Made by a program: the position numbers and the translations under genes. Below, piece after piece: positions 1 to 64,000 of a stretch of 64,000 bases of DNA. This DNA is from Vulcanimicrobiota bacterium (GTDB taxonomy: Bacteria > Vulcanimicrobiota > Vulcanimicrobiia > Vulcanimicrobiales > Vulcanimicrobiaceae). Position 1 is the first letter of the stretch. Every line of letters begins with the position of its first letter. The notes under the pieces were generated by a model that saw only the letters and a list, made by a program, of their open reading frames with translations, ran no database searches and was not told the origin of the DNA. The stretch spans positions 41,904-105,903 of the forward strand of contig JASHOG010000018.1 in assembly GCA_030041225.1 (NCBI GenBank), in the 5' to 3' direction.

Positions 1-825
<825 letters not shown>

Positions 826-848
<23 letters not shown>

Positions 849-1440
849 CCGCGCGCAGCAGCCAGTGGACCGCCCCGCGTAGGGGCGTATGCGGGTGCGC
901 CCACGTGCCCGCGATGCGGTCTGCGTCGCGCTCCTCGAGCGACTCGATCGTGAAGTTGGGCGCGACGATCGCGCGCAAACTCGGTTCATCGAAGTAAACG
1001 TGCGGCACACCGCGCTCGTCGCCGTCGCTCGGCGCGAATGTTGCATCCGCGAGGCGCTCTCCCTTTCCATAGCGTGCATCGCGCACGGAGGCAAAGGTCG
1101 CATAGAGCAGGCCCTCTTCGCGTAGCGCCCGCGCGACGGCATCGAGCCGCTCGGCGACGCTTTGCGGTGTGCCGTGCAGCAGTGCGTGCGTTGTCAGCAC
1201 AGCGTCAAAGCTGCCGGCCGGCCCATCGAGCGCGCTGCGATCGGAAGCATCCTCGTCGGAGATCGCAATGACCTCGAAGCCTGCCTCCACGAGGGCCTGC
1301 GTGTTGCGCCCGCGGCCGCTGCCGAAGTCGACGACACGCGCGTGGTCTTTTTCGTGAAGGCGGTCGATGAGCTCGAGCGCAAGCGGATGTGCCGGCATCG
1401 AAGGTTTCTCGGCGACACCGTCGCAAAAAGCCTCCACCAT
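826..1440 (-). CDS. Class I SAM-dependent methyltransferase
   Basis: VVDFGSGRGRNTQALVEAGFEVIAISDEDA motif I region; start trimmed to MVEAFCDG (MPAHPLALEL also possible). Confidence 0.75.
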
Positions 1441-1963
1441 GCTCAGCACCGGCGACAAGCTCCCGAACGTCACCGTTGAGGACGACACCGGCAAACGCGT
1501 CAAGACGTCCGATCTCCTCGACGGCATGCTCATCCTCTACTTCTATCCCAAGGACGACACGCCGGGCTGCACCAACGAGGCATCGCAGTTCCGCGACCTC
1601 CTCCCTCGCTTCAAGCGCCGGAAGGTGCGGATCGCCGGCGTGAGCCGTGACTCCGTTGCATCGCACCAAAAGTTCAAGAAAAAGTACGGATTGACGTTTC
1701 CGCTGCTCTCGGACGTCGACTCGAAGCTCTGCGACGCCTTCGGCGTCATCGTCGAGAAGAGCAACTACGGGAAGACGTATCTCGGCATCCAGCGCTCGAC
1801 GTTCCTCATCGACGAGAAGGGAAAGATCGTGCACGTGTGGCCGAACGTGAAGGCCGACGGCCACGCGCAGGAAGTTTTGGACTACCTTAGTTCTCCGCCT
1901 GGCCCTTTCCGCGCGGGAGCGAAAACTGAATCAGCGCGCGCACCGGCGCGAGGCCGCGGCTAA
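1439..1963 (+). CDS. bcp: Thioredoxin-dependent peroxiredoxin (Bcp/AhpC-TSA family)
   Basis: LSTGDKLPNVTVEDDTG, LYFYPKDDTPGCTNEASQFRD, FPLLSD motifs; ATG at 1439. Confidence 0.9.
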   Translation: MLSTGDKLPNVTVEDDTGKRVKTSDLLDGMLILYFYPKDDTPGCTNEASQFRDLLPRFKRRKVRIAGVSRDSVASHQKFKKKYGLTFPLLSDVDSKLCDAFGVIVEKSNYGKTYLGIQRSTFLIDEKGKIVHVWPNVKADGHAQEVLDYLSSPPGPFRAGAKTESARAPARGRG

Positions 1964-2447
1964 TGACGGCACACGGAGTCACGCTCATCCCGAGTCCTTC
2001 AAGGCGCTCCTTCGCCGCGAGCAACTCACCGGCGTTGCTAACGATATCCTCGACGAGCAGAACGTGCGCGCCGCGCTCGTACGGTCCCTCGACATACTCG
2101 TTCGGAAAGGCGCCGTAACCCTTGGGCTTCTTCCGAATGACGATCATCGGGATACCCGAGAGCTGCGAGACTGCCGTTGCGATGATCGCGCCGCCGAGCT
2201 CGGTGCCGCCGATCAAATCGGGATTGGTCTCGGCGACGAGCGGTGTGAAGAGACGCGCGATGCGTCGCAGAATGTGGGGATCGCTGAAGAGCTGGAACTT
2301 GTCGATGTAGTAGTCGCTGCGCGCGCCGCCGGCGAGCACGTAATCGCCCCGCGTTAGCGCGCGCTCCATGATAATCTTGCGCAGCCAGACGAGCTCGGGA
2401 AGTGGCCCGACGGGCTGATCGGGTGACCCTAGATGCTCCATTGCCAT
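1887..2447 (-). CDS. pyrE: Orotate phosphoribosyltransferase
   Basis: Type I PRTase motif VLLVEDIVSNAGELLAAKERLEGLG, SDYYIDKFQLFSDP, VIRKKPKGYG. Confidence 0.88.
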   Translation of the reverse strand: MAMEHLGSPDQPVGPLPELVWLRKIIMERALTRGDYVLAGGARSDYYIDKFQLFSDPHILRRIARLFTPLVAETNPDLIGGTELGGAIIATAVSQLSGIPMIVIRKKPKGYGAFPNEYVEGPYERGAHVLLVEDIVSNAGELLAAKERLEGLGMSVTPCAVISRGLAPVRALIQFSLPRGKGQAEN

Positions 2448-4039
2448 GCGTTCCAGGCCTCCTGGACCGGGTTGGGGTCGAAGCCTTTGAAGTCGTCGCT
2501 GATCGGCTGCATTTGGCGCCGCCAGTAGAAATAGACGTTCGGCACGTCGTCGTGCAGCAACTGCTGCGTCAGGGCGTACGCCTTCTTGCGCGTTGCGCGG
2601 TCGTAGTGTGTCAGTGCAACCTCCTGCGCCGCGTCCATCGCCGGGCTACAATACCGATCGTAGTTGTAGCCTCCCGGGGGGAAGTTCTTGCAGGCAAACT
2701 GGGAGCTGTCGTCGGGGTCGATGCCGGCGTACCAACCTGTGGGGCTCAAGTCGTAGTTGCCTGACTGCAAAATGCCGCCTTCGCCGGCGGGCGCGAAGAG
2801 TACGTCCCCTGGGACGTACTTCACCTGCATCTCGATGCCGGCTTGGCGGAGCTGCCCTTGGAGGATTACCGCCTCGCGGCGGCGCGTAACGTTCGAGCTA
2901 TTCGTGACGCCCACGAGGATGAGCGGCTGACCATCCTTACGCATGATCCCGTCGGGGCCCGGCGACCATCCCGCCGCTTCGAGCAGTGCACGTGCTCGTG
3001 CGACGTCGTGCGGATATGAGTGCACGTTCGGGTTGAAGGCCCACATCCAATCGGGAATGTCCTCGGTGGCTTCCTTCTCCTGTCCGTACGTCAGTGTCTC
3101 GACGATCTGATGCTTGTCGATTGCGTACGCAATCGCCTCGCGTACGCGCACGTCTTTGAGAAACGGGCGAGCGCAGTTGAGGTAGAGATTCTCGTAGCCG
3201 TTGACGTTCACCCACACGATGTGCGTTCCGGGAATGCTCTTGACGACGGGGTACGTCTCGATTGAGGCTTGGTAGATCCAGTCGATCTCGTGCGTGCGCA
3301 ACAGGTTCACCGAGGTGTTCTCGTCGGGAATGATGTGTAACTCGATGCGCCGTAAGCCGGGCTTTCCCATGAAGAAGGCGTCGTTTGCAATGAGCGTGAT
3401 GTGGTCGCCGCGCGACCACTCGGCAAATCGGAACGGCCCGTCACTGACGGTGGGCTCACCGTTGAACGGAATTTGATTGATGTTCGGGTACCGCGCAAGC
3501 ACGTGAGCCGGCGCAACGGGATATGGCTGGTCGCTCTCGGCGAAGAAGGTGTCGACGAAGGGCGAGAATCGCTCCTTGAGGTGAACGACGACCGTGTACG
3601 GATTGGGGGTGTCGATCGAACGCACTTCGTCGTACCCGTGCCGCGAGACCACGTTGTTGTTCGGGTTCATGATCGCTTGCCACGACCACTTGACATCCCT
3701 GCTCGTCACCGGAACGCCGTCGGTCCATGTAGCATCGCGACGTAAGTGGTACGTGATCGTGAGTCCGTCTTTGCTGATGCCGCCGTTTTCGAACGAGGGA
3801 ACGGCGGTCGCAAGCATCGGCACGGGATTCCCGCGATCATCGGCCGAGAGAAGCGGCTCGAAGAGCAGCCGCGCGACGAGAACGTCGATCGTGTTCGAGT
3901 TCAAGAGCGGGTTGAGGTTCTTGAGATCGGCTTGAATGCCGATGCGCAACACCCCTGGCTGTGTACCGTGTATCTCGCCTGACTTTGTGCAGCCCACGAG
4001 CAACGCCGCGAAAGCGGCGAGCGCGAGCGCGGCTCTCAT
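2429..4039 (-). CDS. Peptide ABC transporter substrate-binding lipoprotein (SBP_bac_5 family)
   Basis: Lipobox LLVGCTKSG; NGGISKDGLTITYHLRRDATWTDGVPVTSRDVKWSWQAIMNP typical of family 5 SBPs. Confidence 0.88.
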   Translation of the reverse strand: MRAALALAAFAALLVGCTKSGEIHGTQPGVLRIGIQADLKNLNPLLNSNTIDVLVARLLFEPLLSADDRGNPVPMLATAVPSFENGGISKDGLTITYHLRRDATWTDGVPVTSRDVKWSWQAIMNPNNNVVSRHGYDEVRSIDTPNPYTVVVHLKERFSPFVDTFFAESDQPYPVAPAHVLARYPNINQIPFNGEPTVSDGPFRFAEWSRGDHITLIANDAFFMGKPGLRRIELHIIPDENTSVNLLRTHEIDWIYQASIETYPVVKSIPGTHIVWVNVNGYENLYLNCARPFLKDVRVREAIAYAIDKHQIVETLTYGQEKEATEDIPDWMWAFNPNVHSYPHDVARARALLEAAGWSPGPDGIMRKDGQPLILVGVTNSSNVTRRREAVILQGQLRQAGIEMQVKYVPGDVLFAPAGEGGILQSGNYDLSPTGWYAGIDPDDSSQFACKNFPPGGYNYDRYCSPAMDAAQEVALTHYDRATRKKAYALTQQLLHDDVPNVYFYWRRQMQPISDDFKGFDPNPVQEAWNAWQWSI

Positions 4040-6069
4040 ACGGCGGCTTTTCCGCCGACGCGATTACCCGGCACGGGGTCGTACCGGTCATGACGCCAGT
4101 GGAAGGTTCCCAGCCCCTGCGTTCCGGTGCGCAGCTCCGTGATGTAGCGCGCCATCTCGACCTGCGGAACGTCGGCCTCGATCTCGTCGAATCCGGCACG
4201 CTCCGCAGGGTTCATTCCGAGAATCTGTCCGCGCTTACCGGTGAGTTGTTGGATCACCGTGGACGTGTACGTCGATGGAACGGTCACCGTCACATGAACG
4301 ATCGGCTCGAGCACGACGGGCTTGCACTTGGGCAGCGCGTCACGCACCCCCATGCCGGCTGCAGTCTTGAACGACTGCTCGCTCGAGTCGACGTCGTGAT
4401 ACTGCCCGTCGAAGAGCGTCACGTGGAGGTCGGTGACGGGGTGGCCGCTCGGCCCGTGCAGAAGTGCCTCGCGCACGCCTTTCTCGACGGCGGGAAAGAA
4501 CTGACGAGGCACGACGCCGCCGACGATCGTTTCCTCAAACGTCACGCCCGAGCCGCGCCCCTTCGGCTCGAAACGCAGCCAGACGTCGCCGAACTGACCA
4601 TGTCCTCCGGTCTGGTGTTTGTAGCGCGAATGCACTTCGGTTGACGCTGTGATCGTCTCGAGGTAGGGAATCGCGGGTGGCGCGGTCTCCACCTCAACTT
4701 TGTACTTGCGCGCGAGGCGCTCGACCGCCAGCGTCACGTGCTGCTCGCCGTGACCGAGCAGGAGGAGCTCATTTGTCACGTCGGCGCGCTGCAGTGAGAG
4801 CGAGGGATCCTCGTCGATGATGCGCGCGAGCATCTGCGAGATCTTCGCCTCGTCGATGCGCTCCTTTGGTCTAATGGCGACCGCGAAGACGGGCGCTCTC
4901 TGCGCGAGGCGCGGCAGAAGGACCTTCTGCCCTGCGGTAAGCGTGTCGCCGGTCGAGACCGGCTCGAGGCGCGCGATCGCGACGATCGCTCCCGGCCCGG
5001 CCTCCGGGATCGGTTCCTGCTTCTTTCCTTGAAGCCGATAGAGTCCACCCGAGCGCACGCGTTCGTCGCCCTTCGTGATGTCGACGAGCGTCGCGTCCGA
5101 CTTCACCGTTCCGGTGAGAACGCGAGTCATCGAAAGTTTTCCGGACTGAGGATGAACGATTGTCTTGACAACGCGTCCGATGAACTGCGCACCGGCGTTC
5201 GGCTCGATCGGACGTTCCTCCGCGTCGACCTGGGGACGATCTGCGGGAGACGGAAACCAACGCTCGATCGCTCGCACGAGCGCCGGCACACCGGCGCCGC
5301 TGACGCCGGCGGCGACGATCACCGGGACGATTTGATCGTGCGAGCACTCGCTGCACAGGTCGCGCTCGACCTCCTCGAGCGGCGGCTCTTTACCTTCCAG
5401 CAGCTCCTCCATGAGGGTGTCATCGAAATCTGCCATCGCCTCAAGCAGTGCCGTTCGCGCCCGCTCCACCTGTGCACGAAGCGCCGCGGGAGGCTCTCCT
5501 TCGCGCTCGCCGTCGTCTTCGAACGTATAGGCTTTCATGAGCGCGAGATCGATGAAGCCGCTGAAGCTCTCCGCGGTGCCGATCGGCCATTGCTCGGCAA
5601 CGACGTGGCGTCCGTACGCCTCTTGCAGGGCCGCAAGCGTTCCCGCGAAATCGGCGCCGGGCCGATCCATCTTGCCGATGACGAAAAGGTGTGGTAAGCG
5701 CAGCGACGTGCATTCGTCGATGAGGGCGCGCGTCTGTACGATACGAGCTGGATCCGCCTCGCAGACGACGACCGCGGCGTCGACGCCGGCGAGCACCGTG
5801 CGCGTCTCCTCGAAGAAGTCGATGAATCCGGGACAGTCGACGATCGTGAGATCGATGCTTCCGGCCGTGCAGTGCGCAAAACCGACGGTCGTCGATTGGG
5901 CGTGCGCGATGTCCTCAGGCTCGTAATCGGTGACGGTCGTTCCCTCGGAGATGGAACCGCGGCGCCCTACGGCGCCGCAGTGTGCGAGAAGCGCTTCGAC
6001 GAGCGTCGTCTTACCGGCGTGATGCGGTCCGACGAACGCAACGTTTCGTAGACCCGAGATATCGGCCAT
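4036..6069 (-). CDS. Elongation factor G-like GTPase (EF-G paralogue family)
   Basis: GPHHAGKTTL P-loop, DCPGFIDF G3, GQFGDVWLRFEP and later EF-G domain IV/V sequence; 4-nt overlap with the downstream SBP gene. Confidence 0.87.
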   Translation of the reverse strand: MADISGLRNVAFVGPHHAGKTTLVEALLAHCGAVGRRGSISEGTTVTDYEPEDIAHAQSTTVGFAHCTAGSIDLTIVDCPGFIDFFEETRTVLAGVDAAVVVCEADPARIVQTRALIDECTSLRLPHLFVIGKMDRPGADFAGTLAALQEAYGRHVVAEQWPIGTAESFSGFIDLALMKAYTFEDDGEREGEPPAALRAQVERARTALLEAMADFDDTLMEELLEGKEPPLEEVERDLCSECSHDQIVPVIVAAGVSGAGVPALVRAIERWFPSPADRPQVDAEERPIEPNAGAQFIGRVVKTIVHPQSGKLSMTRVLTGTVKSDATLVDITKGDERVRSGGLYRLQGKKQEPIPEAGPGAIVAIARLEPVSTGDTLTAGQKVLLPRLAQRAPVFAVAIRPKERIDEAKISQMLARIIDEDPSLSLQRADVTNELLLLGHGEQHVTLAVERLARKYKVEVETAPPAIPYLETITASTEVHSRYKHQTGGHGQFGDVWLRFEPKGRGSGVTFEETIVGGVVPRQFFPAVEKGVREALLHGPSGHPVTDLHVTLFDGQYHDVDSSEQSFKTAAGMGVRDALPKCKPVVLEPIVHVTVTVPSTYTSTVIQQLTGKRGQILGMNPAERAGFDEIEADVPQVEMARYITELRTGTQGLGTFHWRHDRYDPVPGNRVGGKAAV

Positions 6070-6084
6070 CGCGGCTCCCTTCGG

Positions 6085-7440
6085 TCAGCGGCGGCGTTTG
6101 GCCGCCTTCTTCTTGGTGGACTTGCGTTTGCGCAAGAGCGCCGGCGCTCGCTTGCGTAACGGCTTCCTCGCAAGCTTCTTCGGTTTCGCCGCCCGCTTGG
6201 CCGCCACTTTCCGTTTGGACTGCTTCTTCGTTACCGGGCGGCGCTTGGGTGAGGCTTTCTTTGTCGGCCTCAACGGCTTCGATGTGCGCAACGGCTTCGC
6301 GCGAGGAGGTTTCGGGGCGCGTTTGGGACTTGAGGGACGCTGCGCGCGAGCGCCGCCGGGCCGCAGAGCGCGAGGCCCGGCAACTTCCTCGGGAAGGCCA
6401 AGTTCGGCGCGTCCTAATCCCGTGATGCTGCTGCCGGGAGCGTGAGTGCGCTCGGGGTGGCGCTTTATCTTCTCTAGGTGCTCTCGAGTCGCCCGCAGCG
6501 CGACGCGCGCAAGCCTGCCGTTCACCGGGAAGACGAGCTCATTGATGCCGCAGACGTCGAGAACCTGTAACGCAACGTCGAAGGCGCCGCCTTGATCCTT
6601 GGGGCTGTGCGCGTCGGAGCCGACGGAGACCGGCACGCCCTTCGCACGCGCCTTCTTGAGAAGCCGCTTGTAGGCGTCCAGATAGCGCTTCTTTTGATCC
6701 TCCGGATGGTCGCGGTAGAGGAAGCGGGTGTTGAACTCGATCGCCATCCCGCGCCGCACGCACGCGTCGAGAACGCGTTCTTCGTAACCCTCGAGCTTCT
6801 TGTGCTCGGGCCAATGGCCAAAACGCGCTGGGACGTAGAAGTGACCGACGATTTGCCCGGGCAGCTTCTCGACCTCGTCGAGGAGCTTCGCGACGTACAT
6901 CTCCCATGTGCGATCGGTTCCAACCGTGCCGAAGAGTTCGGCGAACTCGGGATTGTCGAAGGGCCACGGCCAATCGGCGCCCTTCTCGGGATGGTCGATC
7001 GTGAGGAAGTGCACGGATCGGATGAGACCATCGGGGCGCATCGCATCGATGATGTTCTGTGCGTCGGGGCGCGACCGCGGGTCCGTATCGACCTCGATGC
7101 CGATGGAGAAACGCATTCCCCGATGGAGCGCCTCCGAGACGACCGCCGCATGCCCGACGTCCACCCCTGCCGTCTCGGCGGCACCATAGAGATCTGCGGC
7201 TTCAGCGAGTTTGAGCGCGCGGCGCACGGTGCTCACTGCGCCGGGATCCTCGAAGGTAAGGAAGTTCACATGGTCTGCAACCATGAGAAACCTCGGCCAG
7301 CCGCGCGTGCAGGCGTGGTAGAACCAAAGGAAGAGCATCCGCGCCGAATACGCGATGGGGCGCTCCTCGGCGAAGGGGCGATGCTCCCCCTTCGCGTGGC
7401 CGTGAATATCCGGTATCGCGCGTATCCGTGGGTCGCTCAT
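6085..7440 (-). CDS. PHP-domain phosphoesterase/hydrolase with long Lys/Arg/Pro/Ala-rich C-terminal tail
   Basis: PDIHGHAKGEH, VADHVNFLT, GVPVSVGSDAHSPKDQGGAFD; final ~83 aa highly basic. Confidence 0.75.
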   Translation of the reverse strand: MSDPRIRAIPDIHGHAKGEHRPFAEERPIAYSARMLFLWFYHACTRGWPRFLMVADHVNFLTFEDPGAVSTVRRALKLAEAADLYGAAETAGVDVGHAAVVSEALHRGMRFSIGIEVDTDPRSRPDAQNIIDAMRPDGLIRSVHFLTIDHPEKGADWPWPFDNPEFAELFGTVGTDRTWEMYVAKLLDEVEKLPGQIVGHFYVPARFGHWPEHKKLEGYEERVLDACVRRGMAIEFNTRFLYRDHPEDQKKRYLDAYKRLLKKARAKGVPVSVGSDAHSPKDQGGAFDVALQVLDVCGINELVFPVNGRLARVALRATREHLEKIKRHPERTHAPGSSITGLGRAELGLPEEVAGPRALRPGGARAQRPSSPKRAPKPPRAKPLRTSKPLRPTKKASPKRRPVTKKQSKRKVAAKRAAKPKKLARKPLRKRAPALLRKRKSTKKKAAKRRR

Positions 7441-7461
7441 CGAAACTCCCGCGGACTTTGG

Positions 7462-8202
7462 CTAACGCGCGCGCCGATACCCTTCCATCTCGAGTAACCG
7501 CCGTTTCATTTCGAGCCCATAGTAGTAGTTATGGAGTGCGCCCGAGGCGTCGACGACGCGATGGCAGGGGAAGAAGAGCGGAAGCGGATTGCGTGCCATC
7601 ACACGCCCAACGGCTCGTGCCGCTTTTGGCTTACCAATCTGTACCGCGACCCACTGGTAGGAGCGAACTTCTCCAGGCGGTATTCGCGCGGCGGCACGAA
7701 GCGCCGCCTGCTCAAACGGTGTGAGGTCGCTAATATCGACGACGTGGTCGTCGACCCGCCACGTCCGGAAAAATCGATCGAGCGTCGCTTGTAGCCACGG
7801 CGGCGCAGAGCCCCGCACCACTGGGCGCCGTAAGCGAAGCTCAACGCGCCGTCGTACTGCCTCGAAGCCGCCGCCCGTGTCGAAGCTGAGCGAGGCGATG
7901 CGCTGCCCTTTGAAGCCGACGTAGAGGCGGCCAAGCGGCGTACGGGCCATGGTTAGGACGACGGGTTCGCTACGCAGCCTAATGCGCAGGGTCGTGATAT
8001 GTTCGAGGACTTTGCGGGTGAGGTCGCATGACGGTTCCGGTAGCGGAAGACACGAAAGGCAATACGCGACACCTTCGCACTCCTCGTAGAGCTGCTGACA
8101 GTGCGGGCAGGCACGCAGATGCGTCGTGACCTCGATTTTCAAAGAGCGAGAGCACCTGCCACGGGTTTCATCCCACAGCGCCTCGATGTCACGACATCGC
8201 AT
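7462..8202 (-). CDS. Zinc-finger (zf-HC2/ZAS anti-sigma-like) domain fused to methylated-DNA--protein-cysteine S-methyltransferase
   Basis: N-terminus MRCRDIEALW...THLRACPHCQQ (HxxxCxxC); C-terminus TPFEQAALRAAARIPPGEVRSYQWVAVQIGKPKAARAVGRVMARNPLPLFFPCHRVV with the PCHRV active site. Confidence 0.88.
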   Translation of the reverse strand: MRCRDIEALWDETRGRCSRSLKIEVTTHLRACPHCQQLYEECEGVAYCLSCLPLPEPSCDLTRKVLEHITTLRIRLRSEPVVLTMARTPLGRLYVGFKGQRIASLSFDTGGGFEAVRRRVELRLRRPVVRGSAPPWLQATLDRFFRTWRVDDHVVDISDLTPFEQAALRAAARIPPGEVRSYQWVAVQIGKPKAARAVGRVMARNPLPLFFPCHRVVDASGALHNYYYGLEMKRRLLEMEGYRRAR

Positions 8203-8812
8203 GCGCTGATGCTCCGTCGGAACTGATGCGCCCCACCTGCGGACCGAGAATGCGCCGTAGTATGCGCACGGCGCGATGAACGTGCGACTTCACCGTGCCG
8301 ATCGGCTGTTGCAGGATCTCGGCGATCTCCGGGTGGCTGCGCCCTTCAATGAAGCGCAGCGTCGCGGCGGCGCGCAGATGCATGGGAAGCTGGAGCAGGG
8401 CTCGTTCCACCAGCGCGACGTCGGCGTTCTGCTCGACGATCGACTCCGGCTGCTGCGGGCGGCTCTCCTCGACACCGCTCAGGAGCGCGTCGGGATCCGC
8501 GAGCGCATCCAACGCGACGCTGACCGGGCGTTTGGTTCGCAGGCGGTTTCGGGTCACATTCAGCGTGATCGTATAGAGCCATGGCTGCAAGCGCAGCTCA
8601 CGCAGCTGCTCGGGCGGCATCTTCCCAAGCGCGCGGTAGGCGCGGACGAAGGCGTCCTGCACGATCTCCTCGGCGTCCTCGCGATTGCCGGTCATGCGGA
8701 GGGCGAAGCCGTAGAGCCTACGCTGATACTCCTCGACAATCTGCTCGAAGTTCTCAACGCCGGCAACGACCTTGCTCTCCCTCTTGGTCTCATCTCTTTT
8801 TGCTCGAACCAT
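8189..8812 (-). CDS. RNA polymerase ECF-type sigma factor
   Basis: Region 2: YGFALRMTGNREDAEEIVQDAFVRAYRAL; region 4: MHLRAAATLRFIEGRSHPEIAEILQQPIGTVKSHVHRAVRILRR; start trimmed to MVRAKRDE; 14-nt overlap with zf-MGMT gene. Confidence 0.9.
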   Translation of the reverse strand: MVRAKRDETKRESKVVAGVENFEQIVEEYQRRLYGFALRMTGNREDAEEIVQDAFVRAYRALGKMPPEQLRELRLQPWLYTITLNVTRNRLRTKRPVSVALDALADPDALLSGVEESRPQQPESIVEQNADVALVERALLQLPMHLRAAATLRFIEGRSHPEIAEILQQPIGTVKSHVHRAVRILRRILGPQVGRISSDGASAHAMS

Positions 8813-8881
8813 CCGCTCGGGCCCTACAGTTTCATTTGGGGGTACGGAGGTTCCCGCGCCCCCCTGCGGAAAGGGCGCCCC

Positions 8882-9328
8882 ATGACGCAACACCGGATGT
8901 CGCCGGAGGACGTCCCGCCGCCCGAACTGCTCTCAACGCAGTCGGGCGTTTTTATCGGCGAGATATCCTTCGATGCCTACACGATCTGCAGTTTTCTGCC
9001 CGATCTCGACTCGGCGCGCGCAATCCCGCTGGTCCTGATCGGCTATCGCGCGCACGAGGACCCCGCTTTCGTCTGGCTTGTTCCGCAGGGAGGTGTTCGT
9101 ACCGAAGGCCTGACCAACGATCCGTATTATACGCGCGTTCTCCGCGACCCGCGCGCGTACTTCAGGAAGAAACTTGCGAAGTACGTGGAGGAAACCGGCT
9201 CCGTACGACGCGGTATCGAAATGCTCGTCGACTGCCACCAGAACCATCTCGCCTTTACGCCGCTCACGGAGCTACGCGAAGACCCCTTCCGGCATCCGCT
9301 CGAGGTTCAACTGGTAGGGGCATTTTAG
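8882..9328 (+). CDS. Hypothetical protein, divergent from ECF sigma gene
   Basis: Open frame with coding-like composition, ATG at 8882; no recognised family. Confidence 0.55.
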   Translation: MTQHRMSPEDVPPPELLSTQSGVFIGEISFDAYTICSFLPDLDSARAIPLVLIGYRAHEDPAFVWLVPQGGVRTEGLTNDPYYTRVLRDPRAYFRKKLAKYVEETGSVRRGIEMLVDCHQNHLAFTPLTELREDPFRHPLEVQLVGAF

Positions 9329-9335
9329 GAGCTCC

Positions 9336-10070
9336 CTAGAGAATTCGGATCGAGCGCTCGTAGGTAATGTGCACCGGCACGGGCGCGAGGCTGCCGCCGG
9401 TGAGGACACCGTCGATCGTGAGGCGCGCGTCGAGCGCCAGCAGCAACGCTTCGTTTGCGTCGTAGTAGGCGGTTCCGTCGAGGTGGATGCGCCCGTCGAT
9501 CCTCGCGGTGTGCACCGGTAGCGGTCCATGCACTTTCCCGTCCGCTTGGAACTCAACGCCTACAACTTTTCTCCCGTCGATGATCCCCGGGGTACCCGGA
9601 CGCAATGACCCCTCGAGGTCGCCGCCCCCAACAGGTGAGGCGGCAGCAAACGGCACGGGGTTGTGAAGCGCGCGGAGGTCGTGAATTGTTGCGGCGTCGA
9701 GCCGAATGCTAAACGGTTGATTAAGGATCGTCAGAAAATCGGGGTCGTCATCGAGGCGGTCCTCGAGGCTTCCATCGGGAAGCAGCGCCTGCGCGAACCG
9801 CGCCTGCTCCGCCGTCTTGCCCGTCGCGTCCGTTCGCGTGCAATCCACCTGCGCCACGAACTCGGTCGCCGCTCCCGAGGGCTTGACCGAGAGCGTTTCC
9901 AGTCCGGAGTACGAGATGCGCGTGACCGCCGCGGCCACGCCGACGCGATAGACGTCCTCCCCGGCGATGCGAAAGCGCATCGGGGGAGTCTCTGCAGATA
10001 GGGCCAGAAGGCTCAGAGCGCCCACCGCGGCCGTCGCTTGAAGGATTATACCTCGCACCGGTATCATCAT
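9336..10070 (-). CDS. Hypothetical exported protein
   Basis: N-terminal signal peptide MMIPVRGIILQATAAVGALSLLALSAE; no recognised family. Confidence 0.6.
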   Translation of the reverse strand: MMIPVRGIILQATAAVGALSLLALSAETPPMRFRIAGEDVYRVGVAAAVTRISYSGLETLSVKPSGAATEFVAQVDCTRTDATGKTAEQARFAQALLPDGSLEDRLDDDPDFLTILNQPFSIRLDAATIHDLRALHNPVPFAAASPVGGGDLEGSLRPGTPGIIDGRKVVGVEFQADGKVHGPLPVHTARIDGRIHLDGTAYYDANEALLLALDARLTIDGVLTGGSLAPVPVHITYERSIRIL

Positions 10071-10077
10071 ACACGAA

Positions 10078-11307
10078 ATGGTGCAGTCGGCGCGCTACCG
10101 TAGCGTCTTACTCTGCGTAGTTGCATGTTGCTCCATCGCGGCGACGACGGTATCGGGCCGTGTTGCAACCCTCTGGGCGATCTATTCGAACGCGACGAAC
10201 GACGCATATAGCCGCCACGCCGTGATCGAGCCCGACGGGACGACGTTCATCTCCAGCGGCGATATCGACATGGAATGGCTGCGGGACTCGAGCGCGGTTT
10301 TGCTCGCCTACCTCCAGGAGGCGCGCACCAAACCCGCCGTCCGCGCGATGATTCGGGGGGCGATCGCGCGCCAGGAACGCTATATCCTCATTGACCCGTA
10401 CGCGAACGCCTTCACCGATGACTATAGAGTGGCCGAACGCAAGTTTGAGGTGGACTCCCTGCTCTATCCGATCCGTCTTGCGTTTCATTACTGGCGCACG
10501 GTCGGCGATGCATCGATTTTCACGCCGGAGGCACAGCGCGCGTACACCCTAATCCTGCGCACGCTCCGGACGGAGCAGCGCCACGCGACGCGCTCGCACT
10601 ACCGCAGCAACTCGCTCCTCGGCGGCGATGACGGGATGCCCTTCGGGTACACCGGTATGATCTGGACGGGCTTTCGCCCCTCCGACGACCCCGCACAGTA
10701 CCCCTATAACATCCCGCAGAACATGTTCGCGGTCGTCGAGCTTCAGCAACTGAGCGAGATCGAGCGCCAGGTCTACCATGATCAGCGCGATGCCGAAGAA
10801 GCCTGGGGGCTCAGCGTTCAGGTCGAGAACGCCATCGAGCGGTACGGTATCGTCTTCATCCCGAACTTCGGCCGCGTCTACGCCTATGAGGTGGATGGCC
10901 TCGGCCACGCGAACCTGATGGACGACGCGAACATCCCTTCGTTGCTCTCTGCGCCGTACTTCGGGTATCTGAGCGTTCGCGATTCCATCTATCAAGCGAC
11001 GCGGCGCTTCGTGCTCTCACCTGCCGATCCATATTTTTATCAAGGACGCTACGCCCAGGGAATCGGCAGCGCTCACACGCCGCGCGGCTACGTTTGGCCA
11101 CTCGCGCTGATCGTGCAGGCGCTTACGTCGATCGATCCCGCTGAGAAGCAGCGCGTGCTCGGTTACCTTGCCGCGTCAGACACGGGGAATCACGTGCTCC
11201 ACGAGTCCTTCGACGTCAACGATCCACGCCATTACACGCGCGCGGACTTCGCCTGGCCGAACGCGCTCTTTACCGAGCTGGACGTACCCGCTCCCGGCGG
11301 TTCTTGA
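10078..11307 (+). CDS. Glycoside hydrolase family 125-like (exo-alpha-1,6-mannosidase family), exported
   Basis: MEWLRDSSAVLLAYL, LMDDANIPSLLSAPYFGYL, GYVWPLALIVQALTSID, VLHESFDVND, DFAWPNALFTEL match GH125 signatures; signal peptide. Confidence 0.85.
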   Translation: MVQSARYRSVLLCVVACCSIAATTVSGRVATLWAIYSNATNDAYSRHAVIEPDGTTFISSGDIDMEWLRDSSAVLLAYLQEARTKPAVRAMIRGAIARQERYILIDPYANAFTDDYRVAERKFEVDSLLYPIRLAFHYWRTVGDASIFTPEAQRAYTLILRTLRTEQRHATRSHYRSNSLLGGDDGMPFGYTGMIWTGFRPSDDPAQYPYNIPQNMFAVVELQQLSEIERQVYHDQRDAEEAWGLSVQVENAIERYGIVFIPNFGRVYAYEVDGLGHANLMDDANIPSLLSAPYFGYLSVRDSIYQATRRFVLSPADPYFYQGRYAQGIGSAHTPRGYVWPLALIVQALTSIDPAEKQRVLGYLAASDTGNHVLHESFDVNDPRHYTRADFAWPNALFTELDVPAPGGS

Positions 11308-11605
11308 CGTAGAAGCGAACGTCTGCGGTCGATCCGCAGACGACCACAGCGTCGGGGTCGGCGAAAGTGCGCCCGTCAATGTTGAGCGTGTAATCACCTT
11401 CGCACAAACCGCTCAACGTACGATGCATGCTGCGCGAGAACTTGTCCGCAGGCGCGAGTTCACCGATCGCCTCGCGTACGGCAAGCGCGAGCAACTCACG
11501 AACGCGCAGCGGTGTCGCAAAGCTGAAGACCGTCGCGCCGCCATGGGCGACGGCTTCGAGATCGAGCGGAATTCTAACGCGGATCACGCCTCCGTCCTTT
11601 TGCAT
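11270..11605 (-). CDS. Small hypothetical protein (111 aa), convergent with GH125 gene
   Basis: Coding-like frame from MQKDGGVIRVRIP; fills an otherwise empty interval; overlaps GH125 3' end by 38 nt. Confidence 0.4.
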   Translation of the reverse strand: MQKDGGVIRVRIPLDLEAVAHGGATVFSFATPLRVRELLALAVREAIGELAPADKFSRSMHRTLSGLCEGDYTLNIDGRTFADPDAVVVCGSTADVRFYVKNRRERVRPAR

Positions 11606-11650
11606 CTCCCTAGGAGCTGCCTGCCGTCGTAGCGTACAGATACCGAGTAG

Positions 11651-12427
11651 ATGCGCTACACGCCGCGCCGCCGTCGAGGCGACGAGGAACACGAAGGCGG
11701 AGGACTCCCGGTCATTCCGTTGGTGGTGATCGTCGTTTTCGCGGGCTTGCTGCTCGGCGGTGTGCTCGCGCATTTCTTTGGCAGTCGTAGTCCGGTGCCT
11801 CAAGAGGCGATGAGTCCACCGATCGTGACACCGGTTCCAAGCCCGACGCCGTCGCGCTTCCCTCCACTCTCGCAACGCAGGCGCGTGCGCATGCTCGCGA
11901 GCTCTCCGAAGCCGAGTCCCCGTCCCTCCGCCTCAGCGACACCGATGCCGAGTCCGTCACCGGTCGCGACGATAGCGCCGACCGTGAACGCTACGATAGC
12001 CGCAACGCAAGCTGCGGCAACTGCGACTCCGCAAAACAATCTCACGCCGCACGCTGCTCCCGCGACAACGTTGCCGGCCGTGATCACTGCGAGTCCCGCT
12101 CCTGCCGCGTCGGCGACACCGCGTCCGCGGGAGGGCACCGGCATGGAAACCAGCGATCCTGCAGAGGTCGTGCGCGCGTATCTCTATGCGCTCGCGCGCG
12201 ACAATACATTGCAGGCGCGCGCGTATCTCGCTTCCGGTTCACCCGAGGAGCCGTTTATGCGTGACGATGCGCGCGTCGGTGCGGTCGAATCCAGCTCGAA
12301 CGGCGACGGCACGTACCTTGTCATCGCCGACGTGCACGCAAAGAGCGGAAACTACCGCGTCACGTGCACCGTCGCGGCCTTACCGCAAGGCATGGTGATC
12401 ACGGATCACTTCTACCTAAAGCCGTAG
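11651..12427 (+). CDS. Hypothetical single-pass membrane protein with Pro/Ser/Thr/Ala-rich linker
   Basis: TM segment VIPLVVIVVFAGLLLGGVLAHFF, long low-complexity linker, conserved-looking C-terminal domain. Confidence 0.6.
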   Translation: MRYTPRRRRGDEEHEGGGLPVIPLVVIVVFAGLLLGGVLAHFFGSRSPVPQEAMSPPIVTPVPSPTPSRFPPLSQRRRVRMLASSPKPSPRPSASATPMPSPSPVATIAPTVNATIAATQAAATATPQNNLTPHAAPATTLPAVITASPAPAASATPRPREGTGMETSDPAEVVRAYLYALARDNTLQARAYLASGSPEEPFMRDDARVGAVESSSNGDGTYLVIADVHAKSGNYRVTCTVAALPQGMVITDHFYLKP

Positions 12428-12430
12428 GGG

Positions 12431-12823
12431 CTATTCCTCATCCGGCCACGCAGCGAGGCTGCCGATTGCCGCGGTCTTGAGGACGCGCAAACCGAGCATG
12501 GCGCATTTCATGCGCGTCGGGCTGATGCCGATGCCGACATTCTCGAGCACGACGTCTTTCGAGAGCCTCGCGACTGCTTCAAGCGGCATACCGATGGCCG
12601 ACTCCGTGAGCATCGATGCCGATGCTTGACTGATCGCGCAGCCTTTGCCGGAGAAGCGAACGTCGCGCACGATCCCGTCGCCGTCGACTCGTAGCTCCAT
12701 GCGAATGACGTCGCCGCAGAGTGGGTTGAGCTCTTCCGCGCTGACCGTCGGGTTTTCCAAGTGCCCGAAGTTGCGAGGATTGCGGTAGTGATCGAGGATG
12801 TAGTCTCGGTAGAAGTCTTCCAC
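12431..12823 (-). CDS. sufU: Fe-S cluster assembly scaffold SufU
   Basis: DYILDHYRNPRNFGHLE, NPLCGDVIRMEL, FSGKGCAISQASASMLTE; GTG start at 12823. Confidence 0.9.
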   Translation of the reverse strand: MEDFYRDYILDHYRNPRNFGHLENPTVSAEELNPLCGDVIRMELRVDGDGIVRDVRFSGKGCAISQASASMLTESAIGMPLEAVARLSKDVVLENVGIGISPTRMKCAMLGLRVLKTAAIGSLAAWPDEE

Positions 12824-12843
12824 GCGATCTCTATACCTACGAG

Positions 12844-14088
12844 CTAGAGTTTGAAGATGCGCGCGGCCTTCTCGAGCGCGAGCGCGAGAGCGTCGACGTC
12901 CTCTTCGGTGTTGTAGAGGTAGAAGGAGGCGCGGGCAGTCGAATGCCAGCCCATCTTCTCCATGAGGGGCATCGTGCAATGATGACCCGCGCGAACGCAG
13001 ACGCCTTCCGTATCCAGAATTGAGGCGACGTCATGCGCATGAACGTCACCGAGATTGAAGGAGAGAACACCGCCGGTATGATTGGGGTTTTTTGGCCCAT
13101 AGACGACCAGGCCGTGAGCCGCGAGCGTCATGAGGCGCTCGAGTGCGTAGCGCGTGATCCGCTTCTCGTGCTCGCGAATCCAGCCGAGCCCGACATCCGC
13201 GAGGTAGTCGATGGCAGAACCGAAGGCAATCGCGTCGGCGATGTTGCTCGTTCCGGCTTCGAACTTCCACGGCGGCTCATTGAACGTCGTACGATCGTAC
13301 GCGACGGTGCGGATCATGTCGCCGCCGGAAAGAAACGGAGGCATAGACTCGAGGAGCGAGCGTCTGCCGTAGAGCGCGCCGATGCCGGTGGGTCCGAGCA
13401 TCTTGTGCGCGCTGAAAGCGTAGAAGTCACAGTCGAGAGCAGCGACGTCGACCGGAAGGTGTGGCGCCGCCTGTGCGCCATCGACGACGACCAGCGCTCC
13501 CGCAGCGCGAGCGCGCGGAATGATCGTGTCGAGCGGCTGGATTGTGCCGAGCGTGTTGCCGACGTGCGCAATCGAGAGGATCTTACAGCCTTCAAGGAGG
13601 CGATCGATGCCGTCGAGGACGAGCATGCCGCGTTCGTCGATAGGGATGAAACGCACCGTCGCGCCCGTACGCTGTGCGAGCAGCTGCCACGGAACCAGAT
13701 TTGAGTGATGCTCGAGCTCCGTGAGAAGAATCGTGTCGCCGGCGTGGACGTTTGCGTGTCCCCACGCGTAGGCGACGAGATTGATGGACTCGGTCGTGTT
13801 GCGTGTCCAGACAAGTTCGCCGGGCGCACAGTTGATGAAGCGTGCGACGCGAGCACGGGCGGCCTCGAAGGCTTCGGTCGCGTGCGCCGCGATCTCATAG
13901 ACGCCGCGATGGATGTTCGCGTTGTATTCGCGGTAGTACGTGTCGAGTGCGTCGATGACGCTCTGAGGTTTCTGCGACGTCGCGGCCGAGTCAAGGTAGA
14001 CGAGGCGTTTGCCGCGTGAGGTCGGTCTCGCGAAGATCGGGAAGTCGGCGCGTATCTCCTGCGCGGAGCGCTCGCGAAGATGGATCAC
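12844..14088 (-). CDS. sufS: Cysteine desulfurase SufS
   Basis: YLDSAATSQKP, GARVVVDGAQ-type VVVDGAQAAPHL, FSAHKMLGPTGIGALYGR, RAGHHCTMPLMEKMG. Confidence 0.94.
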   Translation of the reverse strand: MIHLRERSAQEIRADFPIFARPTSRGKRLVYLDSAATSQKPQSVIDALDTYYREYNANIHRGVYEIAAHATEAFEAARARVARFINCAPGELVWTRNTTESINLVAYAWGHANVHAGDTILLTELEHHSNLVPWQLLAQRTGATVRFIPIDERGMLVLDGIDRLLEGCKILSIAHVGNTLGTIQPLDTIIPRARAAGALVVVDGAQAAPHLPVDVAALDCDFYAFSAHKMLGPTGIGALYGRRSLLESMPPFLSGGDMIRTVAYDRTTFNEPPWKFEAGTSNIADAIAFGSAIDYLADVGLGWIREHEKRITRYALERLMTLAAHGLVVYGPKNPNHTGGVLSFNLGDVHAHDVASILDTEGVCVRAGHHCTMPLMEKMGWHSTARASFYLYNTEEDVDALALALEKAARIFKL

Positions 14089-15227
14089 TGCGCTCTCGCC
14101 GCGAGCCTTTCGCGGATCTCCTCGCGCAACTGCGCCGGATAACGCTCGACCGCAGGTTCGAAGAAGCCCAGGGTTACCATGCGCTCTGCTTGCTCCCGGT
14201 CGATGCCTCGCGTCGTCATGTAGAAGAGCATCTCGCCGTCGAGCGCGCCGACGGTCGCACCGTGGTACGCCTTCACGTCGTTTGCACCGATCTCGAGTGC
14301 GGGGACCGAGTCGATATGTGCGCTCGGCGAGAGCAGCAGCGCATCATCGCGTAGGGACGCGTCGCTCTTCTGCGCATGTTCCGCGATGCGAATGTTGCCG
14401 ACGTACCGCCCTTGCCCACGTTCGTTTGCCGCCGACCGCACGATCGTCTGAGAACGCGCACCGCCGACACGATGATCGACGGTCGAACGAAGATCGACGT
14501 GTTGCCGGTCACTCGGGAAAAAGAGGCTGACGATCTGCGCGTCCGCACCCTGCGCGAGCAGGCGCACGTCGATCTCTCCGACGACGAGCTCCGCGCCGAG
14601 ATCGGCCGTCAGAATCTCGATGCTCGCATCTTTTCCCGGCAGCGCGGCGCGCGTGCTGAAGAAGCGAGAGTCATCGTCGAGGACCTGCAGCGTCGCCAAA
14701 CGCGCCTCGCTGCCTTCACCGGTGACGATCTCGGTGATCCCGCAGACGAAGGCATGCGCTCCGCCGTCGATGCGCTCGATGATCATCGCGCGCGCGCCGC
14801 GCTCCACGTGAATGCTCGTGTATGGGAAGAGCGTGCTTTCTCTCGCGCGATACGTAACGACGATCGGCTCCTCGACGTCGATGCCGCTCGGGACGCTGAC
14901 AAACGCGTACCGGTTGGCAAAGGCCAGTGCGAGCGCGCCGTACTTCGTTTGAGATGCCGCGCTCATGCCGAGGCTCGGGGGCGCCGCTCCGACTCGTACA
15001 CGCGCGTCGCTGCAAGCGATCTCGACGCTCCCCCCTGCAGGGTCGAGCTCGAGATCGTCGACGCCAACGGCATCCAGATCGACGCGCCAGTAACGGCTCG
15101 GCCGTTCTCGTCCGGACCGCAGTTCGAAAAATCGTTGGAGCGCTGCGGTGCGCGTTTCGAGAGAGAACTGTGCGTCGGCAAAGGGCGCCAGGCGCGTGAA
15201 GGGCGCCGCGGGCGCTCGGCTAAGCAA
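14085..15227 (-). CDS. sufD: SufB/SufD family Fe-S assembly protein (SufD-like)
   Basis: NDVKAYHGATVGALDGEMLFYMTTRGIDREQAERMVTLGFFEP C-terminal SufBD motif; probable TTG start at 15227 overlapping sufC stop. Confidence 0.88.
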   Translation of the reverse strand: MLSRAPAAPFTRLAPFADAQFSLETRTAALQRFFELRSGRERPSRYWRVDLDAVGVDDLELDPAGGSVEIACSDARVRVGAAPPSLGMSAASQTKYGALALAFANRYAFVSVPSGIDVEEPIVVTYRARESTLFPYTSIHVERGARAMIIERIDGGAHAFVCGITEIVTGEGSEARLATLQVLDDDSRFFSTRAALPGKDASIEILTADLGAELVVGEIDVRLLAQGADAQIVSLFFPSDRQHVDLRSTVDHRVGGARSQTIVRSAANERGQGRYVGNIRIAEHAQKSDASLRDDALLLSPSAHIDSVPALEIGANDVKAYHGATVGALDGEMLFYMTTRGIDREQAERMVTLGFFEPAVERYPAQLREEIRERLAARAQ

Positions 15228-15996
15228 CGGCTCCGCTCTCCGCGCGCACGACCTCGTACCCTTCGCGCTCGATGCGGTTGGCGAGCTCCACGTTCCCGGT
15301 CTTGACGATGCGGCCATCGAGCATCACGTGCACGACATCGGGCTTGATGTAACGGAGGATGCGCGGATAGTGTGTGATGACAAGCAATCCCGTCGCGCGT
15401 CCCTCGTCGCTCGACCGCAGAGCGGCAATCGTCTCACCGATGTGGCGAAGCGCGTCGATGTCGAGGCCCGAATCCGTTTCGTCGAGAATCGCGTAGCGCG
15501 GCGCGAGCACCGCCATTTGCAGCATCTCCAGACGCTTCTTCTCGCCGCCGGAGAAGCCGTCATTGAGGTAGCGCCCGAGGAACGAGGCATCCATGCCGAG
15601 TGCCTCCATTCTCTCGACGAGGAGAGCGCGAAACTTCGCCGGCGTGACATCGCCGCCGGGCTTCACGGCTTGACGCGCGGCGAAGAGAAAGTTCGCAACC
15701 TTGACGCCCGGAATCGCCGCCGGATATTGAAAGGAGAGGAAGAGCCCTGCCTTCGCCCGTTTATCGGGGCTGAGCGTAAGCAAGCTCTGGCCGTCGAGCG
15801 TTGCGCTGCCTGCGGTAACCGCGTAGTGAGGATGCCCGACAAGCGCGAGCGCGAGCGTCGTCTTGCCGCTGCCGTTGGGCCCCATGAGGGCGTGGACGCG
15901 CCCCGGCTCGACCGTCAAATCGATCGACTTGAGGATCTCCTTTCTATCGACCTGACAGCGTAAGCCGGAGATCGAGAGGCCCACTTCAGCGCTCAT
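15220..15996 (-). CDS. sufC: Fe-S assembly ATPase SufC
   Basis: MGPNGSGKTTLALALVGHPHYAVTAG Walker A, GFSGGEKKRLEMLQMAVLAPRYAILDETDSGLDIDAL. Confidence 0.94.
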   Translation of the reverse strand: MSAEVGLSISGLRCQVDRKEILKSIDLTVEPGRVHALMGPNGSGKTTLALALVGHPHYAVTAGSATLDGQSLLTLSPDKRAKAGLFLSFQYPAAIPGVKVANFLFAARQAVKPGGDVTPAKFRALLVERMEALGMDASFLGRYLNDGFSGGEKKRLEMLQMAVLAPRYAILDETDSGLDIDALRHIGETIAALRSSDEGRATGLLVITHYPRILRYIKPDVVHVMLDGRIVKTGNVELANRIEREGYEVVRAESGAVA

Positions 15997-16024
15997 CTCG
16001 GGTATCGTACGAGGGGGCACTCAG

Positions 16025-16043
16025 AAAGTCAAGGATAAACTTT
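16025..16043. promoter_or_regulatory. Candidate regulator operator (AAAGT-N9-ACTTT inverted repeat) between sufC and sufR-like gene
   Basis: Perfect 5-bp arms in the 83-nt divergent intergenic region. Confidence 0.35.
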
Positions 16044-16079
16044 ACTATCTCGCGCCGGAGTGCTAGGATACGGCCAGAT

Positions 16080-16724
16080 ATGCAGGCGGACCGCTTCTTC
16101 AAGACCACGCGGGGGCGCATCGTGGCGGAGCTACGGCGCCGCGGCACGGCCTCGGCGTCGGACCTCGCGCGCGCGTTCGGGCTCTCCCCGAACGCCGTTC
16201 GGCAGCAGCTCGTGCTGCTGGAACGCGACAGCCTCGTGGTGGAGCGGCCCGTTCGGCGGGGGCCGACGAAGCCGACGCTCGAGTTCTCACTGACGAAAGA
16301 GGCGGATGCACTCTTTCCGCAGCGCTACGATCGCCTTCTCGCCTCCGTCCTGCGCGAAGTCCGCGCACGCTTCGGCGAATCGGCGGTCGGCGAGATCTTC
16401 GACGGTATTTCAAAACGCGCCGTTTCCCGAGCAAAGCGTGCCGTGACGGCGAAGGGCGCGGAGGAGCGCGTCGCGCAACTCACGGAGCTGCTGCGGCACG
16501 ACGGCGTCATTGCGGAGTACAGTCTCATCGATGGCGGTTTCGCCGTTCACGAGCACAACTGTCCGTACTCGGAGGTGGCGAAGGAGCATCCCCAGATGTG
16601 CCAAGTCGTGCACCACATGATCGACGAGACGATCGGCGGCGAGCTCGAGCAGACGGAGTCACTCGCAACCGGCGGCAAGGAGTGCCGGTTCGAGATCACT
16701 GGAGCGGCGGCGAAGTCGGCATGA
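16080..16724 (+). CDS. sufR: SufR-like winged-helix Fe-S regulator
   Basis: HTH GTASASDLARAFGLSPNAVRQQLVLLERDSLVVE; C-terminal Cys pattern HNCPYSEVAKEHPQMCQVVHHMID...GGKECRFEI; divergent from the suf genes. Confidence 0.8.
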   Translation: MQADRFFKTTRGRIVAELRRRGTASASDLARAFGLSPNAVRQQLVLLERDSLVVERPVRRGPTKPTLEFSLTKEADALFPQRYDRLLASVLREVRARFGESAVGEIFDGISKRAVSRAKRAVTAKGAEERVAQLTELLRHDGVIAEYSLIDGGFAVHEHNCPYSEVAKEHPQMCQVVHHMIDETIGGELEQTESLATGGKECRFEITGAAAKSA

Positions 16725-16733
16725 GGAGCTAGC

Positions 16734-17222
16734 GTGGATTTTGCGAAGTTTCAGCAGTTAGTCGAAGAACGTCCGGGATTCCGCACGATGGAGAATCCAA
16801 CGGCGAGTGGCGAGTACTTCAGCGACTCCTGCGGCGACATGTACAACGTCTTCTTGAGGATCGGGCCCGGCGCGATCATCGAAGATATTACATACTTCAC
16901 GACCGGTTGCGGCTTCGGAACCGCGACCTGCAGCCTCGTCACCGAGATGGCGCGCGGTAAGAGGCTCGAAGAGGCCGAGGCGATCACCGAGCAGGAAGTC
17001 ATGGACGCGCTCGGCGGCTATCCGGAGAAGAAACGTGACTATCCGGGCCGCACCCTCGAAGCGTTGCGTCTGGCGATCGAAGACTACCGCACCAAGGTAG
17101 CAAAGGGTGAGGTTCCCGACTACGCGTCGATGCCCGCTCCGCCACGCCCGCAACCCGCACCCGCGGCACAAGCCGCGCCCGCCGCCGACGGCGACGGAAA
17201 ACTACTCATCAAGCTTCGCTAA
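16734..17222 (+). CDS. Second IscU/NifU-type Fe-S scaffold protein
   Basis: NPTASGEYFSDSCGDMYNVFLRI, FTTGCGFGTATCSLVTEMARGK; GTG start. Confidence 0.75.
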   Translation: MDFAKFQQLVEERPGFRTMENPTASGEYFSDSCGDMYNVFLRIGPGAIIEDITYFTTGCGFGTATCSLVTEMARGKRLEEAEAITEQEVMDALGGYPEKKRDYPGRTLEALRLAIEDYRTKVAKGEVPDYASMPAPPRPQPAPAAQAAPAADGDGKLLIKLR

Positions 17223-17818
17223 ATCGGAACGCTCAACGCGAACGTGCTGCGAACGTCGTAGCGCGTTCTTCCTTCGTGCGGGAGCGATTCGAACAACATG
17301 ATGGCGGCGACGGACACGCGCAGCGGGGTCACGTCGAGCGCGGGAAGAGCGGTTCGCGTGCGCTCCGGTACGCGAGCAAGAGTGACGTGTGGGATGGCGT
17401 CATTCTCGCTCGTGAATCCAAGACGTTCACACGCCGCCTGAACATCACGTGCGAGCGCGCGATACGCGGCCTCGATGCCCCTTGAGCCGAGGAAGATAAT
17501 GCGCGGTTTGCGCTCGTGCGGGAAGGCGCCGATACGGTCAAGCGTGATCGTGAAGGCACGATGGCGCGCTGCCGCCGCTCGCAGCGCCGCATCGATGCTC
17601 GCGACTCTCTCCTCGGCAACGTTGCCGAAGAAGAAGAGGGTCAGGTGGTAGTTCTGCGGCACGACGAGCTTCGCACGGACGCCGCTTCGCTCTAGCCGTA
17701 ACGCAATCGCTTCGCACTGTGCCTGTACTGCATCGTCGATCGCGATGCCTACGAAAAGACGACGCTGCCGGGCATTGCTGGGTAGAGGAAGTCCCTCGAC
17801 TCCGCTCACTTCACTCAC
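17219..17818 (-). CDS. thpR: RNA 2',3'-cyclic phosphodiesterase (2'-5' RNA ligase family)
   Basis: Two HxTL motifs: NYHLTLFFFGNV and IPHVTLARVPE. Confidence 0.88.
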   Translation of the reverse strand: MSEVSGVEGLPLPSNARQRRLFVGIAIDDAVQAQCEAIALRLERSGVRAKLVVPQNYHLTLFFFGNVAEERVASIDAALRAAAARHRAFTITLDRIGAFPHERKPRIIFLGSRGIEAAYRALARDVQAACERLGFTSENDAIPHVTLARVPERTRTALPALDVTPLRVSVAAIMLFESLPHEGRTRYDVRSTFALSVPI

Positions 17819-17873
17819 GGAGTTTACCCTGAGCGCGCGAAGCGCAGTCGAAGGGCTCGGGATGACACGATAG
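17790..17873. repeat. REP-like repeat unit(s), GTCAT..GAGCG..AGCG..GAGTCGAGGG family
   Basis: Similar to segments at 43048-43080 and 62782-62825. Confidence 0.55.
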
Positions 17874-17884
17874 GAACGTGCTAG

Positions 17885-18535
17885 CTAGAGCTGGACGTGA
17901 TGCTGTAGATATGGGTTAACGCGGCGCTCCGTGCCGATCGTCGTGAACGGGCCGTGGCCGGGCACGACCTGTGTCGCATCGTGGAACGGCAGAAGTTTCG
18001 TGCGGATCGACGCGACGATATCTTCCATCGACGTGCCGCCGAGGTCCCAGCGCCCGATCGATCCCGCAAAGAGCGTATCGCCGGTAAAGAGGCTCGCTCC
18101 GTCGCTGCCGCGCAGGGCGAAGCAGACGCTTCCCGGAGTATGACCGGGCGTGTGCAGAACGTCGAGCGTAAGAGAGCCGGCTTGCAACGGCTCGTCTTCC
18201 GAAAGGCCTCCATCGAGCGAGATGACACGCGGAGCGTGTTCGAGACCGATCCATGTTGCCTGCAACGGGAGCGTCCGGTACAGGGGAAGGTCGGCCTCGT
18301 GAAGCAGCGCGCGAGCACCCGTTGCCGCTCTCAGCCTCCCGACGTCGCCGATGTGATCGATGTGCGCGTGCGTATGAACCAGGAGCGTTGCTCGTAGGTC
18401 GAGCTGTGTGAGGCGAGCGAGCACGCTGTCGACGCCGTCGCCGCCATCGATGACGATCGCGTCGCGCGTTTCCTCGTCGCCGAGTATTGTACAATTGCAG
18501 GAGAGCCGTCCAACGGCCAAGGTATCGACGATCAC
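17885..18535 (-). CDS. Metallo-beta-lactamase fold hydrolase (GloB-like)
   Basis: VHTHAHIDHIGDVGRL (HxHxDH), VLHTPGHTPGSVCF, LFTGDTLFAGSIGRWDL. Confidence 0.92.
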   Translation of the reverse strand: MIVDTLAVGRLSCNCTILGDEETRDAIVIDGGDGVDSVLARLTQLDLRATLLVHTHAHIDHIGDVGRLRAATGARALLHEADLPLYRTLPLQATWIGLEHAPRVISLDGGLSEDEPLQAGSLTLDVLHTPGHTPGSVCFALRGSDGASLFTGDTLFAGSIGRWDLGGTSMEDIVASIRTKLLPFHDATQVVPGHGPFTTIGTERRVNPYLQHHVQL

Positions 18536-19161
18536 CGGATCCGCGCGCCGACGCCGGTGCCGTCGCCGAGCGGCAAAATCGTCGCGGAGAGATCGGGGTG
18601 CGCGAGAAAATACTCGTTGAACGCGCGCAGTGCGCGTGTATCGTCGCTATCTTCCGTTCTCTCCGGCTCGGCGACACGCCCGCTCCACAAACAGTTGTCG
18701 ACGACGACGAGCCCCGAGCGTTTGAGCGTCGGGATTGCGAGATCGAGGTAGGCGCGGTATTCTGTTTTGTCGGCGTCAATAAAAACAATGTCGAGGTTGC
18801 GCTGCGGAAAGTTCTGCAACACCTCGAGCGCGGACTGGTTGAGAATCTCGATGGAATCAGCTTCACCGGCTCGTTCGAAGTACGAGCGCGCGATCTCGGT
18901 GCGTGCGCGATCCGTGTCGATGGTCCAAATCTTGCCGGCCGGTGGCTGCGCGAGCGCCATCCAGAGTGTCGAATAGCCGTAGGCCGTGCCGATCTCGAGG
19001 ATCCGGTTCGCCTGCATCGCATGCACGAGCGTCGCGAGGAAGCGGCCGGTTTCGCGTGAGAGGATGGGAATGTGGTCAGCGTGACCGTGCCGCTCGAGCT
19101 CGACGAGAAGCGGATGAGGCTCGGGATGGATCCTCTCCAAGTATTCGAGTATGCGATTCAT
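18532..19161 (-). CDS. Class I SAM-dependent O-methyltransferase (YrrM/CCoAOMT-like)
   Basis: RILEIGTAYGYSTLWMALA, DIVFIDADKTEYRAYLDLAIPTLKRSGLVVVDNCLWSG. Confidence 0.9.
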   Translation of the reverse strand: MNRILEYLERIHPEPHPLLVELERHGHADHIPILSRETGRFLATLVHAMQANRILEIGTAYGYSTLWMALAQPPAGKIWTIDTDRARTEIARSYFERAGEADSIEILNQSALEVLQNFPQRNLDIVFIDADKTEYRAYLDLAIPTLKRSGLVVVDNCLWSGRVAEPERTEDSDDTRALRAFNEYFLAHPDLSATILPLGDGTGVGARIR

Positions 19162-20015
19162 GCGAGGACCACCCTTTCGGCTGCTATCACCACGTTGCGC
19201 AGGAGCGCAACGTTCGTTACTGGTCCGACGCCCCCAGGCACCGGCGTTATCGCACCGGCGACCTGTACGGCGCTCTGGAAGTCGACGTCACCGACGAGGT
19301 TTCCTTCGACGAGCGTAGTGCCGACATCGATGACGGTCGCTCCCGGTGCGATATCTTCGCCGGACAGAAGACCGGGAACGCCTGTCGCGGTGACGACGAC
19401 GTCCGCCATGCGAACGTAGGGCTGGAGGTTGCGCGACGCCTTGTGGAGGACGGTGACGCTTGCGTTTTCGACCATCATGAGGAGCGCAACCGGCGCACCA
19501 ACGACAATCGATCGCCCGATCATGACGGCGTTGCGGCCGCGCAGCGGCCAGTGTGGGCTTCGCTCCAGAAGCAGCATCACGGCAGCAGGCGTGGCGGGGA
19601 CGAAGAGCGTCGCATTTCCGAAGGCGAGATTGCCTTGGTTAGCCGGATGCGCGCCGTCGACGTCTTTGTTGCGTGGAATTGCATCGGCGATGTCGCGAAT
19701 CGCGAGGTGTTCGGGGAGTGGCTGCTGGAGCATCACGCCGTGCACGGCGGGGTCGTGCTCGAAGCTCGCGAGTGCCGCACGGACGCTCGATGTTTGAGCG
19801 TGATGCGGCAGGTACTCCACCTGCACGGCAATGCCGAGGTGCGCGGCCGTACGCTCGAGATTGCGGACGTACGCGTGACTCGCCTCGTCCTCGCCGACGA
19901 GAACGATCGCGAGGCGAGGATGAGTTCCGAGCTCTTTCAGCGCAACGATACGCGAGAGCAGCTCGGCACGCAGCTCGGCAGCTACGGCCTTACCGTCGAG
20001 GATGCGAGCGGGCAC
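19158..20015 (-). CDS. folD: Methylenetetrahydrofolate dehydrogenase/cyclohydrolase
   Basis: PRLAIVLVGEDEASHAYVRN, GVMLQQPLPEHL, KDVDGAHPANQGNL, ITPVPGGVGPVTNVALLRN; GTG start at 20015. Confidence 0.92.
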   Translation of the reverse strand: MPARILDGKAVAAELRAELLSRIVALKELGTHPRLAIVLVGEDEASHAYVRNLERTAAHLGIAVQVEYLPHHAQTSSVRAALASFEHDPAVHGVMLQQPLPEHLAIRDIADAIPRNKDVDGAHPANQGNLAFGNATLFVPATPAAVMLLLERSPHWPLRGRNAVMIGRSIVVGAPVALLMMVENASVTVLHKASRNLQPYVRMADVVVTATGVPGLLSGEDIAPGATVIDVGTTLVEGNLVGDVDFQSAVQVAGAITPVPGGVGPVTNVALLRNVVIAAERVVLA

Positions 20016-20601
20016 GCTGCCGCCTTCGTCGCAAGAGGAGGTACCCCTGGACCAACGCCTTCTGAGTTCCGCGCGCGCAGTAGCGCCGTTCCTCCTCGTG
20101 GCAATCGCAGTTGTCGTGCTCCTCTTCGTGCTCGCGCCGCTCTTCGGCAGCGGCTCGCGCGGCGCGGGCCCAGCCGGACTCGCGGGCGAGACGGCGCCGA
20201 TCATCGCGCTGCACGACGACCGCGGAGCAGCGGTCTCGCTCGAGACCTATCGCAACAACGTTGTGTTGATGAACCTGTGGGCAACGTGGTGTCCGCCGTG
20301 TCGCGAGGAGCTCCCGGATTTACAACGCCTTTTTGCCATGGACGCTCGCAAAGGGCTGGTCGTGATCGGCGTCGATGAGGGCGAGTCGCCGCAGCGCGCG
20401 GGTGCCTTCGCGCAGGCGCTTGGATTGCACTTTCCCATATGGATCGATCCCGAGCAGTCCTACGGACGTGCCTACGATGCTCTCGGTTTTCCGACGACCG
20501 TGATCGTCGGACGTAACGGCAAGATCGTCCGTGGCTACGACGGCGCGCTGACGTTCGACGAGATGCGTGCCGCGGTGACGCCGCTTCTCGCGCGCGAGTG
20601 A
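20002..20601 (+). CDS. Membrane-anchored TlpA/ResA-like thioredoxin-fold protein
   Basis: TM FLLVAIAVVVLLFVLAPLF; LMNLWATWCPPCREELPDLQ; start possibly CTG at 20047 behind AAGAGGAGG. Confidence 0.88.
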   Translation: MRAGTLPPSSQEEVPLDQRLLSSARAVAPFLLVAIAVVVLLFVLAPLFGSGSRGAGPAGLAGETAPIIALHDDRGAAVSLETYRNNVVLMNLWATWCPPCREELPDLQRLFAMDARKGLVVIGVDEGESPQRAGAFAQALGLHFPIWIDPEQSYGRAYDALGFPTTVIVGRNGKIVRGYDGALTFDEMRAAVTPLLARE

Positions 20602-21485
20602 GAACGTACGTCTCTCTGGCGACGGCGATTGTCGGCGTCGTTGTGCTCCAGGCGCTGCTTCCCGATCGTACCGTTTGGCACGAAGGTTGGTACAGTGTAG
20701 TGCTCGCCGGGGCGCTCGCACTGCTCCTGCGCACCACTCTCGCCCTGCCTTCACGCGGCAGGCCTGCACGCTTCGTCGTTACATTCGGTGTAGCGGTGAT
20801 CGCATTCGCTGGAATCGCAAGTGGCTTGCTCGCTCCCGACCCGCAGGAACTCGTCGCCGCTCCGGGCTCTATCGTCCCCACACCCGATCTCGGCGGAAGT
20901 TTGCTCTTCGCGCCGCTGCGAATCGCGGACGCACCGCAGCTACTGCGCTCCGGGCACGCGCCGCTGCGCGTCATTTCGGAGCGCTACACCGGGGCGTTCG
21001 TCTTGCGCGAAGTGATGCGCACGGTCGTTGCGATCGACGCGTACGACGCGAGCGGTGGGCACCTAACGATCACGCAGCCGACCGGCAGCGCTTTCTCCTC
21101 GCCGGTGCTCTTAATGCAGCAGTCGCAGTCCATCCACGGGCTCGACCTTCCAGTCGACGAGTTCGCGCTTCCGGCGGCGCACCGCATCGTCAAGGTCGCA
21201 CTCTTCAGCCCACGGCAGGTCGCGCTCTTGCGCGGCGTCGCAGAGCCGTCGCGCCCCGCACTGCTCTTTCTCGTCGCCGACGAGACCGATCAACCGCTAC
21301 CCCATGCGATCGCATTCGTCTCGAGCGGCGACACCGTAACCGTTGCGGGGCTCCGTCTGCGCGGCCAAGTGCTGCGCTATCCCGCGGTTGACGTACTCTC
21401 CGCGCCCTCGCTCCCTGCCCTCATCATCGGCCTGTGCTTACTCCTGATTGGTTTACTGCTGGCGATCGCGAGGCGGGTCTACTAG
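20598..21485 (+). CDS. Hypothetical multi-pass membrane protein
   Basis: Several N-terminal TM segments and one C-terminal TM; overlaps tlpA-like stop. Confidence 0.6.
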   Translation: MRTYVSLATAIVGVVVLQALLPDRTVWHEGWYSVVLAGALALLLRTTLALPSRGRPARFVVTFGVAVIAFAGIASGLLAPDPQELVAAPGSIVPTPDLGGSLLFAPLRIADAPQLLRSGHAPLRVISERYTGAFVLREVMRTVVAIDAYDASGGHLTITQPTGSAFSSPVLLMQQSQSIHGLDLPVDEFALPAAHRIVKVALFSPRQVALLRGVAEPSRPALLFLVADETDQPLPHAIAFVSSGDTVTVAGLRLRGQVLRYPAVDVLSAPSLPALIIGLCLLLIGLLLAIARRVY

Positions 21486-22813
21486 AACTCGGTCGTGCTC
21501 GTGAAGTTGAAGCCGTCGATCTTCGCGGCGGGAGCGACGAGACTGTAGCCGTAGCTTGCCGTGCGCAGTTGCTCCTTTGAGAACTCGCAGGAGCGCAGCG
21601 CATCGAGGATGCTCTGGTTGAAGCGCAAGTTGCGCACGCCGGAGGTGATGCGCCCGTTCTCGATGAGGAAGGTACCGTCGCGCGTCATACCCGTGATGAT
21701 CGCCTTCTTCAAGTCGACGGGGCGAATGTACCAGAAGCGGGTGACGAGCAGGCCGCGCTCCGTCGAGGCGATCATCTCTGTCGCGGGGCGCGTACCGGGC
21801 GCGACGACGACGTGCATCGGCTGCGGACCGTACGCGTTCGGCGCGGGTAACGCATGACCGGTGTTCTCGCGGTCGAGCTTCTTCGCGTAGTAGCTGTCGG
21901 TAACGACGTTGCGCACGGCGCCGCGCTCCACCAGCGCGAGGCGCTGCGTAGGGTAGCCTTCGTAGTCGAAGGGCATGCCCGGCGCAAGCGGGTGCGACCA
22001 ATCGTCGTAGATCGTGACGTTTTCGCCGAAATACGTGCGATCGAGGCCGTCGCTGAAAAACGAAGAGCCTTCTTCGTAGCTCTGTGCCGAGAAATGGCTC
22101 GTCAGGTAGCTGAGCATCTCGCCAAAAGCGGCGGGCTCGAGAATGACGCTCCAGGCGCCGGGTTCGACGCTACGCGGCGCGGCGCCGAGCGCCGCCTTCT
22201 CGACCGCGCGCCGCCCAACCGCTGCGGCATCGACGGCAGCGACGTCGGTGGTGTGCGCCTCCGCCCACCCGCTGGAATCGCGCGCGATCATCTTCACGTT
22301 GACGGCAGCATCCGTGCCGTCGAACGATGAGAGCGTACCGCTCGTGTTCGCGATCGTGACGCCGAACGACGACGTGGAAACGTACCCGGCGCACCAGCAA
22401 CCGCCGTCTTCGGCGGCGGAGAAGAGCGGCTCGCAAAGCTGCGCGCGCTGCTCCGGTGATGCGCCCGCGGTGCTCGCCACGTACGCGCTGCGTGCAGGCG
22501 GCGCAGGCGTGCCTGCAGGAAGGCGCGGAAGCAGCGAATCCCGCGGCGCGAGGCGTGCCATCGCTGCCGCGCGCTCGATGAGTTGCTGAAGCGAAAGCAT
22601 GTCGAACGCATTGCCGCTTGCGACGCCGGTACGCTGATCGACGATCGCGCGAACCGAAACTTCGACGCTGTTGGCGGCGACATTCTGATTCGAGACCTCG
22701 TGCGTGAAGCGGGTCAGCGCGGCGTTACTGAAGGCGACAAAAACCTCCGTTTCGTCTGCGACTGAGCGCTCGAGCAGCTCGCGTGCTAAGCGTTCGCGCT
22801 CGAGATCGTTCAT
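21482..22813 (-). CDS. tldE: TldE/PmbA family metalloprotease subunit
   Basis: MNDLERERLARELLERSV..., VEPGAWSVILEPAAFGEMLSYL, FSDGLDRTYFGENVTIYDDWSHPLAPGMPFDYEGYPTQRLALVERG; ATG overlaps tldD TGA. Confidence 0.88.
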   Translation of the reverse strand: MNDLERERLARELLERSVADETEVFVAFSNAALTRFTHEVSNQNVAANSVEVSVRAIVDQRTGVASGNAFDMLSLQQLIERAAAMARLAPRDSLLPRLPAGTPAPPARSAYVASTAGASPEQRAQLCEPLFSAAEDGGCWCAGYVSTSSFGVTIANTSGTLSSFDGTDAAVNVKMIARDSSGWAEAHTTDVAAVDAAAVGRRAVEKAALGAAPRSVEPGAWSVILEPAAFGEMLSYLTSHFSAQSYEEGSSFFSDGLDRTYFGENVTIYDDWSHPLAPGMPFDYEGYPTQRLALVERGAVRNVVTDSYYAKKLDRENTGHALPAPNAYGPQPMHVVVAPGTRPATEMIASTERGLLVTRFWYIRPVDLKKAIITGMTRDGTFLIENGRITSGVRNLRFNQSILDALRSCEFSKEQLRTASYGYSLVAPAAKIDGFNFTSTTEF

Positions 22814-24258
22814 CACGAGTACCCCACGCCAACGGCGACGTTGCGAAAGCGGGCCGGCGCGGCAGCCTGCGTCGTACGACCGACCTGAATCGGCTCGCCC
22901 TTTCCGCAGTTCGGCGTTCCCCATGCGAACCATGACGACGCGTCTCCGATTGCGTCGCACGAACCCCAGAATCGTGGTGTCATTCCCGCGTACGTCGGAT
23001 TCTTCAGCATGCGCCCGCGCTTGCCGTTCCGGATTTCCCACCCGATTTCGCAGCCGAATTGGAAGTTCAAGCGCCGGTCGTCGATCGACCAGGAGCGGTT
23101 GCTCTCCATGTAGATGCCGTCCCGGACGCCATCGAAGAGATGCTCGAAGGGGACGTCTCCAGGCAGAAGGCTCAGGTTGCACATGCGAATCATCGGCGCA
23201 TAGCTCCAGCTCTGAGCACGCACGCATCCGTTCGACTCGCGTCCGATGGCACGCGCAGTGTCGTTGCTCATCTCGTAGCCGACGAGCAGTCCGTCGCGGA
23301 TGATATCTGAGCGCGCGGACTTCGTGCCCTCGTCGTCGTACCCGCAGGTCGCCATGCCGAGCGGCAACGTGTTGTCGACGACGATGGTTACGTTCGGGGA
23401 TCCGTACCGCAATCGGTCGAGTTGATCGATCTCGAGGAAGCTCGTACCGGAGAAGTTCGCCTCCCACCCCATCACGCGGTCGAGCTCGGCAGGATGCCCG
23501 CACGACTCGTGGATTTGGAGCGACATTTGAGAGCCGCCGAGGATGAGGTCGCAGGTACTCGAAGGGCATTGCGGCGCGTGTAGGAGCGCGATCGCCTCTT
23601 CGCCGACGCGCGGGGCATTCTCGCGCAGCTGCGCCTTTTCGATGATTTCCCAGCCCCCGCTCTGGTAGAGCCCGACATCGCCGGGAAACGTCCGTGTCTG
23701 TGCGTCGCCGTCGCCGATTGCCATCGCTTGGATGCCGCAGCCGCTCTGCAACAGATGCTGTGTGATCTGCGAGCCCGAGGAGGCATGGAGCTCCTTGGTC
23801 GTGCTCCATATGTCGATCCACGCTCTCCCGACCGTAACCTCGTTGCCCGCATGGAGAAGGCGCTCTGCCTCCAGCAGGAGCGCGACGCGCTCGCCAAGCG
23901 TAATGCTCGCCGGATCGCGTACGACGGGCGTCTCGTACTTGTCGACGTACCCACGCGGCGGCGGGAAACCGATGCGCCGCCGTGCGGCCCGAGCGCCGGC
24001 GCGCGCGATCGCGCAGGCGAGGGCTGCGGTTTCGTCGAGTGCGGCATCGCTCGGATCGTCGCTCGCTGCGAATCCCCACGAGCCGTCGATGAGCGCTCGC
24101 ACGCAGTAGCCGCTCGAGCTCGCGTCGGCAAGCGCGGCGACGACGCCGTTGCGCACCTCGATGCGCTCGTTGCGTGTGGTTTCGAAACGCACGTCTGCGA
24201 ACTGCGCGCCGAGCGCCATCGCGCGGTCGAGAGCACGAGCGGCAGCCTCCTTGCTCAC
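22813..24258 (-). CDS. tldD: TldD family metalloprotease subunit
   Basis: HESCGHPAELDRVMG (HExxxH), VNVTIVVDNTLPLGMATCGYDDEGTKS-type region; GTG start. Confidence 0.9.
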   Translation of the reverse strand: MSKEAAARALDRAMALGAQFADVRFETTRNERIEVRNGVVAALADASSSGYCVRALIDGSWGFAASDDPSDAALDETAALACAIARAGARAARRRIGFPPPRGYVDKYETPVVRDPASITLGERVALLLEAERLLHAGNEVTVGRAWIDIWSTTKELHASSGSQITQHLLQSGCGIQAMAIGDGDAQTRTFPGDVGLYQSGGWEIIEKAQLRENAPRVGEEAIALLHAPQCPSSTCDLILGGSQMSLQIHESCGHPAELDRVMGWEANFSGTSFLEIDQLDRLRYGSPNVTIVVDNTLPLGMATCGYDDEGTKSARSDIIRDGLLVGYEMSNDTARAIGRESNGCVRAQSWSYAPMIRMCNLSLLPGDVPFEHLFDGVRDGIYMESNRSWSIDDRRLNFQFGCEIGWEIRNGKRGRMLKNPTYAGMTPRFWGSCDAIGDASSWFAWGTPNCGKGEPIQVGRTTQAAAPARFRNVAVGVGYS

Positions 24259-26378
24259 GGCGATCCTGCGACGAGTGCGTGTACGTTGCCGATCAGAATC
24301 GAGCCCACCGGGTCCGGGGTCTCCGGGGTGCCAATCGTATAGAAGCCGACGAGGCGCAGCGGCTGCGCCAGATCCGCGGGAAAGTGGACGACGACGCGGC
24401 GTCGCCCGGGCTGATCGAGCGTCGTCGCACTGAGCAGCACCTGCTCGTTGATCGCGTTACGCAGCGCGATTCGGAGCTCCGCACCGCTTCCATCGTCTTG
24501 AATATCGAAACTGATGCCGACCGTGCGTTGCGGCAGCGACTGCTCGACGATCGCGTACGCCGCACGTACGCTTTGCGAGATCGCGTACTCGAGACGAATA
24601 CACCCGTCGCATGCCATGTCGGAGCGAGCGTCTCCCGTTCCGCCGTTCGGAATCGTGAGGAACGATACGCCCTGCACGACATCGAGTGCGACGTCATGGC
24701 TTCCGACGATGACGCGCGTCGACGCGCTACGACCGCCGACATCGAGGCTCACGTCGGCGTCACGGTCACCGGCGACGAGGGATCCACGATCGTCGATCGT
24801 CCCGCTGCTCGTGCTCCAGTGCATCTGCGCGGGGAGCTCGAGCTCGTACCCGGCGGCGTCGAAGGCGCGCGCCTGCAATTGCAGCGTGCCATAAGGGTCG
24901 ACGTTTGCGTCCGGCGGAAGAAGAACGATGCGAGAAGGCGTTTCCATGACTTCGACTGGAAGCGAACCCGAAAGAGCTCCCTCGCGAAAGCGAACGACGC
25001 CGTCTCCCGCAGCACTCGCGATGAACCGTCCATCGTCGACTCTCCCGAGCGTCGCCGGCTCGACCGTCGCGACGATCGGTGTTGGATCTTGAACGGCATG
25101 CAGATTCGCATCGACGGCACGTACGTGCAGTGGTATCTGTGCGCCGAGAACTGCGCGCAGAGTTTGTGGCGAGGCAACCACGCGCGCAGGCGCGCCCATC
25201 GGCGCAGCGTTGTAGAGGAGAAGGCCGTCTGCGATGCGGCGCTCGCTGCCGTCGGAGGGCGAGTTCTCGAGTGCGGCGACATCCTCGCCGGGGAGTTGCG
25301 CGACGATCGTCGATGAGCCGCCGCCGTCGAGCGCCATCCCGTCGTCCGCGCCCAGCGCTCGCATGAGCTCGGAGAATTCCGGCCGCGTGAGGCCTATGGA
25401 ACGTTCCGGCTGGCGTCCATCGACCTCGACGAGTAAGAGCGTGCCGTCGCTCTCGAGCGCCGCTCCAGAGCACGGAATGCGCCGGTCGAACTCTCCACCG
25501 CTCGGACCTGCGGGATCGTCGTACCAATCTCCGTTGTACAAGATGAGCGGTCCGCCGCCCATCGCCGCTGCGATGTCGGTGAGTGCGATCGGGGAGAGCG
25601 TACCCTGGGTCGCGATAGCGTCGCCGACGTTCGGCAAGGTCATCGATGATGCGGCGTCCGTGCCGATGACGAGGTAGTATCCCGCAGGCTGCGGGCCGTC
25701 ATCGCTTTGTGCGAACGAGAGAACGCGATAGGTTGCAAACGGCGGCGTCCCCGCCGTCGGATCGAGCCCAACGAGCGTGTATCCGGCGGCTTGCGGAAGC
25801 GCGCCGAACGACGGCGTGAGCAGGGAGACATCGCTGACGTGCGACGGCATTTCGTTGACGCCGGTGAGTGCGATACTCTGTGTGCCGATCTGCACCGAGC
25901 CGGCAAACGAGAACTGAACGAAGTGGGCGGACCCCGAGCGGAGAATGGCGACCGCGTAACGTTTGTCCGGCGTGCGGAGCAACGTTCCGTCGCGCACGAC
26001 GATGTTCGTCGGCCGATTGCTGACGCCAATATCGAAGTAGTCGCCGTTGATCCCCGCGACGGCTCCGGTTCTCTGGGCCATCGACGTGAGACGCTCGCCA
26101 TCGGATGCGAGCGCATCGTCACCGAGTACCGTCTGCACGCGCACGTCCGGATTCGTCAGATCGGCAGCGACCACGTGCACCGAGATCGGGCCGATCTCGC
26201 TCCAAAGTTCGTAATCACCGTACTCGATGCCCGGGGCGATCTGCTCGATCTGCGGCGCCTCCAAGAGGACGTGTGGGAATGGCGGGTTCAGATCAAGGTG
26301 TGCCGGAAGGTCAGCTGCTTCGGCGCCGAGCGGAGCGAGTGCAAGGGCAAGTGCCGCGAGGAGTGAGCGAGCCGTCAC
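24255..26378 (-). CDS. Secreted phosphodiester glycosidase (NAGPA/DUF2233-like) with C-terminal accessory domains
   Basis: GAVAGINGDYFDIG, MGGGPLILYNGDW, LLLVEVDGRQPERSIGLTRPEFSELMRALGADDGMALDGGGSSTIVAQ; signal peptide after GTG at 26378. Confidence 0.86.
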   Translation of the reverse strand: MTARSLLAALALALAPLGAEAADLPAHLDLNPPFPHVLLEAPQIEQIAPGIEYGDYELWSEIGPISVHVVAADLTNPDVRVQTVLGDDALASDGERLTSMAQRTGAVAGINGDYFDIGVSNRPTNIVVRDGTLLRTPDKRYAVAILRSGSAHFVQFSFAGSVQIGTQSIALTGVNEMPSHVSDVSLLTPSFGALPQAAGYTLVGLDPTAGTPPFATYRVLSFAQSDDGPQPAGYYLVIGTDAASSMTLPNVGDAIATQGTLSPIALTDIAAAMGGGPLILYNGDWYDDPAGPSGGEFDRRIPCSGAALESDGTLLLVEVDGRQPERSIGLTRPEFSELMRALGADDGMALDGGGSSTIVAQLPGEDVAALENSPSDGSERRIADGLLLYNAAPMGAPARVVASPQTLRAVLGAQIPLHVRAVDANLHAVQDPTPIVATVEPATLGRVDDGRFIASAAGDGVVRFREGALSGSLPVEVMETPSRIVLLPPDANVDPYGTLQLQARAFDAAGYELELPAQMHWSTSSGTIDDRGSLVAGDRDADVSLDVGGRSASTRVIVGSHDVALDVVQGVSFLTIPNGGTGDARSDMACDGCIRLEYAISQSVRAAYAIVEQSLPQRTVGISFDIQDDGSGAELRIALRNAINEQVLLSATTLDQPGRRRVVVHFPADLAQPLRLVGFYTIGTPETPDPVGSILIGNVHALVAGSP

Positions 26379-27577
26379 CGCACGCTCGCGACGGCTAAAG
26401 GATAACCGCCGGTCTCGAATGGCGCCCCGGGCACTCGCCGGAGCGTACGGGCGTCGAAGACGTCGATCTCGTCGCTCCCCGCGCAAGGAATGTAGAGACG
26501 TGCGCTCTGGGGATCGAACAGGGGCTTCCAGGGGATCGAGCACGTTTGGAGCGGTGCGTGCCGGGCCCGCAACGTGTTCGCATCGAGAACGTCGATCTCG
26601 TTCGCCTGCTCATCCGTTACGAAGAGCTCGTGGTGAACGTCGTCGAGCGCGATGCCGATCGGGAACGCGAGAGGTGCGCTGCGCAGCCGCACTCGCGGTC
26701 GTTGACGGTCGAGGAGGATCTCGCTCACCGACCCGGCCGCTCCAAAGAGCGTACTCACACCCTGGTTTGAGACGGCGTAGAGGCGACGGCCGTCGGCGGA
26801 AAGCGCGAGAGCGAAGGCGCGCGGGATCTTCGGAATGCGATCGATGACGCGCATGGCGCGCGCGTCGACGATCGCAACGCCGCCGTCGTTCGCATCGGCG
26901 ACGTAGACGAGCTGGCGGTGGAGATCGACGGCGACTCCTTCGGCCGTTGATCCGGTAACGACGCTCGTGACGTGACGACCGATGATGCGCGCGAGGCCGC
27001 CCTTTCCATCGAGCTCGCGCTCGGTGACGAAGAGTGCGTGCAACGGCGTATCGCCGACGAGCTCGTCGCCGAGCGGTACGCCGAGGACAATGTGCACGCT
27101 CCACGGGGCAAGCCCGACAACCGTCACGCTCGTTCCGTCCGTGTCGGTTGTCGCCACGTCGTATGCGCCGAGCTCGGTGACGTCGCTTGGCGAGCCTCCG
27201 GTCGCGAGCGTGCCGAGTACCGCGAACGTGTTCGGGTTGTGAAAGACGATACCGTCCTCGTATGAAGCGACGGCAAGCGCTCTCCCTTGTGGCGGGGAGA
27301 CGATGCGGATGTTGCGCACGGCGATTCCGGAGGAGCCGACGGCCACGAGCGTCGCGCTTCCCGGGCGCGCGTTCACGGGGACGACGTAGAATCCGTCGTC
27401 AAAGCGGCCGCTGCCGAGAGACGCGATGCTGGACGGTGCGTTTGCGGAGGTCAAACGCACGGCGAAGCGACTGCCGGGAAGCAGCGACGTGGCATGACTC
27501 GCGAACTGTGCGATCGCGAGAGGGTGCTGCGCGCTGATGAGCGCGAGCGCGCAGATAGCGGCGAAGGCACGAATCAC
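26375..27577 (-). CDS. Exported YVTN-type beta-propeller protein
   Basis: Repeats such as RQLVYVADANDGGVAIVDARAMRVIDRIPKIPRAFALALSADGRRLYAVS; signal peptide after GTG at 27577. Confidence 0.8.
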   Translation of the reverse strand: MIRAFAAICALALISAQHPLAIAQFASHATSLLPGSRFAVRLTSANAPSSIASLGSGRFDDGFYVVPVNARPGSATLVAVGSSGIAVRNIRIVSPPQGRALAVASYEDGIVFHNPNTFAVLGTLATGGSPSDVTELGAYDVATTDTDGTSVTVVGLAPWSVHIVLGVPLGDELVGDTPLHALFVTERELDGKGGLARIIGRHVTSVVTGSTAEGVAVDLHRQLVYVADANDGGVAIVDARAMRVIDRIPKIPRAFALALSADGRRLYAVSNQGVSTLFGAAGSVSEILLDRQRPRVRLRSAPLAFPIGIALDDVHHELFVTDEQANEIDVLDANTLRARHAPLQTCSIPWKPLFDPQSARLYIPCAGSDEIDVFDARTLRRVPGAPFETGGYPLAVASVR

Positions 27578-28872
27578 GGGAACGCCTTGGGAGTGGGCAT
27601 CGTTACGATGGCTCGGACGCGTTCGATCCCTTGCGCGACGTCCGTTCCGGGAGCCACGACTGTGTTGGCCGTCTTCGCGAGGTCGACTGTGCACGCGGCG
27701 AGGCGATATCCGTCGAAGGCTCCGCACACGATCGCGCCATCCGGATCGATGACGAAGGCACGTCGGTGTCCTCGATCGACGACGGTGACGTAGATCCGAT
27801 TCTCTGCGGCGCGAGCACGAGCGATCGCTTCCGTCCAGGCGTTACTCTGCGTCTCCCAAAGCGCGAAACGGTACCCGGCGCGTCGGTACGTCACGAGGCT
27901 GCCGGGGTCGAGCATGGCATCATCGTCAACCGTCGCAACACCTGCGACCCGATCGAGCGCGGCAATGCGTTCCGGCGCCTTCGGCGCAATGACCTGCGTG
28001 CATTCCAAAAGCTCGAGACGTCTGTCGATGTCGGGCGGAAGCGGTGAGGCACTCACTGCAAGGTTGAACGACCCCAAGCGTATCGTTCGCGCCGGCGGCG
28101 GTGTGAGGTTCGCGCGTTGGGGCCGTTGCTCATCGAGCTCGATCGTCGCGAAGAGGAGCGCCTCCTCTCGCTCATCCGCCACAGCGATGATGTTGCCCAG
28201 GGCGTCGATGACTTGGCTCTTGCCGCAATAGAGCACCATCTCACGCTCGACGCCGCACTTGTTCGCGGCGAGAAACGGCGTCCCGTTCTCGTACGCTCGA
28301 ACGCGGGCGAGAAGGTCAGCTTGCAGGTTTTCCAAGGCATCTGGAGTGCGCCCGCTCGAGACCCATGCGGTCGGCATGACGAGAATCTCGGCTCCGCGAT
28401 CGACGAGCGTGCGAGAGATCTCCGGCATACGCCCATCGGCGCAGATCAGGACGCCAAGGCGGCCAAGCGAGCTCTCTATCGGCGCTATGCGGTCGCCCGG
28501 CGTGAACCAACGGCGATCGAAGTGCCAAAGGAAGAGCTTCTCCGCGCGACCTACAACGCTGCCGTCCCGATCGATGACGACACCAGCGTTGAGGAGTGCG
28601 CCGCCTGCGCCGATTGCGGCGCCCGCCACGATGACGACCCCTTTCTTGGCCGCTAACGCGCGCAGCCGTTGCACGGCCTCGTCGACGGCGTGCTCGTCGA
28701 GGGCACCGAAGCCGAGGACGTATCCCGGAATTGTCCCTTCAGGCAGTACGATGAGCTCTGCCTCCGCGGCGGCCTCGTCGACGCGTTGTTCGATGTGAGG
28801 GAACACGTCGCCAAACGTGGCGACGTCGTGAGCGCGGAGCTGGACGGCGGCCACGCGCAAGGAACGTCTCAT
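27574..28872 (-). CDS. Carbon-nitrogen hydrolase (nitrilase superfamily) with degenerate second domain
   Basis: E: ELIVLPEGTIPGYV, K: AEKLFLWHFDRRWFTPG, C: LGVLICADGRMPEISRTL; C-terminal half resembles a second CN-hydrolase domain. Confidence 0.85.
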   Translation of the reverse strand: MRRSLRVAAVQLRAHDVATFGDVFPHIEQRVDEAAAEAELIVLPEGTIPGYVLGFGALDEHAVDEAVQRLRALAAKKGVVIVAGAAIGAGGALLNAGVVIDRDGSVVGRAEKLFLWHFDRRWFTPGDRIAPIESSLGRLGVLICADGRMPEISRTLVDRGAEILVMPTAWVSSGRTPDALENLQADLLARVRAYENGTPFLAANKCGVEREMVLYCGKSQVIDALGNIIAVADEREEALLFATIELDEQRPQRANLTPPPARTIRLGSFNLAVSASPLPPDIDRRLELLECTQVIAPKAPERIAALDRVAGVATVDDDAMLDPGSLVTYRRAGYRFALWETQSNAWTEAIARARAAENRIYVTVVDRGHRRAFVIDPDGAIVCGAFDGYRLAACTVDLAKTANTVVAPGTDVAQGIERVRAIVTMPTPKAFP

Positions 28873-28937
28873 CGACGGCTGCGATTCGTCCCGAGCATGC
28901 GCAGGTCCCCGGACCGCGTCGCGAAGAAGGGCCGCGC

Positions 28938-29666
28938 ATGCACCGAATGCTTTGCGCCGTTGCCTGCGTTCTCGTATGCAGCGGTCTCATTCCGGCCTCC
29001 GCTGCACAGCCGACACAGCCGCACAACGCGCAGCCCACGAAGCGCGTATCCCGGTCCAAAGACTCGTGCTCTTCGCTGCCGAGTAGGTGGCAGCGCCACG
29101 AGTGTTACGATTTCCATCACTCGGCACCGGGCGACGAGTACTTCGGGCGCCTAAAGATCAGCTACCTCGGCATCGACAATACGGCTCACGACGTCGCGAT
29201 CGAGGCCGGCGCATACACGATCGACCCGCGGCTCATTGCGAAGCTGATGTTTGCCGATGAAGCTTTGCACCAGTGGGAGAGCAAGTATCCCGGAGATCCG
29301 CAGCTCGCGCGCAGTTACTTCCTCATGGTTGGAGCTCTGCGCAAGATTTATACCCAAGCCGCGCAGCAACTGACCTGGGCGTACATGCAGCACGTCATTC
29401 ATGTCTATCCCACGTCCTACTTTGCGAAAGTGCTGCGCAGGGACGTTGCGGTCGGCTTTACGGAGCACTGGTTCGCGCTTCCGGAAGTTTGCCCGACGCC
29501 GTTCCCGACGCCCTCGCCGGGACGCGGCCGCTATGAGCCGACGCCGAGCCCGTCGCCCGAAGCGACGCCGGTCGAGACCCCGACGCCAACGCCGCCGGGG
29601 GAGCCGAAGATCGACGTCATCACCCCGCCGTGCGTGCCGCCGGCGCCCGAGGCAATGCCGACGTAA
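28938..29666 (+). CDS. Hypothetical secreted protein with TPSP-rich C-terminus
   Basis: Signal peptide MHRMLCAVACVLVCSGLIPASA; proline/threonine-rich tail. Confidence 0.6.
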   Translation: MHRMLCAVACVLVCSGLIPASAAQPTQPHNAQPTKRVSRSKDSCSSLPSRWQRHECYDFHHSAPGDEYFGRLKISYLGIDNTAHDVAIEAGAYTIDPRLIAKLMFADEALHQWESKYPGDPQLARSYFLMVGALRKIYTQAAQQLTWAYMQHVIHVYPTSYFAKVLRRDVAVGFTEHWFALPEVCPTPFPTPSPGRGRYEPTPSPSPEATPVETPTPTPPGEPKIDVITPPCVPPAPEAMPT

Positions 29667-29672
29667 AAACGC

Positions 29673-29711
29673 GAGAGCCCCCGGATGACCGGAGGCTCTC
29701 TTCGTTTCCTG
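29673..29711. terminator. Probable bidirectional Rho-independent terminator
   Basis: GAGAGCCCCCGG-ATGA-CCGGAGGCTCTC followed by TTCGTTT, preceded by AAAAA, between convergent genes. Confidence 0.75.
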
Positions 29712-29723
29712 TTCGAGTTGCGG

Positions 29724-31013
29724 CTAGAACTTAATGCCCAACCCGATGTACGGACCGTTCTGGATCATACCGTCGGGTGAATCATTGAGTTGATATCCGC
29801 GCTCGCCTTGCCAGCCGGCCTCGATCATGATCGGAGTGTTGATGATCGAGTAGTCGACGCCGATGTCGTACTTCAGGATATTGTAGGCGACGATGAAGGA
29901 ACTATAATCGCCGTGAACGTCCGGATAGTACCAGGCGCTGCCGTACCAGCTAAAGGCACGATCAAGATCCGGTAGCTTCGAAACGCCGAAGCCCCAGTTG
30001 TTGACGTGCGGATAGCCGTAGTTGTTCGTCCGCCACATGTAGCCGACGCCGATGTAAATGCGCGGCTCAAGCACGCGGAAGCCCAGGTGGACATCGAGAT
30101 CGTAATCGCGCACGGTGAAAGCCGGAACGAAACTCGAGCCCGTGCTACCGATGTTGGTCACATAGCACTCGGCGTCGCTTGTCGTCCCATTGCAGTCGTG
30201 CGGGTAGTTGATCTCGCGGTAGTCGCCCTCGAGCATCCACGGTAGGTTGCCGAGGTCGAACTCGGCGGCGCCGTGCAGACGATACGAGAAACCACCGATG
30301 TTGTTGTTCGACGTGTTCCCCGCGCTGAACTCATTGTACACCTTCGGTGAGACGATGTAGTCACCGGCCACGTAGAGATCGTGATACCGCGGCGGTGGCG
30401 GCGGGGGTGGCGGCGGCGGCGGCGGAGCCGGAGTCGCCGGCGGAGGCGGCGGTGGCGGCGGCGTAGCGGGAATGTACCGAACGACCACGATGTGGCGATC
30501 CGGCACCCACTGCACGTAGGCGCCCATGCCTTCCGAAATGACGCGCACGGGAACGAGAACGATCCCGTGATAGATGATCGGCGGTACGTCCAGCGGACGC
30601 GTTTCGCCATTGATGACGACCTCGGGTTTGCCGACCGTCACCTTGACGTCGGCGTCCGCTTTCGTCACGTCGACGGTTCTCGTGGCCGGATCGTACGACA
30701 CGGTCGCGCCCATTTGCTCGAACATCGAGCGCAAGGGAATCAAGATCGTGCCGTGGCGCACGAGTGCGGCGAGCACACGATCCTGCTTCAGAACGTCGGG
30801 TTTGGAGTAGACGTGATGATCGTTATAGAGAATCGGTATTTGCCCCGACGGCGGCGAGCCGAAGTCGGGCGGCGGTGCCTGATCCGAGGCCTGCGCGACC
30901 GCATTGGGTCCAATGTTTCCATGCGTAGCAGAGGCCGAAGGAGCAGCGACCGCGTTGAGTCCGAGACCGGCTGCTAGCAGCGCGGTAAGGACCCCGATGC
31001 TCAGTCGCTTCAA
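29724..31013 (-). CDS. Stalk-domain (copper amine oxidase N1-like) / polyproline linker / outer-membrane beta-barrel protein
   Basis: ILIPLRSMFEQMGATVSYDPATRTVDVT and VLVPVRVISEGMGAYVQWVPDRHIVVV; P-rich run; amphipathic C-terminal strands ending YIGLGIKF; TTG start. Confidence 0.8.
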   Translation of the reverse strand: MKRLSIGVLTALLAAGLGLNAVAAPSASATHGNIGPNAVAQASDQAPPPDFGSPPSGQIPILYNDHHVYSKPDVLKQDRVLAALVRHGTILIPLRSMFEQMGATVSYDPATRTVDVTKADADVKVTVGKPEVVINGETRPLDVPPIIYHGIVLVPVRVISEGMGAYVQWVPDRHIVVVRYIPATPPPPPPPPATPAPPPPPPPPPPPPRYHDLYVAGDYIVSPKVYNEFSAGNTSNNNIGGFSYRLHGAAEFDLGNLPWMLEGDYREINYPHDCNGTTSDAECYVTNIGSTGSSFVPAFTVRDYDLDVHLGFRVLEPRIYIGVGYMWRTNNYGYPHVNNWGFGVSKLPDLDRAFSWYGSAWYYPDVHGDYSSFIVAYNILKYDIGVDYSIINTPIMIEAGWQGERGYQLNDSPDGMIQNGPYIGLGIKF

Positions 31014-31196
31014 AGCTTCCTCCTAGGTTAGAAGATGAGGACCTCGGGTCGTCCCCCGGTGCTCCAACGCTGAAGCGGCAGCACACGCCGCCGCACCGGT
31101 CCTCGGTCGCGTCGGTCCTCGTGAGCTGCCCGAGGGCAATCCTTGGGCGTTGACTTCGGGAGGCCGATTAGCCCCCCTGCTAGGGAACCTGAACGG
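31014..31196 (-). promoter_or_regulatory. Candidate structured 5' leader of the stalk/barrel gene
   Basis: Nested inverted repeats GAGGACC/GGTCCTC, GGTGC/GCACC, GCGGC/GCCGC within 183 nt upstream of the TTG start. Confidence 0.4.
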
Positions 31197-31592
31197 CTAC
31201 GAGAGCTTCTCTTTGACCTTGGTCAGGAACTTGGTCCGGTCAATGATGTACCGCTCGTGGCTTCCCTCGGCGACCGCCTCCTGCTCGTCGAAGACCCGGA
31301 CGGCGAAGGTGACCCGCGGGCCGTCGATCGAGACGATCTCGACCTCGACCCGGACGATGAACCCGACGGGGACCGGCTCACGATGCTCGAGCTCGATCTG
31401 TGTCCCGAGCGTCACGCGCCCTTCCTCTGTGAAGGGTGCGAGGCAGTCTGCCGCCGCCTGTTCGACGAGCTGCACGAGAACGGAAGTGGCCAGGACGTCA
31501 ACGCCCTTGTTGCCGGCACGATCGGCCGTCATCCATTCCTCGACGCGGCTCTGCAAGCTGTGCGAGCGGCCGATGTCGAGCTTCGCGCCCAT
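31197..31592 (-). CDS. Hotdog-fold thioesterase (fluoroacetyl-CoA thioesterase-like)
   Basis: VLATSVLVQLVEQAAADCLAPFTEEGRVTLGTQIELEHREPVPVGFIVRVEVEI. Confidence 0.8.
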   Translation of the reverse strand: MGAKLDIGRSHSLQSRVEEWMTADRAGNKGVDVLATSVLVQLVEQAAADCLAPFTEEGRVTLGTQIELEHREPVPVGFIVRVEVEIVSIDGPRVTFAVRVFDEQEAVAEGSHERYIIDRTKFLTKVKEKLS

Positions 31593-31745
31593 GGAAAGAA
31601 CCCGTTACGTCGCTCGTCGAGCGCCTCCCTGGCATGACGGCCTCCAAGCCCTTCGGGCGAAGTTCCCTGGGTTTTTGCGGGAGGGGTTGAATCATGCAAG
31701 GGCCTTCCCCCGTATCGAAGCCGAGGAATGAGGACTAGGAGAGCT

Positions 31746-32969
31746 ATGCAGCATCACCGTTTGGCTGTGGCGACGCTGACGGCGCTCGTTCTGGCGGCAT
31801 GCGGACATCCGGCTTCGCAATCATCCGTCGCTCTGAGCGTCGACGTCGCTACCGCACGACGGCAGAGTATCGCGACGTACCTGACACTCGACGGACAAAT
31901 TGCGCCGCTCGAACAGTCGTCGCTTGCGTTCCAGCAAAGCGGCACGATTACGTCGATCGGCGTGAACGTCGGCGATCGCGTGCACGAAGGCGAGTTGCTC
32001 GCGCGCATCGATGACTCGCTTCTGCTCGCGCAGCTCGTGCAGGCGCAGGCCGCCTACAGAGAAGCTGCGGCAACGGCTCGCGGCGCCGTTGTCGGGCTCC
32101 CCGTAACGCAGACGCAGAACACGACCGCACTTGCCACCGCGCGTGCCGCGTATGAAAATGCCGAACTCGTCTACCATCAAGACAGCACGCTGTACCATGA
32201 AGGCTACGTTTCGTTGCAGACGCTCGAGGCGGCGCGCTCCACGTACGTACAGGAGCTGAGTGCCTATCAAGCGGCCGCGATGGCAATCAGGAACAACGTC
32301 GTCGCGAGCGAGAACGTGAAAGCATCGCTTGCAAGCGCAGAGAGCGCCCTCGCGCAAGCGCATCTTTTGGAGACGGAGATCGCGCAGACGTACCTGTACG
32401 CGCCGTACGACGGCGTCGTTACCGCCCGTCTCATGGATCCCGGCTCGTACGCTGCTCCCACCGCTCCCGTCCTCGGCGTCTCTCGCGTGAACACGGTCTG
32501 GGTGAACGTAAACGTACCGGATTCCGACCTCCTCTACGTGACGCCGGGGAAGCTCCTCTCGTTCTGGAGCGACTCGCTTCCTGGGCGTATCTTCCGCGGT
32601 CGCGTCTCCGCGGTAAACGCCGTTCCGACCTCCGGTACGCTCTCGTACCTTGCGCGCCTGGATTTGCCCAACCCGGGCGGCTTGCTTCGAGGAGGAATGC
32701 TGGTGAATGTCGTCGTGATGCAGGAACGGCGGCAAAATGCCATCGTGGTCCCCCGCTCAGCAATCGCCCAGACGGGTAATGGAAGCTTCATCTACACAGT
32801 GCACAACAACGTTGCAACGCAGGTTCCCGTGCGCCTCGGCCTGCAAACCGGTACCCTAACGGAAGTCATAAGCCCGAGGGTTGTGCCGGGAACCACCGTG
32901 ATTACGACTCGTCCGGACACGCTGAAGGACGGAAGCGCCGTTGCGGTCGCGGGTGCCCCCGCGAGATGA
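31746..32969 (+). CDS. RND-type efflux periplasmic adaptor (HlyD/MFP family) lipoprotein
   Basis: Lipobox LAACG; ITSIGVNVGDRVHEGELLARID; TYLYAPYDGVVTARLMDPGSYAAPTAPVLGVSRVNTVWVNVNVPDSDL. Confidence 0.9.
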   Translation: MQHHRLAVATLTALVLAACGHPASQSSVALSVDVATARRQSIATYLTLDGQIAPLEQSSLAFQQSGTITSIGVNVGDRVHEGELLARIDDSLLLAQLVQAQAAYREAAATARGAVVGLPVTQTQNTTALATARAAYENAELVYHQDSTLYHEGYVSLQTLEAARSTYVQELSAYQAAAMAIRNNVVASENVKASLASAESALAQAHLLETEIAQTYLYAPYDGVVTARLMDPGSYAAPTAPVLGVSRVNTVWVNVNVPDSDLLYVTPGKLLSFWSDSLPGRIFRGRVSAVNAVPTSGTLSYLARLDLPNPGGLLRGGMLVNVVVMQERRQNAIVVPRSAIAQTGNGSFIYTVHNNVATQVPVRLGLQTGTLTEVISPRVVPGTTVITTRPDTLKDGSAVAVAGAPAR

Positions 32970-34420
32970 GAGCGAGACTCGCCGGCATCCTCGCGCTCGC
33001 TTCGTTTCTCTCTCCTCTTGCCGCGCAGGCGCAGAGCATACCGGTCCCGACGCCCGTTCCGACGATCGCCCCTAAGACCACACCTCTGCCCTATCCCGCG
33101 TACGGTCCGCAGGCGCCCGACGTCGAGCTGCTCATTCCGCACAAGGGCGTTCCGCCGCACGTCTCGCTCGAGCAAGCGATCGCGATCGCCGTCGCGATCG
33201 CGCCGACGTTCGTCTCCGAGCGCGCCGCCTACAGTGAAATCCGCGCCGCATACGGCGAAGCGAAGCAGAAAGTGTTCCCCACGATCAGCGCGAGCGGAGC
33301 ATGGCAAAGCGCTAAGTCGATCACGTCCGAGCCGGGCTGCTACAGCTCGACCTGCCCTCGCGGGCCGTACACGATCATCACCGAGGACGGCTCGTACACG
33401 ATCTCGCAGTTGATCTTCGACGGCGGCGCCGTCATCACCGCAATCAAAGAGGCGAAAGAGACCGACATCGCCGGACGCTACACGCTGCTCTACCAGCTCG
33501 ACACGCTCGCCTATAACGTGGCCAATGCCTACTACACCGTCTTAGAAGATAAGGCGCTGGTCGACGCGGACGAACAACTCGTGCGCGAGTTCGAGGTCGA
33601 GGAAGATGCCGTGCGCGCAGAGATTCGTAACGGTACCTCCGCGCTCTCGGCGCTCGCGGAGCAGGAGTATGAAACCGCGGAGGCGCGCGGCGAGCTCGTG
33701 ACGGCGCAAGGGAATGCGATCTCTGCGCAAGCCTCGTTTGCGACGATGCTCGGCTTCGATGCGAACGCGCAGATCGTACCGGAGCCCCTTGGCCCCGATC
33801 AATACACCGCGACGCCGACCTATGCGAAGTCACTGCAGCAGGCGATGCTGCTGCGTCCCGATTATCTTTCCGCGCAGCACACGGTGATGTCGGATCAAGA
33901 CGCGCTGCGCTACGCGTTGCTCGCGCGCGTTCCCACCGTCACGGGGTCGTACACCGGGGAAACCTCGCGCGAAGTTAATCCCGTTGTGCCGCCGCCGTTC
34001 GGGTCGGGCGCACAATGGACGCCCTCGGAGACGCTGGGGCTTTCGGTTTCTCTGCCGATCTATGACCAAGGCACGCTCTGGTACAACGTCGAGGCCGCGA
34101 AGTACAATCTGCAAGAAGCACAGGCGAATCTTGCCGAAACGAAGCTGACCGTCGAATCCGACGTGCGCTCGGCGCTCGCGCAGCTCTACTCCGCGCGCGC
34201 GACGTTCATTGAAGATCAGAAGGGTCTCTCTGCGGCACAGGTCGCGATGCAGGCGGCGCAGGCCAGCTACAAAGTCGGTGTCGACACGATCCTCGATCTC
34301 GTCACGGCTGAAGGAAATCTCGCAACCGCGCAGAGCACGTACATCACGGCGCTCTACAGCGTGCGCGTCGCCGAGCAAAACTATCTCTACCAGCTGGGCG
34401 TGAGCGACCTACGGCTGTAA
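32966..34420 (+). CDS. TolC family outer-membrane efflux protein
   Basis: SLEQAIAIAVAIAPTF, repeated helical domains, SYKVGVDTILDLVTAEGNLATAQSTYITALYSVRVAEQNYLYQLG. Confidence 0.9.
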   Translation: MRARLAGILALASFLSPLAAQAQSIPVPTPVPTIAPKTTPLPYPAYGPQAPDVELLIPHKGVPPHVSLEQAIAIAVAIAPTFVSERAAYSEIRAAYGEAKQKVFPTISASGAWQSAKSITSEPGCYSSTCPRGPYTIITEDGSYTISQLIFDGGAVITAIKEAKETDIAGRYTLLYQLDTLAYNVANAYYTVLEDKALVDADEQLVREFEVEEDAVRAEIRNGTSALSALAEQEYETAEARGELVTAQGNAISAQASFATMLGFDANAQIVPEPLGPDQYTATPTYAKSLQQAMLLRPDYLSAQHTVMSDQDALRYALLARVPTVTGSYTGETSREVNPVVPPPFGSGAQWTPSETLGLSVSLPIYDQGTLWYNVEAAKYNLQEAQANLAETKLTVESDVRSALAQLYSARATFIEDQKGLSAAQVAMQAAQASYKVGVDTILDLVTAEGNLATAQSTYITALYSVRVAEQNYLYQLGVSDLRL

Positions 34421-35535
34421 TCCCGGCGAACGTCTCAGACCCCGTCAACGCCGCCATCCTCGCCGTCTCTGAAGATCGTCTCACAGGCTTCCAAGAAGAT
34501 CCGTTCGGCGAAATAGCCGCGCGCAGCGGCATCGAGGCCAAGATTGTCATCGAGCGTATCGTCGCAATGCTGCGCGCCGGAACGATTCGCCGCGTACGCC
34601 AAACGCTGATGGCGACGAACCTTGCGCAGGGAGCACTATGCGCCTGGGAGGTTCCGCAGGATCGCCTCAATGCTGCTTTCGAGTACATGGTGCGCGAGGA
34701 TCCGTTTTCGGGGCACGTCGTGATTCGCACCACCGATGCGGTTTCAGTCGGAAGCACGTACCGGCTCTGGACGACGCTCAAGGTACCGCAGGGATTTGCC
34801 CTGCGCAAGCATGCGGAGTACCTCGCTTCGCAAGTCGGTGCGTTGCGCTTCCGTTTGATGCCTGCGAAGATGCTCTTCGCGCTCGGTGTCGGCCATGTAC
34901 GTCGCCGCGGCCTCGAGCCCGGATCGCGCGCAGACGTGCTCGCAGACACGATTCATACTGCGATCATCACCCTTGACGAGCTCGAGTGGCGAGTGCTCAC
35001 CGCGCTGAAGCGCGAGTTCGAGCCGGAAGAGATCGTGCGCGAGCTGTGGCGCGCTCGCGCCGCAGAGGCGGGCGTCGATCTTGCGAGCTTTTATGAAACC
35101 GCACGCGCCCTGCACTCCAAGGGCGTCATCGGTCGCTTCTCAACCTTTCTCGAGCACGTCAAGGCGACGGCGGAAGGCGAGCGCGTCACACGCTACAACG
35201 CGCTCTTCCATTGGGCGGTGCCGCAAGGGCGTGAGGTCGACGCCGGGCGCGAGATCGGGCGCCATCACGTGATCACGCACGCCTACTGGCGCGAAGGCGG
35301 TCCGGAATTCCACGATGTCAACGTCATGGCGGTCGCACACGGGATGGAGAAGGAGCGCGTGCTCGCGCACAAGCACGCGATCGACGAGCATCTACGCGAG
35401 GCCGGCATTGATTTCACCTACACGAACGTTTTTTGGGGCGGGCGCAGCGAGATCAAACCGTCGGAGATCGTTCCGGCGGCGTACGTTGCCTTCTGCGAAC
35501 GCAGCGGCATCGATCCGGAGGCGATGCGGGAGTAA
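34420..35535 (+). CDS. Tandem Lrp/AsnC-type protein resembling siroheme decarboxylase AhbA/AhbB
   Basis: HTH-like DPFGEIAARSGIEAKIVIERIVAMLRAGTIRRV; second module LDELEWRVLTALKREF...GRFSTFLEH...HHVITHAYWREGGPEFHDVNVMAVAHG; conserved N-terminus starts upstream of first ATG (34567). Confidence 0.65.
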   Translation: MPANVSDPVNAAILAVSEDRLTGFQEDPFGEIAARSGIEAKIVIERIVAMLRAGTIRRVRQTLMATNLAQGALCAWEVPQDRLNAAFEYMVREDPFSGHVVIRTTDAVSVGSTYRLWTTLKVPQGFALRKHAEYLASQVGALRFRLMPAKMLFALGVGHVRRRGLEPGSRADVLADTIHTAIITLDELEWRVLTALKREFEPEEIVRELWRARAAEAGVDLASFYETARALHSKGVIGRFSTFLEHVKATAEGERVTRYNALFHWAVPQGREVDAGREIGRHHVITHAYWREGGPEFHDVNVMAVAHGMEKERVLAHKHAIDEHLREAGIDFTYTNVFWGGRSEIKPSEIVPAAYVAFCERSGIDPEAMRE

Positions 35536-35563
35536 GCAGGCCTTAGGCGGCGAAGTCGGCCGT

Positions 35564-37207
35564 ATGAAGCGACTCGCGATCGCCGCAGGGCTGGCACTCT
35601 TGGTCACTGCCGGCTGCACGAAGACGACGGTCTCGACCACGGCTGCCTCAGGCCAGATCAACGCTTGGACTATTCCACACGTCCTGCGCTACGCGACCGA
35701 CGAAGATATCAGCTCGCTCAATCCCGAGCTCAGCCAGGAACAGACGTTACAGCTCATGTCGTCGCTGACCGCGGCGTGGCTCGTCAAGTGGAACCACGAG
35801 AACCTGCCGATACCGGAGATCGCAACCGAGGTTCCGACGAAGGAGAATGGCGGCGTCAGCCCCGACGGCTTGACGATCACGTATCACATACGCCGCGGTG
35901 TGCGATGGTCCGACGGCGCTTCACTGAACGCCGACGACGTCGTGTGGACGATCGAGCACGTCATCATGAACACTGCGAACGATATCACGAGTCGTACCGG
36001 CTTCGATCTCATCACGCACATCGACGAGCCGAACAAGTACACCGTGATTCTCCATCTCTCGAAACCCTACTCGCCCTTCGTCGTCGTCTTCTTCTCGAGT
36101 GCGGGCGCGAACCCGGCGATTCTCCCCAAGCACCTGCTTGCACAGTACCCGAACATCAACAAGGTCTCGTACAATGCATTGCCGGTCGGCGCGGGCCCAT
36201 TCATGTACAAGGAATGGAATCGGAATCAGGACGTGGTGATGGTTCCGAACCCGTACTATTGGCGCGGGCAGCCGAAACTCAAAGAGGTCGACTTCGAGAT
36301 CATCCCCGACCGGAACACCGTCTTCACGCAACTTCAATCCCACAGTCTCGATCTGTGGACTCAGGTTCCGGGAAACTACTTCGCGCGCATGGGCCAGCTC
36401 GGCAATAGCTTCACCTACCTGCGCCAGCCGGCGTATCTCTACAATCATGTCGATTTCAACGTAACGCGCCCGGCCGTCAGCGATCCGATCGTGCGCCGAG
36501 CGCTGGAGTACGCGATTGACCGTAAAGCGCTATTAGACAAGATTGCGTTGGGGCTTGGCGTTCTCGAAGAAGAGCCTGCGCCGAAGATGGCACCGTACTA
36601 CGATCCTCGCATCGCCTTCGTGCCGTTTGACATTGCCAAGGCGAACCAACTGCTCGACGCCGACGGTTGGAGGCGAGGCTCCGATGGAATTCGTGAGAAG
36701 AGCGGTGTGCGGCTCGTACTCGACGCTGCGACCTCGGCGGGGTCACCTGACGTCGATAACATGCTGGCGCTCATCCAGCAATGGTGGAAACAGATCGGTG
36801 TCGGGATGGAGATACGACGCTACGAATCATCGCAACTCTTTGAACCGTATGCAAGCGGTGGAATCATCTTGAACGGGAAGTGGGACGTTTCGTTCTTCGC
36901 GTGGGGCGACGACCCCATCGGCGACTTCTCGTTCCTGTACGCCTGCGACCAGATCCCACCGAATGGGCAGAACGACCTTCATTGGTGCAATCATGCTGCA
37001 GATGAGGCGATGCACGCGCTCTATTCACACTACGATCAGGCGCAGCGCAACGCCGATGACGCGATGCTCTTCACACAGCTAGCGCGCGATCTCCCCACGA
37101 TCGTCGAGTACGGTCGCGAGGACGTCTACATCTACAACCGCGACGTGAGAGGCTTCCACCCGAACCAGGTGACCCCATTCGACGACTTCATGAATGTCGA
37201 TATATGA
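35564..37207 (+). CDS. Peptide ABC transporter substrate-binding lipoprotein (SBP_bac_5 family), paralogue of 2429-4039
   Basis: Lipobox LLVTAGCTK; NGGVSPDGLTITYHIRRGVRWSDGASLNADDVVWTIEHVI. Confidence 0.9.
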   Translation: MKRLAIAAGLALLVTAGCTKTTVSTTAASGQINAWTIPHVLRYATDEDISSLNPELSQEQTLQLMSSLTAAWLVKWNHENLPIPEIATEVPTKENGGVSPDGLTITYHIRRGVRWSDGASLNADDVVWTIEHVIMNTANDITSRTGFDLITHIDEPNKYTVILHLSKPYSPFVVVFFSSAGANPAILPKHLLAQYPNINKVSYNALPVGAGPFMYKEWNRNQDVVMVPNPYYWRGQPKLKEVDFEIIPDRNTVFTQLQSHSLDLWTQVPGNYFARMGQLGNSFTYLRQPAYLYNHVDFNVTRPAVSDPIVRRALEYAIDRKALLDKIALGLGVLEEEPAPKMAPYYDPRIAFVPFDIAKANQLLDADGWRRGSDGIREKSGVRLVLDAATSAGSPDVDNMLALIQQWWKQIGVGMEIRRYESSQLFEPYASGGIILNGKWDVSFFAWGDDPIGDFSFLYACDQIPPNGQNDLHWCNHAADEAMHALYSHYDQAQRNADDAMLFTQLARDLPTIVEYGREDVYIYNRDVRGFHPNQVTPFDDFMNVDI

Positions 37208-37212
37208 AGCCG

Positions 37213-38178
37213 CTAGATCCAGGGTTCTGACGGGCCGGCATACACGTTCGTATAGAGGGTCTCGGGCGCTGGAAGAGGCTCGTCTTCGACGATGTCGGTT
37301 GTTGTGTTGACGAGCTGCGTCACCTCTTTGCGCATGCTCTCGATCTGCTCTGTGGTGAGCACACCGGCGTCGATCAGGCGCCGTTCGAAGCGCGGCACCG
37401 GATCGTTCGCGCGTTGCTGCGCGACCTCTTCGCGCGTGCGGTAGGTGCGCTCGTCGTCATCGGTCGTGTGCGAGAGGAAGCGATAGCATAACGCTTCGAC
37501 GAGCGTCGGACCACCGCCGGAGACGGCTTTCTTCCGTGCGCGCTTGACGGCGAGATAGACCGCGACGGGATCGAAACCGTCGATGCGTATGCCTTCGAAA
37601 CCGTAGCCCGCCGCGTGCTCGGCGACGTTGGGATTCCCCATCTGCTTGCTGATGTGCGTCGAGATCGCCCATTGGTTGTTCTCGCAGAGAAAGACGACCG
37701 GAACTCTGTGAATCGCGGCGAAGTTGACCGCTTCGTGCCACTCCCCTTCGCTCGTTGCTCCCTCGCCGAACGTACAGAGCACAGCTCGATCGCGCTCACC
37801 GTGGTACATGATGGCGTAGGCGGCTCCCACCGCATGCGTGCACTGCGAGGCGATGATCGACGAGATCGAGGCAATTCCTTTTGCCTTGTCGGTAACGTGA
37901 TTGATGATCGATCGTCCGCCGGTCGTGTCGGTAGCCCGTGCAAACTGCGAGCGGAAAACACCGGCAAGCTCGAAGCCGCAGGCGAGCAGAATCCCTGTAT
38001 TGCGATAGTAGGGGTAGAGCACATCCTTTCCGCGCACGAAAGCCATCCCCGCGCCGGCCTGGACCGCCTCGTGCCCCTCGGAGCCCATGGCAATGCCGAT
38101 CTTCCCCTGCCGGTTGAGCTGAAAGCCGCGTGTGTCGACGGCTCTCTGCAAGAGCATATTGCGCAGCAGCGCGACCAT
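37213..38178 (-). CDS. Thiamine-dependent 2-oxoacid dehydrogenase E1 alpha subunit
   Basis: MGSEGHEAVQAGAGMAF, CTFGEGATSEGEWHEAVNFAAIHRVPVVFLCENNQWAIST (ThDP motif), DGFDPVAVYLAVKRA, YRFLSHTTDDDERTYR. Confidence 0.88.
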   Translation of the reverse strand: MVALLRNMLLQRAVDTRGFQLNRQGKIGIAMGSEGHEAVQAGAGMAFVRGKDVLYPYYRNTGILLACGFELAGVFRSQFARATDTTGGRSIINHVTDKAKGIASISSIIASQCTHAVGAAYAIMYHGERDRAVLCTFGEGATSEGEWHEAVNFAAIHRVPVVFLCENNQWAISTHISKQMGNPNVAEHAAGYGFEGIRIDGFDPVAVYLAVKRARKKAVSGGGPTLVEALCYRFLSHTTDDDERTYRTREEVAQQRANDPVPRFERRLIDAGVLTTEQIESMRKEVTQLVNTTTDIVEDEPLPAPETLYTNVYAGPSEPWI

Positions 38179-38275
38179 CGTTTCTCTCGGAAGGCCATGC
38201 TCACGCACGGTGCGGGCGGTTCGTGCCACCGCCGCTGCCTTTCCGGCGGCCTCGTGGTATCCTGCTGGTGATATG

Positions 38276-38887
38276 ATGAAGCTGCATCCGAGAAGACCCC
38301 ACGGAATCGACTCGCTCACCGATATCGCGTTCAAGCTCTTCGCCGAACGCGGATACGACGCGACGTCCATGGATGAAGTCGCAACGGTCGCAGGCATCAC
38401 CAAGGCGAGCATCTATCATCACGTTTCGGGGAAAGAGGCGCTGCTCGCGCACGGTCTCAATCGCGCCCTTACCGCGCTCTTCGCCGTGCTCGACGAGTCG
38501 GCGGCGAAGGAAGGCACGCCGCGGCAGCGCTTGGAGGCGATCGTCGTGCGCGTTGCCGAGGTGACGATGCACATGCTGCCCGAGGTGAGCGTCCTTTTTC
38601 GCGTTCGCGGTAACTCGCCGACCGAGCGCGATGCAATGACGCGGCGGCGAGCGTTCGATCGCGAGATCGCGCAGCTCGTCACGGCGGCGCAGCGCGATGG
38701 CAGTATGCGTGCCGACATCGACGCCGGTTTGCTCACGCGCTTGATCTTTGGGATGTCGAACTCGGTCGTCGAGTGGTACCGGCCGAACGGGCGTACCCCG
38801 GCAAGGACGATCGCGCTGGCGGTCGCCAGCCTCGCGTTCGAGGGGACCGGCGAAATTGACGCTTCCCTGAAGGCAGCGGTAGAATAA
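38276..38887 (+). CDS. TetR/AcrR family transcriptional regulator
   Basis: FKLFAERGYDATSMDEVATVAGITKASIYHHVSGKEALLAHGLN. Confidence 0.92.
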   Translation: MKLHPRRPHGIDSLTDIAFKLFAERGYDATSMDEVATVAGITKASIYHHVSGKEALLAHGLNRALTALFAVLDESAAKEGTPRQRLEAIVVRVAEVTMHMLPEVSVLFRVRGNSPTERDAMTRRRAFDREIAQLVTAAQRDGSMRADIDAGLLTRLIFGMSNSVVEWYRPNGRTPARTIALAVASLAFEGTGEIDASLKAAVE

Positions 38888-38894
38888 GGTCGAA

Positions 38895-38910
38895 CCTACC
38901 ATTTGGTAGG
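38895..38910. promoter_or_regulatory. Candidate TetR-family operator CCTACCA-TT-TGGTAGG
   Basis: Perfect 7-bp inverted repeat with 2-nt spacer between tetR and paaZ. Confidence 0.6.
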
Positions 38911-38928
38911 GAAAGGCAGGCGAGCGGG

Positions 38929-41028
38929 GTGAGAGTACGCAGCTACGTCAACGGCGGCTGGCACGAGGCGCGCAGCGGCTTCACTGAAGTACGCTCCGCG
39001 ATCGACGGCCGCGTCGTTGCCGAGGTTTCGAGCGACGGCATCGACTTCGCGAAGGCGCTCGCCTATGGACGGAACGTCGGGGGCAACGCGCTGCGCCGGA
39101 TGACCTTCCACGAGCGCGCGGAGATGGTGAAACGTCTGGCGCTCCGGCTCGCCGATTGCAAGGATCGTCTCTACGAGCTTTCCTACGACACCGGCGCGAC
39201 GAAGAAAGATTGTTTCTTCGATATTGACGGCGGGATCATGACGCTGTTTTCGTTTGCGTCGAAGGGTCGCCGCGAGCTTCCCAACGCGCGCGTCGCGATC
39301 GACGGTGCGCTCGAGCCGCTTTCCAAGGAAGGAACGTTCGTTGGGCGTCACATCTATACACCGCGCGAAGGCATCGCGATCCACATCAACGCCTACAACT
39401 TTCCCTGCTGGGGCATGCTCGAGAAACTCGCGCCGGCAATCATCGCGGGCATGCCGATCCTCGTGAAGCCGGCGACGCCCTCGGCCTACGTGGCCTACGC
39501 ACTCTTCGAGGAGATCGTACGGTCCCAGATCTTTCCCGAAGGGAGCGTGCAGTTCGTTGCGGGCAGCCTCGGTGACGCGCTCGAGCACTTGAGCGGACAG
39601 GACGTCGTCTCATTCACCGGCTCACACTCCACCTCGACCGCGCTACAGAGCACGGCGGCGGTGCGCGAGAACGCGGTGCGCTTCATCGCGGAGCAGGATT
39701 CGCTCAACGCGGCAATCCTTGCGCCGGAGGCCGGGCCGGGGACGCCGGAGTTCGACCTCTTCGCAAAGGAGATCGTGCGAGAGATCACTGCAAAGGCGGG
39801 TCAGCGCTGCACCTGCATCCGGCGTGCGATCGTTCCGAGTGCCTATCTCGACGAAATGCAGAGCACGCTCGTGGGGCGGCTGCAAAAGGTCGTCGTCGGC
39901 AGCCCGCGCGACGAGCACGCGACGATGGGCGCGCTCGTGAGCTTTGCGCAACGCGACGACGTTCGCGCACGCGTCGAGGAGCTTGCGCGCGAGGCGCGGA
40001 TCGTCTACGGAGATCCGGTGCACGTCAACGTCGCCGGCGGCGACGACGGGCACGGCGCGTTCATGTCTCCCGTCGTGCTGCGCTGCGATAAACCACTCGC
40101 GGCGAAGGCCGTGCACGCTGTCGAAGCGTTCGGCCCGGTGACGACGCTCATGCCGTACGAGGGCATCGCCGAGGCTATCGCCATCGCAAATCGCGGCGAG
40201 GGCAGCCTTTGCGCATCGGTCTTCGGCTACAACGCCGATTCAGTCGATGAGATCGTTCGCGGCATTGCGCCGTTCCACGGACGTGTGCTCGTCGTCGATC
40301 GCGACTGCGCAAAGGAGCAGACCGGTCACGGTTCACCGCTCGCGCCGCTCGTTCACGGCGGACCGGGACGCGCGGGGGGCGGCGAGGAGATGGGCGGTGT
40401 TCGCGGGGTCTTCCACTACATGCAGCGCACGGCCGTACAAGGTTCACCGCAGCGGCTCTTCACCGTGACGGCGCAGTGGAATCCCGGAGCCGCCGAAGAT
40501 CCGGCGCCTCGTCATCCCTTCGAAATCCCATTCGAGTCGCTGCGCGTCGGAGAAACGTTCCGCAGCGCGACACGCGAGGTCACGCTCGCGGATATCGAGC
40601 GCTTCGCGGAGTTCACCGGCGACAAATTCTACGCGCACATGGACGAGGCGGCGGCAAAGGCGAGCCCGTTCTTCAAAGGGCGCGTCGCGCACGGCTACCT
40701 GCTGCTCTCGTTCGCGGCGGGCCTCTTCGTGAAGCCCGAGCTCGGCCCGGTGCTCGCTAACTACGGTCTCGACAGCCTGCGCTTCCTGAAGCCGGTCTAT
40801 CCCGGCGATCGCGTGCGCGTGCGCCTGACCGTGAAAGAGAAGACCCCGCGCAAGCCCGAGTACGGCGAGGTGCGTTGGTCGGTAACGTTGTTCAATCAAG
40901 ACGACGACGTCGTCGCGCAGTACGACCTGCTCACGATGAACGCAACGAAGGAGCACGTTCCGAGTGCCGTCATCCCGAGCGAAGCGAACGCAGTGAGCGT
41001 CGTCGAGGAAAGCGTATCAGGAGTTTGA
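38929..41028 (+). CDS. paaZ: Phenylacetate degradation bifunctional protein PaaZ (aldehyde dehydrogenase + MaoC-like hydratase)
   Basis: ALDH module ([39 protein letters not shown]) fused to hotdog hydratase ([37 protein letters not shown]); GTG start. Confidence 0.93.
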
Positions 41029-41029
41029 T

Positions 41030-42010
41030 TTGTACACATCTATAAGCGACGGCATTGACGGCAATGCCAATGGAGGCGATGAGCGCGAGCAGGCGTTCAA
41101 CGCGCGGCTCGATCGCGCGATGAAGATCGAGCCCTCCGACTGGATGCCGGAGGCCTATCGAAAGACGCTCGTTCGCCAAATCTCGCAGCACGCGCATTCG
41201 GAGATCGTCGGCATGCTGCCGGAGGGGAACTGGATCACGCGTGCGCCGTCGTTGCATCGCAAGCTCATCCTGCTTGCGAAGGTACAGGATGAGGCCGGAC
41301 ACGGACTCTACCTCTACAGCGCAGGCGAGACCCTCGGCACGCCGCGCGACGAGATGGTCGCTGCGTTGCACTCGGGCAAGGCGAAGTACTCTTCGATCTT
41401 CAACTATCCAACGCTCGCGTGGGCCGACGTCGGTGCCATCGGCTGGCTCGTCGACGGCGCCGCGATCATCAATCAAATCCCCCTGACGCGTTGCTCCTAC
41501 GGACCGTACGCGCGCGCCATGGTGCGAATCTGCAAAGAGGAGAGTTTCCATCAGCGCCAAGGTTTCGAGATCATGTGGACGCTCGCGCACGGAACGACGG
41601 CGCAGCATGCGATGGCCCAAGATGCGCTCGATCGCTGGTGGTGGCCCTCGGTGATGATGTTCGGCCCACCCGATTCGGAATCGACGCACAACGAGCAGTC
41701 GCAGCGCTGGAGAATCAAGCTCTTCACGAACGACGAGCTTCGCCGGAAGTTCATCGATCAAACGGTTCCGCAGTCCGAGAAACTCGGCTTGAGGATTCCC
41801 GACCCGCAGTTGCGCTGGAACGAGCGAACGCAGCACTATGAGATCGGACCGATCGATTGGGAAGAGTTTTACCGCGTGATCAAAGGCGACGGCCCGTGCA
41901 ACAAGGACCGTCTGCAGACGCGCATCGATGCGTGGGAGGACGGCGCCTGGGTGCGCGAGGCTGCGACCGAGCACGCTCGCAAGCGCGCCGAGAGGAGCGA
42001 CGCCGCGTGA
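41030..42010 (+). CDS. paaA: 1,2-phenylacetyl-CoA epoxidase subunit PaaA
   Basis: [62 protein letters not shown]. Confidence 0.95.
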
Positions 42011-42291
42011 CGAAGGGTTGGCCGCAATGGGAAGTTTTCGTTCGCAGCGAGGCCGGACTCGCACACAAGCACGTGGGCAGCCTCCATGCGGCCGACGTGC
42101 GTATGGCGCTCGAGAACGCGCGCGATCTCTATACCCGGCGTAACGAGGGCGTGAGTATCTGGGTCGTCAGGTCGGAAGATGTGCACGCAACCGATCCGGA
42201 CGAGGCTGAGGCGTTCTTCGAGCCGTCTGAGGACAAGCGCTATCGCTTTCCGACCTCCTATCACGTTCCGGAGGGCGTCGAACACCTATGA
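42007..42291 (+). CDS. paaB: 1,2-phenylacetyl-CoA epoxidase subunit PaaB
   Basis: [53 protein letters not shown] start. Confidence 0.94.
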
Positions 42292-43037
42292 ACGCGCGCG
42301 TCGAATACGTCCTGCGCTTCGGCGATAACGCGCTCGTGCTCGCGCAGCGGCTCTGCGCGTGGGTCGCGCACGCTCCGATCATGGAGGAGGACGTCGCGCT
42401 CGCCAACGTTTCGCTCGACCTCTTCGGGCAAGCGCGGCTCTGGCTCGCGTACGCCGGCGAGCTCGAGGGCGCCGGACGCGACGAGGACGCGCTCGCCTTT
42501 CACCGCGGCGCCGGCGAGTTTCGCAACGTGCTGCTCGTGGAGCGCCCGAACGGTGATTTCGCCGAGACGACCGTGCGCGGTTACTTCTACGATCTCTGGG
42601 CCTCGCTCGCGCTTGCCGAGCTTTCGCGCTCGAAAGACGAGCGCATTGCGGCGATCGCGGAGAAGGCGCGCAAGGAGAACGCGTATCATCTGCGGCGCAG
42701 CGAGGACTGGATGATTCGTTTGGGCGACGGGACTGAGGAGAGCCGTTCGCGTATGCAGCGCGCCGTGAACGACTTTTGGCGCTACACGGGCGAGTTGTTC
42801 CTCGGAGATGAGGTCGATGCTACGATGCGAGAGCAGGGCGTCGGGTTCGATCCCACGGCGCTGCGCGAGCCGTGGCTCGAGCGCGTTCGCGCAACGTTCG
42901 CTGCGGCGACGCTCGACGTTTCTTCCGACGTGTGGATGCAACGGGGGGGAAAGCAAGGCGTGCATACGGAGTCGCTCGGATATCTCCTCGCTGAGATGCA
43001 AGTGCTTCCGCGCACGATCAGCGGGGCGGCGTGGTAA
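42288..43037 (+). CDS. paaC: 1,2-phenylacetyl-CoA epoxidase subunit PaaC
   Basis: GDNALVLAQRLCAWVAHAPIMEEDVALANVSLDLFGQAR, KENAYHLRRSEDWMIRLGDGTEES. Confidence 0.94.
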   Translation: MNARVEYVLRFGDNALVLAQRLCAWVAHAPIMEEDVALANVSLDLFGQARLWLAYAGELEGAGRDEDALAFHRGAGEFRNVLLVERPNGDFAETTVRGYFYDLWASLALAELSRSKDERIAAIAEKARKENAYHLRRSEDWMIRLGDGTEESRSRMQRAVNDFWRYTGELFLGDEVDATMREQGVGFDPTALREPWLERVRATFAAATLDVSSDVWMQRGGKQGVHTESLGYLLAEMQVLPRTISGAAW

Positions 43038-43043
43038 AGTGCA

Positions 43044-43532
43044 ATGATGTGTCATGGTGAGCGCAGTGAACGGAGTGAGGTAGGCAACGGCATCGAAGCC
43101 ATTCGAGCGTTGCTTGACGATGTTCGCGACCCGGAGATTCCGGCGATCTCGATTACCGACCTCGGCATTATGCGCGACGTGCGGCGTGCGAGTGACGGCG
43201 CACTCGAGATCGTACTGACACCGACATACTCCGGTTGCCCCGCGACGAAGGCGATTCAAGAGGATGTGGAGGGGACGCTGCGCGAGCACGGCGTCGAGAA
43301 CGCGCGCGTCGTCGTGCAGCTTGCGCCCGCGTGGACGACGGAGTGGATCACCCAGCGCGGACGCGAGCGCCTGAGAGCCTTTGGTATCGCTCCGCCGGAA
43401 GAGGTCGCGCGCTGCCCGCGATGCAGCTCGGCCTCGACGCGTGAGCTCGCGCACTTCGGCTCGACACCGTGCAAGGCGCTCTATCGCTGCAACGCCTGCA
43501 ACGAACCCTTCGACTACTTCAAGAGGCTGTAG
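43044..43532 (+). CDS. paaD: Phenylacetate degradation protein PaaD (MIP18/DUF59 family)
   Basis: LLDDVRDPEIPAISITDLGIMRDV, TPTYSGCPATKAIQEDV, ARCPRCSS...CKALYRCNACNEPFDYFK. Confidence 0.92.
   Translation: MMCHGERSERSEVGNGIEAIRALLDDVRDPEIPAISITDLGIMRDVRRASDGALEIVLTPTYSGCPATKAIQEDVEGTLREHGVENARVVVQLAPAWTTEWITQRGRERLRAFGIAPPEEVARCPRCSSASTRELAHFGSTPCKALYRCNACNEPFDYFKRL
43048..43080. repeat. REP-like repeat at the 5' end of paaD
   Basis: TGTGTCATGGTGAGCGCAGTGAACGGAGTGAGG, encodes CHGERSERSE. Confidence 0.5.
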
Positions 43533-44618
43533 GTGCGCTTCCATTCTTTGAGCGTGCGTGACGTGCGAAGGGAGACGCGTGACGCGGTGGTCGTCGAGCT
43601 CGACGTCCCGGAGGACGCGCGCGATGCCTTCAGCTTCACGCAAGGCCAGTATCTCACGCTGCGCTCGGCGATCGACGGGAACGAGGAGCGTAGGTCGTAC
43701 TCGATATGCTCGAGTCCGCTCTCCGGCCGGCTGCGTGTCGCGATCAAGCGGGTTGACGACGGGCTCTTCTCGTCATGGGCGCATGCGACGCTCGCGCCTG
43801 GGATGCAGCTCGAGGTCGCGCCGCCGGAGGGACGCTTCTTTCTCCCGCTCGATGCGAGCAATCGTCGTCATTACCTCGCCTTCGCCGCGGGAAGCGGCAT
43901 CACGCCGGTCCTCTCGCTCGTCGAGACGACGCTTGCGCTCGAGCCGCAGAGCCGCTTCACCCTCGTCTACGGGAATCGTTCCTCCTCGGCAACGATGTTC
44001 CGCGAAGAGCTCCTGCGACTGAAAGATCGCTACCTCGGCCGATTTGCGCTCATCTTCGTGACGAGCCGCGAGAAGCAGGAGATCGAGCTCTTCAACGGGC
44101 GCATCGATCGCGAGCGCGTCATCGCGCTCGCAAAGGGCTGGATCGATCTCGAAGAGGTCGACTACGTGTTTCTCTGCGGACCTGAGTCGATGATGGGGAG
44201 CGTCGTGCTAGCACTGCGGGATTGCGGCTTCGATCGTAAGCACGTCCTCGTCGAGCGCTTCACAACTGATCGAACGCAGCGAGCGCTTCGCCCACGTCCC
44301 GCGACGCAACAGCACGACGACCTTTGCCAGGTCAGCGTGACCCTCGACGGAGCCGTCCGGACCTTCGACGTGCACAAGGGGCGCGAGTCCATTCTCGACG
44401 CCGGACTACGCAACGGGATCGACCTGCCGCACTCGTGCAAGGGTGGCGTCTGCTCATCGTGTCGCGCGCAGCTGCGCAGCGGAGAGGTAGACATGGACGC
44501 GCACTTCGCACTCGAAGACTATGAAGTGCGCAGCGGCGTCGTGCTGATGTGTCAGAGCCATCCCGTCACCGATCGCGTCGAGCTCGACGTCGACGCGATT
44601 GCGGCGCAACTCGTATGA
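43533..44618 (+). CDS. paaE: 1,2-phenylacetyl-CoA epoxidase reductase PaaE
   Basis: RRSYSICSSPLSGRLRVAIKRV, FAAGSGITPVLSLVETTL, plant-type ferredoxin motif LPHSCKGGVCSSCRAQL. Confidence 0.93.
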   Translation: MRFHSLSVRDVRRETRDAVVVELDVPEDARDAFSFTQGQYLTLRSAIDGNEERRSYSICSSPLSGRLRVAIKRVDDGLFSSWAHATLAPGMQLEVAPPEGRFFLPLDASNRRHYLAFAAGSGITPVLSLVETTLALEPQSRFTLVYGNRSSSATMFREELLRLKDRYLGRFALIFVTSREKQEIELFNGRIDRERVIALAKGWIDLEEVDYVFLCGPESMMGSVVLALRDCGFDRKHVLVERFTTDRTQRALRPRPATQQHDDLCQVSVTLDGAVRTFDVHKGRESILDAGLRNGIDLPHSCKGGVCSSCRAQLRSGEVDMDAHFALEDYEVRSGVVLMCQSHPVTDRVELDVDAIAAQLV

Positions 44619-45394
44619 GCGACCACGTTCTCGTCTCACAGGTGGACGGTATCCGGCGCATCACGTTGAGCCGTCCGGAGAAACTCAACGCAATGAGCGG
44701 GGAGATGGCGGAATCCGCGCGCGCGGCCTTCGAGGAGGCTGCCGATGATCGCGATACGCGCATCGTCGTGCTCACCGGAGCGGGGCGCGCGTTCTGCGCC
44801 GGGCAGGATCTCGCAGAGGGGGCAATTGCGCCGGGAAAGGACCTCGGCGCGTGGCTGGACCGCAGCTACAACCCCCTCGTGCGAGCGATTCGCAGGCTCG
44901 AAAAACCGGTGCTCGCGCGCGTCAACGGCATCGCCGCAGGTGCCGGTGCGAACCTCGCCTTTGCCTGTGATATCGTCGTCGCCGGCGAGTCGGCGCAGTT
45001 CGTCGAGTCGTTCGCGCGCATCGGTTTACTTCCCGACTCAGGCGGAACGTGGATGCTGCCGCGTCTTATCGGTCACGCACGTGCGGTCGCGCTCTCAATG
45101 CTCGGTACGCCGATGACCGCACGGCAGGCATATGAATGGGGCGCCGTGTGGAGGGTTGTCGCCGACGGTGAACTGGACGGAGTTTGCGAGGAGCTCGCGC
45201 GGACGCTCGCCGCCGCGCCCACCAAGGCGATGGCGGCGATCAAGTCGGCGACGCTCAGGGGATGGGAACAGACACTCGACGCGCAGCTCGATCTCGAGCG
45301 ATCTCTGCAGCGTGCACTCGGTGCGACGGCAGACTATCGCGAAGGCGTCGAGGCGTTCACGGAAAAACGTCTGCCATCGTTCAAAGGAGAATGA
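44615..45394 (+). CDS. paaG: Enoyl-CoA hydratase/isomerase family (PaaG-like)
   Basis: GRAFCAGQDLAEGAIAPGKDLGAWLDRSYNPLVRAIRRLEKPVLARVNGIAAGAGANLAFACDIVVAGESAQFVESFARIGLLPDSGGTW. Confidence 0.85.
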   Translation: MSDHVLVSQVDGIRRITLSRPEKLNAMSGEMAESARAAFEEAADDRDTRIVVLTGAGRAFCAGQDLAEGAIAPGKDLGAWLDRSYNPLVRAIRRLEKPVLARVNGIAAGAGANLAFACDIVVAGESAQFVESFARIGLLPDSGGTWMLPRLIGHARAVALSMLGTPMTARQAYEWGAVWRVVADGELDGVCEELARTLAAAPTKAMAAIKSATLRGWEQTLDAQLDLERSLQRALGATADYREGVEAFTEKRLPSFKGE

Positions 45395-45825
45395 TGAGCG
45401 AAGACGTCCGGCTCGCGGAGCGCTGCGCGAGCGAGATGTTCGAACGGGACCGCGCCTCACAAGCCGCCGGCATGCGAATCGAAGCCGTTGCACCGGGCTA
45501 CGCGCGCCTCTCGATGCGACTCCTCCCCGAGATGATCAACGGTCACGCAACGGCACATGGCGGCACGATCTTCACGCTCGCAGATTCCGCGTTCGCGTTT
45601 GCTTGCAACTCTCGCAACGTGCGCACCGTTGCGCAGCACTGTTCGATCACGTTCGTGACGTCGGGACGCGAGGGAGAGGTACTCATTGCCGAGGCGCGCG
45701 AGGCGAATCTCGCCGGGCGCTTCGGCATCTACGACGTCACCGTGAGTTCTGAGGACGGCCGCGTCGTTGCCATCTTTCGCGGCCACTCGGCCGCGACGCG
45801 TGAGACGGTGATCGACGAGGGATGA
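45391..45825 (+). CDS. paaI: PaaI-like hotdog thioesterase
   Basis: LLPEMINGHATAHGGTIFTLADSAFAFACNSRN. Confidence 0.9.
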   Translation: MMSEDVRLAERCASEMFERDRASQAAGMRIEAVAPGYARLSMRLLPEMINGHATAHGGTIFTLADSAFAFACNSRNVRTVAQHCSITFVTSGREGEVLIAEAREANLAGRFGIYDVTVSSEDGRVVAIFRGHSAATRETVIDEG

Positions 45826-47024
45826 CGGGCGTCTATCTCTGTGACGGGATTCGTACGCCGATCGGACGATACGGCGGCGTGCTCTCCAGCGTCCGTGCCG
45901 ACGACCTTGCCGCGATCCCCCTTCGCGCGCTCGTCGAGCGCAATCCTCGTATCGACTGGGAGGCGCTCGACGACGTTTACCTGGGCTGCGCGAATCAAGC
46001 CGGTGAGGATAACCGCAATGTCGCACGGATGGCGCTGTTGCTCGCGGGATTACCGGTGAAGACTCCCGGCTCGACCGTCAACAGGTTGTGCGGCTCCGGG
46101 ATGGACGCCGTCGCGATCGTCGCCCGCGCGATTGCTGCCGGCGAGATCGACATCGGCATCGCAGGCGGCGTCGAGTCGATGAGCCGTGCGCCCTTCGTGA
46201 CGCCGAAGGCGACGAGCGCGTTTTCGCGCGAGCACGCGATGTACGACACCACCATCGGCTGGCGCTTCGTCAATCCGATCATCAAAGCGCAATATGGCAT
46301 CGACAGCATGCCCGAGACGGGTGAAAACGTCGCCGAGGAGTTCCGCGTCTCGCGCGAGGACCAAGACGCGTTCGCGCTGCGGTCGCACGAGCGCGCGGTG
46401 AAGGCTATTGCGTCGGGGCGCATGGCCGAGGAGATCGTCCCCGTCACGACCGGGCAGAAGAGGGCCGCGGTCATCGTCGATCGCGACGAGCATCCGCGCC
46501 CCGACACATCGCTCGAGGCACTCGCGAGGTTGCCGACGCCCTTTCGCGCCGGAGGAACGGTAACCGCGGGGAACTCTTCGGGAGTCAACGACGGCGCAGC
46601 GGCGCTCATCGTCGCTTCGGAGAGCGCCGTCTCGCGCTATGCGTTGAAGCCGCGTGCGCGCGTCGCCGCCGCGGCGAGCGCGGGGGTGGAACCGCGCATC
46701 ATGGGCATGGGGCCGGTCGCGGCGACGCGCAAGCTCCTGGCGCGCACGAAGCGAGCGATCTCGGACTTCGATATCATCGAGCTCAACGAAGCCTTCGCTT
46801 CACAAGCGCTCGCCTCTCTGCGCGAGCTCGGGCTCCCCGACGATGCGCCGCACGTCAATCGCAACGGCGGTGCCATTGCGCTCGGCCACCCGCTCGGCAT
46901 GAGCGGCGCGCGGCTCATCCTCACGGCCTCGATCGAGATCGGTGCAGGGCGGGCACGGCGCGCGCTCTGCACGATGTGCATCGGCGTGGGTCAGGGCATC
47001 GCAATGGAGCTGGAAACCGTTTAA
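45822..47024 (+). CDS. paaJ: Thiolase, probable 3-oxoadipyl-CoA/3-oxo-5,6-dehydrosuberyl-CoA thiolase
   Basis: [77 protein letters not shown]. Confidence 0.88.
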
Positions 47025-47054
47025 GATTCGCTGAATTGGCCGAGGAAAGTAGTG

Positions 47055-47819
47055 CTAACTCTTAGCTGCACCGAGAATGAGCTCTGCTACGTCTTTCGGC
47101 CGTGATAGGAGTGACGCGTGACTGGTGGGTAGCGAGATTGTTGTTGCGTCGGCGCGGGAGGCAAACTTTCTCTCGAGCTCGGGCGGAATCATTTGGTCCC
47201 GGTCAGAAACTTGGTACCACGACTTGATCGTCTTCCACGCCGGCGCTCCCATTTTGTTTCCGAAGATGGCGCTGTTCACCGGACGCTGCACGCTGGCGAG
47301 CGCCGCAGCCTCAGATACGGGCAAGTCGCCGGCAAAATATTCGGGGAACTTCGTCCGATCCATGTAGAGCAGGCCACCGGGACCCGGCGCAATAAACTTA
47401 TCTCCGGGCGCTTGCGGGAAACCGCCGAGCGCTTCACCCTCATCGGGCGCGAATGCAGCGATGTAGACGAGTGCCTTTACGTTCTGTGCACCGTATGCTG
47501 CCGACGTAATGACCGCTCCGCCGTACGAGTGCCCCGCAACGACCGTTGGGCCCTGCATCGCATCGATCACGGCTCGCGTGTTCGCAGCGTCGTCTGGCAG
47601 GCTTGCCATCTGATTCTGCACCGCAACGACGTTATAACCCGCCGCTTGAAGAATCGGTATAACCTTAATCCAGCCCGATCCGTCCGACCATGCGCCGTGA
47701 ACGAGCACGATGTTGACGTCACCGCCAGTGGCAGCCATTCCATGAACTCCTTTACCGTAGGCGAGGATAGCGGCGCCTGCAGCTGCAGCGCTTCCCGACA
47801 GAAAAGACGTACGCCTCAT
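47055..47819 (-). CDS. Exported alpha/beta hydrolase
   Basis: MRRTSFLSGSAAAAGAAI signal; NIVLVHGAWSDGSGW; VVAGHSYGGAVITSAAYGA nucleophile elbow. Confidence 0.88.
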   Translation of the reverse strand: MRRTSFLSGSAAAAGAAILAYGKGVHGMAATGGDVNIVLVHGAWSDGSGWIKVIPILQAAGYNVVAVQNQMASLPDDAANTRAVIDAMQGPTVVAGHSYGGAVITSAAYGAQNVKALVYIAAFAPDEGEALGGFPQAPGDKFIAPGPGGLLYMDRTKFPEYFAGDLPVSEAAALASVQRPVNSAIFGNKMGAPAWKTIKSWYQVSDRDQMIPPELERKFASRADATTISLPTSHASLLSRPKDVAELILGAAKS

Positions 47820-47967
47820 ACCCTCATTATACAGCGCAACGCTCGGATGTACCACTCACTGCTACGAGGACGGCCTACCTGTGGTAGTACCGGCTAGGTG
47901 CCGGAGTGAAGTCTAAGGTCGGAATGGGGCCGGCCGGCGTGCCGATCGCTAGCGCCCACGCGGGCAT

Positions 47968-48621
47968 CTACTGAGGCAGACGGAACGCGGCTTGGCCGGC
48001 ATAGGACTGCCACGTGACCAGAGCGAGGCCGCCGGCCGTTGCCAGATACCAGAATCCGACAGCGATGCGCGAACCGATTTCCGCCGCACGTAGGCCCCCT
48101 ACGACGCGGCCTCCGTCGAACGGCACGAACGGAATCATGTTGAAGAGGTTGAGAAACGCACTGAACGCTGCGCACGCGAACCAAAAACGATCGTGCAGCG
48201 TCGTGCCGAGTGCATAGCAGAGGGCAGCTAGGCAAAACCCGGTGAGAGGCCCCGCGAGTGCGATATAGGCGCCCTGCTCGGGAGTGCGCGGTATCGCTCC
48301 CGCCGTAAAGGCTCCGAGGAACGGAACGAAGACCGGAAGGCGGACCGGCAAACCGTAGGCGCGAAAGGCGAAGTAATGGCCGAGCTCGTGGCCGAGGATG
48401 AGCAGAACGAGCGCCAGTCCGAACTGCCAGCCGAAGGCGGCCGCGTAGAGCCAAAGTGTCAGGATGAAGGTCCAGCTCGACGCAAAGACCTTGAGCACGA
48501 CGAGGAGTGCTTTGAACTTTAGCGCGAACGCGACCACTGCAGCGATGACGGCACCGATGCCTCCGGCCGCCTTGGATCTCTTGGGCGGCTCTTGCTCGGA
48601 AGCGGGGGGCGCAGGTTGCAC
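47968..48621 (-). CDS. Site-2 protease family (M50) membrane metalloprotease
   Basis: ILGHELGHYFAFRAYGLPV (HExxH) and NLFNMIPFVPFDGGRVVGG. Confidence 0.88.
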   Translation of the reverse strand: MQPAPPASEQEPPKRSKAAGGIGAVIAAVVAFALKFKALLVVLKVFASSWTFILTLWLYAAAFGWQFGLALVLLILGHELGHYFAFRAYGLPVRLPVFVPFLGAFTAGAIPRTPEQGAYIALAGPLTGFCLAALCYALGTTLHDRFWFACAAFSAFLNLFNMIPFVPFDGGRVVGGLRAAEIGSRIAVGFWYLATAGGLALVTWQSYAGQAAFRLPQ

Positions 48622-48624
48622 GAC

Positions 48625-49905
48625 GTGAGGCCTACGACACCGCGCGTTCTCATCCTCGGCGGAGGATTTTCTGGGATCGCAGTCGCGTCACGCCTCGAGA
48701 GACGTCTACGCGCGGGCGAGGCGAGCGTCACGCTGGTGAGCCGCGAGAACTACTCCGTTTTCACGCCGATGCTGCCCGAAGTCTGCTCGGGAGCGCTCGA
48801 GGTGCGCCACATCGTGACGCCGATCCGCTCGCAGTTGCGTCGCACGACGTTCGTGCTTGCGGACGTCGAAGGGATAGATCTTGCATTGCGAACCGTGCAG
48901 ATCACGCACGCCTTAACGGGCGAGCGCGAGACGCTCGCTTTCGACCATCTCATCATCGCGCTCGGCTCGGCAACCTCGACCTTCGGCATACCCGGCGTGC
49001 GGGAGCATTCGTTCGCGCTCAAGACGCTCGAAGACGCAGCTTTGCTGCGCAACCGCCTCGTCTGGCTGCTCGAAGCCGCCGATGCGACGCGCGACGCCGC
49101 CGAACGGCGAAGGCTGCTAACAGTTGCGATCGTCGGCGGGGGATTCACCGGCGTCGAAACCGCGGGCGAGATCGTCGAGCTCTTCAGGAGCGTCGCGCAC
49201 TTCTACCCAAACGTTCCACCGCACGACATTCGCGTCGTGCTCGTCGAGGCAGGAGCCACGCTCCTGCCCGGTCTGCCGCCTCGCATGGGCGCATACGCAG
49301 CGCGCCGTCTTGTGGCACGAGGCGTCGAGGTAAAAACGAAGAGTAGTGTCACGCAAGCAGAGACATCGGTCTTAGCGTTGGAGCACGGCGAGCACATCGA
49401 GACGGCGACGATCGTCTGGAGCGCCGGTGTCACGCCGTCACCGGCCGTAGCCGATGCGGCGCTAACGCTCACCAAACGGGGCGCCGTGATTGTCGAGCCG
49501 AATCTCTCGGTACGAGGACACGAGGGCGTCTGGGCTGCGGGCGACTGCGCGTCGATTCCCGACGAACGCGGCGGCTTCTACCCGCCGACGGCGCAACATG
49601 CAATTCGCGAAGGCCCCCTCCTCGCGGACAACATCGTCGCGGTACTGCGCGGAAAGCCGACGCGGCCATTCCGATTTCACTCGCTCGGCATGATGGCGTC
49701 GCTCGGTGCGCGCAGAGCCGTCGCACAACTTCCCGGCAATCGCGTGCTTACCGGTTTTCCCGCCTGGTTCTTGTGGCGCACGTACTATCTGCTGCGCCTT
49801 CCCGGCATGGATCGCAAGCTGCGCGTCGCCTTCGATTGGACGCTCGACATGCTCTTCGCGCGCGATGTTGCGGAACTGCGCGTCTACCGGCGGCTGCGCG
49901 AGTAG
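48625..49905 (+). CDS. NAD(P)/FAD-dependent oxidoreductase (type II NADH dehydrogenase-like)
   Basis: RVLILGGGFSGIAVASRLER, VAIVGGGFTGVETAGEI, VWAAGDCASIPD; GTG start proposed. Confidence 0.88.
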   Translation: MRPTTPRVLILGGGFSGIAVASRLERRLRAGEASVTLVSRENYSVFTPMLPEVCSGALEVRHIVTPIRSQLRRTTFVLADVEGIDLALRTVQITHALTGERETLAFDHLIIALGSATSTFGIPGVREHSFALKTLEDAALLRNRLVWLLEAADATRDAAERRRLLTVAIVGGGFTGVETAGEIVELFRSVAHFYPNVPPHDIRVVLVEAGATLLPGLPPRMGAYAARRLVARGVEVKTKSSVTQAETSVLALEHGEHIETATIVWSAGVTPSPAVADAALTLTKRGAVIVEPNLSVRGHEGVWAAGDCASIPDERGGFYPPTAQHAIREGPLLADNIVAVLRGKPTRPFRFHSLGMMASLGARRAVAQLPGNRVLTGFPAWFLWRTYYLLRLPGMDRKLRVAFDWTLDMLFARDVAELRVYRRLRE

Positions 49906-49910
49906 GGCGG

Positions 49911-50738
49911 TTAGCCCGCGATTGCGCCCATACGCCACGTAGCAACGAAAGCGCGAAAGACGACGGGAAACTCTGCGTGAACGAAGCGCACGCTGCGACC
50001 GCCGGTTCGAGTGAAGCCCGGGATCGTGGCCACGAGATCGGCCTGCGCCGCCGTGACGAGTTGTACATCGAGCGTCACAGGTGGCGTGAAACGATACGGC
50101 TGCGCCTCCTGTGCCCGTGCGATCGCCTGACGCGCCGCGTCGCGAATTAACGCTTGCGCCGCCGCCGGCGTGAGCGAGTCGGCGGCGAAGCTCCCAATGG
50201 ATTCCTTGACGATCGCGCCGCACACCCACGGCATCTGCCGCTGCGCGCCCTGCACCGTCGTACGATCGCCCGTGATGAGAAGAAGCGGAACGCCGTAGTA
50301 CCCGAGCAACCCTGCGTTGATCGTCGCCTCGCTGCAGACCACGTCGTTGACACGCACCTCGTAGATCACCGAGGGCGTGTACGTATGGCAAAGCACCGCG
50401 TTTTCGTCGCCGACTGCACCATGGTATCCGACAAAGAAAGCGCCGCCGAAGCCGCCGTCGGCGCTCTGTGCCATCGAGTACGGCTTGCGGTTCCCGAAGA
50501 TCACCCGTACGTCGGTGGGAAGCTCGTCGAAGAGCAGGTTGTGCATCGGTCCGTGCGAGTCGTTGACGAGGATCTCACCTACGCCTGCTTGACGCGCCCC
50601 GTCGATTGCAGCGCGTACTTCTTGCGTGTAGTAGCGGCGGAACGTCGAGTACTCGGGATGCGGTGTTCGCGCGTCGACTTGCTTCCACGTCGTCACGCCC
50701 GCAACGCCCTCCATGTCGCTCGAGATATATAGCTTCAC
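49911..50738 (-). CDS. M55 family D-aminopeptidase (DppA-like), copy 1
   Basis: MKLYISSDMEGVAGV, EILVNDSHGPMHNLLFDELP, GDENAVLCHTY. Confidence 0.88.
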   Translation of the reverse strand: MKLYISSDMEGVAGVTTWKQVDARTPHPEYSTFRRYYTQEVRAAIDGARQAGVGEILVNDSHGPMHNLLFDELPTDVRVIFGNRKPYSMAQSADGGFGGAFFVGYHGAVGDENAVLCHTYTPSVIYEVRVNDVVCSEATINAGLLGYYGVPLLLITGDRTTVQGAQRQMPWVCGAIVKESIGSFAADSLTPAAAQALIRDAARQAIARAQEAQPYRFTPPVTLDVQLVTAAQADLVATIPGFTRTGGRSVRFVHAEFPVVFRAFVATWRMGAIAG

Positions 50739-51568
50739 GGAGGCGTGATCGCTCCGGCGCCGAGCCGCACCGCGGCGACGTAGGCACGATAGGCTGATTC
50801 ATAGCCGTCGGCGCTAAAGCGCAGCGTGCGGCCGTTGACGCGCTCGAATCCCGGCATGAGCTCGATGAAGTCCGCGACCTCGACGCGCGTCGCCTCGAAG
50901 AGCATCTCGACGTTTCCGGGGAACGTGAACGGCTTTGCCGCTGCGATGCGCCGAATGGCCTCGCGCGCGCCGGTCCGAATCGCCGCTTGTGCCGCCTGCG
51001 GTGTGAGCGTTGAGGTTGCATAGAAACCGATGGCGTCCTTGACCGCGACGCCGACGGCCCACGGAAGCGCGCGCGTCGTCTCTCGGACAATCGTGCTGTC
51101 GCCGGTTATGAGCACGATGGGGACTCCGCGTGATCCCGCAAGCGCGGCAACGAGCAGTGCCTCGCTGCACTCGGTGCCGTTCATCGTTACCCGATAGACG
51201 ACGTCGTCGCTGAAGGTGTGCGCGAGCACGCCGTCTCGATCTCCGCCTTTGGCATGATAGCCGGTCAGGAAGACCGCGTCGACGCCGGGTTCGATCTTTT
51301 CCGCCATCGAGTACGGTTTCGGCGCGCCGGAGACGAGCCGCACGTCGGCCGGTAACTCGTCGAAGAGGAGGTTGCGCATCGACGAATGCGAGTCGTTGAT
51401 GAGGATGTCCGTCGCACCGGCTTCACGTGCGCCCTCGATCGCAGCCCGAACTTCCTGCGTCATGTAGCGCCGGTAGATTGGATACTCCTCACGGTTTTCG
51501 GGGTCGCACTGGCGCCACACGCAGACTCCGGCGGTTCCCTCCATGTCGCAAGAGATGTAAATCCGCAT
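50735..51568 (-). CDS. M55 family D-aminopeptidase (DppA-like), copy 2
   Basis: MRIYISCDMEGTAGV, DILINDSHSSMRNLLFDELP, GYHAKGGDRDGVLAHTF. Confidence 0.88.
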   Translation of the reverse strand: MRIYISCDMEGTAGVCVWRQCDPENREEYPIYRRYMTQEVRAAIEGAREAGATDILINDSHSSMRNLLFDELPADVRLVSGAPKPYSMAEKIEPGVDAVFLTGYHAKGGDRDGVLAHTFSDDVVYRVTMNGTECSEALLVAALAGSRGVPIVLITGDSTIVRETTRALPWAVGVAVKDAIGFYATSTLTPQAAQAAIRTGAREAIRRIAAAKPFTFPGNVEMLFEATRVEVADFIELMPGFERVNGRTLRFSADGYESAYRAYVAAVRLGAGAITPP

Positions 51569-51577
51569 TAGGGAACC

Positions 51578-51985
51578 TTAATGCGACTCGCGCAAGCCGT
51601 CACGTGCCTCGGCGAGTCCGGTCTGTGCGGCGACGTTGTGCGGGTTCACCGCAAGCGCGCGCTCGTAGTAGGGGATCGCCTCTCGAAAGCGACTCGCCGC
51701 GAGCTCTAAGTCGCCCAGCTGCGTCAGCGCGACGTCGTCGTTCGGATGCTGCGCGACACGGCGCTCGAGCGCCTCATACTGCAGCATCACTGCCGCCGGC
51801 GGTCCTCCTTCGACACGCTGCTGAGCCGTCTGCCCTGCCCCCGCGCTCGCCGCACCGAAAACCGAGCCCCCGGAGCCGAAGCCGACGTACACGAGGTACC
51901 CCATAACCCCCAGGAACGCGACAGCGAAGGGCACGACGAAGAAGAGGTAGATGCGCGGCGGAAGGCCGCGAGAAGGGGTGCTCAC
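51578..51985 (-). CDS. Membrane-anchored TPR protein
   Basis: TM IYLFFVVPFAVAFLGVMGYLVYVGF; DVALTQLGDLELAASRFREAIPYYERALAVNPHNVAAQTGLAEA; GTG start. Confidence 0.7.
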   Translation of the reverse strand: MSTPSRGLPPRIYLFFVVPFAVAFLGVMGYLVYVGFGSGGSVFGAASAGAGQTAQQRVEGGPPAAVMLQYEALERRVAQHPNDDVALTQLGDLELAASRFREAIPYYERALAVNPHNVAAQTGLAEARDGLRESH

Positions 51986-52022
51986 CAAGAGTCGTTTGGA
52001 CGGGCGACGAAGAGAATCATCC

Positions 52023-52580
52023 GTGCTCCCTTCCGAGGCTGAGCTGCAACTTCTTTTTGCGCGGCTCAATAACGAGTACTTTAACGGCAATGCGCCCAAC
52101 TGCCGCATCGCCTACAACGAGCGCTTCTCCAACTCAGCGGGACGCATCACCTATGGACGCAAGCCCTTGCTCATCGAGCTGTCGCCGAAGCACTTCCGGC
52201 GCAGCCCTAGTGCGCTCGAGGAGACGCTCCTGCACGAGATGGTGCACGCGTGGTGCTACGAAAAGTATAAAGACACCGGGCACGGCACGCGCTTTCGCCG
52301 CAAGATGCGCGAGTGCGGCCTCAGCTCGATCTACCACGACCTCGGCCACGTGCGGCCGAGCAACGAATCGAGCAGGCGGTACATCCTCCGCTGCGAGGCG
52401 TGCGCCTTCGAGGTGCTCCGCAGACGTGTGCCGCGTAAGCCCGCGAGCTGCCCACGTTGCAACCACCGCCGCTTCGATCCTCGCTTCCCGCTCGCAGTCT
52501 ACGAGATCGTCGAGACGAGGCTTTTGGATTCTGCGGGTCCCGATGTAGCGGCAGCCTATAAGGGCAGCCGCAGTGGTTGA
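52023..52580 (+). CDS. SprT-like zinc metalloprotease-fold protein
   Basis: LLHEMVHAWCYEKYKDTGHGTRF (HExxH), CEAC...CPRCNHR zinc ribbon. Confidence 0.88.
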   Translation: MLPSEAELQLLFARLNNEYFNGNAPNCRIAYNERFSNSAGRITYGRKPLLIELSPKHFRRSPSALEETLLHEMVHAWCYEKYKDTGHGTRFRRKMRECGLSSIYHDLGHVRPSNESSRRYILRCEACAFEVLRRRVPRKPASCPRCNHRRFDPRFPLAVYEIVETRLLDSAGPDVAAAYKGSRSG

Positions 52581-52588
52581 CCGGTATA

Positions 52589-52602
52589 TACACCATGGTG
52601 TA
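52589..52602. promoter_or_regulatory. Candidate autoregulatory operator TACACCATGGTGTA (perfect palindrome)
   Basis: 14-bp perfect palindrome spanning the ATG of the RHH antitoxin gene. Confidence 0.6.
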
Positions 52603-52876
52603 CATTTTGGTGGTGCGGAGAACGCAAATCTATCTCGATGAGGAGCAGAAACGAAGGCTGAGAAGCCTTGCGGCGCACCTCGATTCCAACGTCTCCGACC
52701 TGATCCGCAGGGCTGTCGATCGCCTCCTAAGCGAGGAGTGGAGACCGGATGCCTGGGAAGCAAGGTTTGATGCGTGGCAACAAAAGGCGCGCAAGCGCCT
52801 GGGTAACATCAGCATAGAAGACTTCGATCGCGCTCATCGTTCGGCAACAAAACGCGGAGCGAAGAAGGCCCGATGA
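52595..52876 (+). CDS. Ribbon-helix-helix (CopG-like) antitoxin
   Basis: RRTQIYLDEEQKRRLRSLAAHLDSNVSDLIRRAVDRLL; 4-nt overlap with PIN gene. Confidence 0.85.
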   Translation: MVYILVVRRTQIYLDEEQKRRLRSLAAHLDSNVSDLIRRAVDRLLSEEWRPDAWEARFDAWQQKARKRLGNISIEDFDRAHRSATKRGAKKAR

Positions 52877-53493
52877 GCAGACTTGTCGTCGTCCTCGACG
52901 CAAACGTGCTAGGCCCCGGACTCGTCGGCGCCGGTACGTCGTCTGCGGAGATCGTGCGGTTATGGCGGGGCGGCATCTTCGACATCTTGGTCGCAGGTAA
53001 GCTTCTGGAGGAGATCGCCGAAACGTTAAGGGCGCTCGGTCTCGACGACGAAGCGACCATGGAGCTTGTGCCTGTCCTTACGCGGGATCCCTCTACGGTT
53101 GTTGCCATCAAGCATCAGCGCATGGGCTGCTCGGATCCGGATGACGATTACTTATTCGAGCTTGCGATCTCCGGCAACGCGGCGTTCATCGTAACGCGAG
53201 ACAAGGGGCTCTTTTGCTTGCCCTCGTCACTGGACCTCACGCTCAAAACACTCGGCATCCTCGTGATCAACGACGTAGACTTCCTCGAGTATGTGCGTGG
53301 GCATCTGTTCTCACCGCTGGTGTACGAAGCCTCGACGCTCTGCGTCGGGGACGTTCAGGGACCTCTGGATGTGCCGTGCCTCGTATGCGGCCACGGTTTT
53401 CATTGGGACGTCGAGTGCGGAGCCATCCTTGAGTGCGAGGGGGCCCCGTGCCAGCGTACCTGCCCGGTATCCCTCGAGCCACAAGCTCTGTAG
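52873..53493 (+). CDS. PIN-domain toxin with C-terminal Cys-rich extension
   Basis: [44 protein letters not shown]; tail [29 protein letters not shown]. Confidence 0.85.
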
Positions 53494-53555
53494 AACGGTC
53501 CACGCGTGCGACTTCTATCCGAGCCTCGCGAGAAAACTGGAGTCACGATAGCACC

Positions 53556-54989
53556 GTGAATACAAGGCGAGAGACGTCGTTGCGCGACGGCACGAAGACG
53601 AGGACCGAGACCGACTCGATGGGCAGCATCGAGGTTCCGGCCGACACGTACTATGGAGCTCAATCGGCGCGCTCGCTGGTCCACTTCGACATCGGTGACG
53701 GTGCGTGGCCCCGGGATGTGATGCCGCGCGAGGTCATTCGCGCGATGGGTGTGTTGAAGAAGGCCTGTGCGCTCGTCAACAACGAGCTCGGAAAGCTCAG
53801 CGACGAAAAGACGAGGCTCATCGTCAGGGCGGCGGATGAGGTGATCGACGGCAAGCTCGATGCGCACTTCCCACTGCGGATCTGGCAAACCGGCTCCGGC
53901 ACGCAGACGAACATGAACGTCAACGAGGTTATCTCGAACCGTGCGATCGAGCTGGCCGGCGGGGTCATGGGCTCGAAGAAGCCGATTCATCCCAACGACG
54001 ACGTGAACATGTCGCAGTCGTCGAACGACACGTTCCCGACCGCGATGCACATAGCGGCCGCGAGGGCGATGGTCGATATGCTTCCTGCCGTCGAAGCGCT
54101 ACGCGGCGCGCTCGCGGCGAAAGCGAAGGCGTGGAGCGCGATCGTGAAGGTCGGGCGCACGCATTTGCAGGACGCAACGCCGCTGACTCTCGGCCAAGAG
54201 TTCTCCGGGTACGCGACGCAGCTCGACCGCGCGATTCGAGCTTGCCACGAGGCGCTCGACCCGCTCTACGATCTCGCAATCGGAGGAACGGCGGTCGGTA
54301 CGGGACTGAACGCTCATCCCGAGTTTGCAGAGCGCACGGCGAAGAAGATCGCAGTGCTCACTGGGCTGCCGTTCCGTTCTCATCCGAACAAGTTCACTGC
54401 GCTCGCCTCGCACGACGATTTCGTCTTCGCCTCAGGCGCGCTGAAGACGCTCGCGGCGGCACTGATGAAGATCGCGAACGACATTCGCTGGCTCGGCTCG
54501 GGGCCGCGCGCCGGCATCGGCGAGCTCATCTTGCCGGAAAACGAGCCGGGCAGCTCGATCATGCCCGGCAAGGTGAATCCGACGCAGTCGGAGGCAATGA
54601 CGATGGTCTGCGTGCAGGTCTACGGCAACGATCTCGCAGTGAGCTTCGGTGCCTCGCAGGGGAACTTCGAGCTCAACGTCTTCAACCCGGTGATGATCGC
54701 GAACTTCCTGCACTCGACGTCGCTGCTCAAAGATGCCTGCACGATGTTCCGCATCCACATGGTCGAAGGCCTCGAGCCCAACGAAGAGATTATCAAGCGC
54801 CATCTCGATGAGTCGCTCATGGTCGTCACGGCGCTATCACCGCATATCGGCTACGACAAAGCCGCCGCGATCGCAAAGAAGGCGCATCACGAGAAGACAA
54901 CGCTCAAAGCAGCGGCCCTCGCGCTCGGTGTCAGCGAGGCCGACTACGATAAGATCGTCGTCCCCGCGGAGATGACGAGACCCAAGTAG
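53556..54989 (+). CDS. fumC: Class II fumarate hydratase
   Basis: [73 protein letters not shown]. Confidence 0.95.
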
Positions 54990-54998
54990 CCGCTGAAA

Positions 54999-55961
54999 TT
55001 AACGGAAGAGAGGCAAGTCCTTCGCCAACTCGTTGACAGGCTTGAGCTCGTCTCGCTCCCGCGCTATAAATGCAACGCCATTGCCTTGAAGAATTTCTGA
55101 TATCCATGCCACATCGCTGCTTGGTTCGTTGCCGAAGGCGAGGACGGGGCTAGCGCGGCCGATGTCGGCACGATACCTTACGGAGTAGTCGAAGAGCTGG
55201 CCCATACCGTAGCGCATCCGGTCCACGGCCGCTGTTTGGCGCGTTAGGCTCTTGACCTCGACGAGGAGTTTCCGGCTGCCGAGTTGAGCGAGAAGATCGA
55301 GGTTGTTGTTGAAGAGGCATGAGCCTCCGCGGTACTCGACGCGCTCCTTGAGTAAGCGCAACGTGTCCTGATGATCGCGCCGCGCTCGTTCCTGCAGTGC
55401 TGCTGCCTCGTAGACGTCGGGCCCGGTACCGGTAGGTCGATAGCCAGTGCCTTCCGGGACGGCGACGAGCGGGCGTAACGCATCGCGCGGTGGCGCGAGG
55501 AGGGGCGACACGCGCCCGGCAAGGGCGTCCGATACTGTTGGCGCGTCTGCAAACACGGCGCCGGTCACTCCCGCTGCTTCAAGGATGCGGTGGAAGTCGA
55601 GGTCATCGATGTAGCGTACCGACTGTCCCTGAAACGCGTTACGGTCGTTAAAGCGGGACTCGTACATGCGGCCGACCGGGTCGAGGTATGGCACGGGGCG
55701 AGCGAAGCGTATTCCCTTTTCGATACTCACAAAGCGGTGGCCAGGGTTATTCGCGTCGTCCCAAACGTCACCAAGCGCGCCGCAGCCGAAGTATGTACTC
55801 GCTTCGCCTGCGGTCGCACCGCGCGAAGGGCGGTAGTATACGAACCTTTCGCCGCCGCCGATACGGTCGAAGTACTGCTCCGGATAGTGGTAAACGACGA
55901 ACTCAGTGTCGAGGTACTTTGGATCATCGCGCCATGCGCGCTGCATCAGCACGAGAGGCAT
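54999..55961 (-). CDS. Putative restriction-endonuclease-like protein (PD-(D/E)XK-type C-terminal domain)
   Basis: NNNLDLLAQLGSRKLLVEVKSLTRQ...RMRYGMGQLFDYSVRYRADIG reads as D-x(n)-ExK plus helix Q; N-terminal domain unassigned. Confidence 0.5.
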   Translation of the reverse strand: MPLVLMQRAWRDDPKYLDTEFVVYHYPEQYFDRIGGGERFVYYRPSRGATAGEASTYFGCGALGDVWDDANNPGHRFVSIEKGIRFARPVPYLDPVGRMYESRFNDRNAFQGQSVRYIDDLDFHRILEAAGVTGAVFADAPTVSDALAGRVSPLLAPPRDALRPLVAVPEGTGYRPTGTGPDVYEAAALQERARRDHQDTLRLLKERVEYRGGSCLFNNNLDLLAQLGSRKLLVEVKSLTRQTAAVDRMRYGMGQLFDYSVRYRADIGRASPVLAFGNEPSSDVAWISEILQGNGVAFIARERDELKPVNELAKDLPLFR

Positions 55962-56007
55962 CTGACGCTTGCGTTTTTCGCGTAAGGACTATCTTCCTGT
56001 GCGAAGA

Positions 56008-56278
56008 GAGCGGATGACGGCCCATTTTGGTAATCGGCGTGAAACGGTACAGCAACACCGCGGCAATAACCCACTGCGATAATCGTTTGCGGGAAGGGGA
56101 CCGTAGCGTAACTGGCTAGCGCGCCGTACCACCGATTCGGAGGTGCGGAGGCGCCTCGCGTGCTAAGATTGCCGCGGTGGTACGGTAACTTACGCTACGC
56201 GAGGAGCCGCTTGAACAAGGCGGCTCTTCGCTTTTATGGGCTTCGCGGTTATCTATTAGGCGAGCGGATGACGGCCCA
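56008..56278. repeat. 237-bp segment bounded by 17-bp perfect direct repeats GAGCGGATGACGGCCCA
   Basis: Copies at 56008-56024 and 56262-56278; second copy is the 3' end of the downstream-listed membrane protein CDS. Confidence 0.75.
56204..56236 (+). terminator. Probable Rho-independent terminator inside the 237-bp element
   Basis: GAGCCGC-TTGAACAAG-GCGGCTC followed by TTCGCTTTT. Confidence 0.6.
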
Positions 56279-56752
56279 CACCGTGATATCCCACGCGTTG
56301 TGTATGCAGACCAGCAAAAGCGCCATCAAGGCCGCGACGAGCGTCCATGCTCCGGCCGGAAGTCGGAACAGCAAAAGAACCGCTGCGATGACGATGGCAA
56401 ACTGAGAGAGCACCGGCGCAAAACCATAGAACGTGCGATCCTCTCGGTCGATCCCCATCTCCGGGTCGTGGTAGAAGCGCTCGACCCCGAGGAGCACACG
56501 CAATGCGAAAGCAAAGCCGAGAACGCCCGCAGCGAGCACGAGCGCGCTCGCTGTTGCCGGATTCGCGGGCAGCAGCACCATCAAGCAGATAACGAGGATC
56601 GCCGCGAGATGGAAGATCGTCGGCGAGAGAAAGACCGAAAGCCCGGGGCGAAGCTCCTCGGTCATGTAGCTCGCCGTAATCGAGACGGCGACGAACATCA
56701 GGCCGACGAGGGTCGCCGACGCGGTGCCGATGAGCATGAAGAAGTCGCGCAT
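56249..56752 (-). CDS. Hypothetical multi-pass membrane protein
   Basis: Multiple TM helices (LIGTASATLVGLMFVAVSI, FHLAAILVICLMVLLPA, ALVLAAGVLGFAFALRVLLG). Confidence 0.7.
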   Translation of the reverse strand: MRDFFMLIGTASATLVGLMFVAVSITASYMTEELRPGLSVFLSPTIFHLAAILVICLMVLLPANPATASALVLAAGVLGFAFALRVLLGVERFYHDPEMGIDREDRTFYGFAPVLSQFAIVIAAVLLLFRLPAGAWTLVAALMALLLVCIHNAWDITVWAVIRSPNR

Positions 56753-56761
56753 CTGAGATCC

Positions 56762-57991
56762 TTACCGGGTTTCGTTACGGACCGCGGGCGTGCATGCAGC
56801 GACGCCCGCGAGCGCGATGTAGCCGATCGCCGTAATCGTCATCGCGAGATGTGCGCTCCGATGATCGGCGATCCAGCCGAAGAGGAGCACGCCCGGTAGC
56901 AACCCACCGAGCACGACCAGGCGAACCGCGCCCATAACGCGCCCGACGAGCTCCTCAGGTGCGACGCGGAGGCGAAATCCGATGATTTGGGCGACTTCGA
57001 AGCTGCCGGCTGCGCCCGCGGCGGCCCACGCACACGCCGCGACCCAGAGATTGTGCGTTATCACGACGGGCAAGAAGGTCAGGGCGTCAATGGCATATGC
57101 GATGATGAGTGCGCGCCCAAAGGGCCAACGCCTCGCATTGAGCGTCGCGAAGACCGTGCCTAGCAGCGCACCGACGGCTGCGATGCCCAAGAAGAAGCCG
57201 ATGTCGCGGTCGGATGCGCTGAAGACGCGCTTGAGGAACGGAATCAAAATCGCAAACGCGCCGAAAGCGAAGAAGTTGAAGAAGAAAGCGAGGCTCGCCT
57301 GGGCGCGCATGCCGCTGTCGCCAAGGAGCGTCCTAAATCCGAGCACGATGTCGTTGCGAACCTGACGTACTGACGGGAGGCCGTGAACGGCTTCGGGACC
57401 GAGGCTAGGGATGCGCATCAGCGAAAGCTGCGACGCGAGGTACGTCGCGGCGTTGAAGATGAGTGCCGGAAAGGGGCCGAAGAAGGCGAAAAGCGCGCCG
57501 CCGAGCGTCGGCATCACGAGGTTCGAGAAGTTCTCGGCGCCGATCAGCACCGCAACCGCCTCCGTCGTACGCTCCTTTCCGACGAGGTAAGGAATGGACG
57601 ATGATTGCGCGCTCAGAAACGCCGCGGCGCTGATCGAAATGATGATCAAGCCGGCGTAGATCATGGGCATCGTCAAAATGTGGAGTGCATACGCGATCGC
57701 AAAGGCCGTCATGACAGCGCAGCGTACGGCGTCACAGGAGATCATGAGCCGTTTGCGGTCGAGCCGGTCGGCGAGTGACCCCCCGACGAGGCCGAAGAGA
57801 GAGAATGGGCCGATCTCGCAAATGAGCGATGCGCCCGTCGAAAGCGCCGAGTGCGTCAAGTGGTAGGCGAAGAGCGGAATCGCGAGCGTGCGCAAGCCGT
57901 CGCCGAGCAGGCTCAGCGATTGACCGAGGAAATACTGGCGAAAGCCTCGCGACGAAAAGACGCTCGGCACGAGCCCTGCGACGGCGGCCAT
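56762..57991 (-). CDS. MFS transporter
   Basis: FGLVGGSLADRLDRKRLMISCDAVRC motif A plus ~12 TM helices. Confidence 0.9.
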   Translation of the reverse strand: MAAVAGLVPSVFSSRGFRQYFLGQSLSLLGDGLRTLAIPLFAYHLTHSALSTGASLICEIGPFSLFGLVGGSLADRLDRKRLMISCDAVRCAVMTAFAIAYALHILTMPMIYAGLIIISISAAAFLSAQSSSIPYLVGKERTTEAVAVLIGAENFSNLVMPTLGGALFAFFGPFPALIFNAATYLASQLSLMRIPSLGPEAVHGLPSVRQVRNDIVLGFRTLLGDSGMRAQASLAFFFNFFAFGAFAILIPFLKRVFSASDRDIGFFLGIAAVGALLGTVFATLNARRWPFGRALIIAYAIDALTFLPVVITHNLWVAACAWAAAGAAGSFEVAQIIGFRLRVAPEELVGRVMGAVRLVVLGGLLPGVLLFGWIADHRSAHLAMTITAIGYIALAGVAACTPAVRNETR

Positions 57992-58014
57992 AGACGCAGA
58001 GATATATCAGATTT

Positions 58015-58788
58015 TTAGAGGTGACGCAAGACGAGGGAGACGGCGCCGATCGAGAGCGCGAGCGCGACGAAGTACAGGAGCTGACGCGACTGCAGCCGCA
58101 ACGAGAGGTGCGCGCCGAGCGGCCCGCCGCAGAGCCCGCCGATGACGAGCGATGCGACGTCGGCGACGCGAATGTCGTGCTGGAAGGCGTGGACGGCGAG
58201 GCCGACCGGCGACGTGAGGACGATGCCGAAGTGCGAGGTCGCGCTGATGGCATGCGCGGGCAGATCCGAGAGGTAGAGGAGCGTCGGCACGAGCACGACG
58301 CCGCCGCCGATGCCGAAGAGGCTCGAGACCAGGCCGACCAAGAAGCCGACGCTCAGAGCCTTTGGAAGCGGCATCCCGCGCAGTGCTTGCACGCTTCCCG
58401 CGGCGTCCTCACGCTTGCCGATGCTCCGCGCACGCCGAAAGACCATGTCGAGCGCGACGAGGATGAGTATCGCCGCGAGCAGTCCATCGAAGAGCGTTGG
58501 AGAGATGTGCTTTGCCAGCACCGCGCCGACGATGCTGCCCGGCCAGCCACCGGCGGCGAGCAACAATCCGACGCGAACGTGCACCCGATGCTGCAGGAGG
58601 TATGTCGTCGCGCCGCTCGCACTGTTCGCGACGACGAGCACGAGCGCCGTTCCCGCCGCATCAGCCGGGCCGAACCCGAAGAAGAGGCGTAGAACAGGGA
58701 CGATGATGAAGCCGCCGCCGAGCCCCACCATCGAGCCGAAGATGCTCGCGAGAAAGGCGGCAATGAAGATCTCGACGGCGGTCGTCAC
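58015..58788 (-). CDS. Sulfite exporter TauE/SafE family membrane protein
   Basis: GSMVGLGGGFIIVPVLRLFFG and SLFGIGGGVVLVPTLLYL repeats. Confidence 0.9.
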   Translation of the reverse strand: MTTAVEIFIAAFLASIFGSMVGLGGGFIIVPVLRLFFGFGPADAAGTALVLVVANSASGATTYLLQHRVHVRVGLLLAAGGWPGSIVGAVLAKHISPTLFDGLLAAILILVALDMVFRRARSIGKREDAAGSVQALRGMPLPKALSVGFLVGLVSSLFGIGGGVVLVPTLLYLSDLPAHAISATSHFGIVLTSPVGLAVHAFQHDIRVADVASLVIGGLCGGPLGAHLSLRLQSRQLLYFVALALSIGAVSLVLRHL

Positions 58789-58794
58789 CGCGCG

Positions 58795-59355
58795 CTAACT
58801 GACGCGGCCGATATACCGCCGGTCGCGTGTGTCGATGCGGATCACATTGCCGCTCTCGACGAAGAGCGGCACTTGCACGCTCGTGCCCGTCTCGAGCTTC
58901 GCCGGCTTCGTAACATTGGTTGCCGTATCGCCGCGAAAGCCGGGATCGGTCTCGACGACTTTGAGCTCGACGTGCGGCGGCAGGTCGACGCCGATCGCCG
59001 CTCCCTGGTAGAACTGTACATCGACCACCATGCCGTCCTTCAAGAAATCGGCCGGCTCCCCAATGAGGTCGCGCTGGAGCGTCACGTTCTCGAACGATTC
59101 CTGATCCATGAAGTGGTAGCCGTCGGCATCGTTGTAGAGCATCTGCATTTCGCGGTTCTCAACAGTCGCGCGCTCGAGCTTCTCACCCGCGCGAAAGGTG
59201 CGTTCGACCGTTGCGCCCGTCTTGACGTTCTTGAGCCGCGTGCGCACGAACGCCGAGCCCTTCCCAGGCTTCACGTGTAGAAACTCGACGACGGTCCAGA
59301 GCTGGCCGTCGACGACGATGGTGACGCCGTTGCGCAGGTCGTTCGATGAGATCAT
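58795..59355 (-). CDS. efp: Elongation factor P
   Basis: [86 protein letters not shown]. Confidence 0.96.
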
Positions 59356-59374
59356 GTCGCGCGCGTCATACGAG

Positions 59375-59974
59375 CTACTCGGTGGTGTTCCCTATGCGGA
59401 TGGGATTCTCAGTCCCGTCCCGCAGGCGCATGATGTTCTCACGGTGCGTGTACGCGATGAGCGCCAACGCGAAGACGCCGTAGAGTGTCTCCGGAACGGA
59501 TCCGTAGGAGAAAACGTAGAGCGCGACGGGGGCGAGCAGGCTGCCGAAGAGTGAGCCGACCGAGGAAAACTGCGTTGCAAGCGCGCCCGCTATCCAGCCG
59601 AGAACGGCGATACCACCCGCCCACCCATTGAGCGCGAAGATCGCGCCGAACGACGTCGCAACCCCTTTGCCGCCGCGCCCGCGCAGCCACGGCGAGAAGC
59701 AATGGCCCAGGACCGCTGCCGCAGCGGCGACGGATGCGCCGCCTTCGCCATAAGGGCCAAAGGCGAAGAATGCCGGCCCAAAACCCTTTGCCGCGTCGAG
59801 CACGAGCACCACAGCGGCTCCGGCCGTGCCCAGCGAGCGAAGCGCGTTCATCGCACCGATGTTTCCGGAGCCATGCTCTCGGATGTCGAGCTTGTAGCCG
59901 AAGCGTCCGATCACATAGCCGAACGGTATCGAGCCTATGGCGAAGGATACGAGCGCGATCAGAAAGAGTGTCAT
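59375..59974 (-). CDS. plsY: Glycerol-3-phosphate acyltransferase PlsY
   Basis: [52 protein letters not shown]. Confidence 0.93.
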
Positions 59975-61329
59975 GCAACAGCCTCCTCGGCACGTCGTGG
60001 GCGAAACTGTAGAGTGAGCGGCACGCCCGTAAAGTCGAAGTGACGGCGTAGCTCATTTTCGAGAAAACGCTCATACGAAGCCTGCACCAACGCCGGATCA
60101 TTGCAGTGAAAGATAAACAGGGGCGGGTGCGCCTGCGGCTGCGACGCGTAGAAGAGGCGGAGCATCTTCCCGCTGGTCGAGGGCGGAGGATGCGCAAGCA
60201 CCGCACTGCGCACGATGTTGTTCAGCAGAGGCGTCGGAACTCGCCGGTCGAGATTCAGGGCCACTTGGTCGATGAGCGGCATGAGGCTACCTAGGCGGCG
60301 CCCCGTCTTCGCCGAGAGGAATGTCACCGGAGCAAAACGTGCAAACGGCAGCAGATCGTGAATGGTGTCGGAGAGCTCCCCTAGGCTGAAGTCACCACCT
60401 TGCTCGCGCGCGAGGTCCCACTTGTTTCCGATGATGATCAGACCTTTGCGCTCCTCAATGACGATTCCGGCGAGCCTGCGATCCTGCGCCGTAATGCCGA
60501 CCGTTGCATCGAAGAGGAGCAACGCAATGTCACAGCGCGAGATTGCGGCGATCGAGCGCAGCGCGGCGTAGTATTCGATTGCTCCGTGTGCTTCAGGTTT
60601 CTTTCGAACGCCGGCGGTGTCGATGAGCCGCAACGTGCGGTCGTGGCGGTGGAGTATCGTGTCGATCGCGTCGCGTGTGGTCCCGGGGACCTCCGAGACG
60701 AGCGCGCGTTCCTCACCGAGGAGAGCGTTGAGCAGCGAGCTCTTGCCGACGTTCGGCCGGCCGACGATTGCGACGGCGATCTGCGCTTCGTCGGTGGGCA
60801 CCTCATCGCGTCCGGGGAGCAGCTCGACGACGCGATCGAGCAGATCGCCCGTTCCTTCGCCGTGGATCGCCGAGACCGGGATCGGCTCGCCGAAACCAAG
60901 TGAGGAGAACTCCGCATGCACCGATGCCGCCGCTCCCGGCGACTCCGCCTTGTTCGCGACGAGCAGCATCGGGCGCCTGGTAGCGCGTAGGATGCGTGCG
61001 ACGTCTTCGTCGAGCGGGCGGCGCCCGTCGTTTGCGTCAACGACGAAGAGCACGAGGTCGGCCTCCTGCGCGGCAGTCTCTGCTTGACGGCTCGTCGCGG
61101 CCGCGATCTCGTTCTCGGGGCGCTCCCGATGGGCGTCGGGATCGATTCCGGCTGTGTCGACGAGCGTGAAACCGCGTCCGCGCCACTCGGTCAGCGCGTA
61201 GAGGCGGTCTCGTGTCACGCCGGCCGTCGGCTCGACGATCGCAAGGCGTCTGCCGATCAGGCGATTGAAGAGCGCGCTCTTCCCAACGTTCGGACGCCCG
61301 ACGATCGCGACGGTGGCGGGCTGAAACAC
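59971..61329 (-). CDS. der: Ribosome biogenesis GTPase Der
   Basis: Two tandem GTPase domains: VAIVGRPNVGKSALFNRL and VAIVGRPNVGKSSLLNALL; C-terminal KH-like domain. Confidence 0.95.
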   Translation of the reverse strand: MFQPATVAIVGRPNVGKSALFNRLIGRRLAIVEPTAGVTRDRLYALTEWRGRGFTLVDTAGIDPDAHRERPENEIAAATSRQAETAAQEADLVLFVVDANDGRRPLDEDVARILRATRRPMLLVANKAESPGAAASVHAEFSSLGFGEPIPVSAIHGEGTGDLLDRVVELLPGRDEVPTDEAQIAVAIVGRPNVGKSSLLNALLGEERALVSEVPGTTRDAIDTILHRHDRTLRLIDTAGVRKKPEAHGAIEYYAALRSIAAISRCDIALLLFDATVGITAQDRRLAGIVIEERKGLIIIGNKWDLAREQGGDFSLGELSDTIHDLLPFARFAPVTFLSAKTGRRLGSLMPLIDQVALNLDRRVPTPLLNNIVRSAVLAHPPPSTSGKMLRLFYASQPQAHPPLFIFHCNDPALVQASYERFLENELRRHFDFTGVPLTLQFRPRRAEEAVA

Positions 61330-61373
61330 GAAAGGAGGCGTTCGCCGATGAGGAAATGCACTCCCTTACGGCC

Positions 61374-62798
61374 ATGGCGCGCGTGTACATCGAAACGTAT
61401 GGTTGCCAGATGAACGAGGCCGATTCGCAGTACATCGCGGATCGCGCGCTCGCGGCCGGGTACTCGCTCGCGCAACGTCCGGAAGAGGCGAACGTCGTCA
61501 TCCTCAACACCTGCACCGTGCGCGACAACGCGGAGCGTCGCGCATACGGGCGCGTGCATCATCTCAAGCTCTTGAAGGAGCGCGACCCGGCGATGCGTCT
61601 CGTCGTCACCGGTTGTCTGGCGGAGCAAGATCGCGATCGTATGCAACGCCTCGCTCCGCACGTCGATGCCGTCTTCGGAACCAAAGAGCTCGCACAACTT
61701 GGGGATCGCCTCGGCGCGTGGCGTACCGAGTACGACGCCTTGCGCATCGTCGACGATGCGCATCTCGCGAGCGAGGAGTTTTTGCGCGAGCCTTTCGGCG
61801 GAAAGGCCGACGGTATCGCCGGTGCGTTCTCGCATCTGCGCGCCTTCGTCACCGTACAGCGCGGCTGCTCGTACTACTGTACGTTCTGCATCGTTCCGCA
61901 CGTGCGCGGGCGCTTCGACCATCGCCCGATGGATGCGATCGTCAGTGAGGTGCGCACGAGTGTCGAGAGAGGCGCGCGCGAGGTGATGCTTGTCGGGCAG
62001 ACGGTCAATGCTTGGCGCGACGCCGCAAGCGGCGCCGACTTCGGCGATCTCTGCCGTGCGCTCACTGATCCGGAGCGTCTCACATTCATCTCTCCCCATC
62101 CGAAGGACTTCTCGGAGACGATGATTCGCGCTCTTGCCGGCGTGCCGTCGATGAACCCGCGCGTCCATCTCCCGCTACAGTCGGGAAGCGACCTCATCCT
62201 GCGGCGGATGAACCGCAAGTACACGCGGGCTGCGTTCATGGAGCGCGTCGAGTGGATCCGGCGTTACCTTCCGCATTGGGCAGTCACGACCGACATCATC
62301 GTTGGGTTCCCCGGTGAGAGCGAGGACGACTTCGCGCAGACGCTCGAGATCGTCGAAAGCGGCGTCTTCGCGAACGCCTTTACCTTCATCTACTCGCAAC
62401 GTCGCGGTACGCCCGCCGCACGCTGGGAGCAGATCCCGCACGCGGTCGTTGCGGAGCGTTTCAGGCGATTGGTCGATGCGCAGAACGCTGTGACGCAGGC
62501 CTATCACGCCTCGAAGACCGGCAAGGTCTCACGCTGCCTCATCGTGGGAACCTCGAAGAAAGACGAAACGAAGCTTGCCGCGAAGAGCGGCGACAACGTC
62601 ACGGTGATCGCTCCGAAGCCGACGGGCTATGACGAGGGCGAGTATGCGCGCACACCGTGGCTCGACATCGAGGTCGAGGCGTCGCATCTGTGGGGCTGCA
62701 CGGGCCGCGTCGTGCGCCGCGCGGAAAGGGTAAACGAAGAGGGCCTTGCCGTGGCAAGGCCTCCCGTTAATCTTCTGCTCTTGTCATCCCGAGCGTAG
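61374..62798 (+). CDS. miaB: tRNA-2-methylthio-N6-dimethylallyladenosine synthase MiaB
   Basis: VYIETYGCQMNEADS, VQRGCSYYCTFCIVPHVRGR (radical SAM CxxxCxxC), VTTDIIVGFPGES. Confidence 0.94.
   Translation: MARVYIETYGCQMNEADSQYIADRALAAGYSLAQRPEEANVVILNTCTVRDNAERRAYGRVHHLKLLKERDPAMRLVVTGCLAEQDRDRMQRLAPHVDAVFGTKELAQLGDRLGAWRTEYDALRIVDDAHLASEEFLREPFGGKADGIAGAFSHLRAFVTVQRGCSYYCTFCIVPHVRGRFDHRPMDAIVSEVRTSVERGAREVMLVGQTVNAWRDAASGADFGDLCRALTDPERLTFISPHPKDFSETMIRALAGVPSMNPRVHLPLQSGSDLILRRMNRKYTRAAFMERVEWIRRYLPHWAVTTDIIVGFPGESEDDFAQTLEIVESGVFANAFTFIYSQRRGTPAARWEQIPHAVVAERFRRLVDAQNAVTQAYHASKTGKVSRCLIVGTSKKDETKLAAKSGDNVTVIAPKPTGYDEGEYARTPWLDIEVEASHLWGCTGRVVRRAERVNEEGLAVARPPVNLLLLSSRA
62742..62761. terminator. 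Terminator-like hairpin within the 3' end of miaB
   Basis: GGCCTTGCC-GT-GGCAAGGCC perfect 9-bp stem. Confidence 0.5.
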
Positions 62799-62825
62799 CG
62801 AGCGACGCGAGCGGACTCGAGGGAC
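62782..62825. repeat. REP-like repeat at the 3' end of miaB
   Basis: TGTCATCCCGAGCGTAGCGAGCGACGCGAGCGGACTCGAGGGAC. Confidence 0.55.
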
Positions 62826-62828
62826 CGC

Positions 62829-64000
62829 CTAGAAGTCGTATTCCATTTGGAACCGGTTGTACTTGAACTCCGGCAGCGCAGAGTTCGTGAACGGCTGTGT
62901 CCGATCGCCGTAGCGATAGCGGAAGCTCCAGCCTCGGTAATACTGCCCGGGGGCCGGTGGTCTGTTGAAATAGTACAGCGCGTCATAGTTGAACTCGTAC
63001 GTCGGAGCCGCCATGAACGACTCGTTGTAGTCGTACGCGGCCCACGAGACGTACGTAACCAAGTGATGACCGAAGAGGTTCGCGATCAGCTCCGGTTTGT
63101 ACGACTGACCCGGTGAGCGGCGATCGGCCATGCCTTGCGTCAGGCTCGTCGTAAAGATTGGGTCGGTCGCATAGCCGTCGGTGTACGGGCTCGCCCATCC
63201 GCCGTAGGTGAGCGTCGTCACGCCGGCGACGGTGTTGCAGTCCGGCGTTCCGCTGCTCGGTAGGAAGTAGGGCAGGTTTCCTTTGTTGTCCTTTGGAGAC
63301 GAAATCGTGTGGGTCGTCTTGGAACAAGAGAAACCCGTCGGTAGGATGAGCGTCGTCGACTTGATCGGAACGTCGTCGTAGGCAAGCTGAAGCACGACGT
63401 TCTTGATCACCGTGAAGCCGCCTTGGAGACCAAAGAGCTCCGAGTCGATCTTTCCGGCGACGGCTGCTCCGGTGCTATTGTCGGTGCCGCCTTGAAACTG
63501 AATATACGGGTGGCCCCAGACGTCCGGCACCGTGTACTTCGCGTCGAGCCATGCGATCGACGTGATGTCGTAGACGTCGTAGTAGTGGAAGTTCGCGGTG
63601 AAATCGGATGACGTGTAGCCAATCCGTGCGTAACCGAATCCCGGCGTCGTGACGCTCAGCTCGCTTGGGTCGTAGATGTTTGCAGCGAGCCCGCCGTAGC
63701 CTTCGGAGCCGAACGGCGCCTCGACGCGCGTAATGAGCGTGTTCTGCGCGAAATCCGACTCGGTTCGCGGCAGGAACTTCCAGGAGTCGATGACCTCGAA
63801 CTGCCAGTTGCTGTCGAACTTGTAATCGAAGTCCGCGGACTGGTAGGAGTCGGGCATAATGCGCGAGCCCTCGAAGCCACCGTTCGGTCCTGCCCACGGC
63901 GTGTTGAGCACCTGATTCCCAGCTCTGAAGAATGTCGTCGGATCCTGATACTGCAAATACGCTTCGTTGAGCGTGCTGATCTGGTACCCGGGCAGCGTGT
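62829..64000 (-). CDS. Outer-membrane porin-like beta-barrel protein (5' end beyond window)
   Basis: Alternating amphipathic strands, C-terminal RFQMEYDF; frame open to right edge. Confidence 0.7.
   Translation of the reverse strand, partial: TLPGYQISTLNEAYLQYQDPTTFFRAGNQVLNTPWAGPNGGFEGSRIMPDSYQSADFDYKFDSNWQFEVIDSWKFLPRTESDFAQNTLITRVEAPFGSEGYGGLAANIYDPSELSVTTPGFGYARIGYTSSDFTANFHYYDVYDITSIAWLDAKYTVPDVWGHPYIQFQGGTDNSTGAAVAGKIDSELFGLQGGFTVIKNVVLQLAYDDVPIKSTTLILPTGFSCSKTTHTISSPKDNKGNLPYFLPSSGTPDCNTVAGVTTLTYGGWASPYTDGYATDPIFTTSLTQGMADRRSPGQSYKPELIANLFGHHLVTYVSWAAYDYNESFMAAPTYEFNYDALYYFNRPPAPGQYYRGWSFRYRYGDRTQPFTNSALPEFKYNRFQMEYDF

Follow-up and report, generated by a model that had tools for sequence, protein, structure and literature searches.

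A small dispersed non-coding element of Candidatus Eremiobacterota has, with a probability of roughly 0.6, left a degenerate copy in the 237 bp between two 17-bp direct repeats in the window, by which we mean the whole 64,000-nucleotide stretch of DNA analysed. That the element itself is real, dispersed and non-coding we regard as very probable. The copy in the window is about 200 bp long (56036-56236, plus strand) while a complete element measures about 260 bp, and six copies were found at three genomic places in 5 of 117 Eremiobacterota genomes. The window belongs to a 2.38-Mb draft genome, whose relatives of the same family are deposited as Candidatus Eremiobacterota. The features of the site are as follows, in window coordinates:

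54999-55961, minus strand: gene of a 320-aa protein, family unknown, on the far side of the element
56008-56024, plus strand: left 17-mer, separated from the element by about 11 bp
56036-56096, plus strand: 5' leader, with weak similarity to what precedes the tRNA-like gene in genus g33
56097-56148, plus strand: B, truncated tRNA-like part (5' acceptor strand, D arm, anticodon arm)
56102-56111, plus strand: lower complementary segment of B, CGTAGCGTAA, predicted to pair with 56190-56199
56124-56134, plus strand: anticodon-arm segment of B, CCGTACCACCG, predicted to pair with 56175-56185
56151-56236, plus strand: C, conserved module with extended -10-like box, dyad, B-complementary stretch and terminator
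56155-56161, plus strand: left arm of the dyad, CTCGCGT
56161-56169, plus strand: extended -10-like box, TGCTAAGAT (TGCTARRAT in 6/6 copies)
56175-56185, plus strand: complement in C of the B anticodon-arm segment, CGGTGGTACGG
56190-56199, plus strand: complement in C of the lower B segment, TTACGCTACG
56197-56203, plus strand: right arm of the dyad, ACGCGAG
56199-56235, plus strand: intrinsic terminator (14-bp stem, 5-nt loop, TTTT tail)
56249-56752, minus strand: gene of a 167-aa membrane protein, 68% identical in G083 and with the same PNR* end there
56262-56278, plus strand: right copy of the 17-mer, part of the membrane gene's own coding sequence (WAVIRS)

Copies of the element and their genomic places

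Covariance models of C were run over 99 genomes of the family and 117 genomes of the class, and the module in the window scored 90.1 and 91.5 bits with the two models (R1 and R2). A BLAST search for further copies in the genome had been proposed in the first-pass annotation; by BLASTN the 237 bp are single-copy in their own genome, but the covariance model finds a diverged second copy of the right part. This copy (G000:C114, hereafter C114) lies between an xseB-like gene and tlyA, with only a tRNA 3' tail (CCGTCGGCTCCAGGCCC) upstream of C. The other four copies share one locus in genomes of another genus, g33, where DNA matches of 77-85% to 56097-56148 and 56149-56229 were found. Three of these genomes (G070, G071 and G074) carry a complete tRNA-Gly(GCC)-like gene, then a spacer hairpin and then the conserved block C, and in G072 the tRNA-like gene is missing with block C intact. 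C is hence retained where B is truncated (window), reduced to its tail (C114) or gone (G072).

At all three loci the element stands between two co-directional genes and is antisense to both. Tight junctions free of the element were seen in relatives for two of the three loci: the xseB stop adjoins the tlyA start in G080 and G071, and in G069 and G073 a gap of 2 bp separates a small DUF gene from the PaaA-like gene. At the window site the relative G083 has neither the element nor the 320-aa gene. In the tree of the PaaA-like protein from g33, G073 groups with G069, both without the element, and in the TlyA tree G068, where the element is absent and the leader kept, falls among the carriers. The g33 trees suggest a gain of the element and later losses, most of the inner branches being weak.

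A stringent pattern search of genome contigs returned only two deposited g33 genomes, Candidatus Eremiobacterota bin6A and bin6B. No match was detected in viral contigs by two pattern scans or in plasmids, and phages gave generic tRNA similarity only. Weak model matches in G005 and G088 (27-30 bits) were not accepted as copies. A 26-nt match in G028 falls inside a transporter reading frame and was ascribed to chance, the match in G051 is likewise inside a transporter gene, and other matches of 14-20 bp in the window's own genome contain no tRNA and were also taken as chance. An in-frame TGA flagged in the g33 tlyA matches is the gene's own stop. The tlyA start beside the C114 copy (ATGGCGACACGGCTTG, L121 345-370) includes GGCGACACGG, which in g33 is the core of C that is complementary to B; this may be chance.

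The conserved module C

The intrinsic terminator is present in 6/6 copies, and the dyad CTCGCGT/ACGCGAG is common to all six, with one arm base differing in G070 and one in C114. No sigma-70 site of two hexamers was found around the extended -10-like box, which has no -35 box. The fold of the plus strand is more stable than expected (z = -4.7), and this strand also holds the T tract and has the stronger fold of the two; in the window 13 bp separate the end of the T tract from the membrane-gene stop codon. We consider an RNA ending at the terminator probable.

Two readings of the dyad are compatible with the alignment. It may be an RNA hairpin, for which 94% of the cells pair, with covariation not above that of shuffles. 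It may also be promoter or operator DNA, in which case the RNA would start just downstream and consist of an unstructured antisense stretch and the terminator. Among the Rfam small RNAs (6S, T-box, Y RNA and others) none reached its gathering score in the window; only weak chance matches occurred, and C has no match in Rfam.

The tRNA-like part B and the leader

B in the window has ACC at the anticodon position and lacks the T arm and the 3' acceptor strand, which rules it out as a tRNA; no tRNA was called in the window. A complete cloverleaf is found in three g33 copies. There B has the Gly anticodon GCC together with G3-U70 and A73 in the acceptor and C instead of U at position 33, and in G070 and G071 the stems contain mismatches. 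With this combination the g33 B does not pass for a tRNA of regular identity and decoding. The G3-U70 pair is the main determinant of alanyl-tRNA synthetases (PMC6451123). The housekeeping tRNA-Gly(GCC) is a separate gene elsewhere, 98-99% identical between the genera, and B is distinct from it. Pseudo-tRNAs with roles outside translation are known (PMC3399842), and the tRNA-like part in g33 may be one of them. A permuted tmRNA (RF04321) was rejected, as the match reached 20.3 bits against a gathering score of 47 and ran through the T arm and acceptor only.

The alignment of the leader to g33 was reached by 0/500 shuffles for G070 and 1/500 for G074, and by 32/500 for G071, where it is not clearly better than the shuffles.

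Complementarity between B and C

C is complementary to the D arm and the anticodon arm of B over 10 and 11-12 bp (21-22 bp together), with a predicted energy of -34 to -37 kcal/mol. In the window, G074, G071 and G070, 94.3% of the cells in these helices are paired, compared to 20-45% when the partner is slid. Between the window and g33 there are three double compensatory changes (G-C to A-U twice, U-A to C-G once). The B-C covariation was reached by 20 of 500 shuffles. With four sequences informing the pairing, the compensatory changes are suggestive and not proof, and one template-switch event could mimic them. No special pairing was detected between C and the 33 housekeeping tRNAs of the genome, and a housekeeping tRNA as target of C was dismissed since it did not rise above the shuffled control. 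A second complementarity, 20 nt at 85% between the leader (56048-56067) and C (56168-56187), occurs in the window copy only and competes with the B-C pairing in the predicted fold.

Proposed working of the element

In g33 a complete copy combines B, the tRNA-like gene, with a hairpin spacer and module C. C is most likely transcribed as a terminator-ended RNA pairing with the D arm and anticodon arm of B. If B and C are on one transcript, a rod-like fold would keep B from folding as a tRNA; alternatively C would pair with B in trans, as an antisense RNA. In the window B is truncated and fused to C, with the B-C pairing kept. We put forward the action of C on B tentatively, and transcription and the mode of movement are likewise inferred from sequence. 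The element probably lies antisense within its host operons because its terminator would cut an operon if it ran in the sense direction. The persistence of C without an intact B fits a role of its own for C, or C being the part not to lose first.

Further, we speculate that the element might be a selfish toxin-antitoxin module made of RNA only, a long shot in our judgement. Here the chimeric B, with an Ala-type acceptor and a Gly anticodon, would put alanine at glycine codons or disturb glycine decoding, and C would be the neutralising antisense RNA. By the same remote analogy, copies without B would keep C as antitoxins outlive toxins. The rarity of the element (5/117 genomes), and the damage to B or its loss in several copies, would be compatible with decay as well.

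If real, this is an undescribed dispersed RNA element in a little-studied phylum, in which a tRNA-like gene is accompanied on its own strand by a complementary segment ending in a terminator. Whether a tRNA-like gene and its antisense regulator can travel together could then be tested concretely and at little cost.

Comparison with known systems

CopA and RNAI are antisense small RNAs with an intrinsic terminator. Like these, the element carries a short complement of a structured RNA target with a terminator behind it, so that complementarity to a definite target and a terminator are both found. In contrast to CopA and RNAI, the complement is an inverted copy situated downstream of the target on the same strand, and not on the strand opposite it. 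It seems to work most like an antisense-RNA/target pair, and as judged here it is outside every family tested.

The tRNA-Other of Bacillus cereus (PMC3399842) resembles the element in being a tRNA-like gene beside transferred DNA which is unlikely to serve in ordinary translation and is maintained in some lineages. The element differs in that a complementary, terminator-ended module follows on the same strand, and in that half of the tRNA is gone from the window copy. CreTA consists of an RNA toxin and an RNA-guided antitoxin; its toxin CreT uses a mini-ORF to sequester rare tRNAs, and CRISPR-Cas mediates its repression (PMC8501985). CreTA is likewise a small RNA module that involves tRNA and has no conventional toxin protein (PMC8501985), whereas the present element pairs a tRNA-like gene with an antisense stretch, and no link to Cas was seen. 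With MITEs and dispersed intergenic repeats the element shares small size, lack of coding capacity, intergenic position, richness in dyads and occurrence at several loci. Unlike MITEs it has no terminal inverted repeats, shows no target duplication at 2/3 loci, is present in only two copies in the genome, and carries a tRNA-like gene and a terminator.

Two further candidates were set aside: a type I toxin-antitoxin system, as no credible small hydrophobic toxin ORF was found, and a site-specific integrative element, as there is no integrase or recombinase in the element or the tested neighbours and the geometry is wrong. For a Y RNA-like (YrlA) identity there was no match in Rfam.

Decay and cis-regulation as alternatives

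The element could be a functionless relic, a tRNA-like gene with its terminator that was carried along as passenger DNA and is now decaying, the inverted complementarity stemming from an old inverted duplication and the compensatory-looking changes from one template switch (quasi-palindrome correction). We hold this to be unlikely, at perhaps one chance in four. The truncation of B in the window, its reduction to a tail in C114, its absence in G072, the stem mismatches in G070 and G071 and the loss of the whole element in G068 all agree with decay, and the three double changes are close together. However, box, dyad and terminator are kept in six copies of C at three loci in two genera, and the conservation of C is above neutral intergenic expectation between genera whose TlyA proteins are 64-69% identical.

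We find it considerably harder to believe that the element is cis-regulatory DNA or a leader RNA acting on the downstream minus-strand gene (320-aa, PaaA-like or tlyA). It does precede such a gene at 3/3 loci, and the dyad is its best-conserved part, but the genes downstream are unrelated from locus to locus, two of the loci are free of the element in relatives, and the T tract and the stronger fold point to the plus strand.

The 17-bp direct repeats

The exact 17-mer GAGCGGATGACGGCCCA occurs at both positions reported earlier, the two copies being 237 bp apart. Such a pair is unlikely to arise by chance: exact direct repeats of at least 17 bases within 300 bp numbered one in the window and zero in Markov simulations of it (60 of order 2 and 60 of order 5). 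Shorter repeats are in mild excess, with four 14-mer repeats in the real sequence compared to about 0.5 in the simulated ones.

The first-pass annotation took the right copy for the native 3' end of the membrane-protein gene and the pair for the footprint of a transposition or a site-specific integration. The right copy is indeed native, comprising the WAVIRS codons, but it lies 13 nt before the gene end, which reads on as SPNR*. The membrane protein of G083, from the same genus, ends in WAVIRAPNR*, where that of the window ends in WAVIRSPNR*, and 3 nt separate the fumC stop codon from that of the membrane gene in G083. As the PNR* end is shared, the stretch between the right 17-mer and the element is the native gene end, and with the native end inside the right copy neither a target-site duplication nor an attL/attR geometry fits. 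As to the suggested check for an empty site in relatives, G083 is without the element, and its gene end contradicts the insertion reading.

On the minus strand the left copy reads WAVIRS and then LRTGR*, ending upstream of the 320-aa gene, whereas a target duplication or a Campbell-type integration would have the native PNR* end beside it. The ancestral flank is thus not outside each repeat copy, and the distal copy does not continue as an att site should. The left copy also lies outside the stretch homologous across genera, which starts near 56036 in 2/3 alignments; the third (G074) extends weakly further left. The g33 and C114 loci were without any flanking duplication, and the sizeable inverted repeats are all internal to the 237 bp, so that terminal inverted repeats are lacking.

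Insertion of a 237-bp element with duplication of a 17-bp target, or its integration at an att site of 17 bp, is consequently very improbable, even though exact repeats rarer than chance surround a non-coding element; the native end inside the right copy instead of beside the left one, the left copy outside the conserved element, other loci free of flanking repeats and the missing integrase all speak against it. We reject the target-duplication and att footprints on the geometry in G083 and the repeat-free other loci. The repeats are best read as a locus-specific short duplication of the membrane-gene end, separate from the element, which arose while the variable fumC-MFS site was reshuffled. 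The earlier idea of a tiny non-autonomous element or sRNA cassette survives in altered form, as a dispersed, terminator-bearing non-coding element at three unrelated loci, but the repeats are not its footprint. The reanalysis removes a misleading example of a 17-bp target duplication.

Neighbourhood of the window site

As stated in the earlier annotation, the 237 bp encode no protein (we found no convincing ORF between the 17-mers), and its report of no TIR or integrase nearby was confirmed: the inverted repeats are internal, and neither integrase nor transposase was detected among the PIN-domain protein, fumC, the 320-aa protein, MFS, TauE, EF-P, PlsY and Der. The 320-aa protein has no Pfam, NCBIfam or PADLOC family. 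It contains a VEVKS stretch reminiscent of PD-(D/E)xK nucleases, and it gave a weak PDB match to an XisH-type protein (E 0.84).

A homologue of the 320-aa protein (41%) occupies the same site in G081, and other genes are found there in G080 and G084. The gene content of the fumC-MFS interval (window 54990-56762) varies among the genomes of genus g1 with its neighbours conserved, and the interval is possibly a small hot spot. Adjoining fumC is a gene for a PIN-domain protein (52873-53493, plus strand; PIN_3, E 1.1e-14), which is a possible toxin of a toxin-antitoxin pair.
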